NCBI RefSeq assembly: GCF_000380185.1 | Contig: NZ_KB904747.1 | Span: 62,001-126,000 of the forward strand | Source of the DNA: Thiofilum flexile DSM 14609 | GTDB taxonomy: Bacteria > Pseudomonadota > Gammaproteobacteria > Thiotrichales > Thiotrichaceae | Direction: 5' to 3' | Length of the DNA stretch: 64,000 nt | Part shown: positions 1-64,000 of the stretch, one piece after another | How positions within the stretch are numbered: the first letter of the stretch is position 1 | Layout: each line of letters begins with the position of its first letter | Program-made: the position numbers and the translations under genes | The notes under the pieces: model-generated | Database searches by the model: none | What the model was told of the DNA's origin: nothing | The model's input: the letters and a program-made list of their open reading frames with translations, nothing else

Positions 1-1
1 G

Positions 2-1339
<1,338 letters not shown>

Positions 1340-1343
1340 ACTA

Positions 1344-1359
1344 GGTTTCATGTGAAACA
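1344..1359. other. parS-like centromere site A
   Basis: GGTTTCATGTGAAACA matches the bacterial parS consensus TGTTNCACGTGAAACA at 14 of 16 positions and lies in the short gap between gyrB and prlC. ParB binds such sites near the origin to segregate chromosomes. Two more sites lie at 14060 and 36061. No parA or parB gene is in the window, so function is inferred from the motif and from its origin-side position. Confidence 0.7.
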
Positions 1360-1362
1360 TTG

Positions 1363-1405
1363 AAGCGAGTAGAGTTGCCCATATATTGCAAGATACTCGC
1401 TTTTT
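1363..1405 (+). terminator. Rho-independent terminator of gyrB
   Basis: AAGCGAGTA (1363-1371) pairs with TACTCGCTT (1394-1402), and a T-run continues to 1405. A small inner TTGC/GCAA stem sits in the loop. It lies 24 bases after the gyrB stop and shows that the upstream in-frame start at 1360 is not the start of prlC. Confidence 0.75.
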
Positions 1406-1419
1406 CTTTGGGGCAATCT

Positions 1420-3450
1420 ATGAAAAATCTGCTACTGAATATTCCCACTTTACCTAACTTTGGTGAGGTAAAGGCCGACGATATCACTCCTTTTGTGGAC
1501 ATGTGCTTGACCCAAGGGCGTCAGGTATTAGCCGAACGTTTACAACAAACGGCTTTCACTTGGGATAATTTAATATTGCCGCTGAATACAACTAATAACC
1601 AGCTAGAAAAAGGTTGGTCAGTAGTGGGGCATTTAAATGGTGTCGCAAATACTGAGGCGCTGCGGGATGCTTATAATGCTAACCTTGGTAAACTCAGCGA
1701 CTATCATACGGAGATGGGACAAAACAAAGCCTTTTTTGAAGCCATCCAAGCTATTCGTAAGAATGACTCCAGCCTAGATAATGCTCAAAAGAAAAGCCTT
1801 GATGATAGTTTGTTGTCTTTTAAATTGAGTGGTGTAGCACTAGCAGAGGCACAAAAACAACGCTTCAGAGAGGTTTCACAAGAGCTATCCCAACTAACCT
1901 CAAAGTTTTCCGATAATGTGTTAGATGCGACACAAGCCTGGATAAAACAAGTAACTGATAAAAATGAGCTGCTAGGTTTGCCAGAGTCTGCTTTAGAAAT
2001 GGCGCAACAGACAGCACAACAGCGCAATGTAGAGGGCTGGGTATTTACCCTAGATTTTCCTTCCTATAGTGCGGTGATTACCTATGCGGACAATCGTGCT
2101 TTACGCGAGGAAATGTATAAAGCCTATTCTACTCGTGCCTCAGATCAAGCAGCTAATACCCAATTTGATAATAGCCAACTGATGCAGCAAATCTTGAAGT
2201 TGCGTCAAGAAGAGGCCGAGCTATTAGGTTATAACAATTACGCTGAGTTATCGTTAGCGACTAAAATGGCGGATAGCCCAGCCGAGGTGATTGCCTTTTT
2301 AGAGGATCTTGCGCAACGTAGTAAACCCTTTGCAGTAAAAGAATTTGCTCAAGTACAAGCCTTTGCTAATACCCTAGGTATTGATGAATTGCAGGCATGG
2401 GATGTGCCCTATGTGAGCGAAAAAATACGGCAAAAGGATTATGACTTTAATGATGAAGACCTAAAGCCCTATTTCCCCGTAGATAAGGTTTTGAATGGGT
2501 TATTTGAGCTATTAGGGCGCTTGTATCAAGTACGTTTTGAACAAAAAAACGATGTGAATATCTGGCATCCTGATGTACGTTTTTATCACGTTTATAATGC
2601 CCAAAACGAATTACAAGCAGCCTGTTATATTGATCTCTATGCCCGTCAGCATAAACGCGGTGGCGCATGGATGGATTCGTTTTGTGGGCGTTTTAAACGG
2701 GAAGATGGGGTGCAAATTCCGGTTGCGTTTATGGTTTGTAATAGTGCGCCCCCGGTGGGAGAAAAGCCTGCCCTATTTACCCATGATGAAGTGGTAACCT
2801 TATTCCATGAGTTTGGACATGGGCTGCATCATATGCTGACTCAAGTCGATTATCCGGAAATTGCGGGCATCAATGGAGTCGAGTGGGATGCCGTGGAACT
2901 ACCGAGTCAATTTATGGAAAATTGGTGCTGGGAGCGTGAAACACTCGATCTCATGACCGGACATTGGCAAACCGGCGAAAAGTTACCCGAAGCATTGTTG
3001 CAAAAAATGCTTGCCGCGCGTCATTTCCAATCTGCCATGATGATGGTACGTCAATTAGAGTTTGCGCTCTTTGATTTGAAATTACATAGCGCTCCCGATG
3101 CGGCTCAGGAAGGGCGTATTTACGAGCTACTCAAGCAAGTCCGCTCAGAAGTCGCGGTGATAAAATATCCCTCTTATAATCGTATGCCTAATAGCTTCAC
3201 GCATATTTTCGCAGGTGGTTATGCAGCAGGCTATTACAGCTATAAATGGGCTGAAGTGTTGTCTGCGGATGCGTTTGCCCGTTTTGAAGAAGAGGGTTTA
3301 TTTAACCCTAAGGTGGGTGAGGCATTTAAGCGTGAAATATTAGAAATGGGCGGGTCACGTCCTGCAATGGAGTCTTTTATTGCCTTTCGTGGCCGTAAAC
3401 CTTCGATTGATGCCTTACTACGTCATAGTGGTTTACAGTCAGCCGCATGA
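1420..3450 (+). CDS. prlC: oligopeptidase A (M3 family zinc metallopeptidase)
   Basis: A cytoplasmic M3-family peptidase that degrades short peptides, including cleaved signal peptides. The HEFGH zinc motif is at residues 463-467 of this 677-residue protein, close to the length of E. coli OpdA/PrlC. The N-terminus (MKNLLLNIPTLPNFGEV) matches the family when ATG 1420 is used. An in-frame start at 1360 would run through the gyrB terminator and is rejected. The stop overlaps the next gene by four bases (ATGA), so the two are probably co-transcribed. Confidence 0.95.
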   Translation: MKNLLLNIPTLPNFGEVKADDITPFVDMCLTQGRQVLAERLQQTAFTWDNLILPLNTTNNQLEKGWSVVGHLNGVANTEALRDAYNANLGKLSDYHTEMGQNKAFFEAIQAIRKNDSSLDNAQKKSLDDSLLSFKLSGVALAEAQKQRFREVSQELSQLTSKFSDNVLDATQAWIKQVTDKNELLGLPESALEMAQQTAQQRNVEGWVFTLDFPSYSAVITYADNRALREEMYKAYSTRASDQAANTQFDNSQLMQQILKLRQEEAELLGYNNYAELSLATKMADSPAEVIAFLEDLAQRSKPFAVKEFAQVQAFANTLGIDELQAWDVPYVSEKIRQKDYDFNDEDLKPYFPVDKVLNGLFELLGRLYQVRFEQKNDVNIWHPDVRFYHVYNAQNELQAACYIDLYARQHKRGGAWMDSFCGRFKREDGVQIPVAFMVCNSAPPVGEKPALFTHDEVVTLFHEFGHGLHHMLTQVDYPEIAGINGVEWDAVELPSQFMENWCWERETLDLMTGHWQTGEKLPEALLQKMLAARHFQSAMMMVRQLEFALFDLKLHSAPDAAQEGRIYELLKQVRSEVAVIKYPSYNRMPNSFTHIFAGGYAAGYYSYKWAEVLSADAFARFEEEGLFNPKVGEAFKREILEMGGSRPAMESFIAFRGRKPSIDALLRHSGLQSAA

Positions 3451-3920
3451 TGGGCAAGAGGTATTTGTGGGGGCTAGGCATTATTCTAGCCCTAATCACA
3501 GGTGCAGCAGTTGGGTGGTGGTTTAGCTACCCAACTACCTCGGAACTAGTGTTAAGTGCAGAGTCCTGTGATCTAAATCAGGTAGCTTGTACGACTAGTG
3601 AGTCTGATGGTTTAGCTATCCAATTGACTCTTACCCCTAAACCAGTCCCCACCTTAAAACCCATTATGGTAAGCGCCGAGCTATCAGGGTTTACAACGCC
3701 CCCCACAAAAATACAGTTCGTATTGGAGGGGCGTAATATGTATATGGGGTTTCAAAAGGCATGGTTAGAGCGTCAAGGTTCCTCTTTCCATTACACCGGT
3801 ACAGTACTGATTCCCACTTGTGAGCAAAGCGCTATGGAGTGGAAAGTAACCTTACTAATGCCCCCGAATCAGCCCATTCATCGCGCCGAGTTTTATATGC
3901 AAACCCAACATACTCGCTAA
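3447..3920 (+). CDS. membrane-anchored hypothetical protein, possibly FixH-like
   Basis: 157 residues with one N-terminal transmembrane segment (about residues 5-25) and an extracytoplasmic beta-rich part. A motif NMYMGFQKAWL is followed by YTGTVLIPTCEQ. This pattern of a Met-Gly element, then a Pro-Cys element, resembles FixH-like or copper-handling sandwich domains, but that is a weak impression. Four cysteines lie outside the membrane segment, possibly for disulfides or metal binding. The start overlaps the prlC stop by four bases, so it is translationally coupled to the peptidase gene. Function is unknown. Confidence 0.75.
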   Translation: MMGKRYLWGLGIILALITGAAVGWWFSYPTTSELVLSAESCDLNQVACTTSESDGLAIQLTLTPKPVPTLKPIMVSAELSGFTTPPTKIQFVLEGRNMYMGFQKAWLERQGSSFHYTGTVLIPTCEQSAMEWKVTLLMPPNQPIHRAEFYMQTQHTR

Positions 3921-4136
3921 TGAGTGTTCGTACCTAATTCAACCATTAAGCCCAATAACCCTACCCTTCATCCCATTCTAGCTCTCTTTCTTTCCATCTC
4001 TATGCTTTGCTTAAAGTAGTGACTCTGAAATTAACAACAGGTAGTTCACATTACTAAGCTTGGGTTTGCTACAACACCATTAGTTATGAAATGATAATAT
4101 TTTTGTTCTAGCACTCCCTTTAAAGCAAGGATTGCT

Positions 4137-5030
4137 ATGATGATCAAAAATAATTCTTATTGCTTGATGACAACTGCTCTAGCAACAGGGCTAGGTGTCA
4201 CCTCTTATAGTCTAGCGGCTAGTTGGGTTATGGATTACTTAGAATCTAACCCTACTATTTCCCATTATATCCCTCCTCTAGATCATGGAAGCATCGATAT
4301 GAATAGTGCCACTCACACTCAAGCTAATGTGGTGCTTGCCGCAATAACGCCTCGTAATATGAGTTTAGTAGGAGAGCGTATTTCATGGACGATTACCGCC
4401 TTAGATGGTGAGACTATGGGCAAGATTTACAGCCTACAAGGCGCTAATCAACGCCTTAACCTACCCAAAGGTCTATATCGGGTCACGCTAATCATAGGTG
4501 CCTATCGCTCTACTAAAACTATTAAGATTGATGCTAAACAGCCGCACGAAGAACGTTTTATTGCAGATATTGGACGTATTGTGGCTCAGGCTAATGAGTC
4601 GGTGGTTTGGACGATTGAGCCACTAGAGGGTGGTAAAATTATCCATCTTGCCGAGCGCTCTACTATTAGTCTCGTCGTAGGAAGTGGCTTATATAAAGTA
4701 GATGCTAGTTTAAAAGGGCTACATCGTGCGGAGCGGGTTCGAGTCACTCAAGGGAGTCAGGTTGAGTCTAATTTGTTTATTCCAGCCGGGCGGGTCAATT
4801 TGATTGCTACTCGTGATAATGCTCCCCTATTTCGCCCTACAACTTGGAATATTTACCGAATTGAAAATGGCGAGCGGCGCGAGGTAGGGGAGTATAATCG
4901 CCATGTTCAGGCGGTCACTATGCCCCCCGGACACTATGAAGCAGTCGCCAAATCAGAAAATATTGTGCGCTCACGTGAGTTTTGGGTGGGGAGTGGCGCA
5001 ACCAATGATGTGCAAGTCCCCATGGATTAG
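4137..5030 (+). CDS. exported hypothetical protein with repeated beta-sandwich modules
   Basis: 297 residues with an N-terminal signal sequence (hydrophobic stretch about residues 10-28, likely cut near SLAAS). The mature part appears to hold three related modules of roughly 75 residues, each with a W-(T/N)-I element followed later by a GxY-(R/K/E)-(V/A) strand (WTITALDGE...GLYRV; WTIEPLEGG...GLYKV; WNIYRIENG...GHYEA). This is typical of Ig-like or carboxypeptidase-regulatory-like beta modules. AAGGA stands before the first ATG. A 216-base gap separates it from the gene before, with an AT-rich stretch near 4090-4110 that could hold a promoter. I do not recognise a named family. Confidence 0.7.
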   Translation: MMIKNNSYCLMTTALATGLGVTSYSLAASWVMDYLESNPTISHYIPPLDHGSIDMNSATHTQANVVLAAITPRNMSLVGERISWTITALDGETMGKIYSLQGANQRLNLPKGLYRVTLIIGAYRSTKTIKIDAKQPHEERFIADIGRIVAQANESVVWTIEPLEGGKIIHLAERSTISLVVGSGLYKVDASLKGLHRAERVRVTQGSQVESNLFIPAGRVNLIATRDNAPLFRPTTWNIYRIENGERREVGEYNRHVQAVTMPPGHYEAVAKSENIVRSREFWVGSGATNDVQVPMD

Positions 5031-5031
5031 T

Positions 5032-5568
5032 TCATTCAGAGGCTAAAGTACGTTTAGCCAATTTGCTATAGTGCTCGGCGGAATACTTTAAAAAAGCTCG
5101 CTCTTGCTCGGTCAAAGGGCGAGCTTTTTGCACTGGATTACCCTTCCATAAATAGCCCCCCTCCAGTGTTTTTCCCGGAGGAACTAGGCTTCCTGCTCCA
5201 ATCATGACCTCATCTTCAATCACCACATTATCCATCACAATCGCCCCCATACCGATGAGGCAACGATTGCCAATGGTGCAGCCATGTAAAATAACACGAT
5301 GCCCAATCGTCACCTCATCGCCAATCGTGAGTGCAAAACCTTCCATGCGGCTAAAAGCACTACCATGGGTGACATGCAAGATAGAGCCATCTTGCACATT
5401 AGTACGTGCGCCAATGGTAATGATATTAATATCACCCCGAATCACCACCATAGGCCACACCGAGCTATCCGCTCCAATCGTGGTTTGTCCACTGACATAG
5501 GCACTTTTATCAATATAGGCGCTAGGATCAATAGTCGGGGTATGTTGCTCAAAGCGTTGAATAGTCAT
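5032..5568 (-). CDS. yrdA: gamma-carbonic-anhydrase-like hexapeptide-repeat protein (YrdA family)
   Basis: 178 residues of left-handed beta-helix with repeated (I/V)G hexapeptides, as in the YrdA/PaaY/CaiE group of gamma-carbonic-anhydrase-like proteins. Metal-ligand histidines are visible in ILHVTHGS and in IGHRVILHGC, where the trimer would bind zinc or iron. Whether it hydrates CO2 or is an orphan transferase-like protein cannot be told from sequence. It ends one base from the stop of the convergent upstream gene. YcgL follows on the 5' side in the same direction. Confidence 0.9.
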   Translation of the reverse strand: MTIQRFEQHTPTIDPSAYIDKSAYVSGQTTIGADSSVWPMVVIRGDINIITIGARTNVQDGSILHVTHGSAFSRMEGFALTIGDEVTIGHRVILHGCTIGNRCLIGMGAIVMDNVVIEDEVMIGAGSLVPPGKTLEGGYLWKGNPVQKARPLTEQERAFLKYSAEHYSKLAKRTLASE

Positions 5569-5597
5569 AAAAATTCCTAGTTATAGTAGGGATAGCG

Positions 5598-5852
5598 TCA
5601 ATGTACCCTAGTTGCAGCCAAGTCGGCGGGCGGTAATTGCAAATAAAACCCATGTTCTGTTAAGTGGCGTATTACCTCAGCACTATTACCTTGAGCCAAA
5701 GGTTTATCAGGTTGAAGATCAAACTCAAAAGAGAAATAGGCACTACCTAATAAACGCATTAAACCCTCTGGTACCCGACTAAAATCGTCACGCTCTGTTA
5801 AAAACAGATAGGCTCCTTGCTTGCGTTGGCTGCGATAAATATAACACTGCAT
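5598..5852 (-). CDS. ycgL: YcgL domain protein
   Basis: An 84-residue protein of the gammaproteobacterial YcgL family: it starts with CYIYRSQRKQGAYLF and has the family pattern VPEGLMRLLG followed by the C-terminal LTEHGFYLQLPP. The family is small and soluble; its biochemical role is not firmly known. It lies eight bases after the membrane protein gene encoded upstream on the same strand. Confidence 0.88.
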   Translation of the reverse strand: MQCYIYRSQRKQGAYLFLTERDDFSRVPEGLMRLLGSAYFSFEFDLQPDKPLAQGNSAEVIRHLTEHGFYLQLPPADLAATRVH

Positions 5853-5860
5853 ACAATACC

Positions 5861-6547
5861 TTAATACTTAAGTACTTCAATAGATTGAATATATCGAGTC
5901 TCTAGTTCTTGGGTTTGAGTTTGACCATGGAGGTTTTGTTCAATGCGGAGCATTTTATCAGTTGCCTCAAGCAAACGCCCTTCTATCCACTTTTGGTCAC
6001 TACGTCTAATACGGAGTGATTGACCGATATAATGATTCGCAGCCGATAGCTCAATAGGTTGAAAACCCATTTGATATAGAGCATTACTCGGCAGTTCATG
6101 TTGAGCACCTGTTTCGGTAGGCATATTACTCGTTGATGAAGTCGTGTTAGGCGGAAGGGAAACGGTTGAAATAGGGATAGGGGATATATTTACTTCTTGA
6201 GTGACAGTCTCTGGGGGTTCTTGGTCACCCTGCGAAGGCGAGAGCATGGGGCTGAGTTTTTGAGTAAACCAATGATTACCCAAAAGCCTTTGCATATTCT
6301 GCCCCGCTTGGCTATTCACACTCACGCCCCAAGCACCCACCGCTAATAAGATCCCTACCAGCCCCGTGAAAAACCAGCCACGCGCCCGATGCCAAATAGT
6401 CGGTAAAATTAATAGATTGAGCACCGGAACCATAGCCACAATGCCCGTAACGAAGTGATGACGAAATCCCGCAATGGTGATCATGAGCCAAGCCAGCGCG
6501 ATGAGTAACATCCCTAATGCTAAGGCAATCAACAGTGCATATTCCAT
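5861..6547 (-). CDS. membrane protein with C-terminal soluble domain, unknown function
   Basis: 228 residues. Two or three hydrophobic helices occupy about residues 3-25, 32-50 and 60-77, followed by a long Pro/Ser/Thr-rich linker (about 100-150) and a C-terminal beta-rich region (IGQSLRIRRSDQKWIEGRL...). The C-terminal part looks like a small beta-barrel that could bind a ligand or peptidoglycan. I chose ATG 6547 because GAGGG sits eight bases before it; the in-frame ATG at 6553 is too close to that site. It lies 24 bases after speA and may be co-transcribed. No family recognised. Confidence 0.7.
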   Translation of the reverse strand: MEYALLIALALGMLLIALAWLMITIAGFRHHFVTGIVAMVPVLNLLILPTIWHRARGWFFTGLVGILLAVGAWGVSVNSQAGQNMQRLLGNHWFTQKLSPMLSPSQGDQEPPETVTQEVNISPIPISTVSLPPNTTSSTSNMPTETGAQHELPSNALYQMGFQPIELSAANHYIGQSLRIRRSDQKWIEGRLLEATDKMLRIEQNLHGQTQTQELETRYIQSIEVLKY

Positions 6548-6571
6548 GGACATAACCCTCTTGTTATCGTT

Positions 6572-8461
6572 TTAATCTTCCAAATACGTATAATCAGTGA
6601 GACTGGCCTCAACTTCACGTTGGAGTGCTTTGAGCCGCTCAGGATCGCTAACCGTAGCAGCGAGTTTTTTACGACATTGTGCCAGCAAGTCCTTTGGCTC
6701 AAAATGAACCATACCCAATAATTCTGCAATTGTGTCCCCACTTTCTGGTTCTTGGAGGCGATATTCACCGTTACTTAATAATTCTACGTTGATCGAATCG
6801 GTATCGCCGAATAAGTTGTGTAAATCACCTAAAATTTCCTGATAGGCTCCGACCATGAAAATACCTAATAAGTAAGGTTCGGTATCAGATAATTCATGTA
6901 CGGCTAGCGTACTGGTGAGCTGCCCATTTTCTACATAAGTGTGTACTGCACCATCTGAATCACAAGTTAAATCTTGTAATACTGCCCGACGAGTGGGGGC
7001 TTCTTGCAGACGATGTAGCGGCATAATGGGGAATAATTGCTTAATCGCCCACGCATCCGGCATAGATTGAAACAGCGAAAAATTGCAGAAATACTTATTG
7101 GCTAGTTTTTCTTGTAGCGCACTATGAATACTCGCAGAAAGGGTTTGGCTGAGGGCAGGATTATAGAGCAGCTCTAAACCAATAGCACGATAGGTTTCCT
7201 CCGCCTGAGCACGCTGTTGTAAATGAATCACTCCCCTTGCATATAAAGCATGCACTTCACTTATTAAAAACTCGGCATCATGATAAATTTCTGAGGCAGG
7301 AATGTGGTGTAATTGCGTGTAAAGACGATAGATATTATGCAGTACTTGTGCCGCATCGGGTTCGGGTTCTACCACGCGTGGGGTGGTTTCAGGCTGGGCA
7401 GGGTCGGTATCAATCACATTAGTAATTAAAACAGCATGATGTGCTGTCATAGCTCGACCCGCTTCAGTAATAAAATCAGGTAGGGGTAAGTCATACTCCG
7501 TACAAACACTATGCACACTCCGTACAATCGTATTAGCATATTCCTGCATAGTGTAGTTAATCGAACAATCACTACGTGAGCGCGAACCTTCATAATCGAC
7601 GCCTAAACCGCCCCCTACATCGACTACACCAATGGGCGCACCTAGACGACAAAGCTCAGCAAAATAATGACTCGCTTCCAGCATGCCGCTTTGAATATCA
7701 CGAATATTAGCGATTTGTGAACCCATGTGGAAATGCAGGAGTTGTAGACAGTGCAGTTTATTGGCTTGTTTTAATATCTCTAACATGTGTAGAGCTTGTG
7801 CTGCAGAGAGGCCAAATTTAGATTTTTCACCGCCAGTATTTTGCCATTTACCTTTACCTAAAGAGTAAAGACGTACTCGAATACCAAATAAGGGTTCAAT
7901 ACCTAGCTTTTCTGCTTCTTCTAGCGCTTCGGTTAGTTCGGAAGGTTTTTCGACCACAATAAAAATGCGGTGTCCCATCTGCCGCCCAATTAATGCTAAG
8001 CGTAGATACTCGCGGTCTTTATAGCCATTACAAATAATCGTACTACCATTCGGAGCACTTCCTAACACTGCGACTAATTCGGGTTTACTCCCCGCCTCTA
8101 AACCGACTTGCTCTCCGCCCCCTTGTAAAATGTGCTGGATGACACTTTTTTGTTGATTAACTTTAATTGGGTAAATGGCGGTATAGCGGCTGTGTTGCCC
8201 GGTGCTCTCGATGGCTTGATTAAAGGCTTTTTGTAGTCGTTGGACACGATCATGCACAATATCGGTAAAGCGAATCAGTACTGGCCAACGTAAACCATCG
8301 GTTTTCAAACGGTGAGCGAGCTGATAAAGGTCTACCTGACACTCTGGTTGGTTGGGCAAGCCCATAACGACATGACCCGCGTCATTAATGCCAAAATAGC
8401 CATTGCCCCAGTGTTGCACCCCATAGACGCGTCGTGCGGTGTCAAGATTCCAAGTTGTCAT
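6572..8461 (-). CDS. speA: biosynthetic arginine decarboxylase
   Basis: A PLP-dependent fold-III decarboxylase that converts arginine to agmatine for putrescine and spermidine synthesis. At 629 residues it is slightly shorter than E. coli SpeA (658). The PLP lysine is K100 in AIYPIKVNQQ. The phosphate-binding glycine loop VDVGGGLGVDYEG and the C-terminal CDSDG motif are both present. The gene is divergent from msrA across a 141-base gap that must hold both promoters. No agmatinase or agmatine deiminase gene is nearby. Confidence 0.96.
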   Translation of the reverse strand: MTTWNLDTARRVYGVQHWGNGYFGINDAGHVVMGLPNQPECQVDLYQLAHRLKTDGLRWPVLIRFTDIVHDRVQRLQKAFNQAIESTGQHSRYTAIYPIKVNQQKSVIQHILQGGGEQVGLEAGSKPELVAVLGSAPNGSTIICNGYKDREYLRLALIGRQMGHRIFIVVEKPSELTEALEEAEKLGIEPLFGIRVRLYSLGKGKWQNTGGEKSKFGLSAAQALHMLEILKQANKLHCLQLLHFHMGSQIANIRDIQSGMLEASHYFAELCRLGAPIGVVDVGGGLGVDYEGSRSRSDCSINYTMQEYANTIVRSVHSVCTEYDLPLPDFITEAGRAMTAHHAVLITNVIDTDPAQPETTPRVVEPEPDAAQVLHNIYRLYTQLHHIPASEIYHDAEFLISEVHALYARGVIHLQQRAQAEETYRAIGLELLYNPALSQTLSASIHSALQEKLANKYFCNFSLFQSMPDAWAIKQLFPIMPLHRLQEAPTRRAVLQDLTCDSDGAVHTYVENGQLTSTLAVHELSDTEPYLLGIFMVGAYQEILGDLHNLFGDTDSINVELLSNGEYRLQEPESGDTIAELLGMVHFEPKDLLAQCRKKLAATVSDPERLKALQREVEASLTDYTYLED

Positions 8462-8602
8462 AATCGGTTTACCTTTGCCTAAGATAACCGCAAGAATAAC
8501 GGCATTCCGCCAGACTGAGAAGTATTTATGTCATTAGTAGGTTTTAGTGGTATACGATCTTAACCTTAATGTTGCTTCTCCTATTGATGATGAAGGTGAT
8601 AT

Positions 8603-9238
8603 ATGTTCCGAGTTTTTAAAAAAGCTGAAATGCCCAGTCCCGATGCAGCACTCCCTGGACGCAGTACCGCAATGCCTATTACTAATCGGCATTATGTCAC
8701 TGCTCACCCCCTTAAACCCCCATTCCCTACCACCTTACAACAGGCCGTTTTTGGTATGGGATGTTTTTGGGGAGTAGAGCGTAAGTTTTGGCAACAAGAA
8801 GGCGTTTATACCACCGCCGCAGGTTATGCTGGTGGCTATACGCCTAACCCTACTTACGAGGAGGTTTGCTCTGGACTCACCGGACATAATGAAGTGGTAT
8901 TGGTAGTATTTGATCCTGCTGTGATTGAGTATCAGGATTTATTAAAAGTATTTTGGGAATCCCACGATCCCACCCAAGGCATGCGTCAAGGTAATGATGT
9001 GGGAACCCAATATCGCTCCGGTATCTATGTCTATACACCAGAGCAACGAATTGAGGCTGAGGCTAGTCTACATGCTTATCAAGCCGCTTTAGCTAAGGCA
9101 GGTTTGGGTAAGGTGACGACAGAAATTATCGATGCGCCTGAGTTTTATTATGCTGAGGATTATCATCAGCAGTATCTGGCAAAAAATCCTAATGGCTATT
9201 GTGGGTTACGTGGAACGGGTGTGAGTTGTGTGAATTAG
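8603..9238 (+). CDS. msrA: peptide methionine sulfoxide reductase A
   Basis: It reduces methionine-S-sulfoxide in proteins using thioredoxin. The catalytic motif GCFWG is at about residues 52-56, and a resolving Cys is near the C-terminus (GTGVSCVN). The 211 residues and the N-terminal extension before the motif match the E. coli MsrA type. AAGGTG precedes the ATG at suitable spacing. The uvrD promoter follows directly. Confidence 0.95.
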
Positions 9239-9286
9239 TGGGTGTGCCCCTTTAGAGCTAGCCTTAATTTAAGTTACAATAGCGCC

Positions 9287-11464
9287 ATGGACATATCCCC
9301 ACTCATTAATGATCTCAATAAACCCCAACGTGATGCGGTCGGCTTACCTGCACAATCTGCTTTAATATTAGCAGGAGCAGGTAGCGGTAAAACACGTGTG
9401 TTGGTACATCGTATTGCTTGGCTGATTGAAGTCGAGCAACTGTCGCCTTTTAGTATTTTAGCCGTGACCTTTACGAATAAAGCAGCGGCTGAAATGCGCG
9501 GACGTATTCAAGCGCTGCTGGGTGTTCCCATTGGTGGGGCTTGGGTTGGCACCTTTCATGGCTTGGCTCATCGTTTATTGCGTATGCACTGGCGCGAAGC
9601 TGGACTGCCGCAAACCTTTCAAATCCTCGATGCCGAAGATCAGATTCGGATGATTAAGCGAGTACTCCGAGCGTTGGAGTTGGATGAGGCACTCTGGCAA
9701 CCGCGCCAAGTCGCCTATTTTATCAATAATGCTAAAGATGCTGGCTCGCGCCCACAGCATATTGAGGATAAAGGTGATTTTTCCATTACGCAAATGACGC
9801 GTATTTATGCTGCCTATGAAGAGGCTTGTCAGCGGAATGGTGTGGTAGATTTCGCTGAATTATTACTGCGCTCACTAGAGTTATTACGAGATAATTTAGA
9901 GCTACAAGCTCATTATCGCGCGCGTTTTAGGCATATCCTCGTTGATGAGTTTCAAGATACCAATGCGTTGCAATATGCTTGGCTGCGCCTACTAGCGGGT
10001 GAGCAAAATTCCGTTTTTGCAGTGGGTGACGATGATCAGTCTATCTATGGCTGGCGGGGCGCTAAGATTGAAAATATTCGCAATTTTACCCAAGATTTTA
10101 AAAACTGTGCGGTTATCCGCTTAGAACAAAATTATCGTTCCACGGGAAACATTTTGCAGGCTGCGAATACCTTGATTGCTCATAATCGGGGGCGAATGGG
10201 TAAAAACCTCTGGACGGACGATGCTGAGGGCGAGCTGATTCAGTTATATGCAGCTTACAATGAGGGAGACGAGGCGCGTTATGTCGCAGCACAGATTGAA
10301 CAATGGCTAGCGAAGGGGGGAACACGCTCAGAGATTGCCGTGTTATATCGCTCTAATGCTCAATCTCGTGTCTTTGAGAGTACCTTTAATGAGCGACGTA
10401 TTCCCTATCGTGTCTACGGGGGCTTGCGCTTTTTCGAGCGAGCAGAAATCAAGGATGCATTAGCTTATTTACGTTTAGTCACTAATCGTCTCGATGATGC
10501 CTCGTTTGAGCGCATTGTGAATCATCCGCCCCGTGGTATTGGTGAGCGTACCGTTGATGCCTTACGCATTTATGCTCGTAGTACCGGTAAATCCTTATGG
10601 GAGGCGGCGCAAGAATCGGAGCAGTTGGGTGAGTTAAGTTCACGTGCTACAGGAGCGATTAAGCGCTTTTTGCAGTTGATTGAACTCATGGGCAATGATA
10701 TTGCACCCCTACCCTTAGCCGAGCAAGTGGAAATCGTGATTGAGCTTGCCGCCTTAAAAGAACATTTTAAAGCCAAAGAGCCAGGTGAGGCCGGTCAGGC
10801 ACGTACCGATAACTTAGACGAGCTGATTACGGCAGCTCATAGTTATAGTTATGTGCGTCAAGAAGATATGCCAGAGATGGAGCCATTATCAGCTTTCCTT
10901 GCTCACGCCACATTAGAGGCTGGTGAGGGACAAGGTGAGCAAGGTGATGATTGCGTGCAAATGATGACGCTACATTCGGCTAAGGGGTTAGAGTTTCCCT
11001 TAGTATTTTTATGTGGCTTGGAAGAGGGATTATTCCCGCATCAGATGTCTGCAGATGATCCTGCTCGCTTAGAGGAAGAGCGGCGGCTGTGTTATGTGGG
11101 TATTACTCGTGCCGAACGGCAATTGATTCTTACCTATGCAGAGCAGCGTCTATTACATGGCTCGACACGTTTTAATCCTATCTCTCGTTTTATCCGTGAA
11201 TTACCAGAGGGCTTAATTCACGAGGTACGCCCTAAAGTCAAAGCTTATGCTAGTCGTGGAGTTGCGACAGCATCAAAATCTATGCTACCCCAAGCCGCTG
11301 CTGAGGGGTATCGTGTAGGGCAACGGGTACGCCATGCGAAATTTGGCGAGGGTGTCATTACTAATGCGGAAGGGTCAGGGCAGTCTGCTCGTGTGCAAGT
11401 CTCCTTTCGCAAGGAAGGTAGTAAGTGGCTAGTCTTGGGCTATGCCAATCTTGAGATTATTTAA
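9287..11464 (+). CDS. uvrD: DNA helicase II (UvrD)
   Basis: A 3'-5' superfamily 1 helicase for nucleotide excision and mismatch repair. The 725 residues hold Walker A AGAGSGKTR, Walker B VDEFQDTN, motif III GDDDQSIYGWRGA and motif V LHSAKGLEFP, and a C-terminal Tudor-like tail (GQRVRHAKFGEGVI). It aligns with UvrD rather than Rep from MDISPLINDLN on. ATG 9287 is preferred to the TTG 45 bases upstream; a TACAAT hexamer ends about ten bases before this ATG, which suggests a very short leader or a promoter further up. I see no clear LexA site upstream. Confidence 0.95.
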   Translation: MDISPLINDLNKPQRDAVGLPAQSALILAGAGSGKTRVLVHRIAWLIEVEQLSPFSILAVTFTNKAAAEMRGRIQALLGVPIGGAWVGTFHGLAHRLLRMHWREAGLPQTFQILDAEDQIRMIKRVLRALELDEALWQPRQVAYFINNAKDAGSRPQHIEDKGDFSITQMTRIYAAYEEACQRNGVVDFAELLLRSLELLRDNLELQAHYRARFRHILVDEFQDTNALQYAWLRLLAGEQNSVFAVGDDDQSIYGWRGAKIENIRNFTQDFKNCAVIRLEQNYRSTGNILQAANTLIAHNRGRMGKNLWTDDAEGELIQLYAAYNEGDEARYVAAQIEQWLAKGGTRSEIAVLYRSNAQSRVFESTFNERRIPYRVYGGLRFFERAEIKDALAYLRLVTNRLDDASFERIVNHPPRGIGERTVDALRIYARSTGKSLWEAAQESEQLGELSSRATGAIKRFLQLIELMGNDIAPLPLAEQVEIVIELAALKEHFKAKEPGEAGQARTDNLDELITAAHSYSYVRQEDMPEMEPLSAFLAHATLEAGEGQGEQGDDCVQMMTLHSAKGLEFPLVFLCGLEEGLFPHQMSADDPARLEEERRLCYVGITRAERQLILTYAEQRLLHGSTRFNPISRFIRELPEGLIHEVRPKVKAYASRGVATASKSMLPQAAAEGYRVGQRVRHAKFGEGVITNAEGSGQSARVQVSFRKEGSKWLVLGYANLEII

Positions 11465-11478
11465 TTAGAGGTGTAGGG

Positions 11479-11808
11479 ATGAAAGCGATAGTGTTAAGCG
11501 CAGTCTTTGCAGGGGTATTATTATCGGGTTGTGGTGGTGAACCGAGTGCAACACCCGCCGATCAGAATAAAACGGGCGCAACAAACCCCACTGCTACAAC
11601 AGTGGCCTGTACTGAAGAGTTACAGCGTTGTCCAGATGGTACAGCGGTAGGACGTAATCCTGCCAATAGTTGCGCCTTTGATGCCTGCCCTAATGGTCAA
11701 GCAGCGGTAGAGGAAAAGGTTTGTACTATGGATGCAAAAATGTGCCCTGATGGTTCATCCGTTGGGCGTGATAGCGCGAATAATTGTGAATTTAAACCGT
11801 GTAAATAA
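11479..11808 (+). CDS. small lipoprotein with duplicated Cys-rich module
   Basis: 109 residues with a lipoprotein signal (VLLSGC, lipidated Cys at about residue 18). The mature part has two copies of one module: C-T-x5-C-P-D-G-x2-V-G-R-(N/D)-x-A-N-x-C-x-F-x2-C, at about residues 48-76 and 82-108. Four cysteines per module suggest two disulfides or metal binding, similar in feel to Kazal-like or small secreted Cys modules. It follows uvrD by 14 bases, so read-through is possible. Function unknown. Confidence 0.75.
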   Translation: MKAIVLSAVFAGVLLSGCGGEPSATPADQNKTGATNPTATTVACTEELQRCPDGTAVGRNPANSCAFDACPNGQAAVEEKVCTMDAKMCPDGSSVGRDSANNCEFKPCK

Positions 11809-11839
11809 TACGAGTACATAGGTTTTAATATCTCACTAT

Positions 11840-12481
11840 TCAAATATAAATGCCTTTCTGGATTTTCAGTAAGGCATTCATAATACTACTAGCAAACATA
11901 CTCCCCCCCCAACGGCCCTCGATTAAAATATACTCTATCTCCATCTCTTGATAGAGATCCATGAGTAATTGTTTCGCTTCAGTCGTTTGTAAAAACCCTG
12001 CGGGGGTGGCGATGATTAAAGCCGGTCGAGCAGACTCCTCTTCCTTAATAATTTCCAATAGGCGAAAGAGTGCTGTACTCGACTCACCTAATAAGCAAAT
12101 GGCTCCTTTTAAATACCTGCGCCAATACTCAATCGAGGTCATAGAACGCGTTTGCTTTTTGGCTTTGGCTTGAGAAATGACTACAGCTTTATTAATGAAG
12201 CTTAAAGGCTCTTGATAGAGTAAATCGCTTTGTAAACCGCTCGTGACGGTATCAAAGTCATATAAAATCGGGGCATAGTGGCGAATCGCATACTTAGCCG
12301 TTTCAATTGCTTTGGGACTAAAACGTAAACGCTCTGCAATTAATGGCTCACCACAGGCGCGTATCACCGGCAAAACGACTTGCTGTTGTTCTAGCGTAAA
12401 CCGTTCTAAGGGTACGAGCTCACGAATTTTTTCATAGGTTTGTTGTTCAATACGTTCAGGGTCACGTTGATAGTGCAGCAT
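11840..12481 (-). CDS. CbiC/CobH (precorrin-8X methylmutase) family protein, catalytic His replaced
   Basis: CbiC/CobH moves the C-11 methyl group to C-12 to form hydrogenobyrinic or cobyrinic acid in cobalamin synthesis. The 213 residues show the family hallmarks: an N-terminal YQRDPERIE, STALFRLLE, RPALIIATPAGFL and the C-terminal GRWGGSMFASSIMNALL. The family normally has His in the I-H-A-C/T-G element (His43 in CobH); here residue 41 is Arg (codon CGC; CAC would be His). The usual GNAPTALF is GESSTALF. No other cobalamin gene is nearby. It may be an inactive paralogue, a pigment-binding relative, or a degraded copy. Family assignment is firm, activity is doubtful. Confidence 0.78.
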   Translation of the reverse strand: MLHYQRDPERIEQQTYEKIRELVPLERFTLEQQQVVLPVIRACGEPLIAERLRFSPKAIETAKYAIRHYAPILYDFDTVTSGLQSDLLYQEPLSFINKAVVISQAKAKKQTRSMTSIEYWRRYLKGAICLLGESSTALFRLLEIIKEEESARPALIIATPAGFLQTTEAKQLLMDLYQEMEIEYILIEGRWGGSMFASSIMNALLKIQKGIYI

Positions 12482-12496
12482 GCTCAGGTCTCAACC

Positions 12497-13129
12497 CTAT
12501 TCTACGATAAAGTCAAAATAGTGTTCTGGGTAGGGTTCATTATTTAAAGTAAAGTGCCACCATTCTAACTCGAAACCATGAAAGCCGTGTTGCAACATAA
12601 TGGAGCGCAGTAACAAGCGATTGTTGCGTTGGGTTAGCGTTAGTTCGGGATAATCAGGGGCAGCGGATAGGCCAAACACATCAAATTCAGTCCCCATATC
12701 CAACTCTTGCCAACCGTGCTCAGTGTGAGTAGCGAGGGTTAAATCTACGGTACTGCCTCGCATATGACTAGAACGAGTGGCGATATAACCTTGCTCGAAT
12801 AATTGCCGCTTGGTCATATTAGGATAAAAGCGCTGCTGGAGAGTTGGATCTTCGGGCTGATAAGACCAATCAATAAAATGCTGCACCGCTCGCTTAGGAC
12901 GATAGGCATCGAAAATATATAGTGATAAACCCCAAGGCTGAATAGCGGTTTGTACTTGAGCGAGAGCAGTAGCGGCTTGATGTGTAAGCCATGCATTATT
13001 CGCCTGATAACCCGTAACAACCGTACCGGTAAAGTTATTGTTGGTGCTATAGCGTAAATCTTGCAGAATGCTAGGAGCGAGGGCTTTGAGTTCTACAAAA
13101 TTGGCTGGACGTTGAGTATGATCAAACAT
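12497..13129 (-). CDS. D-Ala-D-Ala dipeptidase, VanX/DdpX family
   Basis: A zinc peptidase that cleaves free D-Ala-D-Ala. The zinc ligands are visible in SSHMRGSTVDL (His and Asp) and in ELEWWHFT (the catalytic Glu and His). At 210 residues it fits the M15D family. It lacks a clear signal peptide, as for cytoplasmic VanX. It sits in a minus-strand run with the CbiC-like gene and a lipoprotein gene, with gaps of 15 and 13 bases. In organisms without van genes the role is usually cell-wall dipeptide recycling. It has no tie to resistance here, since no vanH or vanA is seen. Confidence 0.88.
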   Translation of the reverse strand: MFDHTQRPANFVELKALAPSILQDLRYSTNNNFTGTVVTGYQANNAWLTHQAATALAQVQTAIQPWGLSLYIFDAYRPKRAVQHFIDWSYQPEDPTLQQRFYPNMTKRQLFEQGYIATRSSHMRGSTVDLTLATHTEHGWQELDMGTEFDVFGLSAAPDYPELTLTQRNNRLLLRSIMLQHGFHGFELEWWHFTLNNEPYPEHYFDFIVE

Positions 13130-13142
13130 GGTTGTTAACGAA

Positions 13143-13973
13143 TTAGGATTTAGGTTTAACAGTAGCTAATGGGCCATCAGCACGAATTAAGTTAGGAATA
13201 TCGTCATAGTGAATCACCAGTTCAGTAGGACCGAGTGCATAGGGTGCTATTTCATAACTATTAAAATAAAAGACTAAGCCCTCTGGCGTGACACCCACAT
13301 TATCATTCACCGCAAAATGTTCATTGGGAAACTCATAGCCCGCATCCGCTAAGGTTTCATTCGCAGGGATTTTTTTATCTGCGCGGAAGATACGTTCACC
13401 AATACTATTAAGTTCGTCTTCGTAACCATTATTGAGTAAATCACTAAGCTTATAAGGCTTACCACTTTGACGACTGAGTAGGTAATACGTTTGTCCTGAA
13501 GCCGGATGAGCGCCCCCCATATAGCTAAACTCACTGAATTTTAGGGTGAGTATTTGATCGTTGCTAAATACGAGTTCCATGGCGCGATCTAATGACCAAG
13601 GTGTACTGATATCCGGTTGTTTGAGATACTCATCGATAAATAGACTCGCTAGCTCTTCGGCATTCTCAGCCTGCTTACCGTCCTCAACTTCATAATTGAG
13701 TGTTTCTTCACTAATAAACTGATTAATTTGTTTAATAATTGGGTTAGTATCAGCCCCGTCGAATTCTGGATAGCGTACTTTCACACTGGCACAGAGACCA
13801 TCTTCATTGGAGGCTAGTGGCTCTGTTTTGCAGTCTTTACCCCCTTGTTTTTGATGGCTAATCGTTTGATAGGCTAGATTGCCAGCATTTGCAGTATCTG
13901 TTGAATTACATCCTGTCAGTAACGTGGCACTGCATAGGATAATTAGCCTAGTAAAAGTTGCTAGCCGATACAT
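13143..13973 (-). CDS. lipoprotein with DUF3298/RsiV-like domain
   Basis: 276 residues with a lipoprotein signal (LLTGC, Cys about residue 22). The mature region follows the DUF4163-DUF3298 pattern: an N-terminal strand region on (I/V)KVRYPEF, then FSEFSYMGGAHPASGQTYYLL, then DLLNNGYEDEL and a C-terminal region GLVFYFNSYEIAPYALGP. Proteins of this type bind peptidoglycan or lysozyme in the RsiV family, while others are uncharacterised periplasmic lipoproteins. It is the first gene of the minus-strand run with the dipeptidase gene. Domain call is from memory of the pattern. Confidence 0.78.
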   Translation of the reverse strand: MYRLATFTRLIILCSATLLTGCNSTDTANAGNLAYQTISHQKQGGKDCKTEPLASNEDGLCASVKVRYPEFDGADTNPIIKQINQFISEETLNYEVEDGKQAENAEELASLFIDEYLKQPDISTPWSLDRAMELVFSNDQILTLKFSEFSYMGGAHPASGQTYYLLSRQSGKPYKLSDLLNNGYEDELNSIGERIFRADKKIPANETLADAGYEFPNEHFAVNDNVGVTPEGLVFYFNSYEIAPYALGPTELVIHYDDIPNLIRADGPLATVKPKS

Positions 13974-14059
13974 ATGGTATATCCCTATTAGTTAATTATT
14001 TAAGCATCAGCATACTGGAATTAGCACTAAAAAGCTCTCACCATCCACGCTAGATTTAA

Positions 14060-14075
14060 TGTTCCACGGGAAACA
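14060..14075. other. parS-like centromere site B
   Basis: TGTTCCACGGGAAACA matches TGTTNCACGTGAAACA at 15 of 16 positions. It lies in the 139-base gap between the start of the DUF3298 lipoprotein gene and the 3' end of pdxH. Same motif family as the sites at 1344 and 36061. Confidence 0.65.
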
Positions 14076-14112
14076 TAGCAAATTCAGTGGAGCGTATTAT
14101 ATTGGAAGTGGA

Positions 14113-14748
14113 TTATGGGGCTAAACGCTGGATATCCCATTGCCCTTGCTGCATACGATACTCAAAGCGGTCATGTAGACGATTAGGACGCCCCTGCCAA
14201 AACTCAAACGTATCAGGCACTATCCTAAAGCCACCCCAAAAATCTGGCAGAGGGATGGTGCCCTCTTTAAATTTATTCTTCATTTCATTCAGTTTAATTT
14301 CTAGCACTGAGCGTGAGGTAATGATATTACTTTGTGCCGATACCCAAGCGCCTAGCTGACTACCACGGGGACGACTAGTGAAATATTTTAATGATTCTAG
14401 TGACGATACCTTTTCAGCTCGCCCAGTGATTTCAACTTGTCGCTCTAGTTCCTTCCAGAAAAACAATAATACTACCTGTGGATTTTGAGCGATGTCCTGT
14501 GCCTTTTGGCTATGATAGTTGGTGTAAAATACAAAGCCTTGTTCGTCAAACGTTTTGAGTAAAACAGTGCGTAAGGAGGGGCGGCCTGTGCTGGAGACCG
14601 TGGCAATTTGCATAGCATTGGGTTCTAGTACTTGGCCTGAAGTGGCTTGTTGAAACCAGATTTCAAATTGTTTAAAGGGATCGAGCGCTAGTGTCGCTCG
14701 TTCTAGACCGGCCTTAGTATATTCTTGACGTAACTCACTTAAATCCAT
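14113..14748 (-). CDS. pdxH: pyridoxine/pyridoxamine 5'-phosphate oxidase
   Basis: An FMN-dependent oxidase for the final step and salvage of PLP. At 211 residues it matches the E. coli enzyme (218). FMN-binding blocks are seen in [18 protein letters not shown] and [10 protein letters not shown], and the C-terminus ends in the family RLAP. The ATG at 14748 gives the family N-terminus ([10 protein letters not shown]); AAAGAG lies about eight bases upstream. The longer reading frame to 14826 reaches into the hairpin cluster and is rejected. Confidence 0.95.
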
Positions 14749-14789
14749 GACCATCTCTTTCCAATTTAACAAGTCTAACGAGTGTAGTG

Positions 14790-14837
14790 AATCACTAGAA
14801 AAAACAAAAGAAAAAAGCCAGATCAAATGATCTGGCT
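14790..14837 (-). terminator. terminator hairpin downstream of the lipoprotein gene
   Basis: AGCCAGATCA (14816-14825) and TGATCTGGCT (14828-14837) form a near-perfect palindrome. Read on the minus strand it is followed by a T-rich tract (TTTTTTC then TTTTG then TTTTTTC). It would end transcription of the lipoprotein gene at 14932-15219 and insulate pdxH. Confidence 0.7.
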
Positions 14838-14842
14838 AAAAG

Positions 14843-14896
14843 GGCACAAAGGAAGGGCTAGAACCTTTGTGCCAATTAGAGTCCCGTAGGACTCTA
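14843..14896. repeat. two further adjacent hairpins
   Basis: GGCACAAAGG (14843-14852) pairs with CCTTTGTGCC (14864-14873) around an 11-base loop. Six bases on, TAGAGTCC (14877-14884) pairs with GGACTCTA (14889-14896) around CGTA. With the terminator at 14816 these make three stems within 81 bases in the 3' region of the lipoprotein gene. Their joint role is unknown. Confidence 0.6.
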
Positions 14897-14931
14897 GGGG
14901 CTAACAAACAAGGGTAATTCGGTTTTAAGCA

Positions 14932-15219
14932 TCATAATCCGTATTGAGAGGCTATATAGTTTTTCTCGGTCTCTGTTAAATGCTCATATTGCACAGTTGG
15001 CGGTTTCGCTGCTGCTGTAGTGGCTGAACGACCACGGGCATTTAGTGCGGCTGTGCCACTGTGTGCAACAGTGGCATGTGACCCTTCTGGGTTCATGTTA
15101 TACACACCATAAGCCTGGCGTTGCCAATCTTGGTATAGCTCACTATCTTGTACAGTCGAGCAGCTCGTTAATCCAACACAAATCATTACAGCTAGCACGC
15201 AGTTTATTATTTTTATCAT
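14932..15219 (-). CDS. small lipoprotein, unknown function
   Basis: 95 residues with a lipoprotein signal (VGLTSC, Cys about residue 20). The mature part is Ala/Thr-rich and hydrophilic (ALNARGRSATTAAAKPP) and ends in a likely helical tail LTETEKNYIASQYGL. No domain recognised. It is a single-gene unit: the three-hairpin region lies after it and about 109 bases without a gene separate it from queG. Confidence 0.65.
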   Translation of the reverse strand: MIKIINCVLAVMICVGLTSCSTVQDSELYQDWQRQAYGVYNMNPEGSHATVAHSGTAALNARGRSATTAAAKPPTVQYEHLTETEKNYIASQYGL

Positions 15220-15328
15220 GGCGTCTTGCTTGGGGTTGTTTACTGTATGTGTTTATATTTGCAAAGTTTATCGAGGCATGCAGCTATATTCGGATAAATG
15301 GGGTAAGGCTACGATGGTTGGATTAGTT

Positions 15329-16420
15329 TTAGTGATCGTCGGTGCAGTTATTAGTATTTTTATGCTGTTCTAGTGCCCACTCAATATGGGTACGCACGAG
15401 AGCACTCGTCGTGGTGCCGTATACTTGGGTTAGAGCCTGTATGACTATCGGCTGAGTGGGGGCATTACCGAGCGCTATGGCAAGGTTGCGTTGCCAACGT
15501 TCATGCCCTATCCGGCGTATGGCAGACCCTGCTAAGTAGTCATTAAATTGCTTCTCACTCCACAAAAATAACTCTACCAAGGTGCGCCGATCTAACTGAT
15601 GGCGAATCGCAAAATCGGTTTCTGTTGAAGTTTGAGCAAAGCGATTCCATGGACAGACTAATTGGCAATCATCGCAGCCATAGATACGATTCCCAATGGC
15701 TTTGCGGAATATTTCGGGAATGATACCTGCATGTTCAATGGTTAAATAAGAAATACAGCGTCGTGCATTTAACACATAGGGCGCAATAATGGCTTGAGTC
15801 GGGCAAATATCAATGCAGGCGGTACAACGCCCACAATGCTCTGCAACCATGTGGCTAGGTGCTAAGGGTAAATCGGTATAAATCTCACCTAAGAAAAACC
15901 ACGAGCCTGTTTCACGATTTAGTACATTCGTATGTTTACCCATCCAGCCTAAACCGGCATTAATAGCAATGGGTTTTTCCATTACCGGAGCACTATCGGT
16001 GAAGACACGATAGCCAAATTCTCCTACCCATTGTTGAATACCCTGAGCTAATTTTTCTAGGCGTTGTTTGAGGACTTTATGGTAATCACGTCCTAAAGCA
16101 TAGCGTGAAATATAGGCCAGATTAGGGTGATTAAGGACATCAATGGGGTCTAATCCCTCTGGTGGTAGATAGGACATCCGTACACTAATAATGCTTAGGG
16201 TATTCGGTACGAGTTCTGCAGGGCGAGTACGTTTACTACCATGCTTAGCCATCCATGCCATATCACCCTGATAACCTAGGCGCAGCCACTCTAGTAAACG
16301 TGTCTCAGTAGCCCCTAAATCGATAGCACTAAAGCCAATAGCATCAAATCCTAGTTGCTTTCCTAGCCGTTCAATTCTAGTGTTAAGGTCAGAAGGGATT
16401 GAGTGTCGAGAATTCAACAT
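15329..16420 (-). CDS. queG: epoxyqueuosine reductase
   Basis: A cobalamin and iron-sulfur enzyme that reduces epoxyqueuosine to queuosine in tRNA. The two [4Fe-4S] groups are supplied by C196, C199, C202, C206 and C222, C249, C252, C256 (CGRCTACIDICP and CDDCQLVCP). The catalytic Asp is D142 in TDSAPVMEK. It has 363 residues, with a HEAT-like C-terminal tail as in E. coli QueG. It is divergent from nnr, with the two start codons only seven bases apart, as in the E. coli yjeS-yjeF region. Its B12 requirement gives the cell a use for cobalamin. Confidence 0.95.
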   Translation of the reverse strand: MLNSRHSIPSDLNTRIERLGKQLGFDAIGFSAIDLGATETRLLEWLRLGYQGDMAWMAKHGSKRTRPAELVPNTLSIISVRMSYLPPEGLDPIDVLNHPNLAYISRYALGRDYHKVLKQRLEKLAQGIQQWVGEFGYRVFTDSAPVMEKPIAINAGLGWMGKHTNVLNRETGSWFFLGEIYTDLPLAPSHMVAEHCGRCTACIDICPTQAIIAPYVLNARRCISYLTIEHAGIIPEIFRKAIGNRIYGCDDCQLVCPWNRFAQTSTETDFAIRHQLDRRTLVELFLWSEKQFNDYLAGSAIRRIGHERWQRNLAIALGNAPTQPIVIQALTQVYGTTTSALVRTHIEWALEQHKNTNNCTDDH

Positions 16421-16427
16421 GTTAGTA

Positions 16428-17891
16428 ATGACCGAAAAGGTTTATAACACCACACAGATTCGTGCGCTTGAGCACGCTGCATTTGAGCAAGCATTATCAG
16501 CGTGGGAACTCATGCAACGAGCAGGCTATGCAACGTTTGAGCATATCAGCAAACAATGGTTACAGAGTCAATCATTATGCATAGTCTGTGGTGCAGGCAA
16601 TAATGCCGGAGATGGCTATGTCATTGCAGCCCTAGCCCAAGCAAAAGGCTGGCGGGTTGAGGTAGTCGCTTTATGTGGTGGAGAGTATTTACCAGAGCCT
16701 GCTAAGACGGCTTATCAAGCCTTTAAAGATGCCAATGGTGTGATCCAAGAGTGGAATAATCAGTTACCGCAGGCAGATATTTATGTGGATGCTTTATTGG
16801 GTATTGGTTTGAGTCGTTTAGTCGAGGGCGATTATAAAAAAGCTATTGAGCGACTGAATCAAGTTAATGAGCCTGTGATCGCGGTTGATATCCCTTCAGG
16901 ATTAAATGCTAATACAGGGTGTGTGATGGGGGTGGCAGTGCGAGCCTATCAAACCATAACTTATATTGGCCTAAAACAGGGACTACTGACGGGGCAAGCT
17001 GCCGATTATGTTGGGCAGATTATTTGCCATGCTTTAAAGCTGCCAACCAAAGTATTAAAAACCGTCAAAGTGCCCATGGGCTATGTATTAAATTCGCAGC
17101 ATTTGAGCCAAGCACTCCCTAAACGCCCCCGCAATGCCCATAAGGGTATGGCAGGTCATTCTTTGGTAGTAGGGGGAGCCTTGGGGATGGCTGGTGCAGT
17201 ACGCCTAACAGGTGAGGCTGCTTTACGTACTGGCAGTGGCCTAGTCACTGTAGCCACCCATCCTATGCATGCTATGGTCATTAATAGTAATCGACCTGAG
17301 CTGATGGTAGCGGGTATTGAATCGTTGGAGCCATTATTCGCTTTAATAGAGCGAGCTTCCGTATTAGCGATTGGGCCGGGATTGGGGCAAAGTAATTGGG
17401 CACTAGATTTATGGGAATGTATTAAAACCAGTCAATTACCGATAGTCATGGATGCCGATGCCTTAAACTTACTAGCAAAATATCCCTTTAAGCGTGAGGA
17501 TTGGGTCTTGACTCCGCATCCGGGAGAGGCTGCACGCCTCTTAGCAACCGATGTACAGACTATAGAACATGATCGAATTGCCGCTATTTATGCTTTAAAA
17601 GAGCGTTATGGCGGAGCTGTTGTCTTAAAAGGGGCGGGAACGTTGATTTTAGGTGATGAGGGGCTAGTGTTTTGTACGGCGGGTAATCCGGGCATGGCAA
17701 GCGGAGGTATGGGGGATGTATTGACGGGCATTATTGCCGCACTGATTGCTCAACGTTTTAGCCCCGAAAATGCCGCACGGGTGGGGGTCTTAGTACACGC
17801 CATAGCAGGGGATATTGCCGCACAACAGGGCGAGCGAGGATTATTAGCTAGTGATTTAATAGCACAGTTACGTGTAGTGGTGAATCCGTGA
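16428..17891 (+). CDS. nnr: bifunctional NAD(P)HX epimerase/dehydratase (Nnr)
   Basis: A fusion that repairs hydrated NAD(P)H. The N-terminal YjeF_N epimerase domain (about residues 1-210) has the [11 protein letters not shown] motif; the C-terminal ADP-dependent dehydratase domain (about 225-487) has [29 protein letters not shown] and the ATP-binding [17 protein letters not shown] 16428 gives [12 protein letters not shown], which fits family starts; the ATGs upstream (16380, 16419) overlap queG. tsaE follows with a four-base overlap. Confidence 0.94.
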
Positions 17892-18316
17892 AAAAACAAA
17901 CTGAATATTTTAAGCCTAGTAATGAAACTGAAATGGAGGCATTAGGTGGATTACTAGCACAACGTTACCCCACCGGATTAGTCACTTTAAGGGGGGATTT
18001 AGGGGCAGGCAAAACGACATTAGTACGGGGCTGGCTACGGGCTTTAGGTCATCAGGGTACGGTTAAAAGCCCTACCTATACCTTAGTCGAGTCTTATCAG
18101 TTACAAGGGCGTGAGATTTATCATTTTGATCTCTATCGTCTCAATGATCCTGAAGAGTTAGAATATATGGGAATACGGGACTATTTAGCTCAAGACGCAT
18201 TATGTTTAGTAGAGTGGCCTGAACGAGCACAGGGCATTTTACCTGAACCAAACCTCGAAATTGACGTTTATTACATCAATACTGGAAGAGAGGTTAAAGT
18301 TAATTATTTTAAATAA
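17888..18316 (+). CDS. tsaE: tRNA threonylcarbamoyladenosine biosynthesis ATPase TsaE
   Basis: An ATPase that helps TsaB-TsaD make t6A37 in tRNA. The P-loop is at residues 36-44 (GDLGAGKTT), followed by [10 protein letters not shown] and the DLYRL-x-DPEE element typical of TsaE. The start is GTG at 17888, inside the overlap with the nnr stop (GTGA), so translation is coupled. At 142 residues it is near the usual length of 150. Confidence 0.94.
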
Positions 18317-18445
18317 AACAAAAAGTTATAAGATAAATGTAAAAAACTACTTGAAAAAGAGCGCTGCTTGATTAAGATCTATAGGGATTAGATCGAATAA
18401 TTTTGGGGTTTCCGCCCTTTTTATAACGCTTGCTGGTAGCTCGCC

Positions 18446-19663
18446 ATGGATAGTAAACATTTAGCACGACGTAACTTTCTGCTAAAAGCGGGGGCTTTTG
18501 CCTGTGCTACAGGAGGTTTGTGGCTTCCTTTAAACAATCTAGCAGTCGCTAGCACTAAATTGACTGGTGCTCGTCTTGCAGGTAATGCCGGTCAATTAAA
18601 GTTCTCATTGGTATTAAACCAAGCAGTAAAATATAAAATTTTTACCTTGACTGAGCCAGATCGGGTGGTCATCGATTTATTAGATACAGCTCTAGATGGT
18701 AATTTAAAGCAAGGTGAGCATAATCGCCCCCCACTGCAAGGTATTCGTTACGCAATGCGTGAGGATGGGTTGCGGGTCGTGCTAGATATGGCACAGGCGG
18801 TGGATTTTAAAAACACCTTGGTACAATCCGGTAATGAATATGTATTCGAGGTGTTATTAACGCCTAGAGGTCGCCCTGTTGCTGCTGCACCGGCTGAGAA
18901 CTCTAGTAAACCTGTAGCGGTAACAACGGAGCCTAGTCGGGCAAGCCGTCCTTTTACGGTGGTGATTGATGCCGGACATGGTGGTCGTGATCCGGGAGCT
19001 ATTGGGCGTGGCGGTACTAAGGAAAAAGATGTTGTTCTGGCAGTAGCCCGTAAACTAAAAGCTCAGATTGATCGTACTGCTGATATGCGAGCGGTGATGA
19101 CACGAGATAGTGATGAGTTAATTCCTTTACGCCGTCGCTTAGAAATCGCCCATGAAAAGAAAGGCGATATATTCGTATCCATTCATGCGGATGCGAGTAA
19201 TAACTCCCGTTTAGATGGTTCTTCAGTCTATATCCTCTCCAATGATGGGGCTTCGAGTGAAGCTGCACGCATGCTCGCCGAGAGTGAAAACTCCTATGAT
19301 CTTCGATTCGGAGCAGTCAGTTTAGCCGATACTAGTGAACGAATTGCCTCAGTATTATTGGATTTGAGTAAGAATCATATTATTGATCAAAGTCTGATTG
19401 TCGCTAAAGGGGTGCTACGTGAATTAGCTCAGGTGAGCGCTCCTTTACGTACTAAAGTAGAAAGTGCTGGGTTTATAGTATTGAAATCGCTCGACATTCC
19501 ATCTCTTTTAGTGGAAACAGCCTTTATTAGTAATCCTTACGAAGAGCGGCGTTTACGTACTGCGCAATACCAGCAACAACTAGCTGATGCTCTATTCCGT
19601 GGCGTTAGACGCTATCAAATGGTACAGGCACAAGAGCTAAAAGGCCGGATGGAATCGGTCTAG
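18446..19663 (+). CDS. amiC: N-acetylmuramoyl-L-alanine amidase, AMIN-domain type, Tat-exported
   Basis: A periplasmic zinc amidase that splits septal peptidoglycan. The N-terminus has a twin-arginine signal (R8-R9-N-F-L-L-K, then a hydrophobic stretch to about residue 37), as in E. coli AmiA and AmiC. An AMIN domain (about residues 40-145) targets the septum. The Amidase_3 domain begins at VVIDAGHGGRDPG with zinc ligands His and Glu and ends with ETAFISN. Unlike E. coli AmiB, no LysM is present. mutL-miaA, which often follow, are absent; the gene ends with a GGTCTAG-AA-CTAGACC palindrome at 19657-19672. Confidence 0.92.
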   Translation: MDSKHLARRNFLLKAGAFACATGGLWLPLNNLAVASTKLTGARLAGNAGQLKFSLVLNQAVKYKIFTLTEPDRVVIDLLDTALDGNLKQGEHNRPPLQGIRYAMREDGLRVVLDMAQAVDFKNTLVQSGNEYVFEVLLTPRGRPVAAAPAENSSKPVAVTTEPSRASRPFTVVIDAGHGGRDPGAIGRGGTKEKDVVLAVARKLKAQIDRTADMRAVMTRDSDELIPLRRRLEIAHEKKGDIFVSIHADASNNSRLDGSSVYILSNDGASSEAARMLAESENSYDLRFGAVSLADTSERIASVLLDLSKNHIIDQSLIVAKGVLRELAQVSAPLRTKVESAGFIVLKSLDIPSLLVETAFISNPYEERRLRTAQYQQQLADALFRGVRRYQMVQAQELKGRMESV

Positions 19664-19790
19664 AACTAGACCCTGTGTTGGTTAAGTTCTAATCTATGCT
19701 GTTGAAGTATTCGATTTATAGTAGAGTGCTTCAACTCCATTAGGCTTCATGCTCTAATAGCCTGTCGACACGTCATCAGTGAGGTAGGTT

Positions 19791-20576
19791 ATGCGCATTG
19801 CCTTAGTTCAGTGTTCGCCAAGGGCTAGTTTAGCACTTGCTGTTTCCTCCTTAACCACGTTCATTACTCAAGCTAAGGCTCAACAAGCTAGCTTATTAAT
19901 CGTGCCGGAAATGTTTTTAACCGGCTATAATATTGGTGCGGAAGCTTGTCGTGCACAAGCGCTCTCGCTCCAAGACCCCCGTTTTCAAGCACTTCAAGCA
20001 CTTGCCCGTGAGCATCAAATAGCCTTAGTCATTGGCTTTCCTGAGCGTGATCAAGACACCATTTATAATAGTGCCGCCTTTATCGATGAGCAGGGGCAGG
20101 TATTAGGTCGCTATCGAAAAACCCATCTCTATGGTTCGGTCGATCAGGCTCAATTTAGCGCCGGGATTTCACTCTGCCAGCCATTTACCTGGCAATGCTG
20201 GCAATGTGCTCTAGCGATTTGTTATGACATTGAGTTTCCTGAAGTGGCCCGTAGCTATGCCTTGCAAGGGGTTGAGTTATTACTGGTTCCTACAGCCAAT
20301 ATGCACCCGTTTGATTTAGTGTGCCGCCATATTATTCCTACGCGTGCAGCCGAGAATACCTTGTATATTGCTTATGCCAATTATGTAGGGCGTGAAGATC
20401 CCTTTGAGTACTGTGGGCAATCCTGTATCTGTGATCCCTCTGGGCAAGTATTAGCACGAGCCAATAGCGATGCTGAGATTTTACTACTAGCTGAGTTAGA
20501 TAAAGCAACCTTACAAACCGCTCGTGAATCCTTAACCTATCTTACTGATCGTCGCTCTCATCTATATCAACTATAA
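19791..20576 (+). CDS. davA: 5-aminovaleramidase-like nitrilase-family amidase
   Basis: A nitrilase-superfamily amidase; the best match I recall is P. putida DavA (about 264 residues), which turns 5-aminovaleramide into 5-aminovalerate in lysine catabolism. The catalytic triad is E40 (VPEMFLTG), K110 (RYRKTHLYG) and C144 (ICYDIEFPE). The length is 261 residues. A distinctive AEN-x4-AYANY-x-G pattern is also present. davB follows 25 bases on, so both steps of one pathway are paired. The gene order davA-davB is the reverse of Pseudomonas davBA. A GAGGTAGGTT site precedes the ATG. Confidence 0.88.
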   Translation: MRIALVQCSPRASLALAVSSLTTFITQAKAQQASLLIVPEMFLTGYNIGAEACRAQALSLQDPRFQALQALAREHQIALVIGFPERDQDTIYNSAAFIDEQGQVLGRYRKTHLYGSVDQAQFSAGISLCQPFTWQCWQCALAICYDIEFPEVARSYALQGVELLLVPTANMHPFDLVCRHIIPTRAAENTLYIAYANYVGREDPFEYCGQSCICDPSGQVLARANSDAEILLLAELDKATLQTARESLTYLTDRRSHLYQL

Positions 20577-20601
20577 CATGTAAAATATTAGGAGCTTAGC
20601 T

Positions 20602-22260
20602 ATGTCAACCGCTCAACCAGTCACTTTATTTGGCCCTGACTTTCCTTTTGCCTATGATGATTGGCTGCAACATCCCGCTGGATTAGGGGCGATTCCGACA
20701 CAGCACTATGGCAAAAAGGTAGCGATTATTGGTGCAGGGATTGCGGGCTTAGTAGCTGGGTTTGAGCTAATGAAAATGGGATTGCAGCCGATTTTTTATG
20801 AATCAGGGCAATTAGGTGGGCGCTTACGCTCGCAGCCGTTTGAGGGTGCAGAGGGAGTCATTGCCGAATTAGGAGGGATGCGCTTTCCTGTCTCGTCGCG
20901 GGCTTTTTATCACTATGCTGATTTGCTAGGAGCTGAGAGCCGCCCTTTTCCTAATCCTTTAACCGAAGCAGCAGGGTCTACCGTCATTGATCTAGAGGGG
21001 GAAACGTTTTATGCCCAAACGCTGGCTGATTTACCCCCGATCTTTCGAGAGGTAGCTCAAGCGTATCAGGCGGCACTAGAGGAGGGAGCACAGTTTAGTG
21101 CCCTACAACAAGCGATTCGGGAGCGTGATAAGGCTAAAATTAAAGAGCTATGGAACCCGATTGTGCAACGCTGGGATGAGGGCACCTTCTATGATTTTAT
21201 TGTCCAATCTAAAGCCTTTAGCCAATTAAGTTTTAGGCATCGTGAGATCTTTGGGCAAGTGGGGTTTGGTACAGGCGGGTGGGATTCCGATTTTCCCAAT
21301 AGTATGCTGGAAATTTTGCGGGTGAACGTGACCGAGTGTGATGATCATCAACGCTACTTTGTTGGCGGTGTCGAGCAAATTCCCCGTAAGCTATGGCAAT
21401 ACGCCCCCGCTCAACTCGCTCATTGGCCGGAAGGTACAACACTAGCCACCCTGAATCATGGTGCTCCACGCTCAGGCGCTACGGCTATTTTCCGTGATGA
21501 AAAAGGTTTGCTCAATATTACTGATCAATGGGGAACTGCCACGAGTTATGATGCGGTGATTGTGACTTGTCAGTCGTGGCTATTAAGTACTGCCATTCAG
21601 ACCCAAGAGAGCCTATTTAGCCAAAAGCTATGGATGGCCTTAGATCGCACCCGCTATATGCAATCCTCAAAAACCTTTGTGATGGTTGATAGGCCGTTTT
21701 GGAAGGATAAGGATTCTGAAACAGGGCGCGATGTCATGTCTATGACACTGACCGATCGTCTCACCCGTGGCACCTATTTATTTGATAATGGCCCCGATCA
21801 ACCGGCGGTGATTTGTCTGACTTATTCGTGGATGTCTGATGCCTTGAAAATGTTGCCGCTCCCTATTGAGCAACGTGTGAAATTGGCATTAGGTGCTTTA
21901 AAGAAAATTTATCCAAAGGTCGATATTACTCAGCATATTGTGGGTAATCCGATTACGGTGAGCTGGGAGGATGATCCTAATTTCTTGGGAGCCTTTAAGG
22001 GCGCATTACCAGGGCATTATCGCTATAACCATCGTATGTTTGGGCACTTTATGCAAGATCAGTTACCAGAGCAGGAAAAAGGGGTTTTTTTAGCAGGTGA
22101 TGATATTAGCTGGACACCAGCATGGGTGGAGGGTGCGGTACAAACTAGTCTCAATGCGGTGTGGGGCGTGATGCGGCATTTTGGCGGACACTGTGCAGCC
22201 GATAATGCAGGACCAGGTGATGAGTATCCCTTATATGGGCCGATTGCTTTAGCGGATTAG
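20602..22260 (+). CDS. davB: L-lysine 2-monooxygenase-like flavin amine oxidase
   Basis: An FAD enzyme that would oxidatively decarboxylate L-lysine to 5-aminovaleramide. Its 552 residues closely follow P. putida DavB as I recall it: GPDFPFAYDDWLQHPAGLG at the N-terminus, the Rossmann loop G44-x-G46-x2-G49, AELGGMRFPVSS, the stretch QSSKTFVMVDRPFWKDKD, and the ending GPIALAD. Tryptophan 2-monooxygenase (IaaM) is a more distant relative. No davT/davD homologues for later steps lie next to it. An AGGAG site precedes ATG 20602. Confidence 0.9.
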   Translation: MSTAQPVTLFGPDFPFAYDDWLQHPAGLGAIPTQHYGKKVAIIGAGIAGLVAGFELMKMGLQPIFYESGQLGGRLRSQPFEGAEGVIAELGGMRFPVSSRAFYHYADLLGAESRPFPNPLTEAAGSTVIDLEGETFYAQTLADLPPIFREVAQAYQAALEEGAQFSALQQAIRERDKAKIKELWNPIVQRWDEGTFYDFIVQSKAFSQLSFRHREIFGQVGFGTGGWDSDFPNSMLEILRVNVTECDDHQRYFVGGVEQIPRKLWQYAPAQLAHWPEGTTLATLNHGAPRSGATAIFRDEKGLLNITDQWGTATSYDAVIVTCQSWLLSTAIQTQESLFSQKLWMALDRTRYMQSSKTFVMVDRPFWKDKDSETGRDVMSMTLTDRLTRGTYLFDNGPDQPAVICLTYSWMSDALKMLPLPIEQRVKLALGALKKIYPKVDITQHIVGNPITVSWEDDPNFLGAFKGALPGHYRYNHRMFGHFMQDQLPEQEKGVFLAGDDISWTPAWVEGAVQTSLNAVWGVMRHFGGHCAADNAGPGDEYPLYGPIALAD

Positions 22261-22368
22261 GCGAGTAGCCGAAAAAATGGAGGGTGATATTGCGCTAAGT
22301 CATTGCAAGTTTTGGTGGTATAGCGCATTTGTATCTTTTGCTTTGCTGATGGAGTCTCAGAGGTTGGT

Positions 22369-23754
22369 ATGAGTATTGTTGAATTTGATACAGCGCTAAT
22401 TCGTCGCTATGACAAAGCGGGGCCGCGCTATACCTCTTATCCTACTGCGGTCGCTTTTAAGGCGTTTACAGCCGCGGAGTATCAAGCTCAAGCGCTCCAT
22501 AGTAATCAACGCGCTAAACCCTTACCCCTATCACTTTATTTCCATATCCCGTTTTGTGATACGGTCTGTTTTTATTGTGCCTGTAATAAAATTGCGACTA
22601 AAGATCGTACTCTTTCGGATAAGTATCTCACCTATCTATTTCGTGAAATTGAAATGCAGGCCGCCTTATATGATCGTGCGCGAGTGGTGGAGCAACTACA
22701 TTGGGGCGGGGGTACACCCACCTTTTTAAGCCATACTGAAATGCGAGCCTTAATGGCTAAAACGCGCGAGCATTTTACGCTATTGACTACGGATGAGGGG
22801 GACTACTCTATTGAGATTGACCCGCGCTCGGTCACGGTAGAAACCATCCATGTTTTACGTGAAACAGGTTTTAATCGTTTTAGTCTAGGGGTGCAAGATG
22901 TCGATGAAAAGGTCCAAGTAGCCGTCAATCGTATTCAACCTATTGAGCAAACACGAGCGGTGATTGAGGCTTGTCGTGCAGTAGGGGCTAAATCGATTAG
23001 TGTTGATTTGATTTATGGTTTGCCCTTTCAAACCGTTGAAAGTTTTCAACAAACGCTTCATACGATTATTGAATTAGCTCCTGATAGGATTTCGGTTTTT
23101 AACTATGCGCATATGCCGCACTTGTTTAAGCCACAGCGTCGGATTAATGAGGTCGATCTACCTACGGCGGAGATTAAATTACAGATTATGAAACTGGCTG
23201 TGGAGCAATTGACTACGGCTGGTTATGACTATATTGGTATGGATCATTTTGCTAAGCCCGATGATGAGCTAGCACGCGCTCAAGTCAATGGCACCTTGCA
23301 CCGTAATTTCCAAGGTTATACCACCCATGCCGATTGTGATCTCATCGCAATGGGGGTGAGTTCGATTAGCAGTGTTGCTAATAGTTATAGCCAAAATGCT
23401 AAGACCTTAGGAGAGTACTATGCTGCAATTGATGCGGGTGTCTTTCCGGTGATGAAGGGCTTAGTAATGACAGAGGATGATGTGATTCGGCGGCATATTA
23501 TTCAGGAATTGACCTGTCAATTTGCGCTAGATTTTGCCGAGGTAGAGCAGTTATTTGGGTTACATTTCGCAGAATCCTTTGCTCAAGAGTTAGCTGACTT
23601 ACAATCTATGGTCGAGGATAAATTATTAGAGCTAACGAAGTTGAGTATTAAGGTAACTCCACGCGGTCGCTTTTTGATTCGTAATATTTGTATGATATTT
23701 GATAAGCACTTGCGAGAGCAGGTCACTCAACAGCGGTTTTCGCGGGTGATTTAG
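22369..23754 (+). CDS. hemN: oxygen-independent coproporphyrinogen III dehydrogenase
   Basis: A radical-SAM enzyme that makes protoporphyrinogen IX without oxygen. The Fe-S motif C63-x3-C67-x2-C70-x-C72 in HIPFCDTVCFYCAC is typical of true HemN, as are the N-terminal PRYTSYPTA and the HFAKPDDELARAQ block. It has 461 residues, like E. coli HemN (457). An aerobic counterpart, hemF, is at 33445. No clear FNR box is seen in the 108-base upstream gap. Confidence 0.96.
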   Translation: MSIVEFDTALIRRYDKAGPRYTSYPTAVAFKAFTAAEYQAQALHSNQRAKPLPLSLYFHIPFCDTVCFYCACNKIATKDRTLSDKYLTYLFREIEMQAALYDRARVVEQLHWGGGTPTFLSHTEMRALMAKTREHFTLLTTDEGDYSIEIDPRSVTVETIHVLRETGFNRFSLGVQDVDEKVQVAVNRIQPIEQTRAVIEACRAVGAKSISVDLIYGLPFQTVESFQQTLHTIIELAPDRISVFNYAHMPHLFKPQRRINEVDLPTAEIKLQIMKLAVEQLTTAGYDYIGMDHFAKPDDELARAQVNGTLHRNFQGYTTHADCDLIAMGVSSISSVANSYSQNAKTLGEYYAAIDAGVFPVMKGLVMTEDDVIRRHIIQELTCQFALDFAEVEQLFGLHFAESFAQELADLQSMVEDKLLELTKLSIKVTPRGRFLIRNICMIFDKHLREQVTQQRFSRVI

Positions 23755-23828
23755 GGGTATTGCCATTTTATAAAATTACCACTACTCTAGATAACCAGTA
23801 TAGGCTAAAGCCAATAGAGGTAACTGTC

Positions 23829-24068
23829 ATGCAAGAGTATAGTATTGTGATTGGACAAAATGGGCGGATTGTTATCCCTTTGGATGTGCGTCGATTATTA
23901 AGCCTACAAGAAGGTCAGCGTTTATTATTACGCCTTGAAAATCAATCTGTTATTTTAGAAAAGCCAGTTGATATTGTGCAAAAATTACAAAATCGGTTCC
24001 GCACTATTCCAGTGAGTCTAGCAGCCGAGCTGATGCAGGAGCGCCGGCAAGAAGCGGCTAAGGAGTAG
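23829..24068 (+). CDS. AbrB/MazE-family antitoxin
   Basis: 79 residues of the SpoVT-AbrB swapped-hairpin type: IVIGQNGRIVIPLDVRRLLSLQEG is the DNA-binding part, followed by a helical tail that would bind the toxin. ATG 23829 has AGAGGT eight bases upstream; the TTG at 23760 would add 23 unrelated residues. It stands four bases before a PIN-domain gene, a usual antitoxin-toxin arrangement with autoregulation. Confidence 0.85.
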   Translation: MQEYSIVIGQNGRIVIPLDVRRLLSLQEGQRLLLRLENQSVILEKPVDIVQKLQNRFRTIPVSLAAELMQERRQEAAKE

Positions 24069-24072
24069 CTGT

Positions 24073-24447
24073 ATGATTTTAGATGCTTCAGCTTTATTGG
24101 CTTTATTACAAGGGGAGGTAGGTGCAGATAAGGTACAAGCCGTTTTACACCGTGCCTTGATTAGTACCGTTAACTGGTCTGAGGTGGTTCAAAAGCTCAG
24201 TGTACATGATCCTGCTGCTGCTGAAATTCGGCCTGAACTCGAAATGACAGGGTTACGTATTATACCGTTTACAGTGGAGCAAGCAGAAATTGCTGCAAGT
24301 TTATGGGAGCAAGTTCGACCTTTTGGTCTGTCGTTTGCAGATCGGGCTTGTTTAGCTACTAGTATCGAGCGTCATATGGATGTGATGACCGCCGACCGTA
24401 TTTGGACAGGGTTAAATTTACCGATTAATGTTCATGTACTGCGTTGA
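24073..24447 (+). CDS. PIN-domain ribonuclease toxin, VapC-like
   Basis: 124 residues with the PIN acidic set D4, E37, D90 and D108 (MILDASAL; NWSEVV; FADRACLA; TADRIW), so the active site looks intact. VapC proteins cleave tRNA or rRNA when free of the antitoxin. It follows the AbrB-type antitoxin gene by four bases. A second PIN pair is at 59079-59704 but with a different antitoxin type. Confidence 0.87.
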   Translation: MILDASALLALLQGEVGADKVQAVLHRALISTVNWSEVVQKLSVHDPAAAEIRPELEMTGLRIIPFTVEQAEIAASLWEQVRPFGLSFADRACLATSIERHMDVMTADRIWTGLNLPINVHVLR

Positions 24448-24474
24448 TTATAGTGAGTAGATTTAAACTATAGT

Positions 24475-24503
24475 AAAAAAAGGGTAGCCCAAGACTACCC
24501 TTT
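24475..24503 (-). terminator. terminator of ybiT
   Basis: AAAGGGTAG (24479-24487) and CTACCCTTT (24495-24503) form a nine-pair stem with a seven-base loop. On the minus strand a T-run of seven follows. It lies directly after the ybiT stop at 24511 and also closes the convergent vapC region. Confidence 0.85.
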
Positions 24504-24510
24504 GAAACGA

Positions 24511-26133
24511 TTACTCTAAACCTTGTGAGGCCAGATACTCATCATAAGTACCACGGTAATCAATCACTCGACCATCACCTTTCACATCAAAAATACGAGT
24601 GGCTAGGGAGCTTACAAATTCGCGGTCATGTGATACGAAAATCAACGTCCCATCATATTTAGCGAGTGCACCGTTTAGGGATTCAATCGATTCCATATCT
24701 AAGTGGTTGGTGGGTTCGTCCATGATCATCACATTCGTACGTGATAACATCATGCGCCCGAAAATCATCCGGCCTTTTTCACCACCCGATAACACTTTGA
24801 CTGATTTTTTAACGGTCTCACCACCAAATAGTAAGCGCCCTAAAGTACCGCGAATTTGCGTTTCGGCATCCTCACCTTCATAACCCTCTTTACGCACATA
24901 TTCGGCTATCCAGTCGGTTAATGAGCGGTCGCTTTTGAATTCGTCCTCATGATCTTGTTCATAAGAGCAAATCCGCACTTTTTCGGCCCATTTCATAGTG
25001 CCTTTTTGTGGCTGTAATTGACCTTCTAATAATTTAACCAGTGTGGTTTTACCGACCCCGTTTTCCCCAATGACCGCTACTTTTTCTCCGGCTTCGATGG
25101 TAAAGCTGAAGTCTTTAATCAGTGGTTTTTCCATTCCTTCATAGCCAAAGGTGAGATTTTCCACTTCCACCGCAAAGCGGTGTAAGCGTTCTTTTTCATC
25201 ATACTCAAAGCGAATCCATGGGTATTGACGGCTAGATGGTTTAACATCTTCGGGTTTTAATTTATCAATCAGCTTGCGGCGACTGGTGGCTTGTTTAGCT
25301 TTCGATTTATTAGCTGAGAAGCGGCGAATAAAGTCTTGTAGCTCGGTAATCCGTTCTTTAGCTTTGGCATTCGCATTCGCTTGACGTTCGCGTGCTAAGG
25401 TAGAGGCTTCCATAAAGTCATCATAGTTACCTGCATAGACTTGGATTTTCCCAAAGTCTAAGTCAGCGGTATGGGTACAGACTTGATTTAAGAAGTGACG
25501 ATCATGTGAGATAATAATCATGGTCGATTCACGATTATTTAGGGTGTCTTCTAGCCAGCGAATCGTATTAATGTCGAGGTTATTGGTTGGCTCGTCCAAT
25601 AATAAAATATCAGGATTAGCAAAAAGTGCTTGGCAGAGTAAGACCCGTAATTTCCAACCGGGCGCTACTTCACGCATGGGGCCTTGATGTTGCTCGGTAG
25701 GAATACCGACCGCTAATAGTAGTTCACCCGCGCGTGATTCCGCCGTATAGCCATCTAATTCGGCAAATTGCCCCTCTAATTCAGCCGCCTGCATGTAGTC
25801 ATCTTCGGTCGCATCAGGATTGGCATAAATCGCGTCCTTGGCGGACATGATTTTCCACATTTCATCGTGCCCCATCATGACCACATCGAGCACGCGCACA
25901 TCTTCGTAGGCAAATTGATCTTGGCGTAGATAAGCCATGCGTTCAGTGGAGTCTTTGGACACATTGCCATAAGAAGGGTCTTGCAGACCGCAGAGAATTT
26001 TCATAAAGGTCGATTTGCCCGCTCCATTCGCGCCAATCAAACCATAGCGATTACCATCGCCAAATTTTACCGAAACATTGTCAAATAATGGCTTAGCGCC
26101 AAATTGCATCGTGACATTAGCAGCAACTAACAC
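24511..26133 (-). CDS. ybiT: ABC-F family ATPase, YbiT type
   Basis: A soluble twin ABC protein of the translation-factor ABC-F group; YbiT is one of four in E. coli. The Walker A loops are GANGAGKST and GENGVGKTT, the second signature is LSGGEKGRM, and both halves have DEPTN-(N/H)-LD. The start is GTG 26133, which yields [12 protein letters not shown] as in E. coli YbiT (MLVSSNVTMQFG) and has AAGAGGA eight bases before it. The frame continues to ATG 26169, but that adds 12 residues unlike the family. The length is 540 residues. Confidence 0.94.
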
Positions 26134-26394
26134 CGGGGGAGTCCTCTTGAATTTTCGTGTACTGAACAATAGTAGTGGGGCATTACTGTAGCAGGTTTAG
26201 GAAGTAGGTGCAGCAGAAGTACTATTGACTAAAAAGTGTCATATTAAGTTTTTATACTTTTAATTTTTATTAATCAATAGTATAAATAGCGTTAGACATT
26301 TGAGGGAGTGTCTTAACACCAGCCTGATTAACCCCAGCGTGTGTCGGCAAAAATCAATGGTATGATTTAAGCATCATAACCATTGGAGCAAGCT

Positions 26395-27024
26395 ATGAAC
26401 TATATAACCATTCCTGTCACTGCATTTGCGCAAAACTGTAGCATTGTCTGGAATGAAGAGACTCGGCACTGTTCACTCATTGATCCGGGTGGCGATGCTG
26501 CCAAACTCATTAAGGCGATTGAACAGCATAAACTCATTCCGCAAGCGGTATGGTTGACTCATGGGCATATGGATCATGTGGGCGGAGCACGAGCGATTGC
26601 AGATCATTACCACATCCCCATTATCGGGCCGCAGGAAGAGGATGCTTTTTGGTTAGATGCTTTGCCTATGCAAGCACAGCGTTTTGGCTTACCCCATGCG
26701 GAAGCTTTAAAACCTAATCAATGGCTGAAGCACGGTGATACCTTAAAGCTAGATGATTATAGTTTTGAGGTGCGTTATACCCCCGGACATACCCCTGGGC
26801 ATGTCGTGCTCTATAGTCCTGATTTAAAAACCGTATTTGTGGGTGATGTACTTTTTGCCGGTTCTATTGGGCGTACTGATTTTCCGCGCGGTAATCATCA
26901 GCAGCTTTTAGACTCGATTGCGAGTCAATTATTGACCTTAGAGGATGATATTGAGGTAGTACCCGGACACGGCCCTAATACTACCATTGGCTATGAGCGC
27001 CAAACGAATCCTTATCTAAGTTAA
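26395..27024 (+). CDS. gloC: MBL-fold hydroxyacylglutathione hydrolase (GloC/YcbL)
   Basis: A metallo-beta-lactamase-fold hydrolase; E. coli YcbL (GloC) is a type II glyoxalase II. The THGHMDH metal motif, the GHTPGH motif and the C-terminal PGHGPNT are present. MNYITIPVTAFAQNCS matches YcbL when ATG 26395 is used; GGAG lies eight bases before it, and the TTG at 26383 would place this site inside the gene. A symmetric TATGAT-TTAAGC-ATCATA element at 26361-26378 could be a promoter or operator. Confidence 0.92.
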   Translation: MNYITIPVTAFAQNCSIVWNEETRHCSLIDPGGDAAKLIKAIEQHKLIPQAVWLTHGHMDHVGGARAIADHYHIPIIGPQEEDAFWLDALPMQAQRFGLPHAEALKPNQWLKHGDTLKLDDYSFEVRYTPGHTPGHVVLYSPDLKTVFVGDVLFAGSIGRTDFPRGNHQQLLDSIASQLLTLEDDIEVVPGHGPNTTIGYERQTNPYLS

Positions 27025-27052
27025 CTAACCCAACCAAGCGAGGGAGTGGGCT

Positions 27053-27622
27053 ATGCGTTATAAACTATTGGGAATACTTTTACTAATCTTAGCAGGATGT
27101 AGCACTAAGCCCCCCCCAACAACCGTACCCAGCACAACCATGCCGGAGTCAACCAAAAGTTGGTTTCAGCTCATGACCGCCTCCCATAATCGGGTCAGAG
27201 CGCAGTTAGGCTTACAACCACTATTATGGTCTAATCGTTTAGCCGGCTATGCTCAAGAGTGGGCAGATCACTTGGCTAGTACCAGTTGCACCATGATTCA
27301 TCGTGTCGAGGCGGGTCGTAATCCAGCCAACTATGGTGAGAATCTGTTTTGGTCAAGCCCCTTAATCTGGGAGGATGGTAGGCGTGAGATAGCCCGTGTG
27401 AGTGCGGCTAGAGTGGTGCGCGATTGGGCAGCCGAGGTGAAGTTCTATAACTATGCAGCCGATACCTGTACGCCCGGCGAGCAGTGCGGTCACTATACGC
27501 AATTAGTGTGGCGCAATACCCGTGAATTGGGTTGTGGGATGGCCTATTGTCCCAATAGGGGGCAAATTTGGGTCTGTAGCTATAATCCCCCCGGTAATTG
27601 GATAGGCGAGCGCCCTTATTAA
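27053..27622 (+). CDS. CAP-domain (SCP/PR-1 like) lipoprotein
   Basis: 189 residues: a lipoprotein signal (LILAGC, Cys about residue 16), a Pro/Thr linker, and a CAP domain with HNRVRAQLGLQPLLWS, GENLFW, CGHYTQLVWRNT and the final VCSYNPPGNWIG. These are the CAP 1-4 signatures. Cysteines around DTCTPGEQC and CGMAYCP suggest disulfides. Bacterial CAP proteins have poorly known roles. It follows gloC with 28 bases between and ends six bases from the convergent gene. Confidence 0.88.
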   Translation: MRYKLLGILLLILAGCSTKPPPTTVPSTTMPESTKSWFQLMTASHNRVRAQLGLQPLLWSNRLAGYAQEWADHLASTSCTMIHRVEAGRNPANYGENLFWSSPLIWEDGRREIARVSAARVVRDWAAEVKFYNYAADTCTPGEQCGHYTQLVWRNTRELGCGMAYCPNRGQIWVCSYNPPGNWIGERPY

Positions 27623-27628
27623 TCAGGG

Positions 27629-28822
27629 TTAATGTTTGAAAGTAGGCATACCTGATGGTGCCGGTAAATAGGGTGCAAAGTGCTCACTCACTATTTCTGG
27701 TCTGTACGGTACATGCTCCCATACTTCACGCATATATTCAGCGACGGCTTGTTGTTCTTGTACAGTATGACGGGCAATGGCTTGGCGCATACCTGCATGG
27801 GCTACCCAATGACTTGATTGAGTCCGCGTGGGAATGAATCCCCGTGGAACTTTATGCTCACCCTGCGCCCCCGGCTCGAATACTTGTAAGCCGTGTTTGA
27901 TGCAATGCTCAATGCCTTGATAGTAGCAGGCTTCAAAATGCAGGCTATCAATGTACTCAGTACAGCCCCAATGCCGTCCATAGAGATGGGTATTACTACT
28001 AAACATGAGTGACCCCGCAATACATGCATCTCCTTTATCCGCTAATACCAGTACAACTTGGTCGGGCAAATTGGCTGCGACTTGTTTGAAAAAGCCTTCA
28101 TTGAGAGTAGGTACACCCCATTTTTCTTCAAAGGTACGGTTATAAAAGTGGGCAAAGTGTTCCCAGTCTTGTGGGGTAGCGGTGTGTCCATTGAGGCAGC
28201 GTAATTGAATACCCACATCCTGCACCTTACGCCGTTCTTGGCGGATATTTTTGCGTTTTTTGGGTTGTAGAGTATTCAGAAAATCGTCAAAGGTTTGGTA
28301 GTTCAGATTGATCCAATGAAACTGGCAATCGTGACGGGTGAGTAATCCCTGCGTGCTCAGCCAGTCTTGTTGGGCTTTAGGCGGAAATAGACAATGAAAA
28401 GTGCTAGCACCAAGTTCTTTAGCGAGTTGTAAAGTAGCGCTCAATAGTAAAGGATACAGTTCAGCCTCTCGACCACTTTGCACTAATAGGCGTTGGCCTG
28501 TTGCTGGAGTATAGGGGATAGCCGTAACCAGTTTAGGAAAGTAGCGCAGCTTATAATGATGGTAGGCTTGTGCCCACATTTGATCAAAAACAAACTCACC
28601 ATAAGAGTTATTCTTAAGATACAACGGTTGGGCGGCGACTAAGGTATCTTGTTCATACACCACAATATGGTGTGGCAGCCAGCCAAAGGCTTCGCCTACG
28701 CAGCCATTTTGTTCTAGCGCCACTAAAAACTCGTGGCGCAGAAACGGATTATTATCAAGCACCAGCCTATTCCAAGCTTGGGGATTGATTTGAGTGAGAC
28801 TGGAGATAATTTCAATACGCAT
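27629..28822 (-). CDS. DUF482/COG3146 GNAT-fold protein
   Basis: 397 residues. It has the family elements NPFLRHEFLVALE, LFPP, QFHWIN, TLQPKKRKNIRQERRKV and FEPGAQGEHKVPRGFIPT, typical of COG3146 (putative peptidogalycan-type acetyltransferases related to FemAB). Such proteins are thought to transfer acyl or aminoacyl groups, but substrates are unknown. It is a single gene between convergent and same-strand neighbours, with no operon partner seen. Confidence 0.86.
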   Translation of the reverse strand: MRIEIISSLTQINPQAWNRLVLDNNPFLRHEFLVALEQNGCVGEAFGWLPHHIVVYEQDTLVAAQPLYLKNNSYGEFVFDQMWAQAYHHYKLRYFPKLVTAIPYTPATGQRLLVQSGREAELYPLLLSATLQLAKELGASTFHCLFPPKAQQDWLSTQGLLTRHDCQFHWINLNYQTFDDFLNTLQPKKRKNIRQERRKVQDVGIQLRCLNGHTATPQDWEHFAHFYNRTFEEKWGVPTLNEGFFKQVAANLPDQVVLVLADKGDACIAGSLMFSSNTHLYGRHWGCTEYIDSLHFEACYYQGIEHCIKHGLQVFEPGAQGEHKVPRGFIPTRTQSSHWVAHAGMRQAIARHTVQEQQAVAEYMREVWEHVPYRPEIVSEHFAPYLPAPSGMPTFKH

Positions 28823-28878
28823 ACGCTTATTTCGCCAGAAATACTATAGCTTGTCTATGGTATTGAATCTTTGACTCC

Positions 28879-29370
28879 TTAAGGTTGTACGACCGGGCGT
28901 TTCTCAGCCATCCAACTCGCAATACCCCGTTGTACATTATAGACCTGACTATAACCGGCTTGGGATAACATCTGTGCCCCGATTTGAGTACGATTACCCG
29001 TGCGGCAAATAATGGCTACAGGCTTATTGGTGGGAGCCAGTTGAGCAATTTTGCTAGGGAAGGTAGGGTCAATATTACCTTTAGCATCAAATAGCGTGAG
29101 TAATTTACTGCCATTGATGATGCCGGTTTGTTGCCACTCATCTGGACGGCGAATATCCACTAAGGTGATACCCTGATCCAGTAGAGTTTGGAGTTGGGCG
29201 TTATTAATGTCTTCGATTTTACCAATGTTATTAGGTGCTGCCATCGTAGCCGCGTTAGCCGTTGAGCCAGTGGCATTAGGCATAGAAGGAGCTGAGGCCT
29301 CAGTATTGCTACCCCCACAACCTGCTAAGCTAACGGTGAGGAGCATAGTTAAAAGTAATGTTGATTTCAT
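28879..29370 (-). CDS. rhodanese-domain lipoprotein
   Basis: 163 residues with a lipoprotein signal (VSLAGC) and one rhodanese domain. The active-site loop is CRTGNR (VAIICRTGNRTQ), so it should carry a persulfide on that Cys. The domain starts at ITLVDIRRPDEWQQTG. An Ala/Thr-rich linker sits between lipid anchor and domain. Periplasmic sulfane-sulfur transfer is likely but the partner is unknown. It is divergent from thiO. Confidence 0.87.
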   Translation of the reverse strand: MKSTLLLTMLLTVSLAGCGGSNTEASAPSMPNATGSTANAATMAAPNNIGKIEDINNAQLQTLLDQGITLVDIRRPDEWQQTGIINGSKLLTLFDAKGNIDPTFPSKIAQLAPTNKPVAIICRTGNRTQIGAQMLSQAGYSQVYNVQRGIASWMAEKRPVVQP

Positions 29371-29445
29371 AATAGCCGTTTAGTGTTTGTTAGTGTAATT
29401 AAATAAAGCATAAGGATAGGCTAAAGCCCCAATAACGTCTACCGC

Positions 29446-29473
29446 TTTGCAAAGCCTAAGGCTAAGGTATAAT
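29446..29473 (+). promoter_or_regulatory. candidate sigma-70 promoter for thiO
   Basis: TATAAT at 29468-29473 with a TTTGCA hexamer 16 bases upstream (29446-29451). It lies about 40 bases before the thiO ATG. A ten-base palindrome CTTTGCAAAG overlaps the -35 region. No TPP-riboswitch motif was seen in this gap. Confidence 0.45.
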
Positions 29474-29511
29474 CATTTTTTTCTACTAATTCTCCTGCCC
29501 AAAGGATAGCA

Positions 29512-30582
29512 ATGAAAGATGTAATAATTGTCGGCGGTGGCCTTTCTGGCATGCTGACAGCCCGCGCTTTGCATCAAGCGGGTATGAGTGTCATGTTGAT
29601 GGAGCAACATGAATTGGGGAGAGACTCTTCCTGGGCAGCCAATGGCATGCTCAATCCAGTTTATCCTTGGCATTGCCCCGCCCCGGTGATGGATTTAGTC
29701 TTAAATGGTTTACAGCACTATCCAGCTTTGAGTGCTGAGCTGAATACGGTTAGTGCGATTGATATGCAGTGGGAAATATCAGGAACACTTTATTTAGATC
29801 AAGCCGAGTATGCCGCAGCACAACGATGGGCGGCTCAATATCAACAAGAGTATGAACGACTAGCCGGAGCTGCCGCCTTAAAAAGGAGTGAGCTTGCTTT
29901 AGCCCCGACTTTTAGCGAAGGTTTATATTTCCCGCATTTTTGCCAGCTACGTAATCCGCGCCAATTAGCCGCCTTGCGGGCATGGTTACGCTCTTATCCA
30001 GTCTTAATCAGTGAGCATAATCCAGTGGAAAGCCTGATCATTGAAGATGGAGTCGTGCGTGGTGTGCGTATGGGGAATCAAGATTGGCTCGCTAAGCGTG
30101 TAATTTTGACCACGGGGGCTTGGAGTAATGGTTTTGCTGAGTTGCAATTGGGGATTCGCTCCACTACCACGCATAGTGTGATTTTCCGAGGTGAGCCAGA
30201 GCGATTGAAGCATATGGTCATTTATCAGGGGAAATCATTAGTACCTCGACGGGATGGGCGCATTGTGTTTAGCACCCCCTTAAGTGGGGATGCTATGGGG
30301 ACTACCGATCCTTTGGCTGCTATGCAAGCAGAGGCTGTGGAACTAATTCCCGCCTTAGCCGATATTCGCATGCAACATCAATGGTGTGGTGTATTTCCTG
30401 AAACGCTGGATGGCCTACCCTATATTGGTGAGCACAGTCAGCTAGCCAACTTATGGGTGAATGTAGGATTAGCTCAGTATGGTTTAGCGGCTACCGTAGC
30501 CTCGGCGCGATTGCTGGTCGCTCAACTACTAGATGAAACACCAGAGCTTGATCCCCTACCGTTTAATTTAGCTCGTGCTTAG
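29512..30582 (+). CDS. thiO: glycine oxidase ThiO
   Basis: A FAD-dependent amine oxidase of the DAO family that makes dehydroglycine for the thiazole part of thiamine. The N-terminal dinucleotide loop is VIIVGGGLSGM; RDSSWAANGMLNPVYPW is the family stretch after it, and the C-terminal part has GVFPETLDGLPYIGEH. It has 356 residues. No other thi gene lies beside it. The next gene begins 16 bases after its stop. Confidence 0.9.
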   Translation: MKDVIIVGGGLSGMLTARALHQAGMSVMLMEQHELGRDSSWAANGMLNPVYPWHCPAPVMDLVLNGLQHYPALSAELNTVSAIDMQWEISGTLYLDQAEYAAAQRWAAQYQQEYERLAGAAALKRSELALAPTFSEGLYFPHFCQLRNPRQLAALRAWLRSYPVLISEHNPVESLIIEDGVVRGVRMGNQDWLAKRVILTTGAWSNGFAELQLGIRSTTTHSVIFRGEPERLKHMVIYQGKSLVPRRDGRIVFSTPLSGDAMGTTDPLAAMQAEAVELIPALADIRMQHQWCGVFPETLDGLPYIGEHSQLANLWVNVGLAQYGLAATVASARLLVAQLLDETPELDPLPFNLARA

Positions 30583-30598
30583 CCACAAAGGATTATCA

Positions 30599-31483
30599 AT
30601 GACAACACTAAAGACAGCATTTATTGGTTTAGGCGTAATGGGAGCGCCCATGGCGGGGCACCTGCAAGCCAAAGGATTTCCCACCACGGTTTATAATCGC
30701 TCGGCTGAAAAGGCAGAGCAATGGGTGAAGCAATATGGCGGTGCTATGGCTCTGACACCTAAAGAGGCGGTGTCGGAGGCTGATATTATTTTCATGTGTG
30801 TGGGGAATGATAATGACGTGCGCAGTGTGGTGTATGGTGCGGATGGCATTATTGCTGGAATGAAAGAAGGTGCCTTGTTGGTCGACCACACCACAACATC
30901 AGCAACTTTAGCGTTAGAGTTGGCTGGAGCGTGTGATGCAATAGGCGCTCGCTTTATCGATGCTCCTGTATCAGGCGGACAAGTCGGTGCAGAAAAAGGC
31001 GCTTTGACGATTATGTGTGGTGGTTTGGAGGCTGATTTTGAAGAAGCTAAACCCGTGATGATGAGCTATGCCAAGTCGGTTAGTTTATTAGGTGAGCATG
31101 GGCAAGGTCAGCGCTGTAAAATGGTCAATCAGATTTGTATCGCAGGTATTTTACAAGGTTTGAGCGAGGCCATTTTATTAGCCGAGAAAAGTGGCTTAGA
31201 TGTAGCGCAAGTGGTGGAGACGCTCAAGCATGGGGCAGCAGGTTCTTGGCAAATGGAGAATCGGGCTAAGACTATGGCAAAAGGTGAATTTAATTTTGGC
31301 TTTGCCCTCGATTGGATGCGTAAGGATTTAGCGATTTGTTTAAGTGAGGCCGAGCGTCATGGTTTGACGTTGCCACTAGCGGAAGCGACTAATGAGCGTT
31401 ATGCAAAGTTACATGAAAAGGGTATGGGACGGATGGATACGTCGAGCTTGATTGAGGCGCTGCGGTTGGAGCAGAAGGGGTAG
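30599..31483 (+). CDS. NAD(P)-dependent beta-hydroxyacid dehydrogenase
   Basis: 294 residues of the 3-hydroxyisobutyrate dehydrogenase / tartronate semialdehyde reductase family. The dinucleotide loop GLGVMGAPMAGHL is at residues 10-22, DAPVSGG is the substrate motif and K174 is the catalytic lysine (KMVNQI). ATG 30599 has AAGGA eight bases upstream. The exact substrate (hydroxyisobutyrate, tartronate semialdehyde, succinic semialdehyde) cannot be told. It may be co-transcribed with thiO. Confidence 0.9.
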   Translation: MTTLKTAFIGLGVMGAPMAGHLQAKGFPTTVYNRSAEKAEQWVKQYGGAMALTPKEAVSEADIIFMCVGNDNDVRSVVYGADGIIAGMKEGALLVDHTTTSATLALELAGACDAIGARFIDAPVSGGQVGAEKGALTIMCGGLEADFEEAKPVMMSYAKSVSLLGEHGQGQRCKMVNQICIAGILQGLSEAILLAEKSGLDVAQVVETLKHGAAGSWQMENRAKTMAKGEFNFGFALDWMRKDLAICLSEAERHGLTLPLAEATNERYAKLHEKGMGRMDTSSLIEALRLEQKG

Positions 31484-31510
31484 TTGAGTTATAGGGGTAA
31501 TTCTGTTGAG

Positions 31511-31691
31511 TTACCCTGTAGGAGTCAGGTGAGTATTGAGTTGTAATAAATCCCATTTATTCCCATAAAGATCTTGGAAAACCACCACCATTCCATAGGC
31601 TTCACAGCGTGGCTTTTCATTAAAGATCACAATTATAGTTTTTCACTACTAAAGCAACACTACCGAGTTGTTGTTGGATAGGGTTAGTCAC
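31511..31691 (-). pseudogene. VOC/glyoxalase-fold gene reduced to its two ends
   Basis: A GTG at 31691 opens MTNPIQQQLGSVALVVKNY, the usual first strand of a VOC-family protein, but this frame stops within a few codons. From about 31630 another minus frame reads NEKPRCEAYGMVVVFQDLY and then GNKWDLLQLNTHLTPTG to a stop at 31511, which is the typical last part of such proteins. The middle, some 60-70 residues in full relatives, is missing and the frame has shifted. This is best explained by an internal deletion. The remnant lies just before the hipA locus. Confidence 0.65.
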
Positions 31692-31734
31692 GTTTACTGC
31701 TACACAAAATTTGATAAGCAGGATTACTCAAAAA

Positions 31735-31792
31735 GGCTATTATAATAGCCATTCTACTCCCCAACTCAGCTAAAACTAGCTATTATAATGGC
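31735..31792 (+). promoter_or_regulatory. paired operator-like palindromes before hipA
   Basis: GGCTATTATAATAGCC (31735-31750) is a perfect 16-base palindrome. GCTATTATAATGGC (31779-31792) repeats its core GCTATTATAATAGC with one change, 43 bases downstream, and ends directly before the hipA ATG at 31793. Both contain TATAAT. Dimers of the encoded HTH protein could bind the two half-turn-aligned sites and repress the locus. Confidence 0.6.
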
Positions 31793-33070
31793 ATGAAATG
31801 TACTATCGAGATTTTCCACGACAACGATTGGCAACCTGCCGCTACCTTTATGCCTGCCTCTGATGTCACTAGCAAAGGCTATAAGAGTGCAGGACGCTTG
31901 AGCTATGACACACTGTATGCGGCTCAATATGGTGATCAAGGTATTGGTGCAGCCATCAGTTGTCGTTACCCTGTTAATTTTGAGATTTATAGGGATGAAG
32001 CGTGGCCCGCATTCTTATTGGATATTTTACCTTCTGGTGCCGGGCGGCGTTTTTGGCTGCAAAAACTGGGTATACGTGATGGAGCCAGTGCCGATTGGTT
32101 ATTACTATGCCAAGGGGCAGGTAATCCTATTGGTAATTTACGCATTCGTGAGGCTGTCTCAGTACTAGAGACTACTCCCCATACAGGTTTTACCTATGAC
32201 GAAGTACTCAGTCGAGGTGATGCCTTTATTGAATATGCCTATCAGCATGGTGCGCCGATAGCAGGCTCTAGTGGTGCGCAAGGTGATGCGCCTAAGTTTT
32301 TGCTGACTCAGGATAAAAATCAACGTTGGCATGGTGATGGTATTTTGCCTGATGATCAGTGCTTGAAACATTGGTTAGTTAAATTATCTCGCAGTAATCG
32401 GCTAGATGATCTACGTGTTTTGCGTAATGAAGCCGCCTATTATGCTGTGGCTCATTGGTTTGGAGTACGCACAGGCGAGGCTTTAAAACTCGCAGAGGAT
32501 ATGCTGTTTATTCCACGTTTTGATCGAGTAGTTCAGGGGGATCAAGTACAACGTTTGGGCGTAGAAAGTCTTACCTCATTAGCAGGTATCAGTGATTTTG
32601 GTGTAGCTCTCAGTCAAAATGCCTATTGCCGTATCATTGCCCAATACACCACTCAACCTGAAACAGAACTACTAGAGTGGGTGCGTCGTGATGTGCTCAA
32701 TGTAGCATTGGGTAATACCGACAATCATGGCCGCAATACAGCGATAATTCGTTATCCTAATAATCAAGTACTCCTAAGTCCTTTATACGACTTTGCCCCC
32801 ATGATTCTGGATTCGCAGGGTATTGCGCGAGTATCGCGTTGGGAAAATGAGGAGCATTATGGGCAGCCAGAATGGTCTTTAGTCGCCAAATTTTTAATTC
32901 AATTAGGCTGTAATCCCATCAAGGTTTATGCTCTATTTACTGAGCTAACTCAAAAAGTACAAATGCTTGTTCCAGTACTTGATAGTTTTGGTGTAGATAG
33001 CGCATTACAACAACAGCTACAACCTCGTATTAAAGAGGTACTTCAGCACTTACAGGCCATAAAGCCATGA
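31793..33070 (+). CDS. hipA: HipA-like Ser/Thr kinase toxin
   Basis: 425 residues of the HipA kinase fold. The catalytic loop is GNTDNHGRNTAI and the metal motif is LSPLYDFAPM; both are intact. The N-terminal part (WPAFLLDILPSGAGRRFW) resembles the larger HipA variant (YjjJ-like). E. coli HipA phosphorylates glutamyl-tRNA synthetase; the target here is not known. The toxin-like gene comes first and the HTH gene second, with a four-base ATGA overlap, the reverse of hipBA. It is only distantly related to the HipA at 46840. Confidence 0.85.
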   Translation: MKCTIEIFHDNDWQPAATFMPASDVTSKGYKSAGRLSYDTLYAAQYGDQGIGAAISCRYPVNFEIYRDEAWPAFLLDILPSGAGRRFWLQKLGIRDGASADWLLLCQGAGNPIGNLRIREAVSVLETTPHTGFTYDEVLSRGDAFIEYAYQHGAPIAGSSGAQGDAPKFLLTQDKNQRWHGDGILPDDQCLKHWLVKLSRSNRLDDLRVLRNEAAYYAVAHWFGVRTGEALKLAEDMLFIPRFDRVVQGDQVQRLGVESLTSLAGISDFGVALSQNAYCRIIAQYTTQPETELLEWVRRDVLNVALGNTDNHGRNTAIIRYPNNQVLLSPLYDFAPMILDSQGIARVSRWENEEHYGQPEWSLVAKFLIQLGCNPIKVYALFTELTQKVQMLVPVLDSFGVDSALQQQLQPRIKEVLQHLQAIKP

Positions 33071-33351
33071 CCCGTACTCGTAAACCCATTGATCCTGAAA
33101 CATCAATCGCGATGCGTGAAGCTTTTTATGAGGCGGTAGATAGTGGTGGTTTGACTATCGCTGAGGGTGTCAAGCGTATGCGCGAGATTGTGAATATGAC
33201 GCAACCCGAATTTGCCTATTGGCTGAAGATCGCACCACGTGCCTTAATGGATATTGAGCGTGGGGTCGGTAATCCACGCTTGAGCACCTTACTGAAAATT
33301 GCTAAACCGTTTAATTTGAAAATTGGTTTTATTCACAAACCTAAAGCTTAA
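33067..33351 (+). CDS. hipB: HipB-like XRE-family HTH antitoxin
   Basis: 94 residues with a helix-turn-helix (MTQPEFAYWLKIAPRALMDIERG, about residues 42-64) and a short C-terminal tail GFIHKPKA. It overlaps hipA by four bases. It should bind the kinase and the two palindromes upstream. Position after the toxin gene is unusual for hip loci but seen in some HipA variants. Confidence 0.83.
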   Translation: MTRTRKPIDPETSIAMREAFYEAVDSGGLTIAEGVKRMREIVNMTQPEFAYWLKIAPRALMDIERGVGNPRLSTLLKIAKPFNLKIGFIHKPKA

Positions 33352-33387
33352 AAAATCACTAATCCTGTTATTTTATGCCCCGCGTAA

Positions 33388-34359
<972 letters not shown>

Positions 34360-34377
34360 GTGTATGATCCATACAAT

Positions 34378-34399
34378 GCTTACCCTTAATGGGGTAAGC
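34378..34399. terminator. hairpin between convergent hemF and plsC
   Basis: GCTTACCC (34378-34385) pairs with GGGTAAGC (34392-34399) around TTAATG. It spans the end of plsC. There is no T-run, so it is at best a weak bidirectional terminator. Confidence 0.4.
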
Positions 34400-35105
34400 G
34401 TTGGCGCTCGGCTTCAATCCACGCTTGGGCTTGTTCGGTGACTGCATTGGCAGTTAAATTAGTGGTGTCAATTACAGGCCCAATACTCAAAGTGACTACT
34501 CCAGGGTATTTAATAAAACTGTGACGTGGCCAGAAAACCCCCGAATTGTGAGCCATGAGTAAGACGGGTACTTGTGCATAAGTGGCTAAAATCCCGCCCC
34601 CAATTTTATAAGGTACTTTCTCAGTCGCTCCAATGCGCGTACCTTCTGGAAAGATGGCTATTGAAATACCATCGTCCAATTTTTCCTTACCTAATTGCTT
34701 AATCTGAGCAACCGATGAGCGTCCATCTTTACGATTAATAGCAATTGGTTTGGTATGCACCAACCCCCAACCAAAAAATGGAATCATCAATAATTCGCGC
34801 TTGAGCACCCAAGTGACCCGATCGACCAGTTGGGGAATAATCAAGGTCTCAAACGTGGATTGATGATTCGATATAATCACTACGGGGCGCTGAGGTAAAT
34901 GTTCTTGTCCACGTACTTGATAGGTGAGATTACAAGTGACTTTGAGCCACCACAGGTTAACACTACCCCATGAACGTACTATTTTACGATTCAGCGCTTC
35001 GCTGAATAAAAACTGCAACGGGGATATGAGGCTATACACCAATATACTGAGTGCAAATCCAAGCCAAAACACTGCGGAACGTAGGGTCAAGCCTAAAGTT
35101 TTCAT
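34386..35105 (-). CDS. plsC: 1-acyl-sn-glycerol-3-phosphate acyltransferase
   Basis: A membrane acyltransferase that makes phosphatidic acid. The acyltransferase motif is ISNHQSTFET, i.e. HX4E in place of HX4D, a variant I know from other proteobacterial PlsC proteins. FPEGTR is the phosphate-binding motif. An N-terminal membrane helix covers about residues 10-32. The length is 239 residues. Often found next to gmhB; here two small membrane genes lie between. Confidence 0.93.
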   Translation of the reverse strand: MKTLGLTLRSAVFWLGFALSILVYSLISPLQFLFSEALNRKIVRSWGSVNLWWLKVTCNLTYQVRGQEHLPQRPVVIISNHQSTFETLIIPQLVDRVTWVLKRELLMIPFFGWGLVHTKPIAINRKDGRSSVAQIKQLGKEKLDDGISIAIFPEGTRIGATEKVPYKIGGGILATYAQVPVLLMAHNSGVFWPRHSFIKYPGVVTLSIGPVIDTTNLTANAVTEQAQAWIEAERQRLPH

Positions 35106-35175
35106 AAATCTACCTTAAAAAAAAGACCGAGGGATTATAACGGTTTTTAGGCGATAAATAGCGAAAAGGAGTAGC

Positions 35176-35532
35176 TTATTGCCAAATAGGGATAGCCTCG
35201 CGATCATCATACCAGACGACAAAGGGAGCATTCATCCAGTGAACACAGAGGTATTGTCCAGGATAAATGCGTCCATCTTGTGGGTCGATGAAAGAGTAAT
35301 AGTACATAAGTGGTAGCCATCTAGATTCGTACCCAGAGCGTACATAATACTGAGCTATACTCCAAGGTGTCTCTCCTAGCTCCACTCGGTGTGCCTGTAC
35401 ACAATCTTGATGTAGGGTAATATCAAATTGAGCAGGGATATAAGCAAGGGATGGAGTGGGGTCTGGTTCATAGAGGTAAAGAATCCACAAGACCAATATT
35501 CCAATAATTAACACATAAATAGACTGACTCAT
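35176..35532 (-). CDS. membrane-anchored LysM-like protein
   Basis: 118 residues. One membrane helix spans about residues 4-22. The rest fits a LysM module: HRVELGETPWSIAQYYV, then a spacer with RWLPLMYYYSF, then GRIYPGQYLCVHW. In LysM terms these are the GdTl-xxIA and I-x-PGQ-x-L elements. It would bind peptidoglycan from the inner membrane. It lies three bases from the next minus-strand gene upstream and is likely co-transcribed with it. The LysM call is by pattern only. Confidence 0.68.
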   Translation of the reverse strand: MSQSIYVLIIGILVLWILYLYEPDPTPSLAYIPAQFDITLHQDCVQAHRVELGETPWSIAQYYVRSGYESRWLPLMYYYSFIDPQDGRIYPGQYLCVHWMNAPFVVWYDDREAIPIWQ

Positions 35533-35535
35533 CCC

Positions 35536-35841
35536 TTAGCTACCCGTTGTGGGTGGACGGTTGCGATCGCGTTGCTCGATTAGGCGCTGTTGTGCTGCCT
35601 TAATGAATTGGTCATTAGTGTCGGGAAGCGCCTTGGCCTGAATATCATGCATAATACCCTTGATAAAACCATCCTTATATCCTTCTTCGCGCCCCTCTTT
35701 AGAGCCTGCTTTTTTGCCACGCTCATAGCCGTCTTGCCAACTAACATAGGTGACTCCAAGGGTCACGGAAATAATAAGCACTAGCTCAATACGCTGAAAT
35801 ATCCACATGATGATTTGCTGGATAATATCTGATATATCCAT
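35536..35841 (-). CDS. small membrane protein with charged repeats, unknown
   Basis: 101 residues: one hydrophobic helix at about residues 12-33, then a strongly charged segment with repeated Gly-x-x-x-Gly and Glu/Lys (GYERGKKAGSKEGREEGYKDG), which may form a helix, then a polar tail. It is paired with the LysM-like gene. No family recognised. The 242-base region upstream holds a parS-like site. Confidence 0.6.
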   Translation of the reverse strand: MDISDIIQQIIMWIFQRIELVLIISVTLGVTYVSWQDGYERGKKAGSKEGREEGYKDGFIKGIMHDIQAKALPDTNDQFIKAAQQRLIEQRDRNRPPTTGS

Positions 35842-36060
35842 AGATAATTCTCGCCTCTCGTAATAGTAAGCGCTTTGTTTTGTGCTGTAACTTTGAAGTA
35901 AGCTGTAAAAGCTATTTAAAACGGATGCCCATAAAAATCAGTAAGTACGCTTAGGGGAAAGAGTACTTAACAATATTTATACTTGATTTAGGGTTAAAGC
36001 GCAGTATTTTTAATCAAGATAGTGCAGGAGAGGTTTTCACCCTAATAGACAGCAAATTAG

Positions 36061-36076
36061 GGTTTCATGTGAAACC
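36061..36076. other. parS-like centromere site C
   Basis: GGTTTCATGTGAAACC: its 14-base core GTTTCATGTGAAAC is identical to the core of site A (1345-1358). It lies between gmhB and the 101-residue membrane gene. A match to the parS core at 13 of 14 positions, with extra GG/CC symmetry outside. Confidence 0.65.
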
Positions 36077-36083
36077 TTGCAAA

Positions 36084-36623
36084 CTAGGATTGATTAGATA
36101 GCAAGGCATTAACCGCTGCTTGCAGATCTGGATAGACCGCTATATGAGCTGGTAATTTGCCGCTGGCAATAGTGCGTTCACCTTTACCTGTGAGGACTTG
36201 AAGATAAGAAATGCCGAAAGCACTTGCTGCCTGATAGTCGCTAATCGAGTCCCCTATCATAACGACTTCACTGAGGGGAACATTAAAGTGCCGTACAATA
36301 GCCGCTAGCATCCCAGCCAAGGGCTTGCGACAAGTACAACCCTCTTCAGGGCCATGGGGACAATAAGCAATATAGTCGACCTGAGTATTAAAGGGCTGGA
36401 GTAATTGTTGCATTTTAGCGTGCATGGCATGTAAGGTTTCAAGGGTATAAAACCCTCGTGCTAGACCAGACTGATTGGTCGCTATGGCAACCTGATGTCC
36501 TGCTTGCTTTAAGGCCACAATGGCTTCAATACTGCCCTCAATTGGTTGCCACTCTTCCACACTTTTAATATAAAAATCGGAGTCCTGATTAATAACCCCA
36601 TCCCGATCTAAAATAATTAGCAT
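36084..36623 (-). CDS. gmhB: D-glycero-beta-D-manno-heptose 1,7-bisphosphate 7-phosphatase
   Basis: A HAD-family phosphatase for ADP-heptose of LPS inner core. The catalytic motif LDRDGVIN is at residues 5-12. The zinc loop YCPHGPEEGCTCRKP carries one His and three Cys. The length is 179 residues. It overlaps rdgB by seven bases. Its presence implies a Gram-negative with heptose-containing LPS. Confidence 0.93.
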   Translation of the reverse strand: MLIILDRDGVINQDSDFYIKSVEEWQPIEGSIEAIVALKQAGHQVAIATNQSGLARGFYTLETLHAMHAKMQQLLQPFNTQVDYIAYCPHGPEEGCTCRKPLAGMLAAIVRHFNVPLSEVVMIGDSISDYQAASAFGISYLQVLTGKGERTIASGKLPAHIAVYPDLQAAVNALLSNQS

Positions 36624-37216
36624 GATGATAGTAAACGTTGCTTGAGGAGTTTAAGCGCTTGAGCACGATGGCTAAGTTGATTTTTTAACGTTTTATCCAG
36701 TTGAGCCGCCGTACAACCGTACTCAGGGACATAGAATAAAGGATCATAGCCAAAACCCTGATCACCTTGAGTTTCAGTTAAAATCCTACCCTTCCAACGG
36801 GCTTCAACAATAATGGGGGTAGGATCTTGTGCATGCCCCACCCATGCAAGACAGCAATGAAAATGCGCGGTACGTTGTTCGGTGGGAATACCCGCTAAGG
36901 CTTGGAGTAGCTTAGTATTATTCGCCCCATCATTAGTAGGTATACCAGCATAGCGAGCCGAGTAGATACCCGGAGCACCTTGTAGTGCATCGACTACTAA
37001 ACCAGAATCATCCGCTAGTGCGGGTAAGTTAGTAAGGTGTGCTGCATGACGCGCTTTTAAGAGGGCATTTTCAATAAAACTTAAGCCGGTTTCTTCCGCT
37101 TCAGGTGCATTTAATTGCCCTTGTGGAATCACTTCATAGCCAAAATCGGCCAACAAAGCGGCAAACTCACGGACTTTGCCTTGATTATTTGAAGCAAGCA
37201 CTAGCGTTTTAGTCAT
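36617..37216 (-). CDS. rdgB: XTP/dITP diphosphatase
   Basis: A house-cleaning pyrophosphatase that removes dITP and XTP. Family motifs: [13 protein letters not shown] at the N-terminus, [18 protein letters not shown] and FGYDPLF; the C-terminus has SHRAQAL. The length is 199 residues. It overlaps rph by four bases and gmhB by seven, forming a tight rph-rdgB-gmhB operon. Confidence 0.95.
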
Positions 37217-37929
37217 TCTGCTAAGGCCTCACGCTGCGTTTGCATGATCTGTTGAATACCCTTTTCAGCGAGGGCTAAGAGGGCATCTAGTTCATCACGG
37301 CGAAAGGCATGCCCTTCTGCAGTACCTTGGATCTCGATAAATTGCCCCGCTTCATTCATGACCACATTCATATCGGTTTCGGCGTTAGAGTCTTCTGCAT
37401 AGTCCAAATCGAGTACCGGTACGCCCTCGAAGATACCCACCGAAACCGAGGCGATTTGTCCATGTAGGGGATTACGTTTGATTTTGCCTTCTTGAGTGAG
37501 TTTGCTTATCGCATCACAAAGGGCAACATAGGCACCACTAATGGAAGCAGTACGAGTGCCCCCATCGGCTTGGAGGACATCACAGTCAATAGTAATCTGG
37601 ATTTCACCTAAGGCTTCTAAATCGACGATGGAGCGTAAAGCACGCCCAATCAGGCGCTGAATCTCCATCGTGCGTCCGCTTTGTTTACCCTTAGCAGCTT
37701 CCCGTTGGGTACGTGAACCCGTCGCACGGGGTAACATGCCGTATTCAGCGGTGATCCAGCCTTTACCTTTGCCCTTTAAAAAGGCGGGTAAACGCTCTTC
37801 AACACTGGCGGTACAGAGTACTTTGGTATTACCAAACTCTACTAATACCGAACCTTCAGCATGACAAGTATAGTGGCGCGTAAAGCGTACCGTGCGCAAA
37901 GTATCTGGGTTACGTCCGCTAGGCCTCAT
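37213..37929 (-). CDS. rph: ribonuclease PH
   Basis: A phosphorolytic 3' exonuclease that trims tRNA 3' ends. It starts with [12 protein letters not shown] and has [27 protein letters not shown] and [14 protein letters not shown]. The length, 238 residues, equals E. coli Rph. First gene of the rph-rdgB-gmhB operon, as in many gammaproteobacteria. Confidence 0.96.
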
Positions 37930-37997
37930 AGTTATTCTCTCACAGTAAATTCGAGGCCTGATTATACGGATCTATGCTTTAAGCGCCACCTTTAGTA

Positions 37998-38219
37998 TTA
38001 GTAAGCTAATGGACTGTAGGAGGTGCGATAAAATTGGGGTGGGTTAAAGGCGGGAGGTCCCGACATATGGCGTGGTGCATCGGCACTAGGATAATTGCCT
38101 GCTGCGTTAGCATTAAGGGGGTGGGCATTATTACCCCCTAGAGCAGGCATAGAGTTGCTACAACCTGCTAGGGAAAAGAGCAGCGTAACACTCAATAGAG
38201 ACAAGGTAAAAAGTCTCAT
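37998..38219 (-). CDS. small lipoprotein, unknown function
   Basis: 73 residues with a clear lipoprotein signal (LFSLAGC, Cys at about residue 20) followed by a Pro/Asn-rich, low-complexity tail. It resembles tiny outer-membrane lipoproteins but has no known family. A terminator for gpmI lies just upstream, so it needs its own promoter in the 38220-38260 stretch. Confidence 0.6.
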   Translation of the reverse strand: MRLFTLSLLSVTLLFSLAGCSNSMPALGGNNAHPLNANAAGNYPSADAPRHMSGPPAFNPPQFYRTSYSPLAY

Positions 38220-38260
38220 GGCGACCTCATCGTTATTCTTATTATTAATTAAATTGGGTT

Positions 38261-38293
38261 AAAACGTATCTTAGCGAGCTTTGCTAAGATACG
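38261..38293 (-). terminator. terminator of gpmI
   Basis: CGTATCTTAGC (38265-38275) and GCTAAGATACG (38283-38293) form an 11-pair stem with a seven-base loop; TTTT follows on the minus strand. It lies 37 bases after the gpmI stop. Confidence 0.75.
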
Positions 38294-38329
38294 CCGAATT
38301 AACCGATAGACGAGGTAGGGTAAAAATGA

Positions 38330-39880
38330 TCAATAAGCTGCGGGTGCGCCTGTAACTGGCTCTAACAATAAGCTGCGTCCTTGAATCGTGGACGGCTGCT
38401 CTAAGCCCATGAGTTGTAATACGGTTCCTGCAATATTACTTAACCCCCCACTAGTTGATAAACGCCAATGTTGTTTGTCGATAACCAAACAAGGCACTGG
38501 GTAAACGGTATGCTGAGTATTAGGTTCGCCGGTTAAAGGATCGGTATACTCATCACAGTTACCATGATCAGCCGTTAAAATCACCGAATAGTCATTTTTT
38601 ACCGCACAATCGAGTACGCGCCCCACTTCACGATCCAGCACTTCAACGGCTTGAATCACCGCAGCCGGTACAGCAGTGTGACCCACCATATCACCATTGG
38701 CAAAGTTCACCACAATAAAACTATGCTCCCCTTGATCTAAGGCCGCACACACCGCATCCGCAACTTCTGGTGCGCTCATTTCTGGTTTAAGGTCGTAAGT
38801 TTCGACTTTAGGTGATGGGATCACTAGACGCTCTTCACCAGCATAAGGCTCTTCTTTGCCACTATTAAAAAAGAAAGTGACATGCGCATATTTTTCAGTT
38901 TCAGAGCAATGGAATTGTTTTAAACCCGCTTGGCTAATCACATCGGCTAGATTCGTGCTCGCACGTTCAGGTTGATACATCACTAAAGCAGGGAGTTGAT
39001 TATCATAGAGCGTCATAGTGACTAACTTGACTGGCTTAAACTCACCCCGATCAAAATGCTTAAAATCAACACTCGCTAAAGCATCAGAGGTTTCACGCGG
39101 ACGATCATTACGGAAATTAAAGAACAAAACCGGATCAGCACTTTGAATTAATTTCCCACCTTGAATAATACGCGGCTTAATAAATTCATCGGTTTCATCC
39201 GCTGCATACGCATCTTCAATCGCAGCCGTACCTGAGCGTACCGGTACACCCATACCGCGTACTAAACCGTCCCAAGCGACTTTGACGCGCTCCCAACGTT
39301 TATCCCGATCCATTGCATAAAAACGTCCGGTTACGGTCGAGAGTACACCCTTATTTTGAGCTAAGACGGCTTCTACACGCTCAATAAAACCTAAGGCCGC
39401 TTTAGGTGCTGTATCACGCCCATCGGTAATAGCGTGTACCGATGCGGTGACCCCGTGCTGATGACAGAGCTGTATGAGAGCTGCTAAATGATTAATATGA
39501 CTATGTACACCCCCATCAGAGAGTAAGCCAATTAAATGCAGGGGGCGGTTTTCTAATTTAGCGTAGTTTAATGCCGTGAGTAGGGCATCGTTTTTAGCCA
39601 GTGTACCGTCCTCAATCGCATCATCAATGCGTACCAAGTCCTGCTTTAAAATCGAACCACAGCCTAGGGTCAAATGACCTACCTCTGAGTTACCCATTTG
39701 ACCATCCGGCAAACCGACGGCACGACCGGACGCTTGCAAAGTAGTATGGGGGTATTTGCCAAAGTATTCGTCAAGCTTAGGGGTATTGGCTTCATACACA
39801 GCATTATATTTTTTGCTGGGATTCACTCCAAAGCCATCAAGGATAATCAATAGGGTTTTACGGCGTGGTACGGTATTCAT
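38330..39880 (-). CDS. gpmI: 2,3-bisphosphoglycerate-independent phosphoglycerate mutase
   Basis: A manganese-dependent glycolytic enzyme. The catalytic Ser is in DGQMGNSEVGHL. LIILDGFGV at the N-terminus and TADHGNCDEY near the C-terminus carry metal ligands. The length is 516 residues, as in E. coli GpmI (514). It follows tatC by eight bases, an unusual neighbour, and may be read from the his-tat operon. Confidence 0.96.
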   Translation of the reverse strand: MNTVPRRKTLLIILDGFGVNPSKKYNAVYEANTPKLDEYFGKYPHTTLQASGRAVGLPDGQMGNSEVGHLTLGCGSILKQDLVRIDDAIEDGTLAKNDALLTALNYAKLENRPLHLIGLLSDGGVHSHINHLAALIQLCHQHGVTASVHAITDGRDTAPKAALGFIERVEAVLAQNKGVLSTVTGRFYAMDRDKRWERVKVAWDGLVRGMGVPVRSGTAAIEDAYAADETDEFIKPRIIQGGKLIQSADPVLFFNFRNDRPRETSDALASVDFKHFDRGEFKPVKLVTMTLYDNQLPALVMYQPERASTNLADVISQAGLKQFHCSETEKYAHVTFFFNSGKEEPYAGEERLVIPSPKVETYDLKPEMSAPEVADAVCAALDQGEHSFIVVNFANGDMVGHTAVPAAVIQAVEVLDREVGRVLDCAVKNDYSVILTADHGNCDEYTDPLTGEPNTQHTVYPVPCLVIDKQHWRLSTSGGLSNIAGTVLQLMGLEQPSTIQGRSLLLEPVTGAPAAY

Positions 39881-39888
39881 AGTTCTGC

Positions 39889-40983
39889 TTAGGTCTTGTC
39901 TACATCATTAGGTAAATTAGGATTGTGAGCGGCATGTTCGGCTTCTAGCTTAGCTTGCTCAGCAGCAATACGGGCCATTTCAGCATCCATTTCCTCATCG
40001 GTTAAGGGTCTGAAGGTATCGTCTGTTTTTGCGGCAGGGGACGCTTCTGGCGCGTGACTAGATTTAAGATCTTCTACTAAGTATTGATCATCCTCCCATA
40101 AAGTACTGGCAGCAGCAGCGCTTGCAGTAGCAGTAGCAGTCGCCATCGTTGTGGCAGGGCTAGCAGTATTAGCAGAGCTTGCCTCAGTATCTTGCTGAGT
40201 TTTTGCCTGCTCAAACTGATCCTTTGCAACTCTGAAACGTTCAATATGCTTTTCAAAAACGCGGCTCAGTAATAATCCTAACTCAAATAGCATCCAAATC
40301 GGTACAGCCATTAAAATTTGTGAGACTACATCCGGTGGAGTCAGGAACATAGCAATCACAAATGCACCCACAATAATATAGGGACGCGCTTTAATTAAAG
40401 CATCAACACTCACCACACCCATACCGATCAATAAAATAGTCGCCACGGGTGTTTCAAAGCTCAAACCAAAGGCTAGAAACATAGCCACGGTGAAATCTAA
40501 ATAACTGGCAATATCGGGGGCTGGATTCACATTACTCGGCGCAAAGGCCACCGCTGCCCGCGCAATCATGGGGATTACCACAAAATAGGCAAAGGCTATC
40601 CCTATATAAAATAACGATACACTAGAGACTAAGAGGGGAGTAATGAGTCGTTTTTCATGCTCATACAGTCCAGGCGCTATAAATCCCCACACTTGATAAA
40701 AGGTATAAGGCAAGGTGACTAGAAAGGCGACTAATAAAGCTAATTTAAAGGGAATTAAAAAGGGGGACGCCACACCAACTGCAATCAGCTTTTCCCCAGC
40801 GGGTAATTGCTGAATCAGGGGGGTAGACAGAATATTATATAAATCTTGCGCAAAGGGAGTGAGACAGATAAAAACCGCCCCCACTACCATAACTATACGT
40901 AAGAGCCGATCACGTAACTCCACCAGATGCTCTAAAAAGCCACCGAGCATAGTTGCCGAAGAAGAAGGTTCAGGACTTGTCAT
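39889..40983 (-). CDS. tatC: Sec-independent translocase TatC with long C-terminal extension
   Basis: The receptor subunit for twin-arginine substrates, with six membrane helices. The N-terminal [17 protein letters not shown] and the loop [13 protein letters not shown] are family hallmarks. The core ends near residue 245. About 115 more residues form an Ala/Thr/Glu-rich, charged cytoplasmic tail ([35 protein letters not shown], which is likely helical). E. coli TatC has 258 residues, so the tail is extra. It overlaps tatB by 14 bases. Confidence 0.94.
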
Positions 40984-41254
40984 AGGGTTCTAATTCCTTG
41001 CGTACCTCGGCTGTTTTTTCATTCATCATAATCTTTAAATTACGCAGCTCCTCTTCTTGCTTGGCAAGCATGTCACGTAGCTCATCAGCCCGGAGTTCAT
41101 GCTCAATATCCGCTTTGCTTTTAGCTACAAAGCGTTTAATACGCCCTATCCAGCCACCTATGGTACGAGCAACAGTGGGTAAACGTTCGGGGCCGATGAC
41201 TAATAATGCGACTATACCAATGACCAGCATTTCGAGGAAGCTGCTTTCAAACAT
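40970..41254 (-). CDS. tatB: Sec-independent translocase TatB
   Basis: 94 residues: a membrane helix at residues 5-20 ([20 protein letters not shown]), then an amphipathic helix and a charged tail. E at residue 8 and the GPERLP hinge mark TatB. It is shorter than E. coli TatB (171). It sits between tatA and tatC in the usual order. Confidence 0.93.
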
Positions 41255-41262
41255 GATCTATC

Positions 41263-41517
41263 CTAAGATACTTTGTCTTTTTGAGTGGCTTGACTGTCGA
41301 TAACTCGTCCTTCCGCATTCGGTGTTTGAGGCGGTAATTGGCTATTAGCCGTATTAGTCGGTTGCTCGTCTTTAGCATCATCGCCATCTTTTACTGCTTT
41401 GCGGAAGTTTTTAAAGGCTTCCCCTAGATCGCCGCCCATATTGCGGAGCTTTTTAGTACCAAAGAGCAAAATGACAATAACTAAAATAAGAACCAGTTGT
41501 AAGGGACTAAAGTGCAT
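41263..41517 (-). CDS. tatA: Sec-independent translocase TatA
   Basis: 84 residues: a membrane helix ([18 protein letters not shown]) with the FG hinge, then the amphipathic helix [18 protein letters not shown] and an Asp/Pro-rich tail. Forms the pore ring. AmiC (18446) is one likely substrate. It follows hisE with a 12-base gap, a common gammaproteobacterial junction. Confidence 0.94.
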
Positions 41518-41529
41518 AATGAAATCCTT

Positions 41530-41853
41530 TTAGTGGGGTGGGCGTTGGCTTTTTTCTTCCAAGCCCGATAAGCCAAACCGACGCGCTAATTCATTTAATA
41601 CCGCATCAGGATGTAAATTCTGTTGTGCTAATAATACTAAGGTATGAAACCATAGGTCGGCTACTTCATACACGATTTTATCCGGTACGCCATCTTTAGC
41701 CGCCATGACGGTTTCCGTCGCTTCCTCACCAATTTTCTTGAGAATGCTATCTAGACCTTTATGGTAGAGGGAGGCAACATAAGAGCTATCTTTATCAGCC
41801 CCTTTGCGTTGCTCTAGTACATCCGCTAAGGCGGTCAAAATCGATTCATTCAT
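41530..41853 (-). CDS. hisE: phosphoribosyl-ATP pyrophosphatase
   Basis: Second step of histidine synthesis. The 107 residues have the MazG-like pattern [16 protein letters not shown] and [10 protein letters not shown]. It is HisE alone, with no HisI cyclohydrolase domain. The ATG at 41853 is preferred to the TTG two codons upstream. It lies 24 bases after the AAA+/M41 gene and before tatA. Confidence 0.94.
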
Positions 41854-41877
41854 AGTCAAAGCTCATACCTATCCCGT

Positions 41878-43755
41878 TTAATGACCTTGTACAGCAGCTA
41901 ATTTCGCATCATAAGTAGGAATATGTAAGTGACCTTCGGGTTTAACTTCCACACTAATGCCATGCTGAGCCGCTAAGTCAGCCGTTACTGAGCTATCTAA
42001 CTGCCCTTTTTGGGCTAATTGTAAGGATAAGCTTTGTAATAGCAGAATATGACGACTCAATAGCTCACGGGTCTCACTAACTAACCGCATCATCATTTTT
42101 TCTACGTCCATATCGGTCACATCACGATTCATCGTATAAGCATGATGATCTAGGGTGTAGGTCGCTTGAAACTCATCATCAAAACCGTATTTACGCACAT
42201 AGTCGAGAGCCAATACCGTTGCTTGTTCACGATCATTTTCGCGCCCCGTTGAAGCATCTAGGGAGCCAAAAATAATTTCCTCAGCTAAACCACCGGCGAG
42301 ATAGACCTTGATCATATCCAGTAGGGTACGTTTAGTACGATGGATTTGATGGGGGAAAGTAAAGCCCCCCGAATAGCTACTTGCTACCTTACTTTGTAAT
42401 TGTAAGGGAACTAGACCAAACAACACCATATAGACTACCGCATGCCCTGATTCATGCACACTAATATTAGCCACCGCCGCTTGTTGATTCGTTTGGCGAA
42501 TTTTATCAATGCGGCCTGAGTACGCATAGGAGAAGTCTGTATCGCCGACCTTAGCCTCAATCTTTTGCTCTGCTTCATTAAAGTGCAGATAGATTGTGGT
42601 TTCACCATGCGTCAACGCATGTAACAGCATTTTAGAGAGATTCATTTCTAAAATATCGGTCACACTCGAAAAGACTGGGCGCACCCCTTGTACCGGAAAT
42701 ACACCATTCCGATAAATCAAGCGAGCAATACTGTCATCTAAGGTCAATTGCACCCCAGTATGCTCGAAAGTTTCGCGGCAAACCCGCTCAATCTCACGTT
42801 GAATCAGCGTCTCAAAGTCTTGTTTTCTAAGACTTGGGTAGATCAGATGAATATTACCAAACCGCGCGACTTGTTCGGGGCGGAATTTATTCATCAGCGC
42901 TTCTTTTACATCCATGAGCGTCACCTTAGTGGTGAAGGCATGGAAAATATCCGCATCCACATCCGCTTCCGAGGCTTGAGTCGCCATATGGAAAGCATCA
43001 TCTAAATTACCTGAAATCAGAATCAGGGTTTTAGAGTGATTAATCGGTTCGTAAATCGCTTTTTGCCGCTTAGCAGACATGACTAAATCGACCATTTCGT
43101 CTTCTGTCATGTCGATGAGGTCTTCAACATTCGCATCTAAATTCAGCGCTTTGCGTAATTCCAAGGCTTCCCACATGCTTAAATAGACGGTTTCTTCTTC
43201 AACCTCTTCGCCTTTATTGCGTTTACGTTGAGTCTCTTTACGGCGTTGGAAGTAACCCATGAGGAAGTTGTCTAGATTATCGCGGTGCTTTTTAGACAGG
43301 CGACCATCAGACAGTAGCTCCCAAAAATCCATAAACTTGGTTTGGCCTAAAGGCTTACCATCAGTATCAATAGTGTTGAAGCGCTGAATTTCATCAAATA
43401 GCACAATAGCAGGCTTACCATCATGTAAGTCATGGCTATCTAGTACGGATGAAATAGAGGAGTGCCACAGTGTTTCGTCCACATTCGATAGCTCTACTTC
43501 TACAAAACGATCTTGGAAATGAAGGCTTTTTACGAGTTTACGCACGAGATCGGTTTTACCAACACCCGTCATACCCCAGAGATTGACAATCACGGGGCGT
43601 TTGAGCAGGTCGGGGATTAAGTACCACACCTGGATATAATCCACCAGGTCGTCAATAATCTTATCAATCCCCACAAAATGTTGTTTGAGGACGGTTTTAG
43701 CTTCCTCTAGTTTTGCTTTGCGTTCTGCAATCAGTTGGCGATCTAATTTGAGCAT
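41878..43755 (-). CDS. AAA+ (Clp-type) ATPase fused to an M41 (FtsH-type) zinc protease domain
   Basis: 625 residues, no membrane helix. The N-terminal AAA+ module has Walker A GMTGVGKT (61-68), Walker B IVLFDE (to D121-E122), sensor 1 ILISGN (245-250), an arginine-finger region FRPEQVARFG (291-300) and sensor 2 GVRP (357-360). This order and the C-terminal small domain resemble ClpA/ClpB/ClpX, not FtsH. A charged insert fills about residues 150-230. The protease part begins near 425: HESGH at 434-438 is the zinc motif, AGGLAEEIIFGS (487-498) and TGRENDRE with candidate third ligand D508 follow FtsH. It lies 23 bases from hisF and 24 from hisE, so it is in the his operon. A soluble energy-dependent protease is the natural reading; substrates are unknown. 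Confidence 0.85.
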   Translation of the reverse strand: MLKLDRQLIAERKAKLEEAKTVLKQHFVGIDKIIDDLVDYIQVWYLIPDLLKRPVIVNLWGMTGVGKTDLVRKLVKSLHFQDRFVEVELSNVDETLWHSSISSVLDSHDLHDGKPAIVLFDEIQRFNTIDTDGKPLGQTKFMDFWELLSDGRLSKKHRDNLDNFLMGYFQRRKETQRKRNKGEEVEEETVYLSMWEALELRKALNLDANVEDLIDMTEDEMVDLVMSAKRQKAIYEPINHSKTLILISGNLDDAFHMATQASEADVDADIFHAFTTKVTLMDVKEALMNKFRPEQVARFGNIHLIYPSLRKQDFETLIQREIERVCRETFEHTGVQLTLDDSIARLIYRNGVFPVQGVRPVFSSVTDILEMNLSKMLLHALTHGETTIYLHFNEAEQKIEAKVGDTDFSYAYSGRIDKIRQTNQQAAVANISVHESGHAVVYMVLFGLVPLQLQSKVASSYSGGFTFPHQIHRTKRTLLDMIKVYLAGGLAEEIIFGSLDASTGRENDREQATVLALDYVRKYGFDDEFQATYTLDHHAYTMNRDVTDMDVEKMMMRLVSETRELLSRHILLLQSLSLQLAQKGQLDSSVTADLAAQHGISVEVKPEGHLHIPTYDAKLAAVQGH

Positions 43756-43778
43756 GTAATCCGTTCTTGTAATGAGTG

Positions 43779-44552
43779 TTATAGGCGCATTTCAATGCCT
43801 TGCTCGGCCATAAATGCTTTTGCCTCACCGATAGTATGTTGCCCAAAGTGGAAAATACTGGCGGCTAATACCGCATCCGCTTTTCCTGTTAAAATACCAT
43901 CAGCTAAATGCTGGAGTGATCCCACACCTCCTGAGGCTATGAGGGGGACATTGACGCGCTCATTCAGCGCCTGCATTAATTCTAGATCAAAGCCGCTCTT
44001 TGTTCCGTCTCGATCCATGCTGGTGACGAGTAATTCCCCTGCACCGAATTCAACCATTTTTTCCGCCCAAGCTAGCGCATCAATGCCTGTACCTTTACGC
44101 CCGCCGTGGGTGAAAATTTCCCATTTTAAGGGTTCATCAGGGGCATTAACTCGTTTGGCATCAATCGCTACGACAATACATTGCGAACCAAAATAGTCAC
44201 TAGCTTCACGGACAAAGTCGGGGTTAAAAACAGCCGCTGTATTAATAGACACCTTATCTGCGCCCGCGTTTAACATGCGACGAATATCATCTAGTTTCCG
44301 AATCCCGCCCCCTACGGTGAGAGGGATGAATACTTGAGAGGCGACTTGTTCAACCATATGGGCCATGGTTTCACGATCATCAGAACTCGCGGTAATATCT
44401 AAGAAGGTAATCTCATCGGCCCCCTCGCGATTATAACGGGCTGCAATTTCAACCGGATCACCCGCATCACGAATCCCGACAAAGTTCACCCCTTTCACCA
44501 CACGTCCATTATCGACATCTAGGCAGGGAATAATACGTTTAGCTAAACCCAT
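43779..44552 (-). CDS. hisF: imidazole glycerol phosphate synthase, cyclase subunit
   Basis: A TIM-barrel cyclase that takes ammonia from HisH. The 257 residues begin [21 protein letters not shown]; the phosphate loops are [10 protein letters not shown] and IASGGVGS, and catalytic Asp residues are in CLDVD and VVAIDAK. It starts three bases after hisA ends. hisH is not in the window. Confidence 0.97.
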
Positions 44553-44555
44553 GAT

Positions 44556-45293
44556 TTACCCCTTTAGACTGTCAACGTAGCGTTGTGCTTCAGCAAGATT
44601 AATCGTACCTTCGTAAATCGAACGGCCTAAAATCGCACCCATGACACCTTTATCCTCGACCGCACAGAGTGCACTAATATCATTCATATTCGTGACTCCA
44701 CCAGAGGCAATGACGGGGATACTAATGCTTTGAGCAAGTGCTGCGGTTTCAGCCACATTCACACCCTGCATCATGCCATCGCGGGCAATATCGGTGTAGA
44801 CAATGGCACTAACGCCCGCTTGTTCAAATTGTTTAGCCAGCTCAATGGCAGAAACGTGTGAAACCTCCGCCCAGCCATCAGTTGCCACCATGCCATTTTT
44901 AGCATCAATACCGACAATGATATGGTTGGGGAATTGCTGACATACTTCAATGACAAATGTCGGGTCTTGTACGGCCTTAGTACCAATAATACAGTACTGC
45001 ACTCCAGCCTCGATATACGCTTGAATGGTGGCTGCATCACGGATACCACCCCCGATTTGGACGGGAATATGGGGGAAGCGGGCCGTAATTTGCTTAACGA
45101 CCTCGCCATTCACTGGCTTACCCTCAAAGGCACCATTTAAATCCACCAGATGTAAGCGACGTGCGCCCTCGTCTACCCAGCGTGCTGCCATATCGACAGG
45201 GCTATCGGAGAATACGGTTGAGTCATCCATACGTCCTTGGCGTAAACGCACACATTTACCATCTTTAAGATCAATGGCGGGAATTAACAGCAT
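44556..45293 (-). CDS. hisA: phosphoribosylformimino-5-aminoimidazole carboxamide ribotide isomerase
   Basis: TIM-barrel isomerase before HisF. It opens [20 protein letters not shown] (catalytic Asp 8), and has [21 protein letters not shown] and IASGGVTN. The length is 245 residues. It appears to be the first his gene of this segment: upstream at 45376 lies an unrelated gene on the same strand with an 82-base gap. Confidence 0.97.
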
Positions 45294-45375
45294 GAGCTAA
45301 TCCTTTTAAAGCGAGAGTAACTAATAGAACGTGCATCCTACCTGAAAATAGTATTAACGTCATGAAGTGACTGCA

Positions 45376-46470
45376 TTAGGGCATTAACTCAATCCGGTAT
45401 AAACCGCCATTCGTCTCATCGGTTAATACATATAAATAGCCATCTGGCCCTTGTTGCACATCCCGAATTCGTCCGATTTGTCCTTCTAAATAGCGCTCTT
45501 CCTTAGTGACTTTATTACCTTGCATCACTAAGCGTGCCAATAGTTCAAATTTGAGCGAGCCTACTATTAAACTGCCTTGCCACTGGGGATAACGGTTGCC
45601 GGTGTAAAACACCATACCGGAGGGGGCAATTGAGGGAACCCAATAATAGACGGGGTCAATAAAGCCTGCTTTATGATGAGGTCCAATAGTGCCACCGCCG
45701 TATTCTTCGCCATAGGTAACGATAGGCCAGCCGTAGTTAGCGCCTTTTTGAATCCGGTTTACTTCATCGCCCCCTTGTGGGCCGTGTTCATGCGTCCAGA
45801 GTTCGCCGGTTTGTGGATGGATAACGGCTCCTTGTTGATTGCGATGTCCGTAGCTATAGATTTCGGGTTTAGCGTTGGGGGTATTCACAAACGGATTATC
45901 AGCTGGAATAGAGCCATCATCTTTGAGGCGAATGAGGCTCCCTGAGTGATTAGAGAGGTCTTGTGCATTATCTCGTTCTCCACGTTCGCCTAGGGCTAGA
46001 TATAAATAACCTTGGCGGTCAAACACAATACGCCCACCAAAATGGACAGGGCCATTGGATTTTTGGTCGGCTTTAAAGAGTTCTTGTACCTCGGTTAGTT
46101 GCCCATTTTGATATTTACCGCGTGCCAGGTGAGTGCTGTAGCCGCCTTGTCCTGATCCGGTATAAGACCAATAGAGCCAATGGTTGTTAGCAAACTGCGG
46201 ATGAAGTGCTAACCCTAGCAAACCTCCTTGTCCATAGGCACGAAAAGGGAGGAGGCCTTGCACCGGTTGAGGTAGGAGTTTGCCGTTTTGAATACGGCGT
46301 AATTGCCCATTGCGCTCGGTTACTAAGATTTCACCATCGGATAGAAAGGCCACGCTCCACGGGTGATTCAAGCCAGTCACTATAGGTTTGGCGGTGAGTT
46401 TAAGGGTTTCAGCATGGGCGAATAGTGGTAGACACAATAAGGTAAAGATTAGGATTAGGCGATGCATCAT
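45376..46470 (-). CDS. PQQ-dependent aldose sugar dehydrogenase-like protein
   Basis: A periplasmic beta-propeller of the soluble glucose/aldose dehydrogenase family (E. coli YliI type). The signal peptide is at residues 1-20 (LFAHAE). Family stretches include GLNHPWSVAFL, GGLLGLALHPQF, HFGGRIVFD, LALGERGERDNAQDL, HRNQQG and IAPSGMVFY. The length is 364 residues. No pqq synthesis genes are in the window. Two palindromes for the divergent hip locus lie upstream. Confidence 0.9.
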   Translation of the reverse strand: MMHRLILIFTLLCLPLFAHAETLKLTAKPIVTGLNHPWSVAFLSDGEILVTERNGQLRRIQNGKLLPQPVQGLLPFRAYGQGGLLGLALHPQFANNHWLYWSYTGSGQGGYSTHLARGKYQNGQLTEVQELFKADQKSNGPVHFGGRIVFDRQGYLYLALGERGERDNAQDLSNHSGSLIRLKDDGSIPADNPFVNTPNAKPEIYSYGHRNQQGAVIHPQTGELWTHEHGPQGGDEVNRIQKGANYGWPIVTYGEEYGGGTIGPHHKAGFIDPVYYWVPSIAPSGMVFYTGNRYPQWQGSLIVGSLKFELLARLVMQGNKVTKEERYLEGQIGRIRDVQQGPDGYLYVLTDETNGGLYRIELMP

Positions 46471-46550
46471 AGGCTCCTAAGCAGATAGTTAGAGAGCTAA
46501 GTGTAGCGCTTTGGATCTTAGGGTGGGATAAAGCCTTAAATTTCTTGTTA

Positions 46551-46608
46551 TGATGAATATATTCATCAATACTAGCCAATAAGCCGATTTTGATAGATAT
46601 ATTCATCA
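46551..46608 (+). promoter_or_regulatory. paired operator-like palindromes before hipB
   Basis: TGATGAATATATTCATCA (46551-46568) is a perfect 18-base palindrome. TGATAGATATATTCATCA (46591-46608) repeats it with two changes, 40 bases downstream, and its last base is the A of the hipB ATG. The layout equals that at 31735-31792, with a different sequence, and fits autorepression by the HTH protein. Confidence 0.65.
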
Positions 46609-46847
46609 TGTTAGAAACCCTTAGCCACACGATTCGTCAAGCCCGCCGCGCTCAAGGCTTAACTCAACAGCAATTAGCCAACCTTTGTGGTTTAGATCGA
46701 ACCACCATTGGAGCCTTAGAGCGGAATAACTACCCTGATCTAGGTATTCGCAAAGTAGAAATGGTGCTGAATATATTAGGCAAAGAGCTTTGTAGTCGTG
46801 ATAGAAGCCTACCGACCTTAGATGAGTTGCGGGGCATTTATGGCTGA
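46608..46847 (+). CDS. hipB: HipB-like XRE-family HTH antitoxin
   Basis: 79 residues with HTH QARRAQGLTQQQLANLCGLD (about residues 11-30) and TTIGALERNNYP, the recognition part. The ATG at 46608 fits better than the TTG at 46590, which lies in the operator-like repeat. It overlaps the hipA start by eight bases. Confidence 0.86.
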   Translation: MLETLSHTIRQARRAQGLTQQQLANLCGLDRTTIGALERNNYPDLGIRKVEMVLNILGKELCSRDRSLPTLDELRGIYG

Positions 46848-48042
46848 TATTGATGTGTATTTGGGGCATGATGAGCAGCCATTATTTAGCGGGCGGCTTC
46901 AAAAAGAGGCGCATGAACATGTGTTTAGCTATCAACCTCATGCTACCGAGGCGCTATCTCTTACTATGCCCCTACGGGTAGCGAGCTATCACTATTCCGA
47001 ACTCCATCCGATTTTTCAGATGAATCTGCCCGAAGGTGCCCTACGCTGGGCGCTAGAGCAGATGACAGCAAAGCACTATGGCAGTGATGATTTAAGTGTA
47101 TTGGCATTATTAGGTCGCCACCAAATCGGGCGTTTGGCGTATAGCGTGGCAGGCCAACCGTTGCCCCTATCCACAGAGCAGCCATTCACCTTAAATCAAT
47201 TAATTAGCAGTACGGATGTGGATTTATTCGCGCAATTACTAGCGCGTTATGCGACTTATTCGGGAGTGGCGGGGGTACAGCCTAAAGTTCTTATGCCCTT
47301 ACAACAGCACCTGACCCTACCTTTAGGCCATTATATTGTAAAAACATGGGCAAAGGATTATCCCCATTTAGCTTGTAATGAATATGTATGCCTAAGTATC
47401 GCACGAGCTGCTGGTTTGGAAGTCCCTAATTTTTATCTGAGTGATAATGCTCAATTACTGATTACGGAGCGCTTTGATTTAACCCCTGAGGGTATTGCAT
47501 TGGGGTTTGAAGATTTTTGTGTATTGCAGGGTAAAGGTACTAAGGCTAAATATGATAGTTCTTTAGAGGCTTGTACCCATACAATTCGTCAATTTGTATC
47601 GGCTAACCAACAGGCTCAAGCCTTAGCTGATTTTTATAAGCTGACTTATTTGAATATACGAGTGCGAAATGGGGATGCACATTTAAAAAATAATGGGGTG
47701 CTGTATTCTGCTTTAGTGGATTATCACAGTGGGGTGTTGCCGAATACTGAGCGTAAATTAGCGCCTATCTTTGATATTGTCAGTACTGTACCTTATTTAC
47801 CTAAGGATTCGATGGCACTGTTATTAGGTGGTTCTAAACGCTGGCCTAAGCGGAAAGTGCTGCATCAATTCGCCCGCCAGCATTGTGGCTTGAGTCTAAA
47901 AATGATTGAGCAGATTGAGGCTGAGGTGGAGGGTGCTCTTGCAAGTCAATTAGGTTTATTAGAAAGCTTAGCGAGTCAACATAGTAATTTTGCTCCGTGG
48001 GCGGAGCGTATGAGGGCATTATTAGAGATACCTTTGTTATAA
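46840..48042 (+). CDS. hipA: HipA-like Ser/Thr kinase toxin
   Basis: 400 residues. The first part is the HipA N-domain (FQMNLPEGALRWALEQ), followed by the kinase fold with YIVKTWAKDYP, LLITERFDL, the catalytic loop RNGDAHLKNNG and the metal motif LAPIFDIV. The motifs are intact. This is the normal hipB-hipA order. ATG 46840 (MADIDVYL) is preferred to the GTG or TTG upstream. It shares little with the HipA at 31793, so the two loci arose separately rather than by recent duplication. Confidence 0.88.
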   Translation: MADIDVYLGHDEQPLFSGRLQKEAHEHVFSYQPHATEALSLTMPLRVASYHYSELHPIFQMNLPEGALRWALEQMTAKHYGSDDLSVLALLGRHQIGRLAYSVAGQPLPLSTEQPFTLNQLISSTDVDLFAQLLARYATYSGVAGVQPKVLMPLQQHLTLPLGHYIVKTWAKDYPHLACNEYVCLSIARAAGLEVPNFYLSDNAQLLITERFDLTPEGIALGFEDFCVLQGKGTKAKYDSSLEACTHTIRQFVSANQQAQALADFYKLTYLNIRVRNGDAHLKNNGVLYSALVDYHSGVLPNTERKLAPIFDIVSTVPYLPKDSMALLLGGSKRWPKRKVLHQFARQHCGLSLKMIEQIEAEVEGALASQLGLLESLASQHSNFAPWAERMRALLEIPLL

Positions 48043-48168
48043 GCATCATGTGATCGCAAAGGAGACTTTTATGGGCTCTTTGGGATTTCCCGTGGTAATG
48101 CTGAATTTTTAATCATATTAAGAGCGAAATTTAGCAGACTGAACATCTCAACTTGTTGATTTCGTTAA

Positions 48169-48186
48169 GCAGAATTATCCAACAGA
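48169..48186 (+). repeat. 18-base direct repeat, left copy
   Basis: GCAGAATTATCCAACAGA; 16 of 18 bases match the copy at 48926-48943. The stop codon of the abortive-infection-like gene lies inside it. Confidence 0.5.
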
Positions 48187-48855
48187 ATAATGAGAAAGGT
48201 TCTCACCACGGAAGATCCTGAAGAGCCATAATTGTTTTGTTTGAGGTATGATTTCATAATTAGGTTTATATGTCCCATTTAGGAAGTCAGAGTAATCAGC
48301 CCCCGTAGTATGATCAGGGTGTCTGGGTAAATAGGATTTAGTAAATTCTAGATAAATTCCTTTTACTGCACTTCGTCCTGAAATTATAATTTTATCTAAG
48401 ATTTTATGATTTATTGACTCATAAGATACATCATCTCTACATGATTCAAAAAAATCTAAAAGCTTAAAAAAAGTATTTTCAAATCTTTGATATTCAAGAT
48501 TCTTACTCTGAGCTTCTAATGAGTCTGATGATCTCTTAAATTCGGCTCTAGCTAAGGATAGCTCTACTTTTTGAAGTACAATAGTCACAATAAGGCTGAT
48601 TAATGTTAGAAATGTGAAAATTGGATTGAGAGTGCCACCCAAAAAGTCGCCAAATGTACCAAGAGTATCTGTCCAATCAAAAAGCAAACCTAATATATTA
48701 ATTAATACTAGTGCTATGAAGGCATATATTCCGAATTGTGCTATGCGAAATAAATACCTAGATAAATATTTTGATTCACCTATTGTTTTTAAGTATCTCT
48801 TGTAGAGTACAATCTGTTTACGTCGAATATTTCTAATAAAACTTTTTATTTCCAT
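48175..48855 (-). CDS. putative phage abortive infection protein (putAbiC-like), probably 3'-truncated
   Basis: 226 residues. Two membrane helices at about residues 36-58 and 68-95 surround the GTFGDFLGGTLNPIFTFL motif; a coiled region (LSLARAEFKRSSDSLEAQSKNL) follows, then QRFENTFFKLLDFF. This order is typical of putAbiC proteins in anti-phage islands. Full members that I recall are longer, with a second part after an L-x-HYF-R element; this one stops right after LSHYSVG, and its stop codon is inside the left direct repeat. The gene is visibly more AT-rich than its neighbours. Probably acquired and then cut; activity is doubtful. Confidence 0.65.
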   Translation of the reverse strand: MEIKSFIRNIRRKQIVLYKRYLKTIGESKYLSRYLFRIAQFGIYAFIALVLINILGLLFDWTDTLGTFGDFLGGTLNPIFTFLTLISLIVTIVLQKVELSLARAEFKRSSDSLEAQSKNLEYQRFENTFFKLLDFFESCRDDVSYESINHKILDKIIISGRSAVKGIYLEFTKSYLPRHPDHTTGADYSDFLNGTYKPNYEIIPQTKQLWLFRIFRGENLSHYSVG

Positions 48856-48925
48856 TTGGACACTTTTATAGCTCGCTGAAATAAAACTATATTACAGGTG
48901 GGTTCCGTAGCTGCTGAGGGTTTAC

Positions 48926-48943
48926 GCAGAATTATACAACCGA
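48926..48943 (+). repeat. 18-base direct repeat, right copy
   Basis: GCAGAATTATACAACCGA; same orientation as the left copy, 757 bases apart. Together they bracket the abortive-infection-like gene. Confidence 0.5.
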
Positions 48944-49016
48944 CGAACGGTTATTTAAAGCAGAATTGATTCTAGAGTAAGGGATGGATGAGAGCGGGAT
49001 TTAATGAGGGATTAGC

Positions 49017-49202
49017 TTAAGCACACAGGCGTTGGTCAGAGAGGCTGGAAGCCCCAGCCTCTTGACGTAATTGACGTTTTAATGATTGTTTAGCTTGTTG
49101 ACGTTCGCCGCCTTTACTGACCTTATGCTCGCCCCCTTTTCTCAAAATCGGCTCGCGAGCAATCGGATTAATCCGACGATGACGTACTTTTGGCTTATTC
49201 AT
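49017..49202 (-). CDS. small basic protein, unknown function
   Basis: 61 residues, very rich in Arg, Lys and Gln (KPKVRHRRINPIAREPILRKGG; QQAKQSLKRQLRQE). An AGGAT site stands before the ATG at proper spacing. The composition suggests binding to RNA or ribosomes; this is only inference. No family recognised. It is followed on the left by the foreign-looking segment. Confidence 0.5.
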   Translation of the reverse strand: MNKPKVRHRRINPIAREPILRKGGEHKVSKGGERQQAKQSLKRQLRQEAGASSLSDQRLCA

Positions 49203-49529
49203 AAATAACTATCCTAATGAACGAATTAAACATATTGAATGTAAAGGCTCCCTGAAAAGGTGGGAGGAAATAAGTGTGCCACCTAGAACGAGGCAACACA
49301 AGCGGCTAAACAGCCTACCTAATATCAGTGTGATACAAACTTTTATTATTGCAAGACCCGCAAGTTTAAAAGCGATAAGCTTCAGCATATACCCGACTAA
49401 AGCACTAGCTTATCAACCATTAATAACCGAACTCCTGTCTTTAGTCCGCCATTGTTCAGTACAATTTAGTCTATTATGCGACACTATTAGGCATTAACCA
49501 TATAGTAATAATGAAGATAAGGATCAAGT
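49203..49529. other. gene-poor stretch of 327 bases
   Basis: No convincing gene. A 73-codon plus-strand frame begins at GTG 49276 with a good GGGAGGAA site seven bases before it, but the peptide has no recognisable features and ordinary-looking composition for a chance frame. The promoter for the oxygenase gene should be near its right end. No tRNA or hairpin of note. Confidence 0.5.
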
Positions 49530-50588
49530 ATGAGCACTGAACATTTAGACCCGGAATGGCTAAGTTGGGTTCAATTGAATCTAGAGCGCCGTTGCGCCCC
49601 CAGCGATTTATACAAAATTATGCGTGAAAATGGCTTTAGTGTGACCATTATCAAAGCCATGATGGGCGATGCCTACCCCACTGGTATTGAGGCCACCGAG
49701 ACCTTAGAGCATAAAAATGCCGATATTGACTATCTAGCCCTCTCTAGCCCCCCCTTATGTGTGAATACCCCACAGTTAGAGGCTAAACGCTTCGATAATG
49801 ATTTATTACAGCTCTATACCATTGAAAATTTTTTAAGCCCCGAAGAGTGTGAGCACTTAATCGCAATTTCTGAAGAATACTTAAAACCGTCCGAAGTGAC
49901 CCATAGTAATGGCGATGATCGCTTCCGGACTAGTGAAACCTGTGATTTCACACAGGTATCTGACCCCGTTTTTGTGAAGTATATTGATGAGAAAATCGCT
50001 ACAACCTTAGGTATCTGCTTACCCTACTCAGAGCCGATTCAAGTCCAACGCTATGATATTGGGCAAGAGTTTAAGGCGCATCATGACTATTTCGCCCCGA
50101 ATACCAATATCTATGATGAGTTTGCGAGTGATATGGGGCAACGCACGTGGACGTTTATGGTCTACCTAAACAATACGCCTAAGGGCGGCGGCACGAAGTT
50201 TGTCGATATTGGGCAAACCTTTTACCCTAAACAAGGCATGGCAGTGGTATGGAATAATCTCCACAGCGACGGTACGCCCAATCGTCATTCCCTCCATCAT
50301 GGTATGCCAGTGGAGGAAGGCAAAAAGGTCATTATTACCAAGTGGTTCCGTGAAAAAGGTTATGGCCCGATGTTTTGCTCTCAGGCTCAGAAAGCCCAAG
50401 CTGCAGAAACAGCCAAAACAATGGACACTGTTCAAGTGGTAGAAACAACAATAAAGATAGAAACTGCCCAAACAGTGACTACTGAATCTGCCCCTATTAG
50501 ACATATACCCGATGCTGAGGCATTACGCGCAGCCCGTCATAAGCTGTCACGCCAAGCCCGCCGTGCTAAAGCCAAACGTCGGCATTAA
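49530..50588 (+). CDS. 2-oxoglutarate/Fe(II) oxygenase, prolyl 4-hydroxylase-like
   Basis: 352 residues. The P4Hc domain spans about residues 95-275: HxD at H184-x-D186 (AHHDYF), distal His at H256 (SLHHGMP) and the 2-oxoglutarate Lys at K266. The N-terminal 80 residues are a separate helical part (DLYKIMRENGFSVTIIKAMM). The C-terminal 70 residues hold a repetitive Ala/Thr/Glu tract with ETAKT, ETTIKIETAQT, then a basic end (RQARRAKAKRRH). The substrate is unknown; bacterial members modify proteins such as EF-Tu or peptide repeats. It is 210 bases from lexA. Confidence 0.88.
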   Translation: MSTEHLDPEWLSWVQLNLERRCAPSDLYKIMRENGFSVTIIKAMMGDAYPTGIEATETLEHKNADIDYLALSSPPLCVNTPQLEAKRFDNDLLQLYTIENFLSPEECEHLIAISEEYLKPSEVTHSNGDDRFRTSETCDFTQVSDPVFVKYIDEKIATTLGICLPYSEPIQVQRYDIGQEFKAHHDYFAPNTNIYDEFASDMGQRTWTFMVYLNNTPKGGGTKFVDIGQTFYPKQGMAVVWNNLHSDGTPNRHSLHHGMPVEEGKKVIITKWFREKGYGPMFCSQAQKAQAAETAKTMDTVQVVETTIKIETAQTVTTESAPIRHIPDAEALRAARHKLSRQARRAKAKRRH

Positions 50589-50760
50589 TGCTTAGCCCCG
50601 TTGCTTACATCATAAGCATTGCTTATCGCTTACCACATGGCTATGACGCTAGTGTGGTAGGTCATGAGCGCCTCATAGTCAACTCGGAAAAACCGAATAA
50701 TCAAGCGCTTAAGCCCTGATTTTTTTGATTGGGCAAAGTGCTTGGTATGGCGTATATTAA

Positions 50761-50788
50761 GTTCGTGTTTTGTTCGGTTTTAAACAAA
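50761..50788 (+). promoter_or_regulatory. candidate LexA operators upstream of lexA
   Basis: GTTC-N7-GTTC (50761-50775) is the exact form of the alphaproteobacterial SOS box. Overlapping it, TTTGTT-N8-AACAAA (50769-50788) is a perfect dyad with the N8 spacing of the gammaproteobacterial box but different arms. The classic CTGT-N8-ACAG is not seen. Which one LexA binds cannot be settled here; lexA starts 10 bases downstream. Confidence 0.45.
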
Positions 50789-50798
50789 GGGGCTACTG

Positions 50799-51401
50799 AT
50801 GTCAACCAACACACTAACCAAAAAACAACTCGCCACCTATGAGGCGATTCAAAAACTCACCTACCAATCGGGTAGACAACCGACCTTGGACGAAATTGCT
50901 AGTGAGTTAAACATTACCAGTAAAAGTACCGTACATGAGCATGTACAAGCGTTAATTCGTGCCGAGGTACTCCTGCAAGGTGTGGGTAAAAAAGCCTATG
51001 AATTACCCAAAGAACTAGAGGACATTAACCTACCCGTCCTAGGACGTATTGCCGCCGGTAAACCGATTGAGGCGATTCCTGAGCAAAGAACGGTGAATCC
51101 TAATGAAATCTTAGTGCGCTCTGACCGCTATGCCCTCTTGGTACGCGGCGACTCTATGATCGATATTGGTGTCATGGATGGTGATTACGTCGTGGTACAG
51201 CGCCAAGATTATGCGCACAGTGGCGAGGTTGTTTCGGTGCTAGTAGACGATTGTGAAACCACCTTAAAACGCATCTATTACCTTAGCGATGGACAGGTGG
51301 AATTACGCCCAGAAAACCGTACCTTGCAATCCATGTTTTACCCCGCCGAAAGCGTACAGGTACAGGGTAAAATGGTCGGTTTATTCCGTAAATGGGCTTA
51401 A
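50799..51401 (+). CDS. lexA: LexA repressor
   Basis: SOS repressor with autocleavage. The N-terminal winged HTH (residues 5-65: TLDEIASELNITSKSTVHEHV) is followed by the cleavage site A86-G87 in GRIAAGKP, the catalytic Ser119 (GDSMID) and Lys157 (TTLKRIYY). All catalytic residues are present. The length is 200 residues. The gene is followed after about 80 bases by two membrane genes. The operator candidates are listed at 50761. Confidence 0.95.
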   Translation: MSTNTLTKKQLATYEAIQKLTYQSGRQPTLDEIASELNITSKSTVHEHVQALIRAEVLLQGVGKKAYELPKELEDINLPVLGRIAAGKPIEAIPEQRTVNPNEILVRSDRYALLVRGDSMIDIGVMDGDYVVVQRQDYAHSGEVVSVLVDDCETTLKRIYYLSDGQVELRPENRTLQSMFYPAESVQVQGKMVGLFRKWA

Positions 51402-51484
51402 GCCTTTGGGCTATTAATCCATTATTCGTTTCATTCAAAAAGGAGCTATTTAATCACTCTATCACTTCAATGGAGGGCTAACTG

Positions 51485-51802
51485 ATGACTCTAAAAGCCA
51501 TACCCCCTGATCCTGATTTACTCACTTCAAACCCTAAGCAAGCGGATCTACCCCCTGTGGCAGGGTGGGGGATGATGCGGGGCATTATTGCCGCAGCGGC
51601 TATTTTAATTTGGATCTTGCTGATCTTATTACCCGGTATGGATGACATTAATAACCTAGACCAATTGGCCTTACACCTACCTTTAGTGGTGACGGGATTG
51701 GGCTTATTGGGCGGCATTATGGCGGCTTATAGTTTAAAGGCGGATGGACATTTAATTTGGTTTACCGCCACTTTATTACTCTTAGCAGGCTGGATGCTAT
51801 GA
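51485..51802 (+). CDS. small membrane protein downstream of lexA
   Basis: 105 residues with three hydrophobic helices at about 25-48, 58-80 and 88-105. The N-terminus is polar (DPDLLTSNPKQADLPP). A GGAGGG site precedes the ATG. No family recognised. It is followed by a strong hairpin and then the larger membrane protein gene, in one direction, so the two may act together. Confidence 0.65.
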   Translation: MTLKAIPPDPDLLTSNPKQADLPPVAGWGMMRGIIAAAAILIWILLILLPGMDDINNLDQLALHLPLVVTGLGLLGGIMAAYSLKADGHLIWFTATLLLLAGWML

Positions 51803-51810
51803 GATGAGGC

Positions 51811-51842
51811 AGTACGAAGTAAGCGGCAACTTACTTCGTACT
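51811..51842 (+). terminator. 13-pair hairpin between the two membrane genes
   Basis: AGTACGAAGTAAG (51811-51823) and CTTACTTCGTACT (51830-51842) are a perfect stem with a CGGCAA loop. A TTTTTT run lies about ten bases after. It may cut expression of the downstream gene, or protect RNA. It is inside the region between the stop at 51802 and the ATG at 51885. Confidence 0.55.
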
Positions 51843-51884
51843 CAATTCCTGTTTTTTGAAAAGACGCTTACAGGAGAGAAAATT

Positions 51885-53318
51885 ATGACGCATTGGCATG
51901 AAAATACCAAATTAGATCGACCTACCGAAATTATTCATACCAAGTCACTGCGCGATATTGTGGAGGATTTAAATAAAGCACGTAGCTGGTTACTCATTGC
52001 AGCCGTCGCCGCGTTTTTAGCTTCCGCCTTCTTTGTGGTGAAGTATTTTGTGGGAGGCAGTATGCAGCCCGAAACCTGGACTATGGAACAATGGTTGAAT
52101 GCGGCACTCGGCTTAGGCATTACCGCAGTGATTACCGCTGCCCAAGCCTTTTTATACGCCAGTGGCTATAAAGGAGCAGCCGCCATTATTGCTACCTTTA
52201 TTGTGGTGTTTTTTGGTTTATTCTCAGAGATTTCTCAGTCTATGGAGCGTGAAGATTTCACCGTGCGCCATCGTTCTGAAAACTCAGAGGTTTTTAAAGC
52301 CACGGTACAAAGCATTGGTCAAGTCAGTGCACAACTAAACTCCGTTACACCGCAACAACAAGCGTATGCGACCGCACAATCTCAGTTACGTTACTGGCAG
52401 GATTTAAAGGCGCAGAAAATGGCGAATCATAGCGCCGTGAAATATTCACACGCGACTTTAGATCGTTATATTGCCGAGTATCAACGCCAAGCCGTGGCTT
52501 TACAGTCGCAAGTACAACTAGCAGATAATAGTCGCACGGCTTTATTAAGTAGTGCAGTACAGCAGGCTAAAGCCTTGGAATATGATGAGGATAAACATTA
52601 CGCCATTATCCGTTTGATTAAGGAGGGATTTGGAGTGACAGCGATTTGGGCCTCCTTCATCTTCTCTTTTATTATTATTGGCACCTTTGAGTATGCGTTT
52701 CATTTCGTGGGAAATTTCGTAGCTAATCATAAAAAAGCCTTGTGGCTATTGAAACGTGACTCGACCGGAGCCTTAATCGAGACAGCCGCACAAACGGCTG
52801 CCAGCCAAACGGAGATTCCACGTGATTTTGGTAATACTTTGCGTGATGAGTATTTGGATTATGTCACCCCTGAGCGTAAGCAGCGTTTAGATGAATTAGC
52901 ACAAGAGCGTGCCGCGACTATGCAAAGTGCTCATGCTGAAGAGGCAAATAATATTGCTCATCAGACCGCTGCCGAGAGTGTGGCTAAGGTGACCGACATT
53001 ACTCAAGAGCGCTTTTTTAAGGTGCTGTATGCTGAGGTGCGGGATCGTATTGAGCACGGTGAGGTACGCCCAACAGTTCGCCCTGTGACCGATATAGTGA
53101 CCGAAGTGGTACGCCATCAAGCCAGCTTATTAGGTTTAAAACCCTCTGCTTTAGGTAAACCACAACGTCAAGCCATGGCAGAGCAAATGCTATTACGTTT
53201 AGAGAAAGATGGGGTGCTGGTACCCAATGAAGAGGGCGGAGTTGGCAAGGCTAAATATGTCCTAGCGCCTAAGTATCAACAAAAATTACAAGCGGCTGAG
53301 TTACAAACCGCTTCTTAA
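51885..53318 (+). CDS. large membrane protein with coiled coil, unknown
   Basis: 477 residues. Three or four membrane helices lie at about residues 33-55, 68-90, 95-113 and 255-280, and a coiled coil covers 140-235 (SQLRYWQDLKAQ; ALQSQVQLADNSRTALLSSAVQQ). The C-terminal 190 residues are cytoplasmic-looking, with KQRLDELAQERAA and a possible winged-helix-like end (MAEQMLLRLEKDGVLVPNEEG). ATG 51885 has AGGAGAG upstream; the frame opens at ATG 51804, inside the hairpin region. No family is recognised. A strong terminator ends the unit. Confidence 0.7.
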   Translation: MTHWHENTKLDRPTEIIHTKSLRDIVEDLNKARSWLLIAAVAAFLASAFFVVKYFVGGSMQPETWTMEQWLNAALGLGITAVITAAQAFLYASGYKGAAAIIATFIVVFFGLFSEISQSMEREDFTVRHRSENSEVFKATVQSIGQVSAQLNSVTPQQQAYATAQSQLRYWQDLKAQKMANHSAVKYSHATLDRYIAEYQRQAVALQSQVQLADNSRTALLSSAVQQAKALEYDEDKHYAIIRLIKEGFGVTAIWASFIFSFIIIGTFEYAFHFVGNFVANHKKALWLLKRDSTGALIETAAQTAASQTEIPRDFGNTLRDEYLDYVTPERKQRLDELAQERAATMQSAHAEEANNIAHQTAAESVAKVTDITQERFFKVLYAEVRDRIEHGEVRPTVRPVTDIVTEVVRHQASLLGLKPSALGKPQRQAMAEQMLLRLEKDGVLVPNEEGGVGKAKYVLAPKYQQKLQAAELQTAS

Positions 53319-53333
53319 TTAATCTTCATACCC

Positions 53334-53368
53334 AACAGCGCGAGTTTTTAGGCTCGCGCTGTTTTTTT
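53334..53368 (+). terminator. terminator after the lexA-region membrane genes
   Basis: ACAGCGCGAG (53335-53344) and CTCGCGCTGT (53353-53362) form a ten-pair GC-rich stem, with a run of seven T to 53368. It is the clearest terminator in the window. Confidence 0.92.
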
Positions 53369-53503
53369 ATGGAGAGTCTATGGGTTACTTATCGGTATTG
53401 AGGTTTTTTTATTAGGTTATGGTAATATTGGTGCATAGTAATATTCTGATACCAGACAAGAAGTAATTCTAAATTAGCCACTTTTTAAAGATGATTAAGT
53501 ACC

Positions 53504-53836
53504 ATGATGCCGGAAGATTATAATTTACCATTCGATATGTTGGGCAAGGATGAGGATATTGATCGCGCGTCACGCTCACTCAAGGCCATCTCCCACCCAC
53601 TGAGACTAAAGATTCTGTGTGTCTTAGGTGAGAATGAGGTGAATGTGCAGGATATTGTGGAAAGCGTAGGTACTTCACAAAGTAATATTTCCCAACATTT
53701 AGCCATTTTACGTGATAAAGGTATTTTGACCTCGCGTAAGGATGCAAATAAGGTGTTTTATAAGGTAGGCGACTACCGTACTTTACGCCTGATTAGCATG
53801 ATGCAGGAGGTTTTTTGTAGCCCAGCTAAGCGCTAG
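53504..53836 (+). CDS. ArsR-family regulator with BigR/SqrR-type cysteine pair
   Basis: 110 residues with a winged HTH (VQDIVESVGTSQSNISQHLAILRDKGILTSRKDANKVFYKVGD). Two cysteines, C39 (LRLKILCVLG) and C105 (QEVFCSP), are 66 residues apart, the same spacing as in the persulfide sensors BigR (C42/C108) and SqrR (C41/C107). Sensing of reactive sulfur species is therefore likely, and the rhodanese gene that follows by 136 bases supports it. No arsenic or other metal-binding CxC pattern is seen. A second ATG sits one codon later (53507). Confidence 0.8.
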   Translation: MMPEDYNLPFDMLGKDEDIDRASRSLKAISHPLRLKILCVLGENEVNVQDIVESVGTSQSNISQHLAILRDKGILTSRKDANKVFYKVGDYRTLRLISMMQEVFCSPAKR

Positions 53837-53972
53837 TGAGTACTGTTTGTTAAGGTTGAGCAAGGTAAGCACTGGCTAAAGTAAGTGCATTTACCTATCT
53901 ACTTATAGTTATGCTTTACCATTAACGCAGGTACATATATCTTTAGGACATTTTAGTAAACAGGATGGTTTT

Positions 53973-54398
53973 GTGAACGAGTACGTTACCTTTGTACAAC
54001 ATAATTTATTGCTAGTAATAGGGTTTGTTGGGGTGTTAGGGTTTATTATTTGGTTGGAATTTAACCGTTTTACCCGCAAATATCAGCAGCTAGATACTAC
54101 CCAAGCCGTGCGGTTACTTAATGATGACAATACGGTGGTGATTGATGTACGTGAAGGCAATGAGCTGAGTACCGGAAAGATCAGAGGGGCGCGTCATATT
54201 CCACTAGGTCAACTTGCAACCCGAATAGGTGAATTGGACAAATTCAAAGACCAACCTATATTAGTTTATTGTCAATCAGGTAATCGCTCCGCTATGGCAG
54301 CTAATACCCTGACTAAAAAAGGCTTCACTAAAGTCAATAATTTGGCAGGTGGTATGGCGGCTTGGGGGAGTGCGAATTTGCCCGTGAGTAAGAAGTAG
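53973..54398 (+). CDS. membrane-anchored rhodanese (YibN family)
   Basis: 141 residues: a membrane helix at about 11-28, then one rhodanese domain with the active-site loop CQSGNR (VYCQSGNRSAMAA) and VIDVREGNELSTGKI. The start is GTG. It precedes grxC, as yibN does in E. coli. It would move sulfane sulfur at the cytoplasmic face. A likely target of the ArsR-type regulator upstream. Confidence 0.92.
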   Translation: MNEYVTFVQHNLLLVIGFVGVLGFIIWLEFNRFTRKYQQLDTTQAVRLLNDDNTVVIDVREGNELSTGKIRGARHIPLGQLATRIGELDKFKDQPILVYCQSGNRSAMAANTLTKKGFTKVNNLAGGMAAWGSANLPVSKK

Positions 54399-54400
54399 TA

Positions 54401-54673
54401 ATGAGTACCCAGCCTACGGTTAAGATGTATACCACGCGCTTTTGTCCTTATTGTATAGGTGCGCGGTTATTACTTAATCGTAAACGAGTCCCCTTTACTG
54501 AGATTAATGTGAGCAATAATGCTGAGCTTTGGGCTGAAATGGAAACATTAAGCGGGCGGGATACGGTTCCACAAATCTTTATCGGTGAGCGTGCCATTGG
54601 TGGTTATAGTGATATGGCGGCTTTGGATCGCTCAGGAGAGTTAGATCAATTATTAGGATTAACATCATGTTAG
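54401..54673 (+). CDS. grxC: glutaredoxin 3
   Basis: A dithiol glutaredoxin of 90 residues with active site C15-P-Y-C18, the TVPQIFIG cis-Pro segment and GGYSDM. It uses glutathione; gshB is 2.3 kb downstream. It starts two bases after the rhodanese stop and overlaps trxC by seven bases. Confidence 0.95.
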   Translation: MSTQPTVKMYTTRFCPYCIGARLLLNRKRVPFTEINVSNNAELWAEMETLSGRDTVPQIFIGERAIGGYSDMAALDRSGELDQLLGLTSC

Positions 54674-55095
54674 TAGTCTGCCCGCAATGCCAAAAAACCA
54701 ACCGAGTCCCTAGTGATAAACCCGCCGACCAAGCCCTCTGCGGTTCTTGTGGACAGGCCTTATTCCCTGGAACACCCATCGAGCTAAACTTTGAGCAATT
54801 GCAGAAACAGATTAGCCGCAATGAGATGCCAGTTTTAGTGGATTTCTGGGCACCTTGGTGTGCGCCCTGCCGTATGATGGCACCCGCTTTTGCTGAAGCC
54901 GCCGCACAGTTGTCACCGGCTATTCGTTTAGCTAAGGTCGATACCGAAGCCGATCAGCAAGCCGGTGCAGTATTTGGTATTCGTAGTATTCCCACCATGG
55001 TGCTATTTGTCGATGGACAAGAAAAAGCCCGCGTATCCGGTGCCATGAATACCTCGCAGATTAAAGCATGGGTCAATCAAGCCCTTGCACAATAA
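54667..55095 (+). CDS. trxC: thioredoxin 2 (zinc-ribbon thioredoxin)
   Basis: 142 residues. The N-terminal zinc ribbon holds C5, C8, C25, C28. The thioredoxin fold has W-C65-A-P-C68, where E. coli Trx2 has WCGPC. It follows grxC with an overlap. trxC in this yibN-grxC-secB string is not the E. coli order and makes the cluster richer in thiol genes. Confidence 0.94.
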   Translation: MLVVCPQCQKTNRVPSDKPADQALCGSCGQALFPGTPIELNFEQLQKQISRNEMPVLVDFWAPWCAPCRMMAPAFAEAAAQLSPAIRLAKVDTEADQQAGAVFGIRSIPTMVLFVDGQEKARVSGAMNTSQIKAWVNQALAQ

Positions 55096-55170
55096 TTTCA
55101 TCCCAAATGCATCCCTAGGGGTGTGGATTGAAACATTTAACAACAATAGACTCTAATCAAGGTTTACAAC

Positions 55171-55653
55171 ATGAGCGATACTACAGCCGCTGCTGCACAA
55201 GAAGAGCAACAGTTTATTATTCAGCGTATTTACTTAAAAGATGTCTCCTTTGAAGCACCTAGCTCTCCTAGTGTTTTCACCGAAACCTGGGATCCAGACA
55301 CCGATCTCGACCTAAATACCCATGTGAATGCTCTGCAAAATAGTAATTATGAAGTAGAACTAATCCTAACTATTACAGTAAAAAGTAATGGTCATCCTGC
55401 CTTTTTAGTCGAAGTGAAACAAGCAGGGGTATTCTATATCACCGGCTATGCGCCTGAGCATTTGAATCATTTATTAGCGGCGTATTGCCCTAATACCCTA
55501 TTCCCTTATGCGCGGGAAGTGATTGCAGGCTTAGTGTCTAAGGGTAGTTTCCCTGAGTTACATCTGTCACCGATTAACTTTGATGCGTTATATGTACGCC
55601 GTTTGCAAGAGCAAATGGAACGTGGTGCAGAAGCACCCTCTCAACCGGCTTAA
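55171..55653 (+). CDS. secB: protein-export chaperone SecB
   Basis: A tetrameric chaperone for Sec substrates. The 160 residues have IQRIYLKDVSFEAPSSP and the C-terminal SPINFDALYVRRLQEQ, as in E. coli SecB. The gene stands before gpsA as usual. Confidence 0.96.
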   Translation: MSDTTAAAAQEEQQFIIQRIYLKDVSFEAPSSPSVFTETWDPDTDLDLNTHVNALQNSNYEVELILTITVKSNGHPAFLVEVKQAGVFYITGYAPEHLNHLLAAYCPNTLFPYAREVIAGLVSKGSFPELHLSPINFDALYVRRLQEQMERGAEAPSQPA

Positions 55654-55666
55654 TTAGTATTAGGTA

Positions 55667-56671
55667 GTGGATACTATTCAAACGATAGCAGTATACGGTG
55701 CAGGCTCGTGGGGGACTGCACTGGCATTACAATTGGCTCGCAATGACATTGCGGTCAATCTGTGGGGGAGTAATCCAGAGCATATTAAGGCTCTGGAGAC
55801 AGAGCGTGAAAATAAGCGTTACCTAGCCAATATCCCTTTACCTCCTAACTTACATCCTAGTGCGGATCTGCCTACGGTCGCGCAAGCCAGTCATTACCAT
55901 CTCATCGTTGTACCTAGTCATGGTATACGAGCCTTGCTACAACGCTTGCAGCCTATGCTGACCGAGCAAGATGTCATTATTTGGGCGAGTAAAGGCATTG
56001 AGCTAGAGACAGGTAAATTACTCCATGAAGTGGTGCTGGAGGAATTACCCTTTTGCCAACACTATGCGGTGGTGTCAGGACCTACCTTTGCAGCAGAAGT
56101 GGCGAGTGGCTTACCGACGGCTATGACAGTTGCTGCGAACTCGGACACTCTTGCGCTAACTATTGCTAAAGCGTTTAGTGCAAATCACTATCGGGTCTAT
56201 ACCAGCACCGATGTGGTTGGTGTGGAGCTAGGGGGCGCGATTAAAAATGTGCTGGCGATTGCAGCCGGTATTTCAGATGGTTTGGGGTATGGTGCTAATG
56301 CGCGCGCTGCCATTATTACCCGTGGGCTGGCTGAAATTAGGCGCTTAAGCGAAGTGATGGGAGCGCAAACCGAAACCTTAATGGGATTAGCGGGTTTAGG
56401 GGATTTAGTGCTAACGTGTACGGATAATCAATCGCGTAATCGGCGCTTAGGTCTGGCTCTAGGGCAGGGTAAGGATCTCTCGACGGCACTTGCTGAGATT
56501 GGTCAGGCGGTAGAGGGTGCAAAGTCTGCGCGTTCTATTGGCTTACTCGCACAACGTGTTGGAGTGGAGATGCCTATTTGCCAGCAGGTTTACCGTATTC
56601 TTTATGAAGGTGTAGCCCCCGCTGATGCAGTAAAAGCCCTGATTGCGCGTGGTCTTAAAGCAGAATTTTAG
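55667..56671 (+). CDS. gpsA: glycerol-3-phosphate dehydrogenase (NAD(P)+)
   Basis: Makes sn-glycerol 3-phosphate for phospholipid synthesis; plsC in this window acts later in the same route. Rossmann loop AVYGAGSWGTALA, VVSGPTFAAEV, the catalytic Lys in GGAIKNVLAIAAG and ARAAIITRGLAE. The length is 334 residues. The start is GTG 55667, with only a weak Shine-Dalgarno. Confidence 0.95.
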   Translation: MDTIQTIAVYGAGSWGTALALQLARNDIAVNLWGSNPEHIKALETERENKRYLANIPLPPNLHPSADLPTVAQASHYHLIVVPSHGIRALLQRLQPMLTEQDVIIWASKGIELETGKLLHEVVLEELPFCQHYAVVSGPTFAAEVASGLPTAMTVAANSDTLALTIAKAFSANHYRVYTSTDVVGVELGGAIKNVLAIAAGISDGLGYGANARAAIITRGLAEIRRLSEVMGAQTETLMGLAGLGDLVLTCTDNQSRNRRLGLALGQGKDLSTALAEIGQAVEGAKSARSIGLLAQRVGVEMPICQQVYRILYEGVAPADAVKALIARGLKAEF

Positions 56672-56683
56672 GAGTTGTATCGT

Positions 56684-57655
56684 ATGAGTACTTACTCGGC
56701 TGTCATTGTAATGGATCCGATTCAAGGTCTTAATCTTAAAAAAGATACGACCCTTGCGATGATTAGGGAAGCTCAAGCACGAGGTGTTACTTTATATTAT
56801 TGCCAACCGCGTGATTTATGGGTGCGGGATGGGATGGTCTATGCCGAGCTTACGCCCTTTAGTATTGATTTAAAAGCGACTCCTTTTTATACCCTAGGGA
56901 CACCAGAGGCGAGATTACTCCACACTATTGATGTGGTACTGATGCGCAAAGATCCTCCGTTTGATATGGAGTATATTTACAGTACCTATCTACTCGAAAT
57001 GGCTGAGCGTAAGGGAACCTTAGTGGTGAATCGTCCTGAGAGTGTGCGTGCGGCAAATGAAAAGCTGTTTGCCACTTGGTTTGCAGAATTTTGCCCACCT
57101 ACTTTAGTGACGCGTGACATAGCACGGATTAAAGCCTTTATCACTGAGCAACAGTTTATTGTGGTGAAGCCACTAGATGGCATGGGTGGCTCGCAAGTCT
57201 TTCAAGTCAAAGCCGATGATTCCAATCAGAATGTCATTTTAGAAACTATTACCCATAATGGACAACGCACCGTGATGGCGCAGCGCTTTTTGCCGGAGTA
57301 TCGGCAAGGCGATAAACGCATTTTGATTATCAATGGTAAGCCCTATCCTCATGCACTCGCACGTATACCCGCGATAGGTGAGGCACGAGCCAATTTAGCC
57401 GCTGGGGGTAAAGGAGTGGGCGTTGATCTCACGCCACGCGACTATGAAATTTGTGCTGCGATTGCCCCCACACTGGTCGAGATGGGATTACTCTTTGTGG
57501 GGCTGGATGTGATTGGTGATTATGTGACTGAAATTAATGTGACTAGCCCTACAGGTGTACGCGAATTAGAGACCCAATATGGGGATAATATTACGGCCTT
57601 AATGTGGGATGCGATTGAGCAGACCTTAGAACAGCGCCAAGGAGCAGCAGCATGA
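56684..57655 (+). CDS. gshB: glutathione synthetase
   Basis: ATP-grasp ligase for the last step of glutathione synthesis. Visible: VIVMDPIQGLNLKKDTTLAM, VVKPLDGMGGSQVFQV (ATP loop), MAQRFLPEYRQGDKRI and EINVTSPTG. It has 323 residues when ATG 56684 is used; AGGAG stands nine bases before it, and the TTG at 56675 is rejected. It overlaps the next gene by four bases. Confidence 0.96.
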   Translation: MSTYSAVIVMDPIQGLNLKKDTTLAMIREAQARGVTLYYCQPRDLWVRDGMVYAELTPFSIDLKATPFYTLGTPEARLLHTIDVVLMRKDPPFDMEYIYSTYLLEMAERKGTLVVNRPESVRAANEKLFATWFAEFCPPTLVTRDIARIKAFITEQQFIVVKPLDGMGGSQVFQVKADDSNQNVILETITHNGQRTVMAQRFLPEYRQGDKRILIINGKPYPHALARIPAIGEARANLAAGGKGVGVDLTPRDYEICAAIAPTLVEMGLLFVGLDVIGDYVTEINVTSPTGVRELETQYGDNITALMWDAIEQTLEQRQGAAA

Positions 57656-58068
57656 AAGCACGGGTTAAATGGTTAGACCATATGAGTTTTGTGGGTGAGT
57701 CCGACAGTGGTCATTCCATTGTGATGGATGCTTCACCTGAGGTAGGAGGGCGTAATCTCGGCGTGCGTCCGATGGAGATGTTGCTCTTAGGTTTGGGCGG
57801 CTGTTCATCAATTGACGTATTGATGATTCTACAAAAATCACGCCAACAAGTGACCGATTGCCATGTCGAGCTTTCAGCTGAGCGTGCTAGCACTGACCCA
57901 AAAGTATTTACTAAAGCGCATCTGCATTTTGTGGTGACAGGTAAAGGCTTAAACCCAGAAAAAGTCGAGCGTGCCATTAATTTATCCGCTGAAAAATATT
58001 GCTCTGCCTCTAGCATGTTTAGTAAAACTGCGGAAATGAGCTATGACTTTGAGATTATTGAGGGGTAG
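57652..58068 (+). CDS. OsmC-like protein (YhfA family)
   Basis: 138 residues of the OsmC/Ohr fold, YhfA branch. GCSSIDVLMILQKSRQQV carries the first cysteine (C52) and EKYCSASSMFSKTAE the second. Ohr and OsmC use such a pair to reduce organic hydroperoxides; YhfA proteins are less studied. It is coupled with gshB by a four-base overlap, so it belongs to the same thiol operon. Confidence 0.9.
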   Translation: MKARVKWLDHMSFVGESDSGHSIVMDASPEVGGRNLGVRPMEMLLLGLGGCSSIDVLMILQKSRQQVTDCHVELSAERASTDPKVFTKAHLHFVVTGKGLNPEKVERAINLSAEKYCSASSMFSKTAEMSYDFEIIEG

Positions 58069-58076
58069 GTCAACCA

Positions 58077-59021
58077 ATGGCCTTAACTCAAGAGGAGCGT
58101 ATTAGCGGCGGATTGTGGGGCTTATTGATCGGTGATGCATTAGGGGTGCCCTATGAATTTCATTCTCCGCACGATTTACCGCCTTTAAGCCAACTCGAAA
58201 TGCAGCCTCCTCTTTATTTTGAGCGCTCTCATGAGCAAATCCCCATCGGTACATGGTCGGATGATGGTGCACAGGTGCTGATACTCCTTGCTTCATTACA
58301 ACGGCATAATGAGCTGAATCTAGAGGACTTTGGCAAGGGCCTAGTCGATTGGTATGAAAGCGGCTATATGGCGGTAGGTTCTCATGTATTTGATGTAGGG
58401 ATACAAACGGCGGAAGCTATTCGTTTGATGATGCAAGGTGTTCCCGCTCAAGAGGCGGGTCCTAAAAGCGAATATAAAAATGGTAATGGCTCATTAATGC
58501 GTGTGCTACCGCTAGCTCTTTGGCATCGGGGTACGGATGAGGAGCTGGTAAAGTGGGCGCATTTACAGTCTCAAGTGACGCATGGACATTTACGTTCTAA
58601 AGTCTGTTGTGCGGTTTATTGTTTATGGGCGCGGCGTTTATTAGCTGGTAGTACTTATGCATGGGCAGAAGCGGTGAAGATTTTACACGGTATTTATGGT
58701 GATGCTTCGCCGGAGTGGGCAGAGTTTGCGTGGCATGTACGCCCGGATCAGGAGCCAACGGGGAGTGGCAGTGGTTATGTAGTGGATAGCCTGAATTCGG
58801 TGCGTAAGGTGATGCAGGCAAGTACCTATGAGCAAGTCGTCAAACAGGCTATTGCGCTAGGGCATGATACGGATACTACGGCGTGTATTGCAGGCGGTTT
58901 AGCGGGTATTCGTGATGGGGTAGAAGCCATACCAACCCGCTGGATGCAGGTATTACGCGGTCAAGAGTTAGTAAAACTGTTACTAGCTAAGTTACTTCAA
59001 ACTAAGTCTGACAAAGCTTAA
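58077..59021 (+). CDS. ADP-ribosylglycohydrolase family protein
   Basis: 314 residues of the DraG/ARH family. The two metal-binding blocks are intact: TWSDDGAQVL near residue 60 and GHDTDTTACIAGGLAG near residue 262, with GLLIGDALGVPYEFH at the N-terminus. It would remove ADP-ribose from a protein or nucleic acid. There is no DraT or other ADP-ribosyltransferase nearby, so the target is unknown. It follows the OsmC-like gene by eight bases, as the probable tail of the gshB unit. Confidence 0.9.
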   Translation: MALTQEERISGGLWGLLIGDALGVPYEFHSPHDLPPLSQLEMQPPLYFERSHEQIPIGTWSDDGAQVLILLASLQRHNELNLEDFGKGLVDWYESGYMAVGSHVFDVGIQTAEAIRLMMQGVPAQEAGPKSEYKNGNGSLMRVLPLALWHRGTDEELVKWAHLQSQVTHGHLRSKVCCAVYCLWARRLLAGSTYAWAEAVKILHGIYGDASPEWAEFAWHVRPDQEPTGSGSGYVVDSLNSVRKVMQASTYEQVVKQAIALGHDTDTTACIAGGLAGIRDGVEAIPTRWMQVLRGQELVKLLLAKLLQTKSDKA

Positions 59022-59078
59022 CTCTAGTCCTATCTAATGCATTACACTATTATCATAACTACAAGCAGAGGTTAAGCC

Positions 59079-59309
59079 ATGAATACACAACATTTAGTCG
59101 ATCAAATTTCAGCACTGCCTCCTACGGCTCAAAGACAGATTGCTGATTTTATTGAGTTATTACAACTTCGTTATCAGTCCACTAAACGCGAAAGAAAGGC
59201 TACTATTCGGCTAGTAGATGAGCCTTTTATAGGTATGTGGAAAGATCGAGAAGATCAGAAAGATAGCACTCAATGGGTACGTGATTTGCGTAATAAAGAG
59301 TGGAGGTAA
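59079..59309 (+). CDS. VapB-like antitoxin (DUF2281-like)
   Basis: 76 residues. The N-terminal helical part (LVDQISALPPTAQRQIADFIELLQLRY) is typical of DUF2281-like antitoxins; the tail is basic and disordered. It stands five bases before a PIN gene, the pairing that supports its role. AGAGGTTAAGCC precedes the ATG. Confidence 0.78.
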   Translation: MNTQHLVDQISALPPTAQRQIADFIELLQLRYQSTKRERKATIRLVDEPFIGMWKDREDQKDSTQWVRDLRNKEWR

Positions 59310-59314
59310 CTTGA

Positions 59315-59704
59315 GTGTATACACTCATTGATACGGATATATTAATTGATGCTAGCCATGCCGATGGTATCGCTTTGAGCACTTTGCAACATATCGAACA
59401 AACCTCGCATTTAGCTATTAGTATTATTACAGAAATGGAGTTAACGGTAGGTTGCCGTAATAAAACGGAAGTACGTGAATTGACTAAGTTTTTGCGTCGA
59501 TTTGAAGTTATAGCTTTAAATGAGGGTAGCTCTAAGATTGCCCTAAAATTATTACAGCAATACCGCCTAAGTCATGGACTCGCTATACCAGACAGCTTAA
59601 TAGCAGCAACAGCTATAGATTTAGATATACCGCTTATTAGCAAAAATCAGCGTGATTACCGTTTTATAACAGAGTTACACTTATTGCCATATCCTCCAGC
59701 TTGA
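59315..59704 (+). CDS. PIN-domain ribonuclease toxin, VapC-like
   Basis: 129 residues with PIN acidic residues D6 or D8 (YTLIDTDILID), E42 (ITEMELTVG) and D93 (IPDSLIAATAI), ending LISKNQRDYRFI. The start is GTG. The active site looks complete. Different in antitoxin class from the pair at 23829-24447. Confidence 0.85.
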   Translation: MYTLIDTDILIDASHADGIALSTLQHIEQTSHLAISIITEMELTVGCRNKTEVRELTKFLRRFEVIALNEGSSKIALKLLQQYRLSHGLAIPDSLIAATAIDLDIPLISKNQRDYRFITELHLLPYPPA

Positions 59705-59705
59705 A

Positions 59706-59731
59706 ATAAAAAAGCTGCCCAAAGACAGCTT
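59706..59731 (-). terminator. terminator of glcB
   Basis: AAGCTG (59712-59717) pairs with CAGCTT (59726-59731); on the minus strand TTTTTTATTT follows. It lies 33 bases after the glcB stop and between convergent genes; on the plus strand it may also end vapC. Confidence 0.6.
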
Positions 59732-59763
59732 CTTTATCATGGAGTTATAAACCCACTACCCTA

Positions 59764-61935
59764 TCAGAAAAATAAGGCTACCTTTGCCTCAGCACGATAT
59801 TGATGTAATAACGGCTCAGTATAACCATTCGGTTGCTCACGACCTTTAAACACCAAATCACACGCCGCTTTAAAGGCCACACTCTTATCAAAGTTAGTAC
59901 TCATCGGGGTATAAGTAGGATCACTCGCATTTTGGGCATCGACCTTGGTCGCCATTTTCTTCATAGCATCCATCACCTGTTGCTCCGTACACACGCCATG
60001 ATGTAGCCAATTCGCCATATGCTGACTCGAAATACGCAAAGTCGCGCGGTCTTCCATCAAACCGACATCATTAATATCCGGTACTTTCGAGCACCCCACC
60101 CCTTGATTCACCCAACGCACTACATAACCCAAAATACCCTGTGCATTATTTTCCAGCTCTTGTTGAATCTCAGCTGCACTCCAACTGATCTCTTTAGCCA
60201 CCGGAACGGTGAGAATCGCATCAAGGCTAGCGCGGGGGCGTTTTTTCAATTCGTCTTGACGCTTCATGACATTCACTTTGTGATAGTGCAAAGCATGCAA
60301 TGTCGCCGCCGTTGGAGAGGGAACCCACGCCGTATTAGCCCCTGCCAATGGATGCGCGATTTTAGTCGCTAACATATTCGCCATCTGATCGGGAATCGCC
60401 CACATCCCTTTACCAATCTGCGCTTTACCTTGCAGACCACAAGCTAGACCAATATCCACATTCCAATCTTCATAGGCTTTAATCCAGGCAGCATTTTTCA
60501 TATCGCCTTTGCGGATCATTGCGCCTGCTTCCATCGAGGTATGAATTTCATCGCCGGTGCGATCAAGGAAGCCAGTATTAATAAACACCACGCGCTCTTT
60601 TGCGGCACGAATACACTCTTTGAGATTGATAGTCGTGCGACGCTCTTCATCCATAATACCGACTTTTAAAGTATTACGACTCAAGCCTAAGGCATCTTCG
60701 ACCCGATTAAATAATTGATTGGCAAAGGCTACCTCTTCAGGGCCATGCATTTTGGGTTTTACAATATAAACCGAGCCGGTGCGTGAGTTTGTAGCGGTGG
60801 TTTTACCTTGTAGATTATGCAGAGTACAGAGGGCAGTCATCATGCTATCCATAATGCCCTCAGGAATTTCACGCCCTGCTGGATCTAAAATAGCCGGGTT
60901 AGTCATTAAGTGACCGACATTTCGCACGAATAATAGACTACGCCCGTGTAATGTTAAGGGCTTACCTACTGGAGAGGTGTACTCACGATCTTTATTGAGC
61001 GTGCGGTGTACGATTTTATCACCTTTGCGTACTTCTTCGGTCAAGGTGCCTTTCATTAGGCCTAGCCAATTGCGATACACCAGCGTTTTATCGCTAGCAT
61101 CCACAGCGGCAATGGAGTCTTCACAATCCATAATCGCGGTGAGTGCGGCCTCCATCACAATATCACTAATACCCGCTTTATCGGTTTTGCCCACGGGGGT
61201 ATTACGATTAAATTGCAGCTCAAAGTGCAGACCATTATGAGCTAATAGTAGGGCGGTAGGATGGGCGGTTTCACCCGTAAACCCAGCAAACTGGGAGGGT
61301 TCGGCGAGCGTGGTTTCTGTACCGTTTTCGAGTTTAATTTTTAAAGTGCTGCCTTCCACACTATAGGCAGTCGCATCAACATGTGAGCCTGTTGCTAAGG
61401 GGGCGGCTTCATCTAAAAATTGCCGTCCAAAGGCAATCACTTTTGCACCCCGTATAGGGTTATAAGTCGCTCCTGCCTCCGCACCATCCGTATAAGGAAT
61501 CGCGTCCGTACCATAGAGAGCATCATATAAACTACCCCAGCGTGCATTGGCGGCATTCAGGGCATAACGCGCATTCATGACGGGAACGACTAATTGCGGG
61601 CCAGCTAGGACCGCGATTTCAGTGTCGACATTATTTGTGGTGATTTGAAAGTCTTCACCTTCGGGGACTAGATAACCAATCGATTGTAGAAAGGCTTTAT
61701 AAGCCGCAAAATCCGCCCCTCGATTAGCTTTATGCCACGCATCGATCTGGGCCTGAATCTGGTCGCGTTTTGCGAGGAGTTCACGATTGCGGGGGGCAAG
61801 ATCATTCACAATCGCCTCTAATCCTCCCCAAAATTGCGCTTCACTCACGCCCGTACCGGGCAAAGCCTCAGTATTCACAAACTGGTAAAGTTCACTCGCT
61901 ACTTGCAAGCCACCTACTTGTACTCTATCGCTCAT
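59764..61935 (-). CDS. glcB: malate synthase G
   Basis: Condenses glyoxylate with acetyl-CoA to malate. The 723 residues match E. coli GlcB (723): [72 protein letters not shown] and [22 protein letters not shown]. The gene stands alone; no glycolate oxidase (glcDEF) or isocitrate lyase is in the window. Glyoxylate from other sources, such as ThiO on glycine, is a possible input. Confidence 0.96.
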
Positions 61936-62178
61936 GGTGAAATCTCCAGCCGAGGCAAAGTGTCGGCATACTAATTAGAAAACTAAATTAAATCACGTCA
62001 CTGTCGAGGTTGCAGTGCAACATTGTCGACATAATGGTATGTGGTTATAACGTAATTAAGCATTACTGGGCAAGAGCAAAGTGTCTGCTCCGGTGATCTA
62101 TTCAACAAAGGATTGCTATCAAGGCCGCGTGCTTCTACGCTTAGGGTCTAAACCCTATGGATTGATTTGGAAGTCTAT

Positions 62179-63141
62179 ATGTCCCCAAAATTATTGTTTG
62201 TTACCGTATTGACCAGCTTATGCTTATTCAGTGCTGCTTATGCCGAGACCACCCCTCCCTCAACCGATAAAGCCGAGTCTACTAGCGGTAGTGAACCCCC
62301 CCCTGCTGCTAAAGATGAAAAAAGCTCAGCCGAACAAGATGATAAAGTTGCCCAATATAATTTAGGTATTCGTTATATTCAGGGCGATAAAGTTAAGAAA
62401 AGTAGTAAAAAAGCGGCAGGCTATTTTGCCAAAGCCGCTGAGCAAGGCTATGCCCCCGCCCAATATAATCTAGGTGTGCTCTATGCTCGTGGTCAAGGTG
62501 TGGATCAGAGTAGTAAAAAAGCACTGGAGTATTTTGTTAAGGCTGCCGAGCAAGGTTATGCCGCTGCTCAAAGTAGTCTTGGTACTATGTATATCAGTGG
62601 TCAAGGTGTGGATCAGGATACTCAAAAAGCGGTGGAGTATTTTACCAAAGCCGCCGAGCAAAAAGATGCGGTAGCACAGTTTAACTTAGGCTCGATGTAT
62701 GCCCAAGGGCAGGGTGTTGATAAGGATGATAAAAAAGCCTTTGACTATCTAACCCAAGCTGCCGAACAAGGACTGGCAGTCGCTCAGACCAATTTAGGCT
62801 TGATGTATGACAATGGTCAAGGAGTAGCAGAGGATAATCAAAAAGCAGTCGAGTGGTATGCCAAAGCCGCAGAACAAGGCGATGCTGATGCTCAAACCGA
62901 TTTAGGGGTGATGTATGATACGGGTGAGGGCGTTACTGAGGATAATGAAAAGGCGGTGAAGTGGTACACCAAAGCCGCAAAACAGGGTAATGCCAATGCT
63001 CAATATAATCTAGGTCTCATGTACCGCGATGGCGAGGGTGTGGATAAAAGCCTAAGCAGCGCAAAAAAATGGCTGAAAAAAGCGGCTAAGAGTGGTCATG
63101 CTGATGCTCAAAAGGCTTTGGATGATTTACCTAAAGAATAG
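62179..63141 (+). CDS. exported Sel1-repeat protein
   Basis: 320 residues: a signal peptide cut near SAAYA-E (residue 22), a Pro/Ser/Glu linker, then seven Sel1 (TPR-like) repeats of 36 residues with the pattern AQxNLGxMYxxGxGVxxDxxKAxxYxxKAAEQG. These helical solenoids usually bind other proteins; secreted ones are common in gammaproteobacteria. ATG 62179 (MSPKLLFV) has GGAAG seven bases upstream; the TTG at 62167 is rejected. The repeat gives strong 108-base periodicity at DNA level. Confidence 0.92.
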   Translation: MSPKLLFVTVLTSLCLFSAAYAETTPPSTDKAESTSGSEPPPAAKDEKSSAEQDDKVAQYNLGIRYIQGDKVKKSSKKAAGYFAKAAEQGYAPAQYNLGVLYARGQGVDQSSKKALEYFVKAAEQGYAAAQSSLGTMYISGQGVDQDTQKAVEYFTKAAEQKDAVAQFNLGSMYAQGQGVDKDDKKAFDYLTQAAEQGLAVAQTNLGLMYDNGQGVAEDNQKAVEWYAKAAEQGDADAQTDLGVMYDTGEGVTEDNEKAVKWYTKAAKQGNANAQYNLGLMYRDGEGVDKSLSSAKKWLKKAAKSGHADAQKALDDLPKE

Positions 63142-63158
63142 TGCCTAAGACGGTAGTA

Positions 63159-63197
63159 AGAAACTCAAGTACTGAGGGTAAAGGTACTTGAGTTTCT
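63159..63197. terminator. hairpin between convergent genes
   Basis: AGAAACTCAAGTA (63159-63171) and TACTTGAGTTTCT (63185-63197) form a perfect 13-pair stem with a 13-base loop. It lies between the Sel1 gene and maeB and probably ends both transcripts; T-runs are weak. Confidence 0.6.
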
Positions 63198-63216
63198 ATA
63201 ACCTATAGCGTAACTA

Positions 63217-64000
63217 TTAACGCTTACGCATTAAAGAATCTACAGCGGCGACGGCTGCCATATTCACAATCCCGCGTGGGGTAGTACTTTCAGTTAGAAT
63301 ATGAGCAGGGTGATTAGTACCAATCAGAATGGGTCCTACCGGCAACCCATCTCCGAGCATTTTTACCATATTGTAACTAATATTCGCGGCATCTAGATCA
63401 GGGAATACTAATAGGTTTGCAGCCCCTTTAAAGCCAGAGTCTTTGAATAAACGCTCGCGGATTTCCTCTGATAGTGCCGTGTCTGCATGCATTTCACCTT
63501 CTACTACTAAGTCGGGATAACGCTCCCGAATTAGCTCTAAGGCGGTGCGCATTTTGTTACTGCTTTCATCACGACGGCTACCAAAATTAGAATGGGATAG
63601 CAGAGCCACTTGAGGTTTAATCCCAAAGTTTTGTACTAAGCGGGAAGCAATCTCGGTACTCTCAGCGATCTGATCAGCCGTAGGATTTACCACCACATGG
63701 GTATCGGTGAGGAAATAAGTCCCTTTGGTTAGAATGAGCATGGTGACAGCGGATAAATGTTTTACCCTAGGATGCATGCCAATGATCGCCTCGATATAGT
63801 GTAGATGCGAGGCATAATTACCTTCCACCCCACAAATTAACGCATCAGCATCACCTGCTCGTACCATAACGGCAGCTAACTGCGTGGTACGCGAAGTCAT
63901 AACACGCTTCGCATAAGCCGGTGTTACCCCCTCGCGGCACATCGCTTGATAATAGACATCTGCATGGCGCTCATAGTTGGGATTATTACGTGGGTCGACC
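63217..64000 (-). CDS. maeB: NADP-dependent malic enzyme, C-terminal phosphotransacetylase-like domain (partial)
   Basis: The 3' part of maeB; the minus frame is open through the window end. Before the internal ATG at 63942 it reads VDPRNNPNYERHADVYYQA, as in MaeB. The part shown is the phosphotransacetylase-like regulatory domain: VTMLILTKGTYFLTDTHVVVNP, SHSNFGSRRDESSNKM and VFPDLDAANISYNMVK. Phosphate acetyltransferase alone would look similar, but the joining sequence favours malic enzyme. MaeB decarboxylates malate to pyruvate. Confidence 0.9.
   Translation of the reverse strand, partial: VDPRNNPNYERHADVYYQAMCREGVTPAYAKRVMTSRTTQLAAVMVRAGDADALICGVEGNYASHLHYIEAIIGMHPRVKHLSAVTMLILTKGTYFLTDTHVVVNPTADQIAESTEIASRLVQNFGIKPQVALLSHSNFGSRRDESSNKMRTALELIRERYPDLVVEGEMHADTALSEEIRERLFKDSGFKGAANLLVFPDLDAANISYNMVKMLGDGLPVGPILIGTNHPAHILTESTTPRGIVNMAAVAAVDSLMRKR

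Follow-up and report, generated by a model that had tools for sequence, protein, structure and literature searches.

The gene between hisF and hisE in the window (the whole 64,000-nucleotide stretch of Thiofilum flexile DSM 14609 analyzed here) encodes a 625-residue protein, hereafter Clp-M41, in which a Clp D2-type AAA+ module is joined to an M41 peptidase, and our best reading is that it represents a new motor-peptidase pairing among the AAA+ proteases. M41 peptidases are usually tied to a membrane-bound motor of the FtsH type. Reviews list five E. coli enzymes of ATP-dependent proteolysis, namely ClpXP, ClpAP, HslUV, Lon and FtsH (PMC9020784). The first-pass annotation of this DNA had proposed an undescribed fusion, and the searches agree with that proposal: no description of Clp-M41 was found in the open-licence literature, a sequence search of solved structures returned no such architecture, and NCBIfam had no fitting family, its FtsH and ClpB models matching different halves far below their cut-offs. 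The soluble, ATP-dependent proteolysis that was proposed along with it is what we infer from this architecture.

The open reading frame begins with ATG, and the Clp-like AAA+ module and the M41 module were confirmed with every motif at the residue originally named (Table 1). Pfam matched M41 at residues 429-542 (E=1.1e-16), ClpB_D2-small at residues 309-383 (E=3.8e-6) and AAA with E=2.8e-6, each above the gathering cut-off. Members of the FtsH family carry an N-terminal transmembrane domain (PMC9020784). The maximum 19-residue hydropathy of Clp-M41 is 1.46 (1.0 within the first 70 residues) versus 2.3-2.6 in FtsH, so no transmembrane helix is evident from the protein sequence, as had been suggested.

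Table 1. Clp-M41, its motifs and the adjoining his genes, in window coordinates
Feature	Position	Strand	Basis
Clp-D2-type AAA+/M41 fusion protein, 625 aa	41878..43755	-	ORF, Pfam, family alignment
Clp D2-type AAA+ module with ClpB_D2-small-like lid, residues 1-405	42541..43755	-	Pfam, profile, tree, structure
M41 peptidase module, residues ~412-625	41881..42522	-	Pfam, profile, alignment
Walker A GMTGVGKT, residues 61-68	43552..43575	-	K67 same in 31/31 members
Walker B acidic pair D121-E122	43390..43395	-	Invariant, 31 members
Helical insert of ~84 aa, residues 153-235, Walker B to sensor 1	43051..43299	-	Alignment, model
Sensor 1 N250 (SGN 248-250)	43006..43008	-	Invariant, 31 members
Arginine finger R298 (FRPEQVARFGN)	42862..42864	-	Invariant; matches Clp FLNRID motif by position
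Sensor 2 R359 (GVRP 357-360)	42679..42681	-	Invariant, 31 members
HESGH zinc motif, residues 434-438	42442..42456	-	H, E, G and H the same in 31/31 members
Third zinc ligand D508	42232..42234	-	Alignment with E. coli FtsH D492; invariant
hisF, directly upstream of Clp-M41	43779..44552	-	Context
hisE, directly downstream of Clp-M41	41530..41859	-	Context

Among 84,980 species genomes scanned, 45 loci matched, and almost all of them carry a full-length relative; at one (L042) the match was in two pieces only. Orthologues were recovered from Thiothrix (70-71% identity), from Bacteroidota (Chryseobacterium, Neolewinella, Fibrella, Arcicella and MAGs; 54-62%) and from cyanobacterial MAGs (58-63%), and genomes closely related to that of the window carry copies at 61-71%. 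More distant members, at 27-35% identity, came from three sources: a different family within the same class (L065), other Bacteroidota (L087-L089) and two IMG/VR contigs (L062, L063). At least three phyla share the architecture, and the orthologues of identical layout, along with the divergent members elsewhere, indicate that the two halves form one conserved protein and not a chance fusion. The family is rare and patchy: it was found in two of 398 genomes of the window's phylum, one being the window's own, in five of 395 of the phylum of Neolewinella, including the search-centre genome, and, among 292 genomes of the phylum of L009, in the search-centre genome only. Six sampled genomes of the window's taxonomic family, the window's included, carry the gene. 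Identity near 57% across phyla, combined with this patchy distribution, suggests horizontal transfer of the genes; misbinning of the cyanobacterial copies is possible since these come from MAGs.

Conservation extends to the catalytic residues of both halves, as had been claimed for the single protein. Ten positions (K67, D121, E122, N250, R298, R359, H434, E435, H438 and D508) are invariant in the 31 aligned members, down to 27% identity, and all 31 are matched by Pfam M41; the hallmark of an AAA+ protease, intact motor and peptidase residues in a single chain, is present throughout these 31. D508, named together with HESGH in the first-pass annotation, aligns with E. coli FtsH D492, the third zinc ligand of that enzyme, and by this alignment the ligand is present in Clp-M41. 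Its absence, or a motor falling inside FtsH, would by the terms of that annotation have defeated the claim of a new fusion class, and neither was observed. Values of dN/dS were 0.02-0.10, with both halves constrained wherever dS was measurable, synonymous sites being saturated for several pairs, including every pair with the window gene. Both the AAA+ and the M41 halves are under purifying selection. Clp-M41 is a single-copy gene in the window's genome, which also encodes an ordinary FtsH as well as proteins of the ClpA, ClpB, ClpX and HslU types, making Clp-M41 an additional enzyme.

The kinship of the motor with Clp D2 domains emerged from profile scores and from the tree. The family AAA profile scored 39-50 bits against ClpB D2 and 20-39 bits against ClpA D2, compared to 17 for E. 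coli Lon, 10-13 for ClpX and HslU and less than 5 for the FtsH AAA domain. In the maximum-likelihood tree the family AAA module did not fall inside FtsH but grouped with ClpA/ClpB D2 (support 92/97), with FtsH separate, and the AU test rejected a tree forcing the family together with FtsH (p=0.0024). The idea of an ordinary FtsH with a misread AAA domain was rejected, since the profile scores, the AU-tested tree and the structural comparison all spoke against it. The exact sister of the family AAA module is uncertain in this tree, because the branches are long. Among the best matches to the AAA profile was a 399-aa, single-AAA Clp-like protein (L115; G003 contig 1, ~1028349) at 50 bits; it appeared as a weak sister of the family, on a long branch and with unsure placement. 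It differs from Clp-M41 in lacking M41 and in retaining GYVG. The M41 part of the family profile matched FtsH structures at 1e-18 to 1e-23, and in the M41 tree the family formed a clade apart from the 16 FtsH sequences compared. Such a separate clade would fit one ancient fusion, and an unsampled FtsH donor of the M41 half is possible.

The AF2 model used was built from 31 sequences (pLDDT 81.7) and replaced a 20-sequence model with a pLDDT of 70. Residues 2-406 matched the D2 domains of ClpC, ClpA and ClpB, and Skd3, with Z of 20-22.5 and rmsd of 3.1-4.3 Å. The lid domain runs straight into the helix bearing HExxH in the model; how the domains sit relative to one another is uncertain (pTM 0.57), and confidence is low in part of the insert and in loops 457-463 and 527-539. 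The helical insert, a family-specific feature 83-119 aa long across the members, is bounded by short strands (152-153 and 238-239) where the pre-sensor-1 hairpin would lie; an adaptor or substrate role for it is conceivable. The Clp pore motif GYVG is absent from the alignment of 31 members, and the FtsH motif FVG is absent from the pore region of all of them. A Trp or Tyr at the position of W97, near the expected pore place, is present in 28 of the 31 and is missing from three divergent members. With GYVG and FVG missing and this aromatic residue not universal, substrate threading appears less certain, and it is here, in the unusual pore loop, that the proposed protease mechanism is weakest. 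Docking to ClpP by an IGF/L loop is a feature of ClpA, ClpC and ClpX, and ClpB also lacks the loop. No match to the IGF/L motif was found after sensor 1 (residues 252-300) in the 11 members inspected.

Clp-M41 can be set against three known groups. FtsH and the i-AAA and m-AAA proteases are likewise single chains with M41 C-terminal to AAA+, HExGH, a distal Asp and a short link between AAA and protease; Clp-M41 differs from them by its Clp D2-type AAA domain, the lack of an evident transmembrane helix and of FVG, the insert, and its separate M41 clade among the sampled FtsHs. Of the defining features of the FtsH family, an M41 domain with HExxH and the third-ligand Asp is present, whereas a transmembrane domain (hydropathy), an FtsH-type AAA domain (profile, AU test) and FVG were not found. 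With the D2 domains of ClpB, ClpA and ClpC and with Skd3, the closest profile and structural matches, the protein shares the AAA large and lid fold and the sensor and arginine finger motifs, and it has the defining D2-type AAA+ module with a ClpB_D2-small lid of the Clp/Hsp100 group. In contrast to these proteins, it has one AAA ring without an N-domain or D1, a covalent protease of its own and a pre-sensor-1 insert, and it lacks the IGF/L loop and GYVG. Lon is also a soluble single-chain AAA+ motor (HCLR clade) with a peptidase, but has a Ser-Lys peptidase and an N-terminal domain.

The gene lies in the order hisA-hisF-[Clp-M41]-hisE-tatA-tatB-tatC. The his operon setting noted in the first-pass annotation is correct as to position, but it is lineage-specific and uninformative about function. 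Little or no sequence separates hisF from hisE in three relatives without the gene (L135-L137), against about 550 bp in two others (L132, L134). In one Thiothrix species, T. lacustris, the gene is located outside the his cluster, its neighbors in other phyla are unrelated, and the neighborhood comparison found no operon partner conserved across phyla. The his position is therefore a local, lineage-specific insertion that gives no clue to function. A functional tie to histidine synthesis was rejected on the grounds of the three relatives with closely spaced hisF and hisE, the T. lacustris site and the unrelated neighbors. The gene is probably co-expressed with the his genes, which says nothing about its substrate; promoter and terminator scans did not exceed shuffled expectation. 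A HipA-like kinase gene lies near the his cluster on the opposite strand (window 46822-48042). In Chryseobacterium (L014:6892-10577), Clp-M41 has a DUF4407 gene as its immediate upstream neighbor, and the next gene downstream encodes a phage tail-collar domain.

Several copies are found in other settings. In the divergent Bacteroidota branch L087-L089 (L138, L139, L140), a WYL-WCX regulator gene is adjacent or one gene off in all three cases; a GmrSD/SspE-like gene follows one copy, a PD-(D/E)XK nuclease gene lies beside one, and AbiEii is near one. These neighbors suggest a defence setting for the branch. PADLOC gave weak matches to the AAA part only (e.g. DolB, PDC-M37B), and Clp-M41 was rejected as a known defence protein. 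On IMG/VR contig 3300037225_000673 (L126:8347-13044), YqiJ-like and SPFH/Band_7 (flotillin-like) genes lie directly upstream of Clp-M41. SPFH proteins are partners of FtsH. On a 392-kb IMG/VR contig (L127:3031-8911), the genes that come after Clp-M41 on its strand are a small one, a Cas3-like helicase gene and a DevR/Csa2-like gene, with a thymidylate synthase gene nearby. The phage nature of the two contigs is unproven, because no terminase was found on either with PF03237 and phrog_2 was unspecific. Plasmids and annotated phages gave FtsH-type fragments but no Clp-M41 copies, and predicted viral structures included FtsH-like, Clp-like and Lon-like proteins with no fusion evident by name.

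We consider it probable that Clp-M41 is a soluble, single-chain, ATP-dependent zinc protease, most likely hexameric, in which a Clp-type motor feeds an M41 ring. Hexamer formation, threading and proteolysis are proposed by analogy with FtsH and the Clp enzymes (PMC9020784, PMC12994072), and a cytosolic location is proposed as well. Six subunits would form an AAA+ ring of Clp/Hsp100 D2-type domains and, with M41 following the lid in each subunit, an M41 ring would lie beneath the motor, the arrangement known from FtsH. ATP would be hydrolyzed through Walker A and B, sensor 1, R298 acting in trans and sensor 2, driving the unfolding of cytosolic substrates and their threading into the M41 chamber, where the putative zinc site of H434, E435, H438 and D508 would cut them. 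Such an enzyme could be described as FtsH minus the membrane, or as a Clp motor independent of ClpP, which would no longer be needed because the docking loop is absent and the peptidase is covalently attached.

Other readings were weighed against this soluble protease. Loss of the membrane anchor from a diverged FtsH, with an AAA domain Clp-like in appearance only, could explain why the generic Pfam AAA model matches residues 59-130 and why the best whole-chain Foldseek matches are FtsH; Clp D2 is nevertheless favored by the ClpB_D2-small lid, by the profile scores, by the tree with its AU test and by the structural Z, leaving this reading hardly credible. Clp-M41 might instead be a chaperone or remodelling ATPase whose M41 ring serves structure or regulation and carries out little proteolysis, much as in the FtsHi pseudo-proteases; inactive M41 paralogues do exist in plants (PMC8197885), and the pore motif of Clp-M41 is unusual. 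We regard this as very unlikely, given HExGH and D508 in all 31 members, residues that pseudo-proteases are expected to lose, and the strong purifying selection on the M41 half.

Recruitment to the membrane by an SPFH/flotillin-like or DUF4407 partner, making the protein a functional FtsH relative without a transmembrane helix, would agree with the genes directly upstream on the one IMG/VR contig (SPFH/Band_7, YqiJ-like) and in Chryseobacterium (DUF4407), but such neighbors are not common to the lineages and none adjoins the window's gene, and this reading seems quite improbable. A broader proposal, that the family makes up a class of its own among soluble AAA+ proteases, spreading horizontally and divided into specialised branches, with a WYL-regulated, nuclease- or restriction-like-linked Bacteroidota branch active in phage defence and with copies in large phages, is doubtful.

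As a natural and conserved chimera of a Clp motor and an M41 peptidase, Clp-M41 shows that these modules are exchangeable in evolution. The protein offers a direct test of the coupling of a Clp-type motor to a covalent zinc peptidase chamber, and it may serve biochemistry as a convenient soluble M41 protease.
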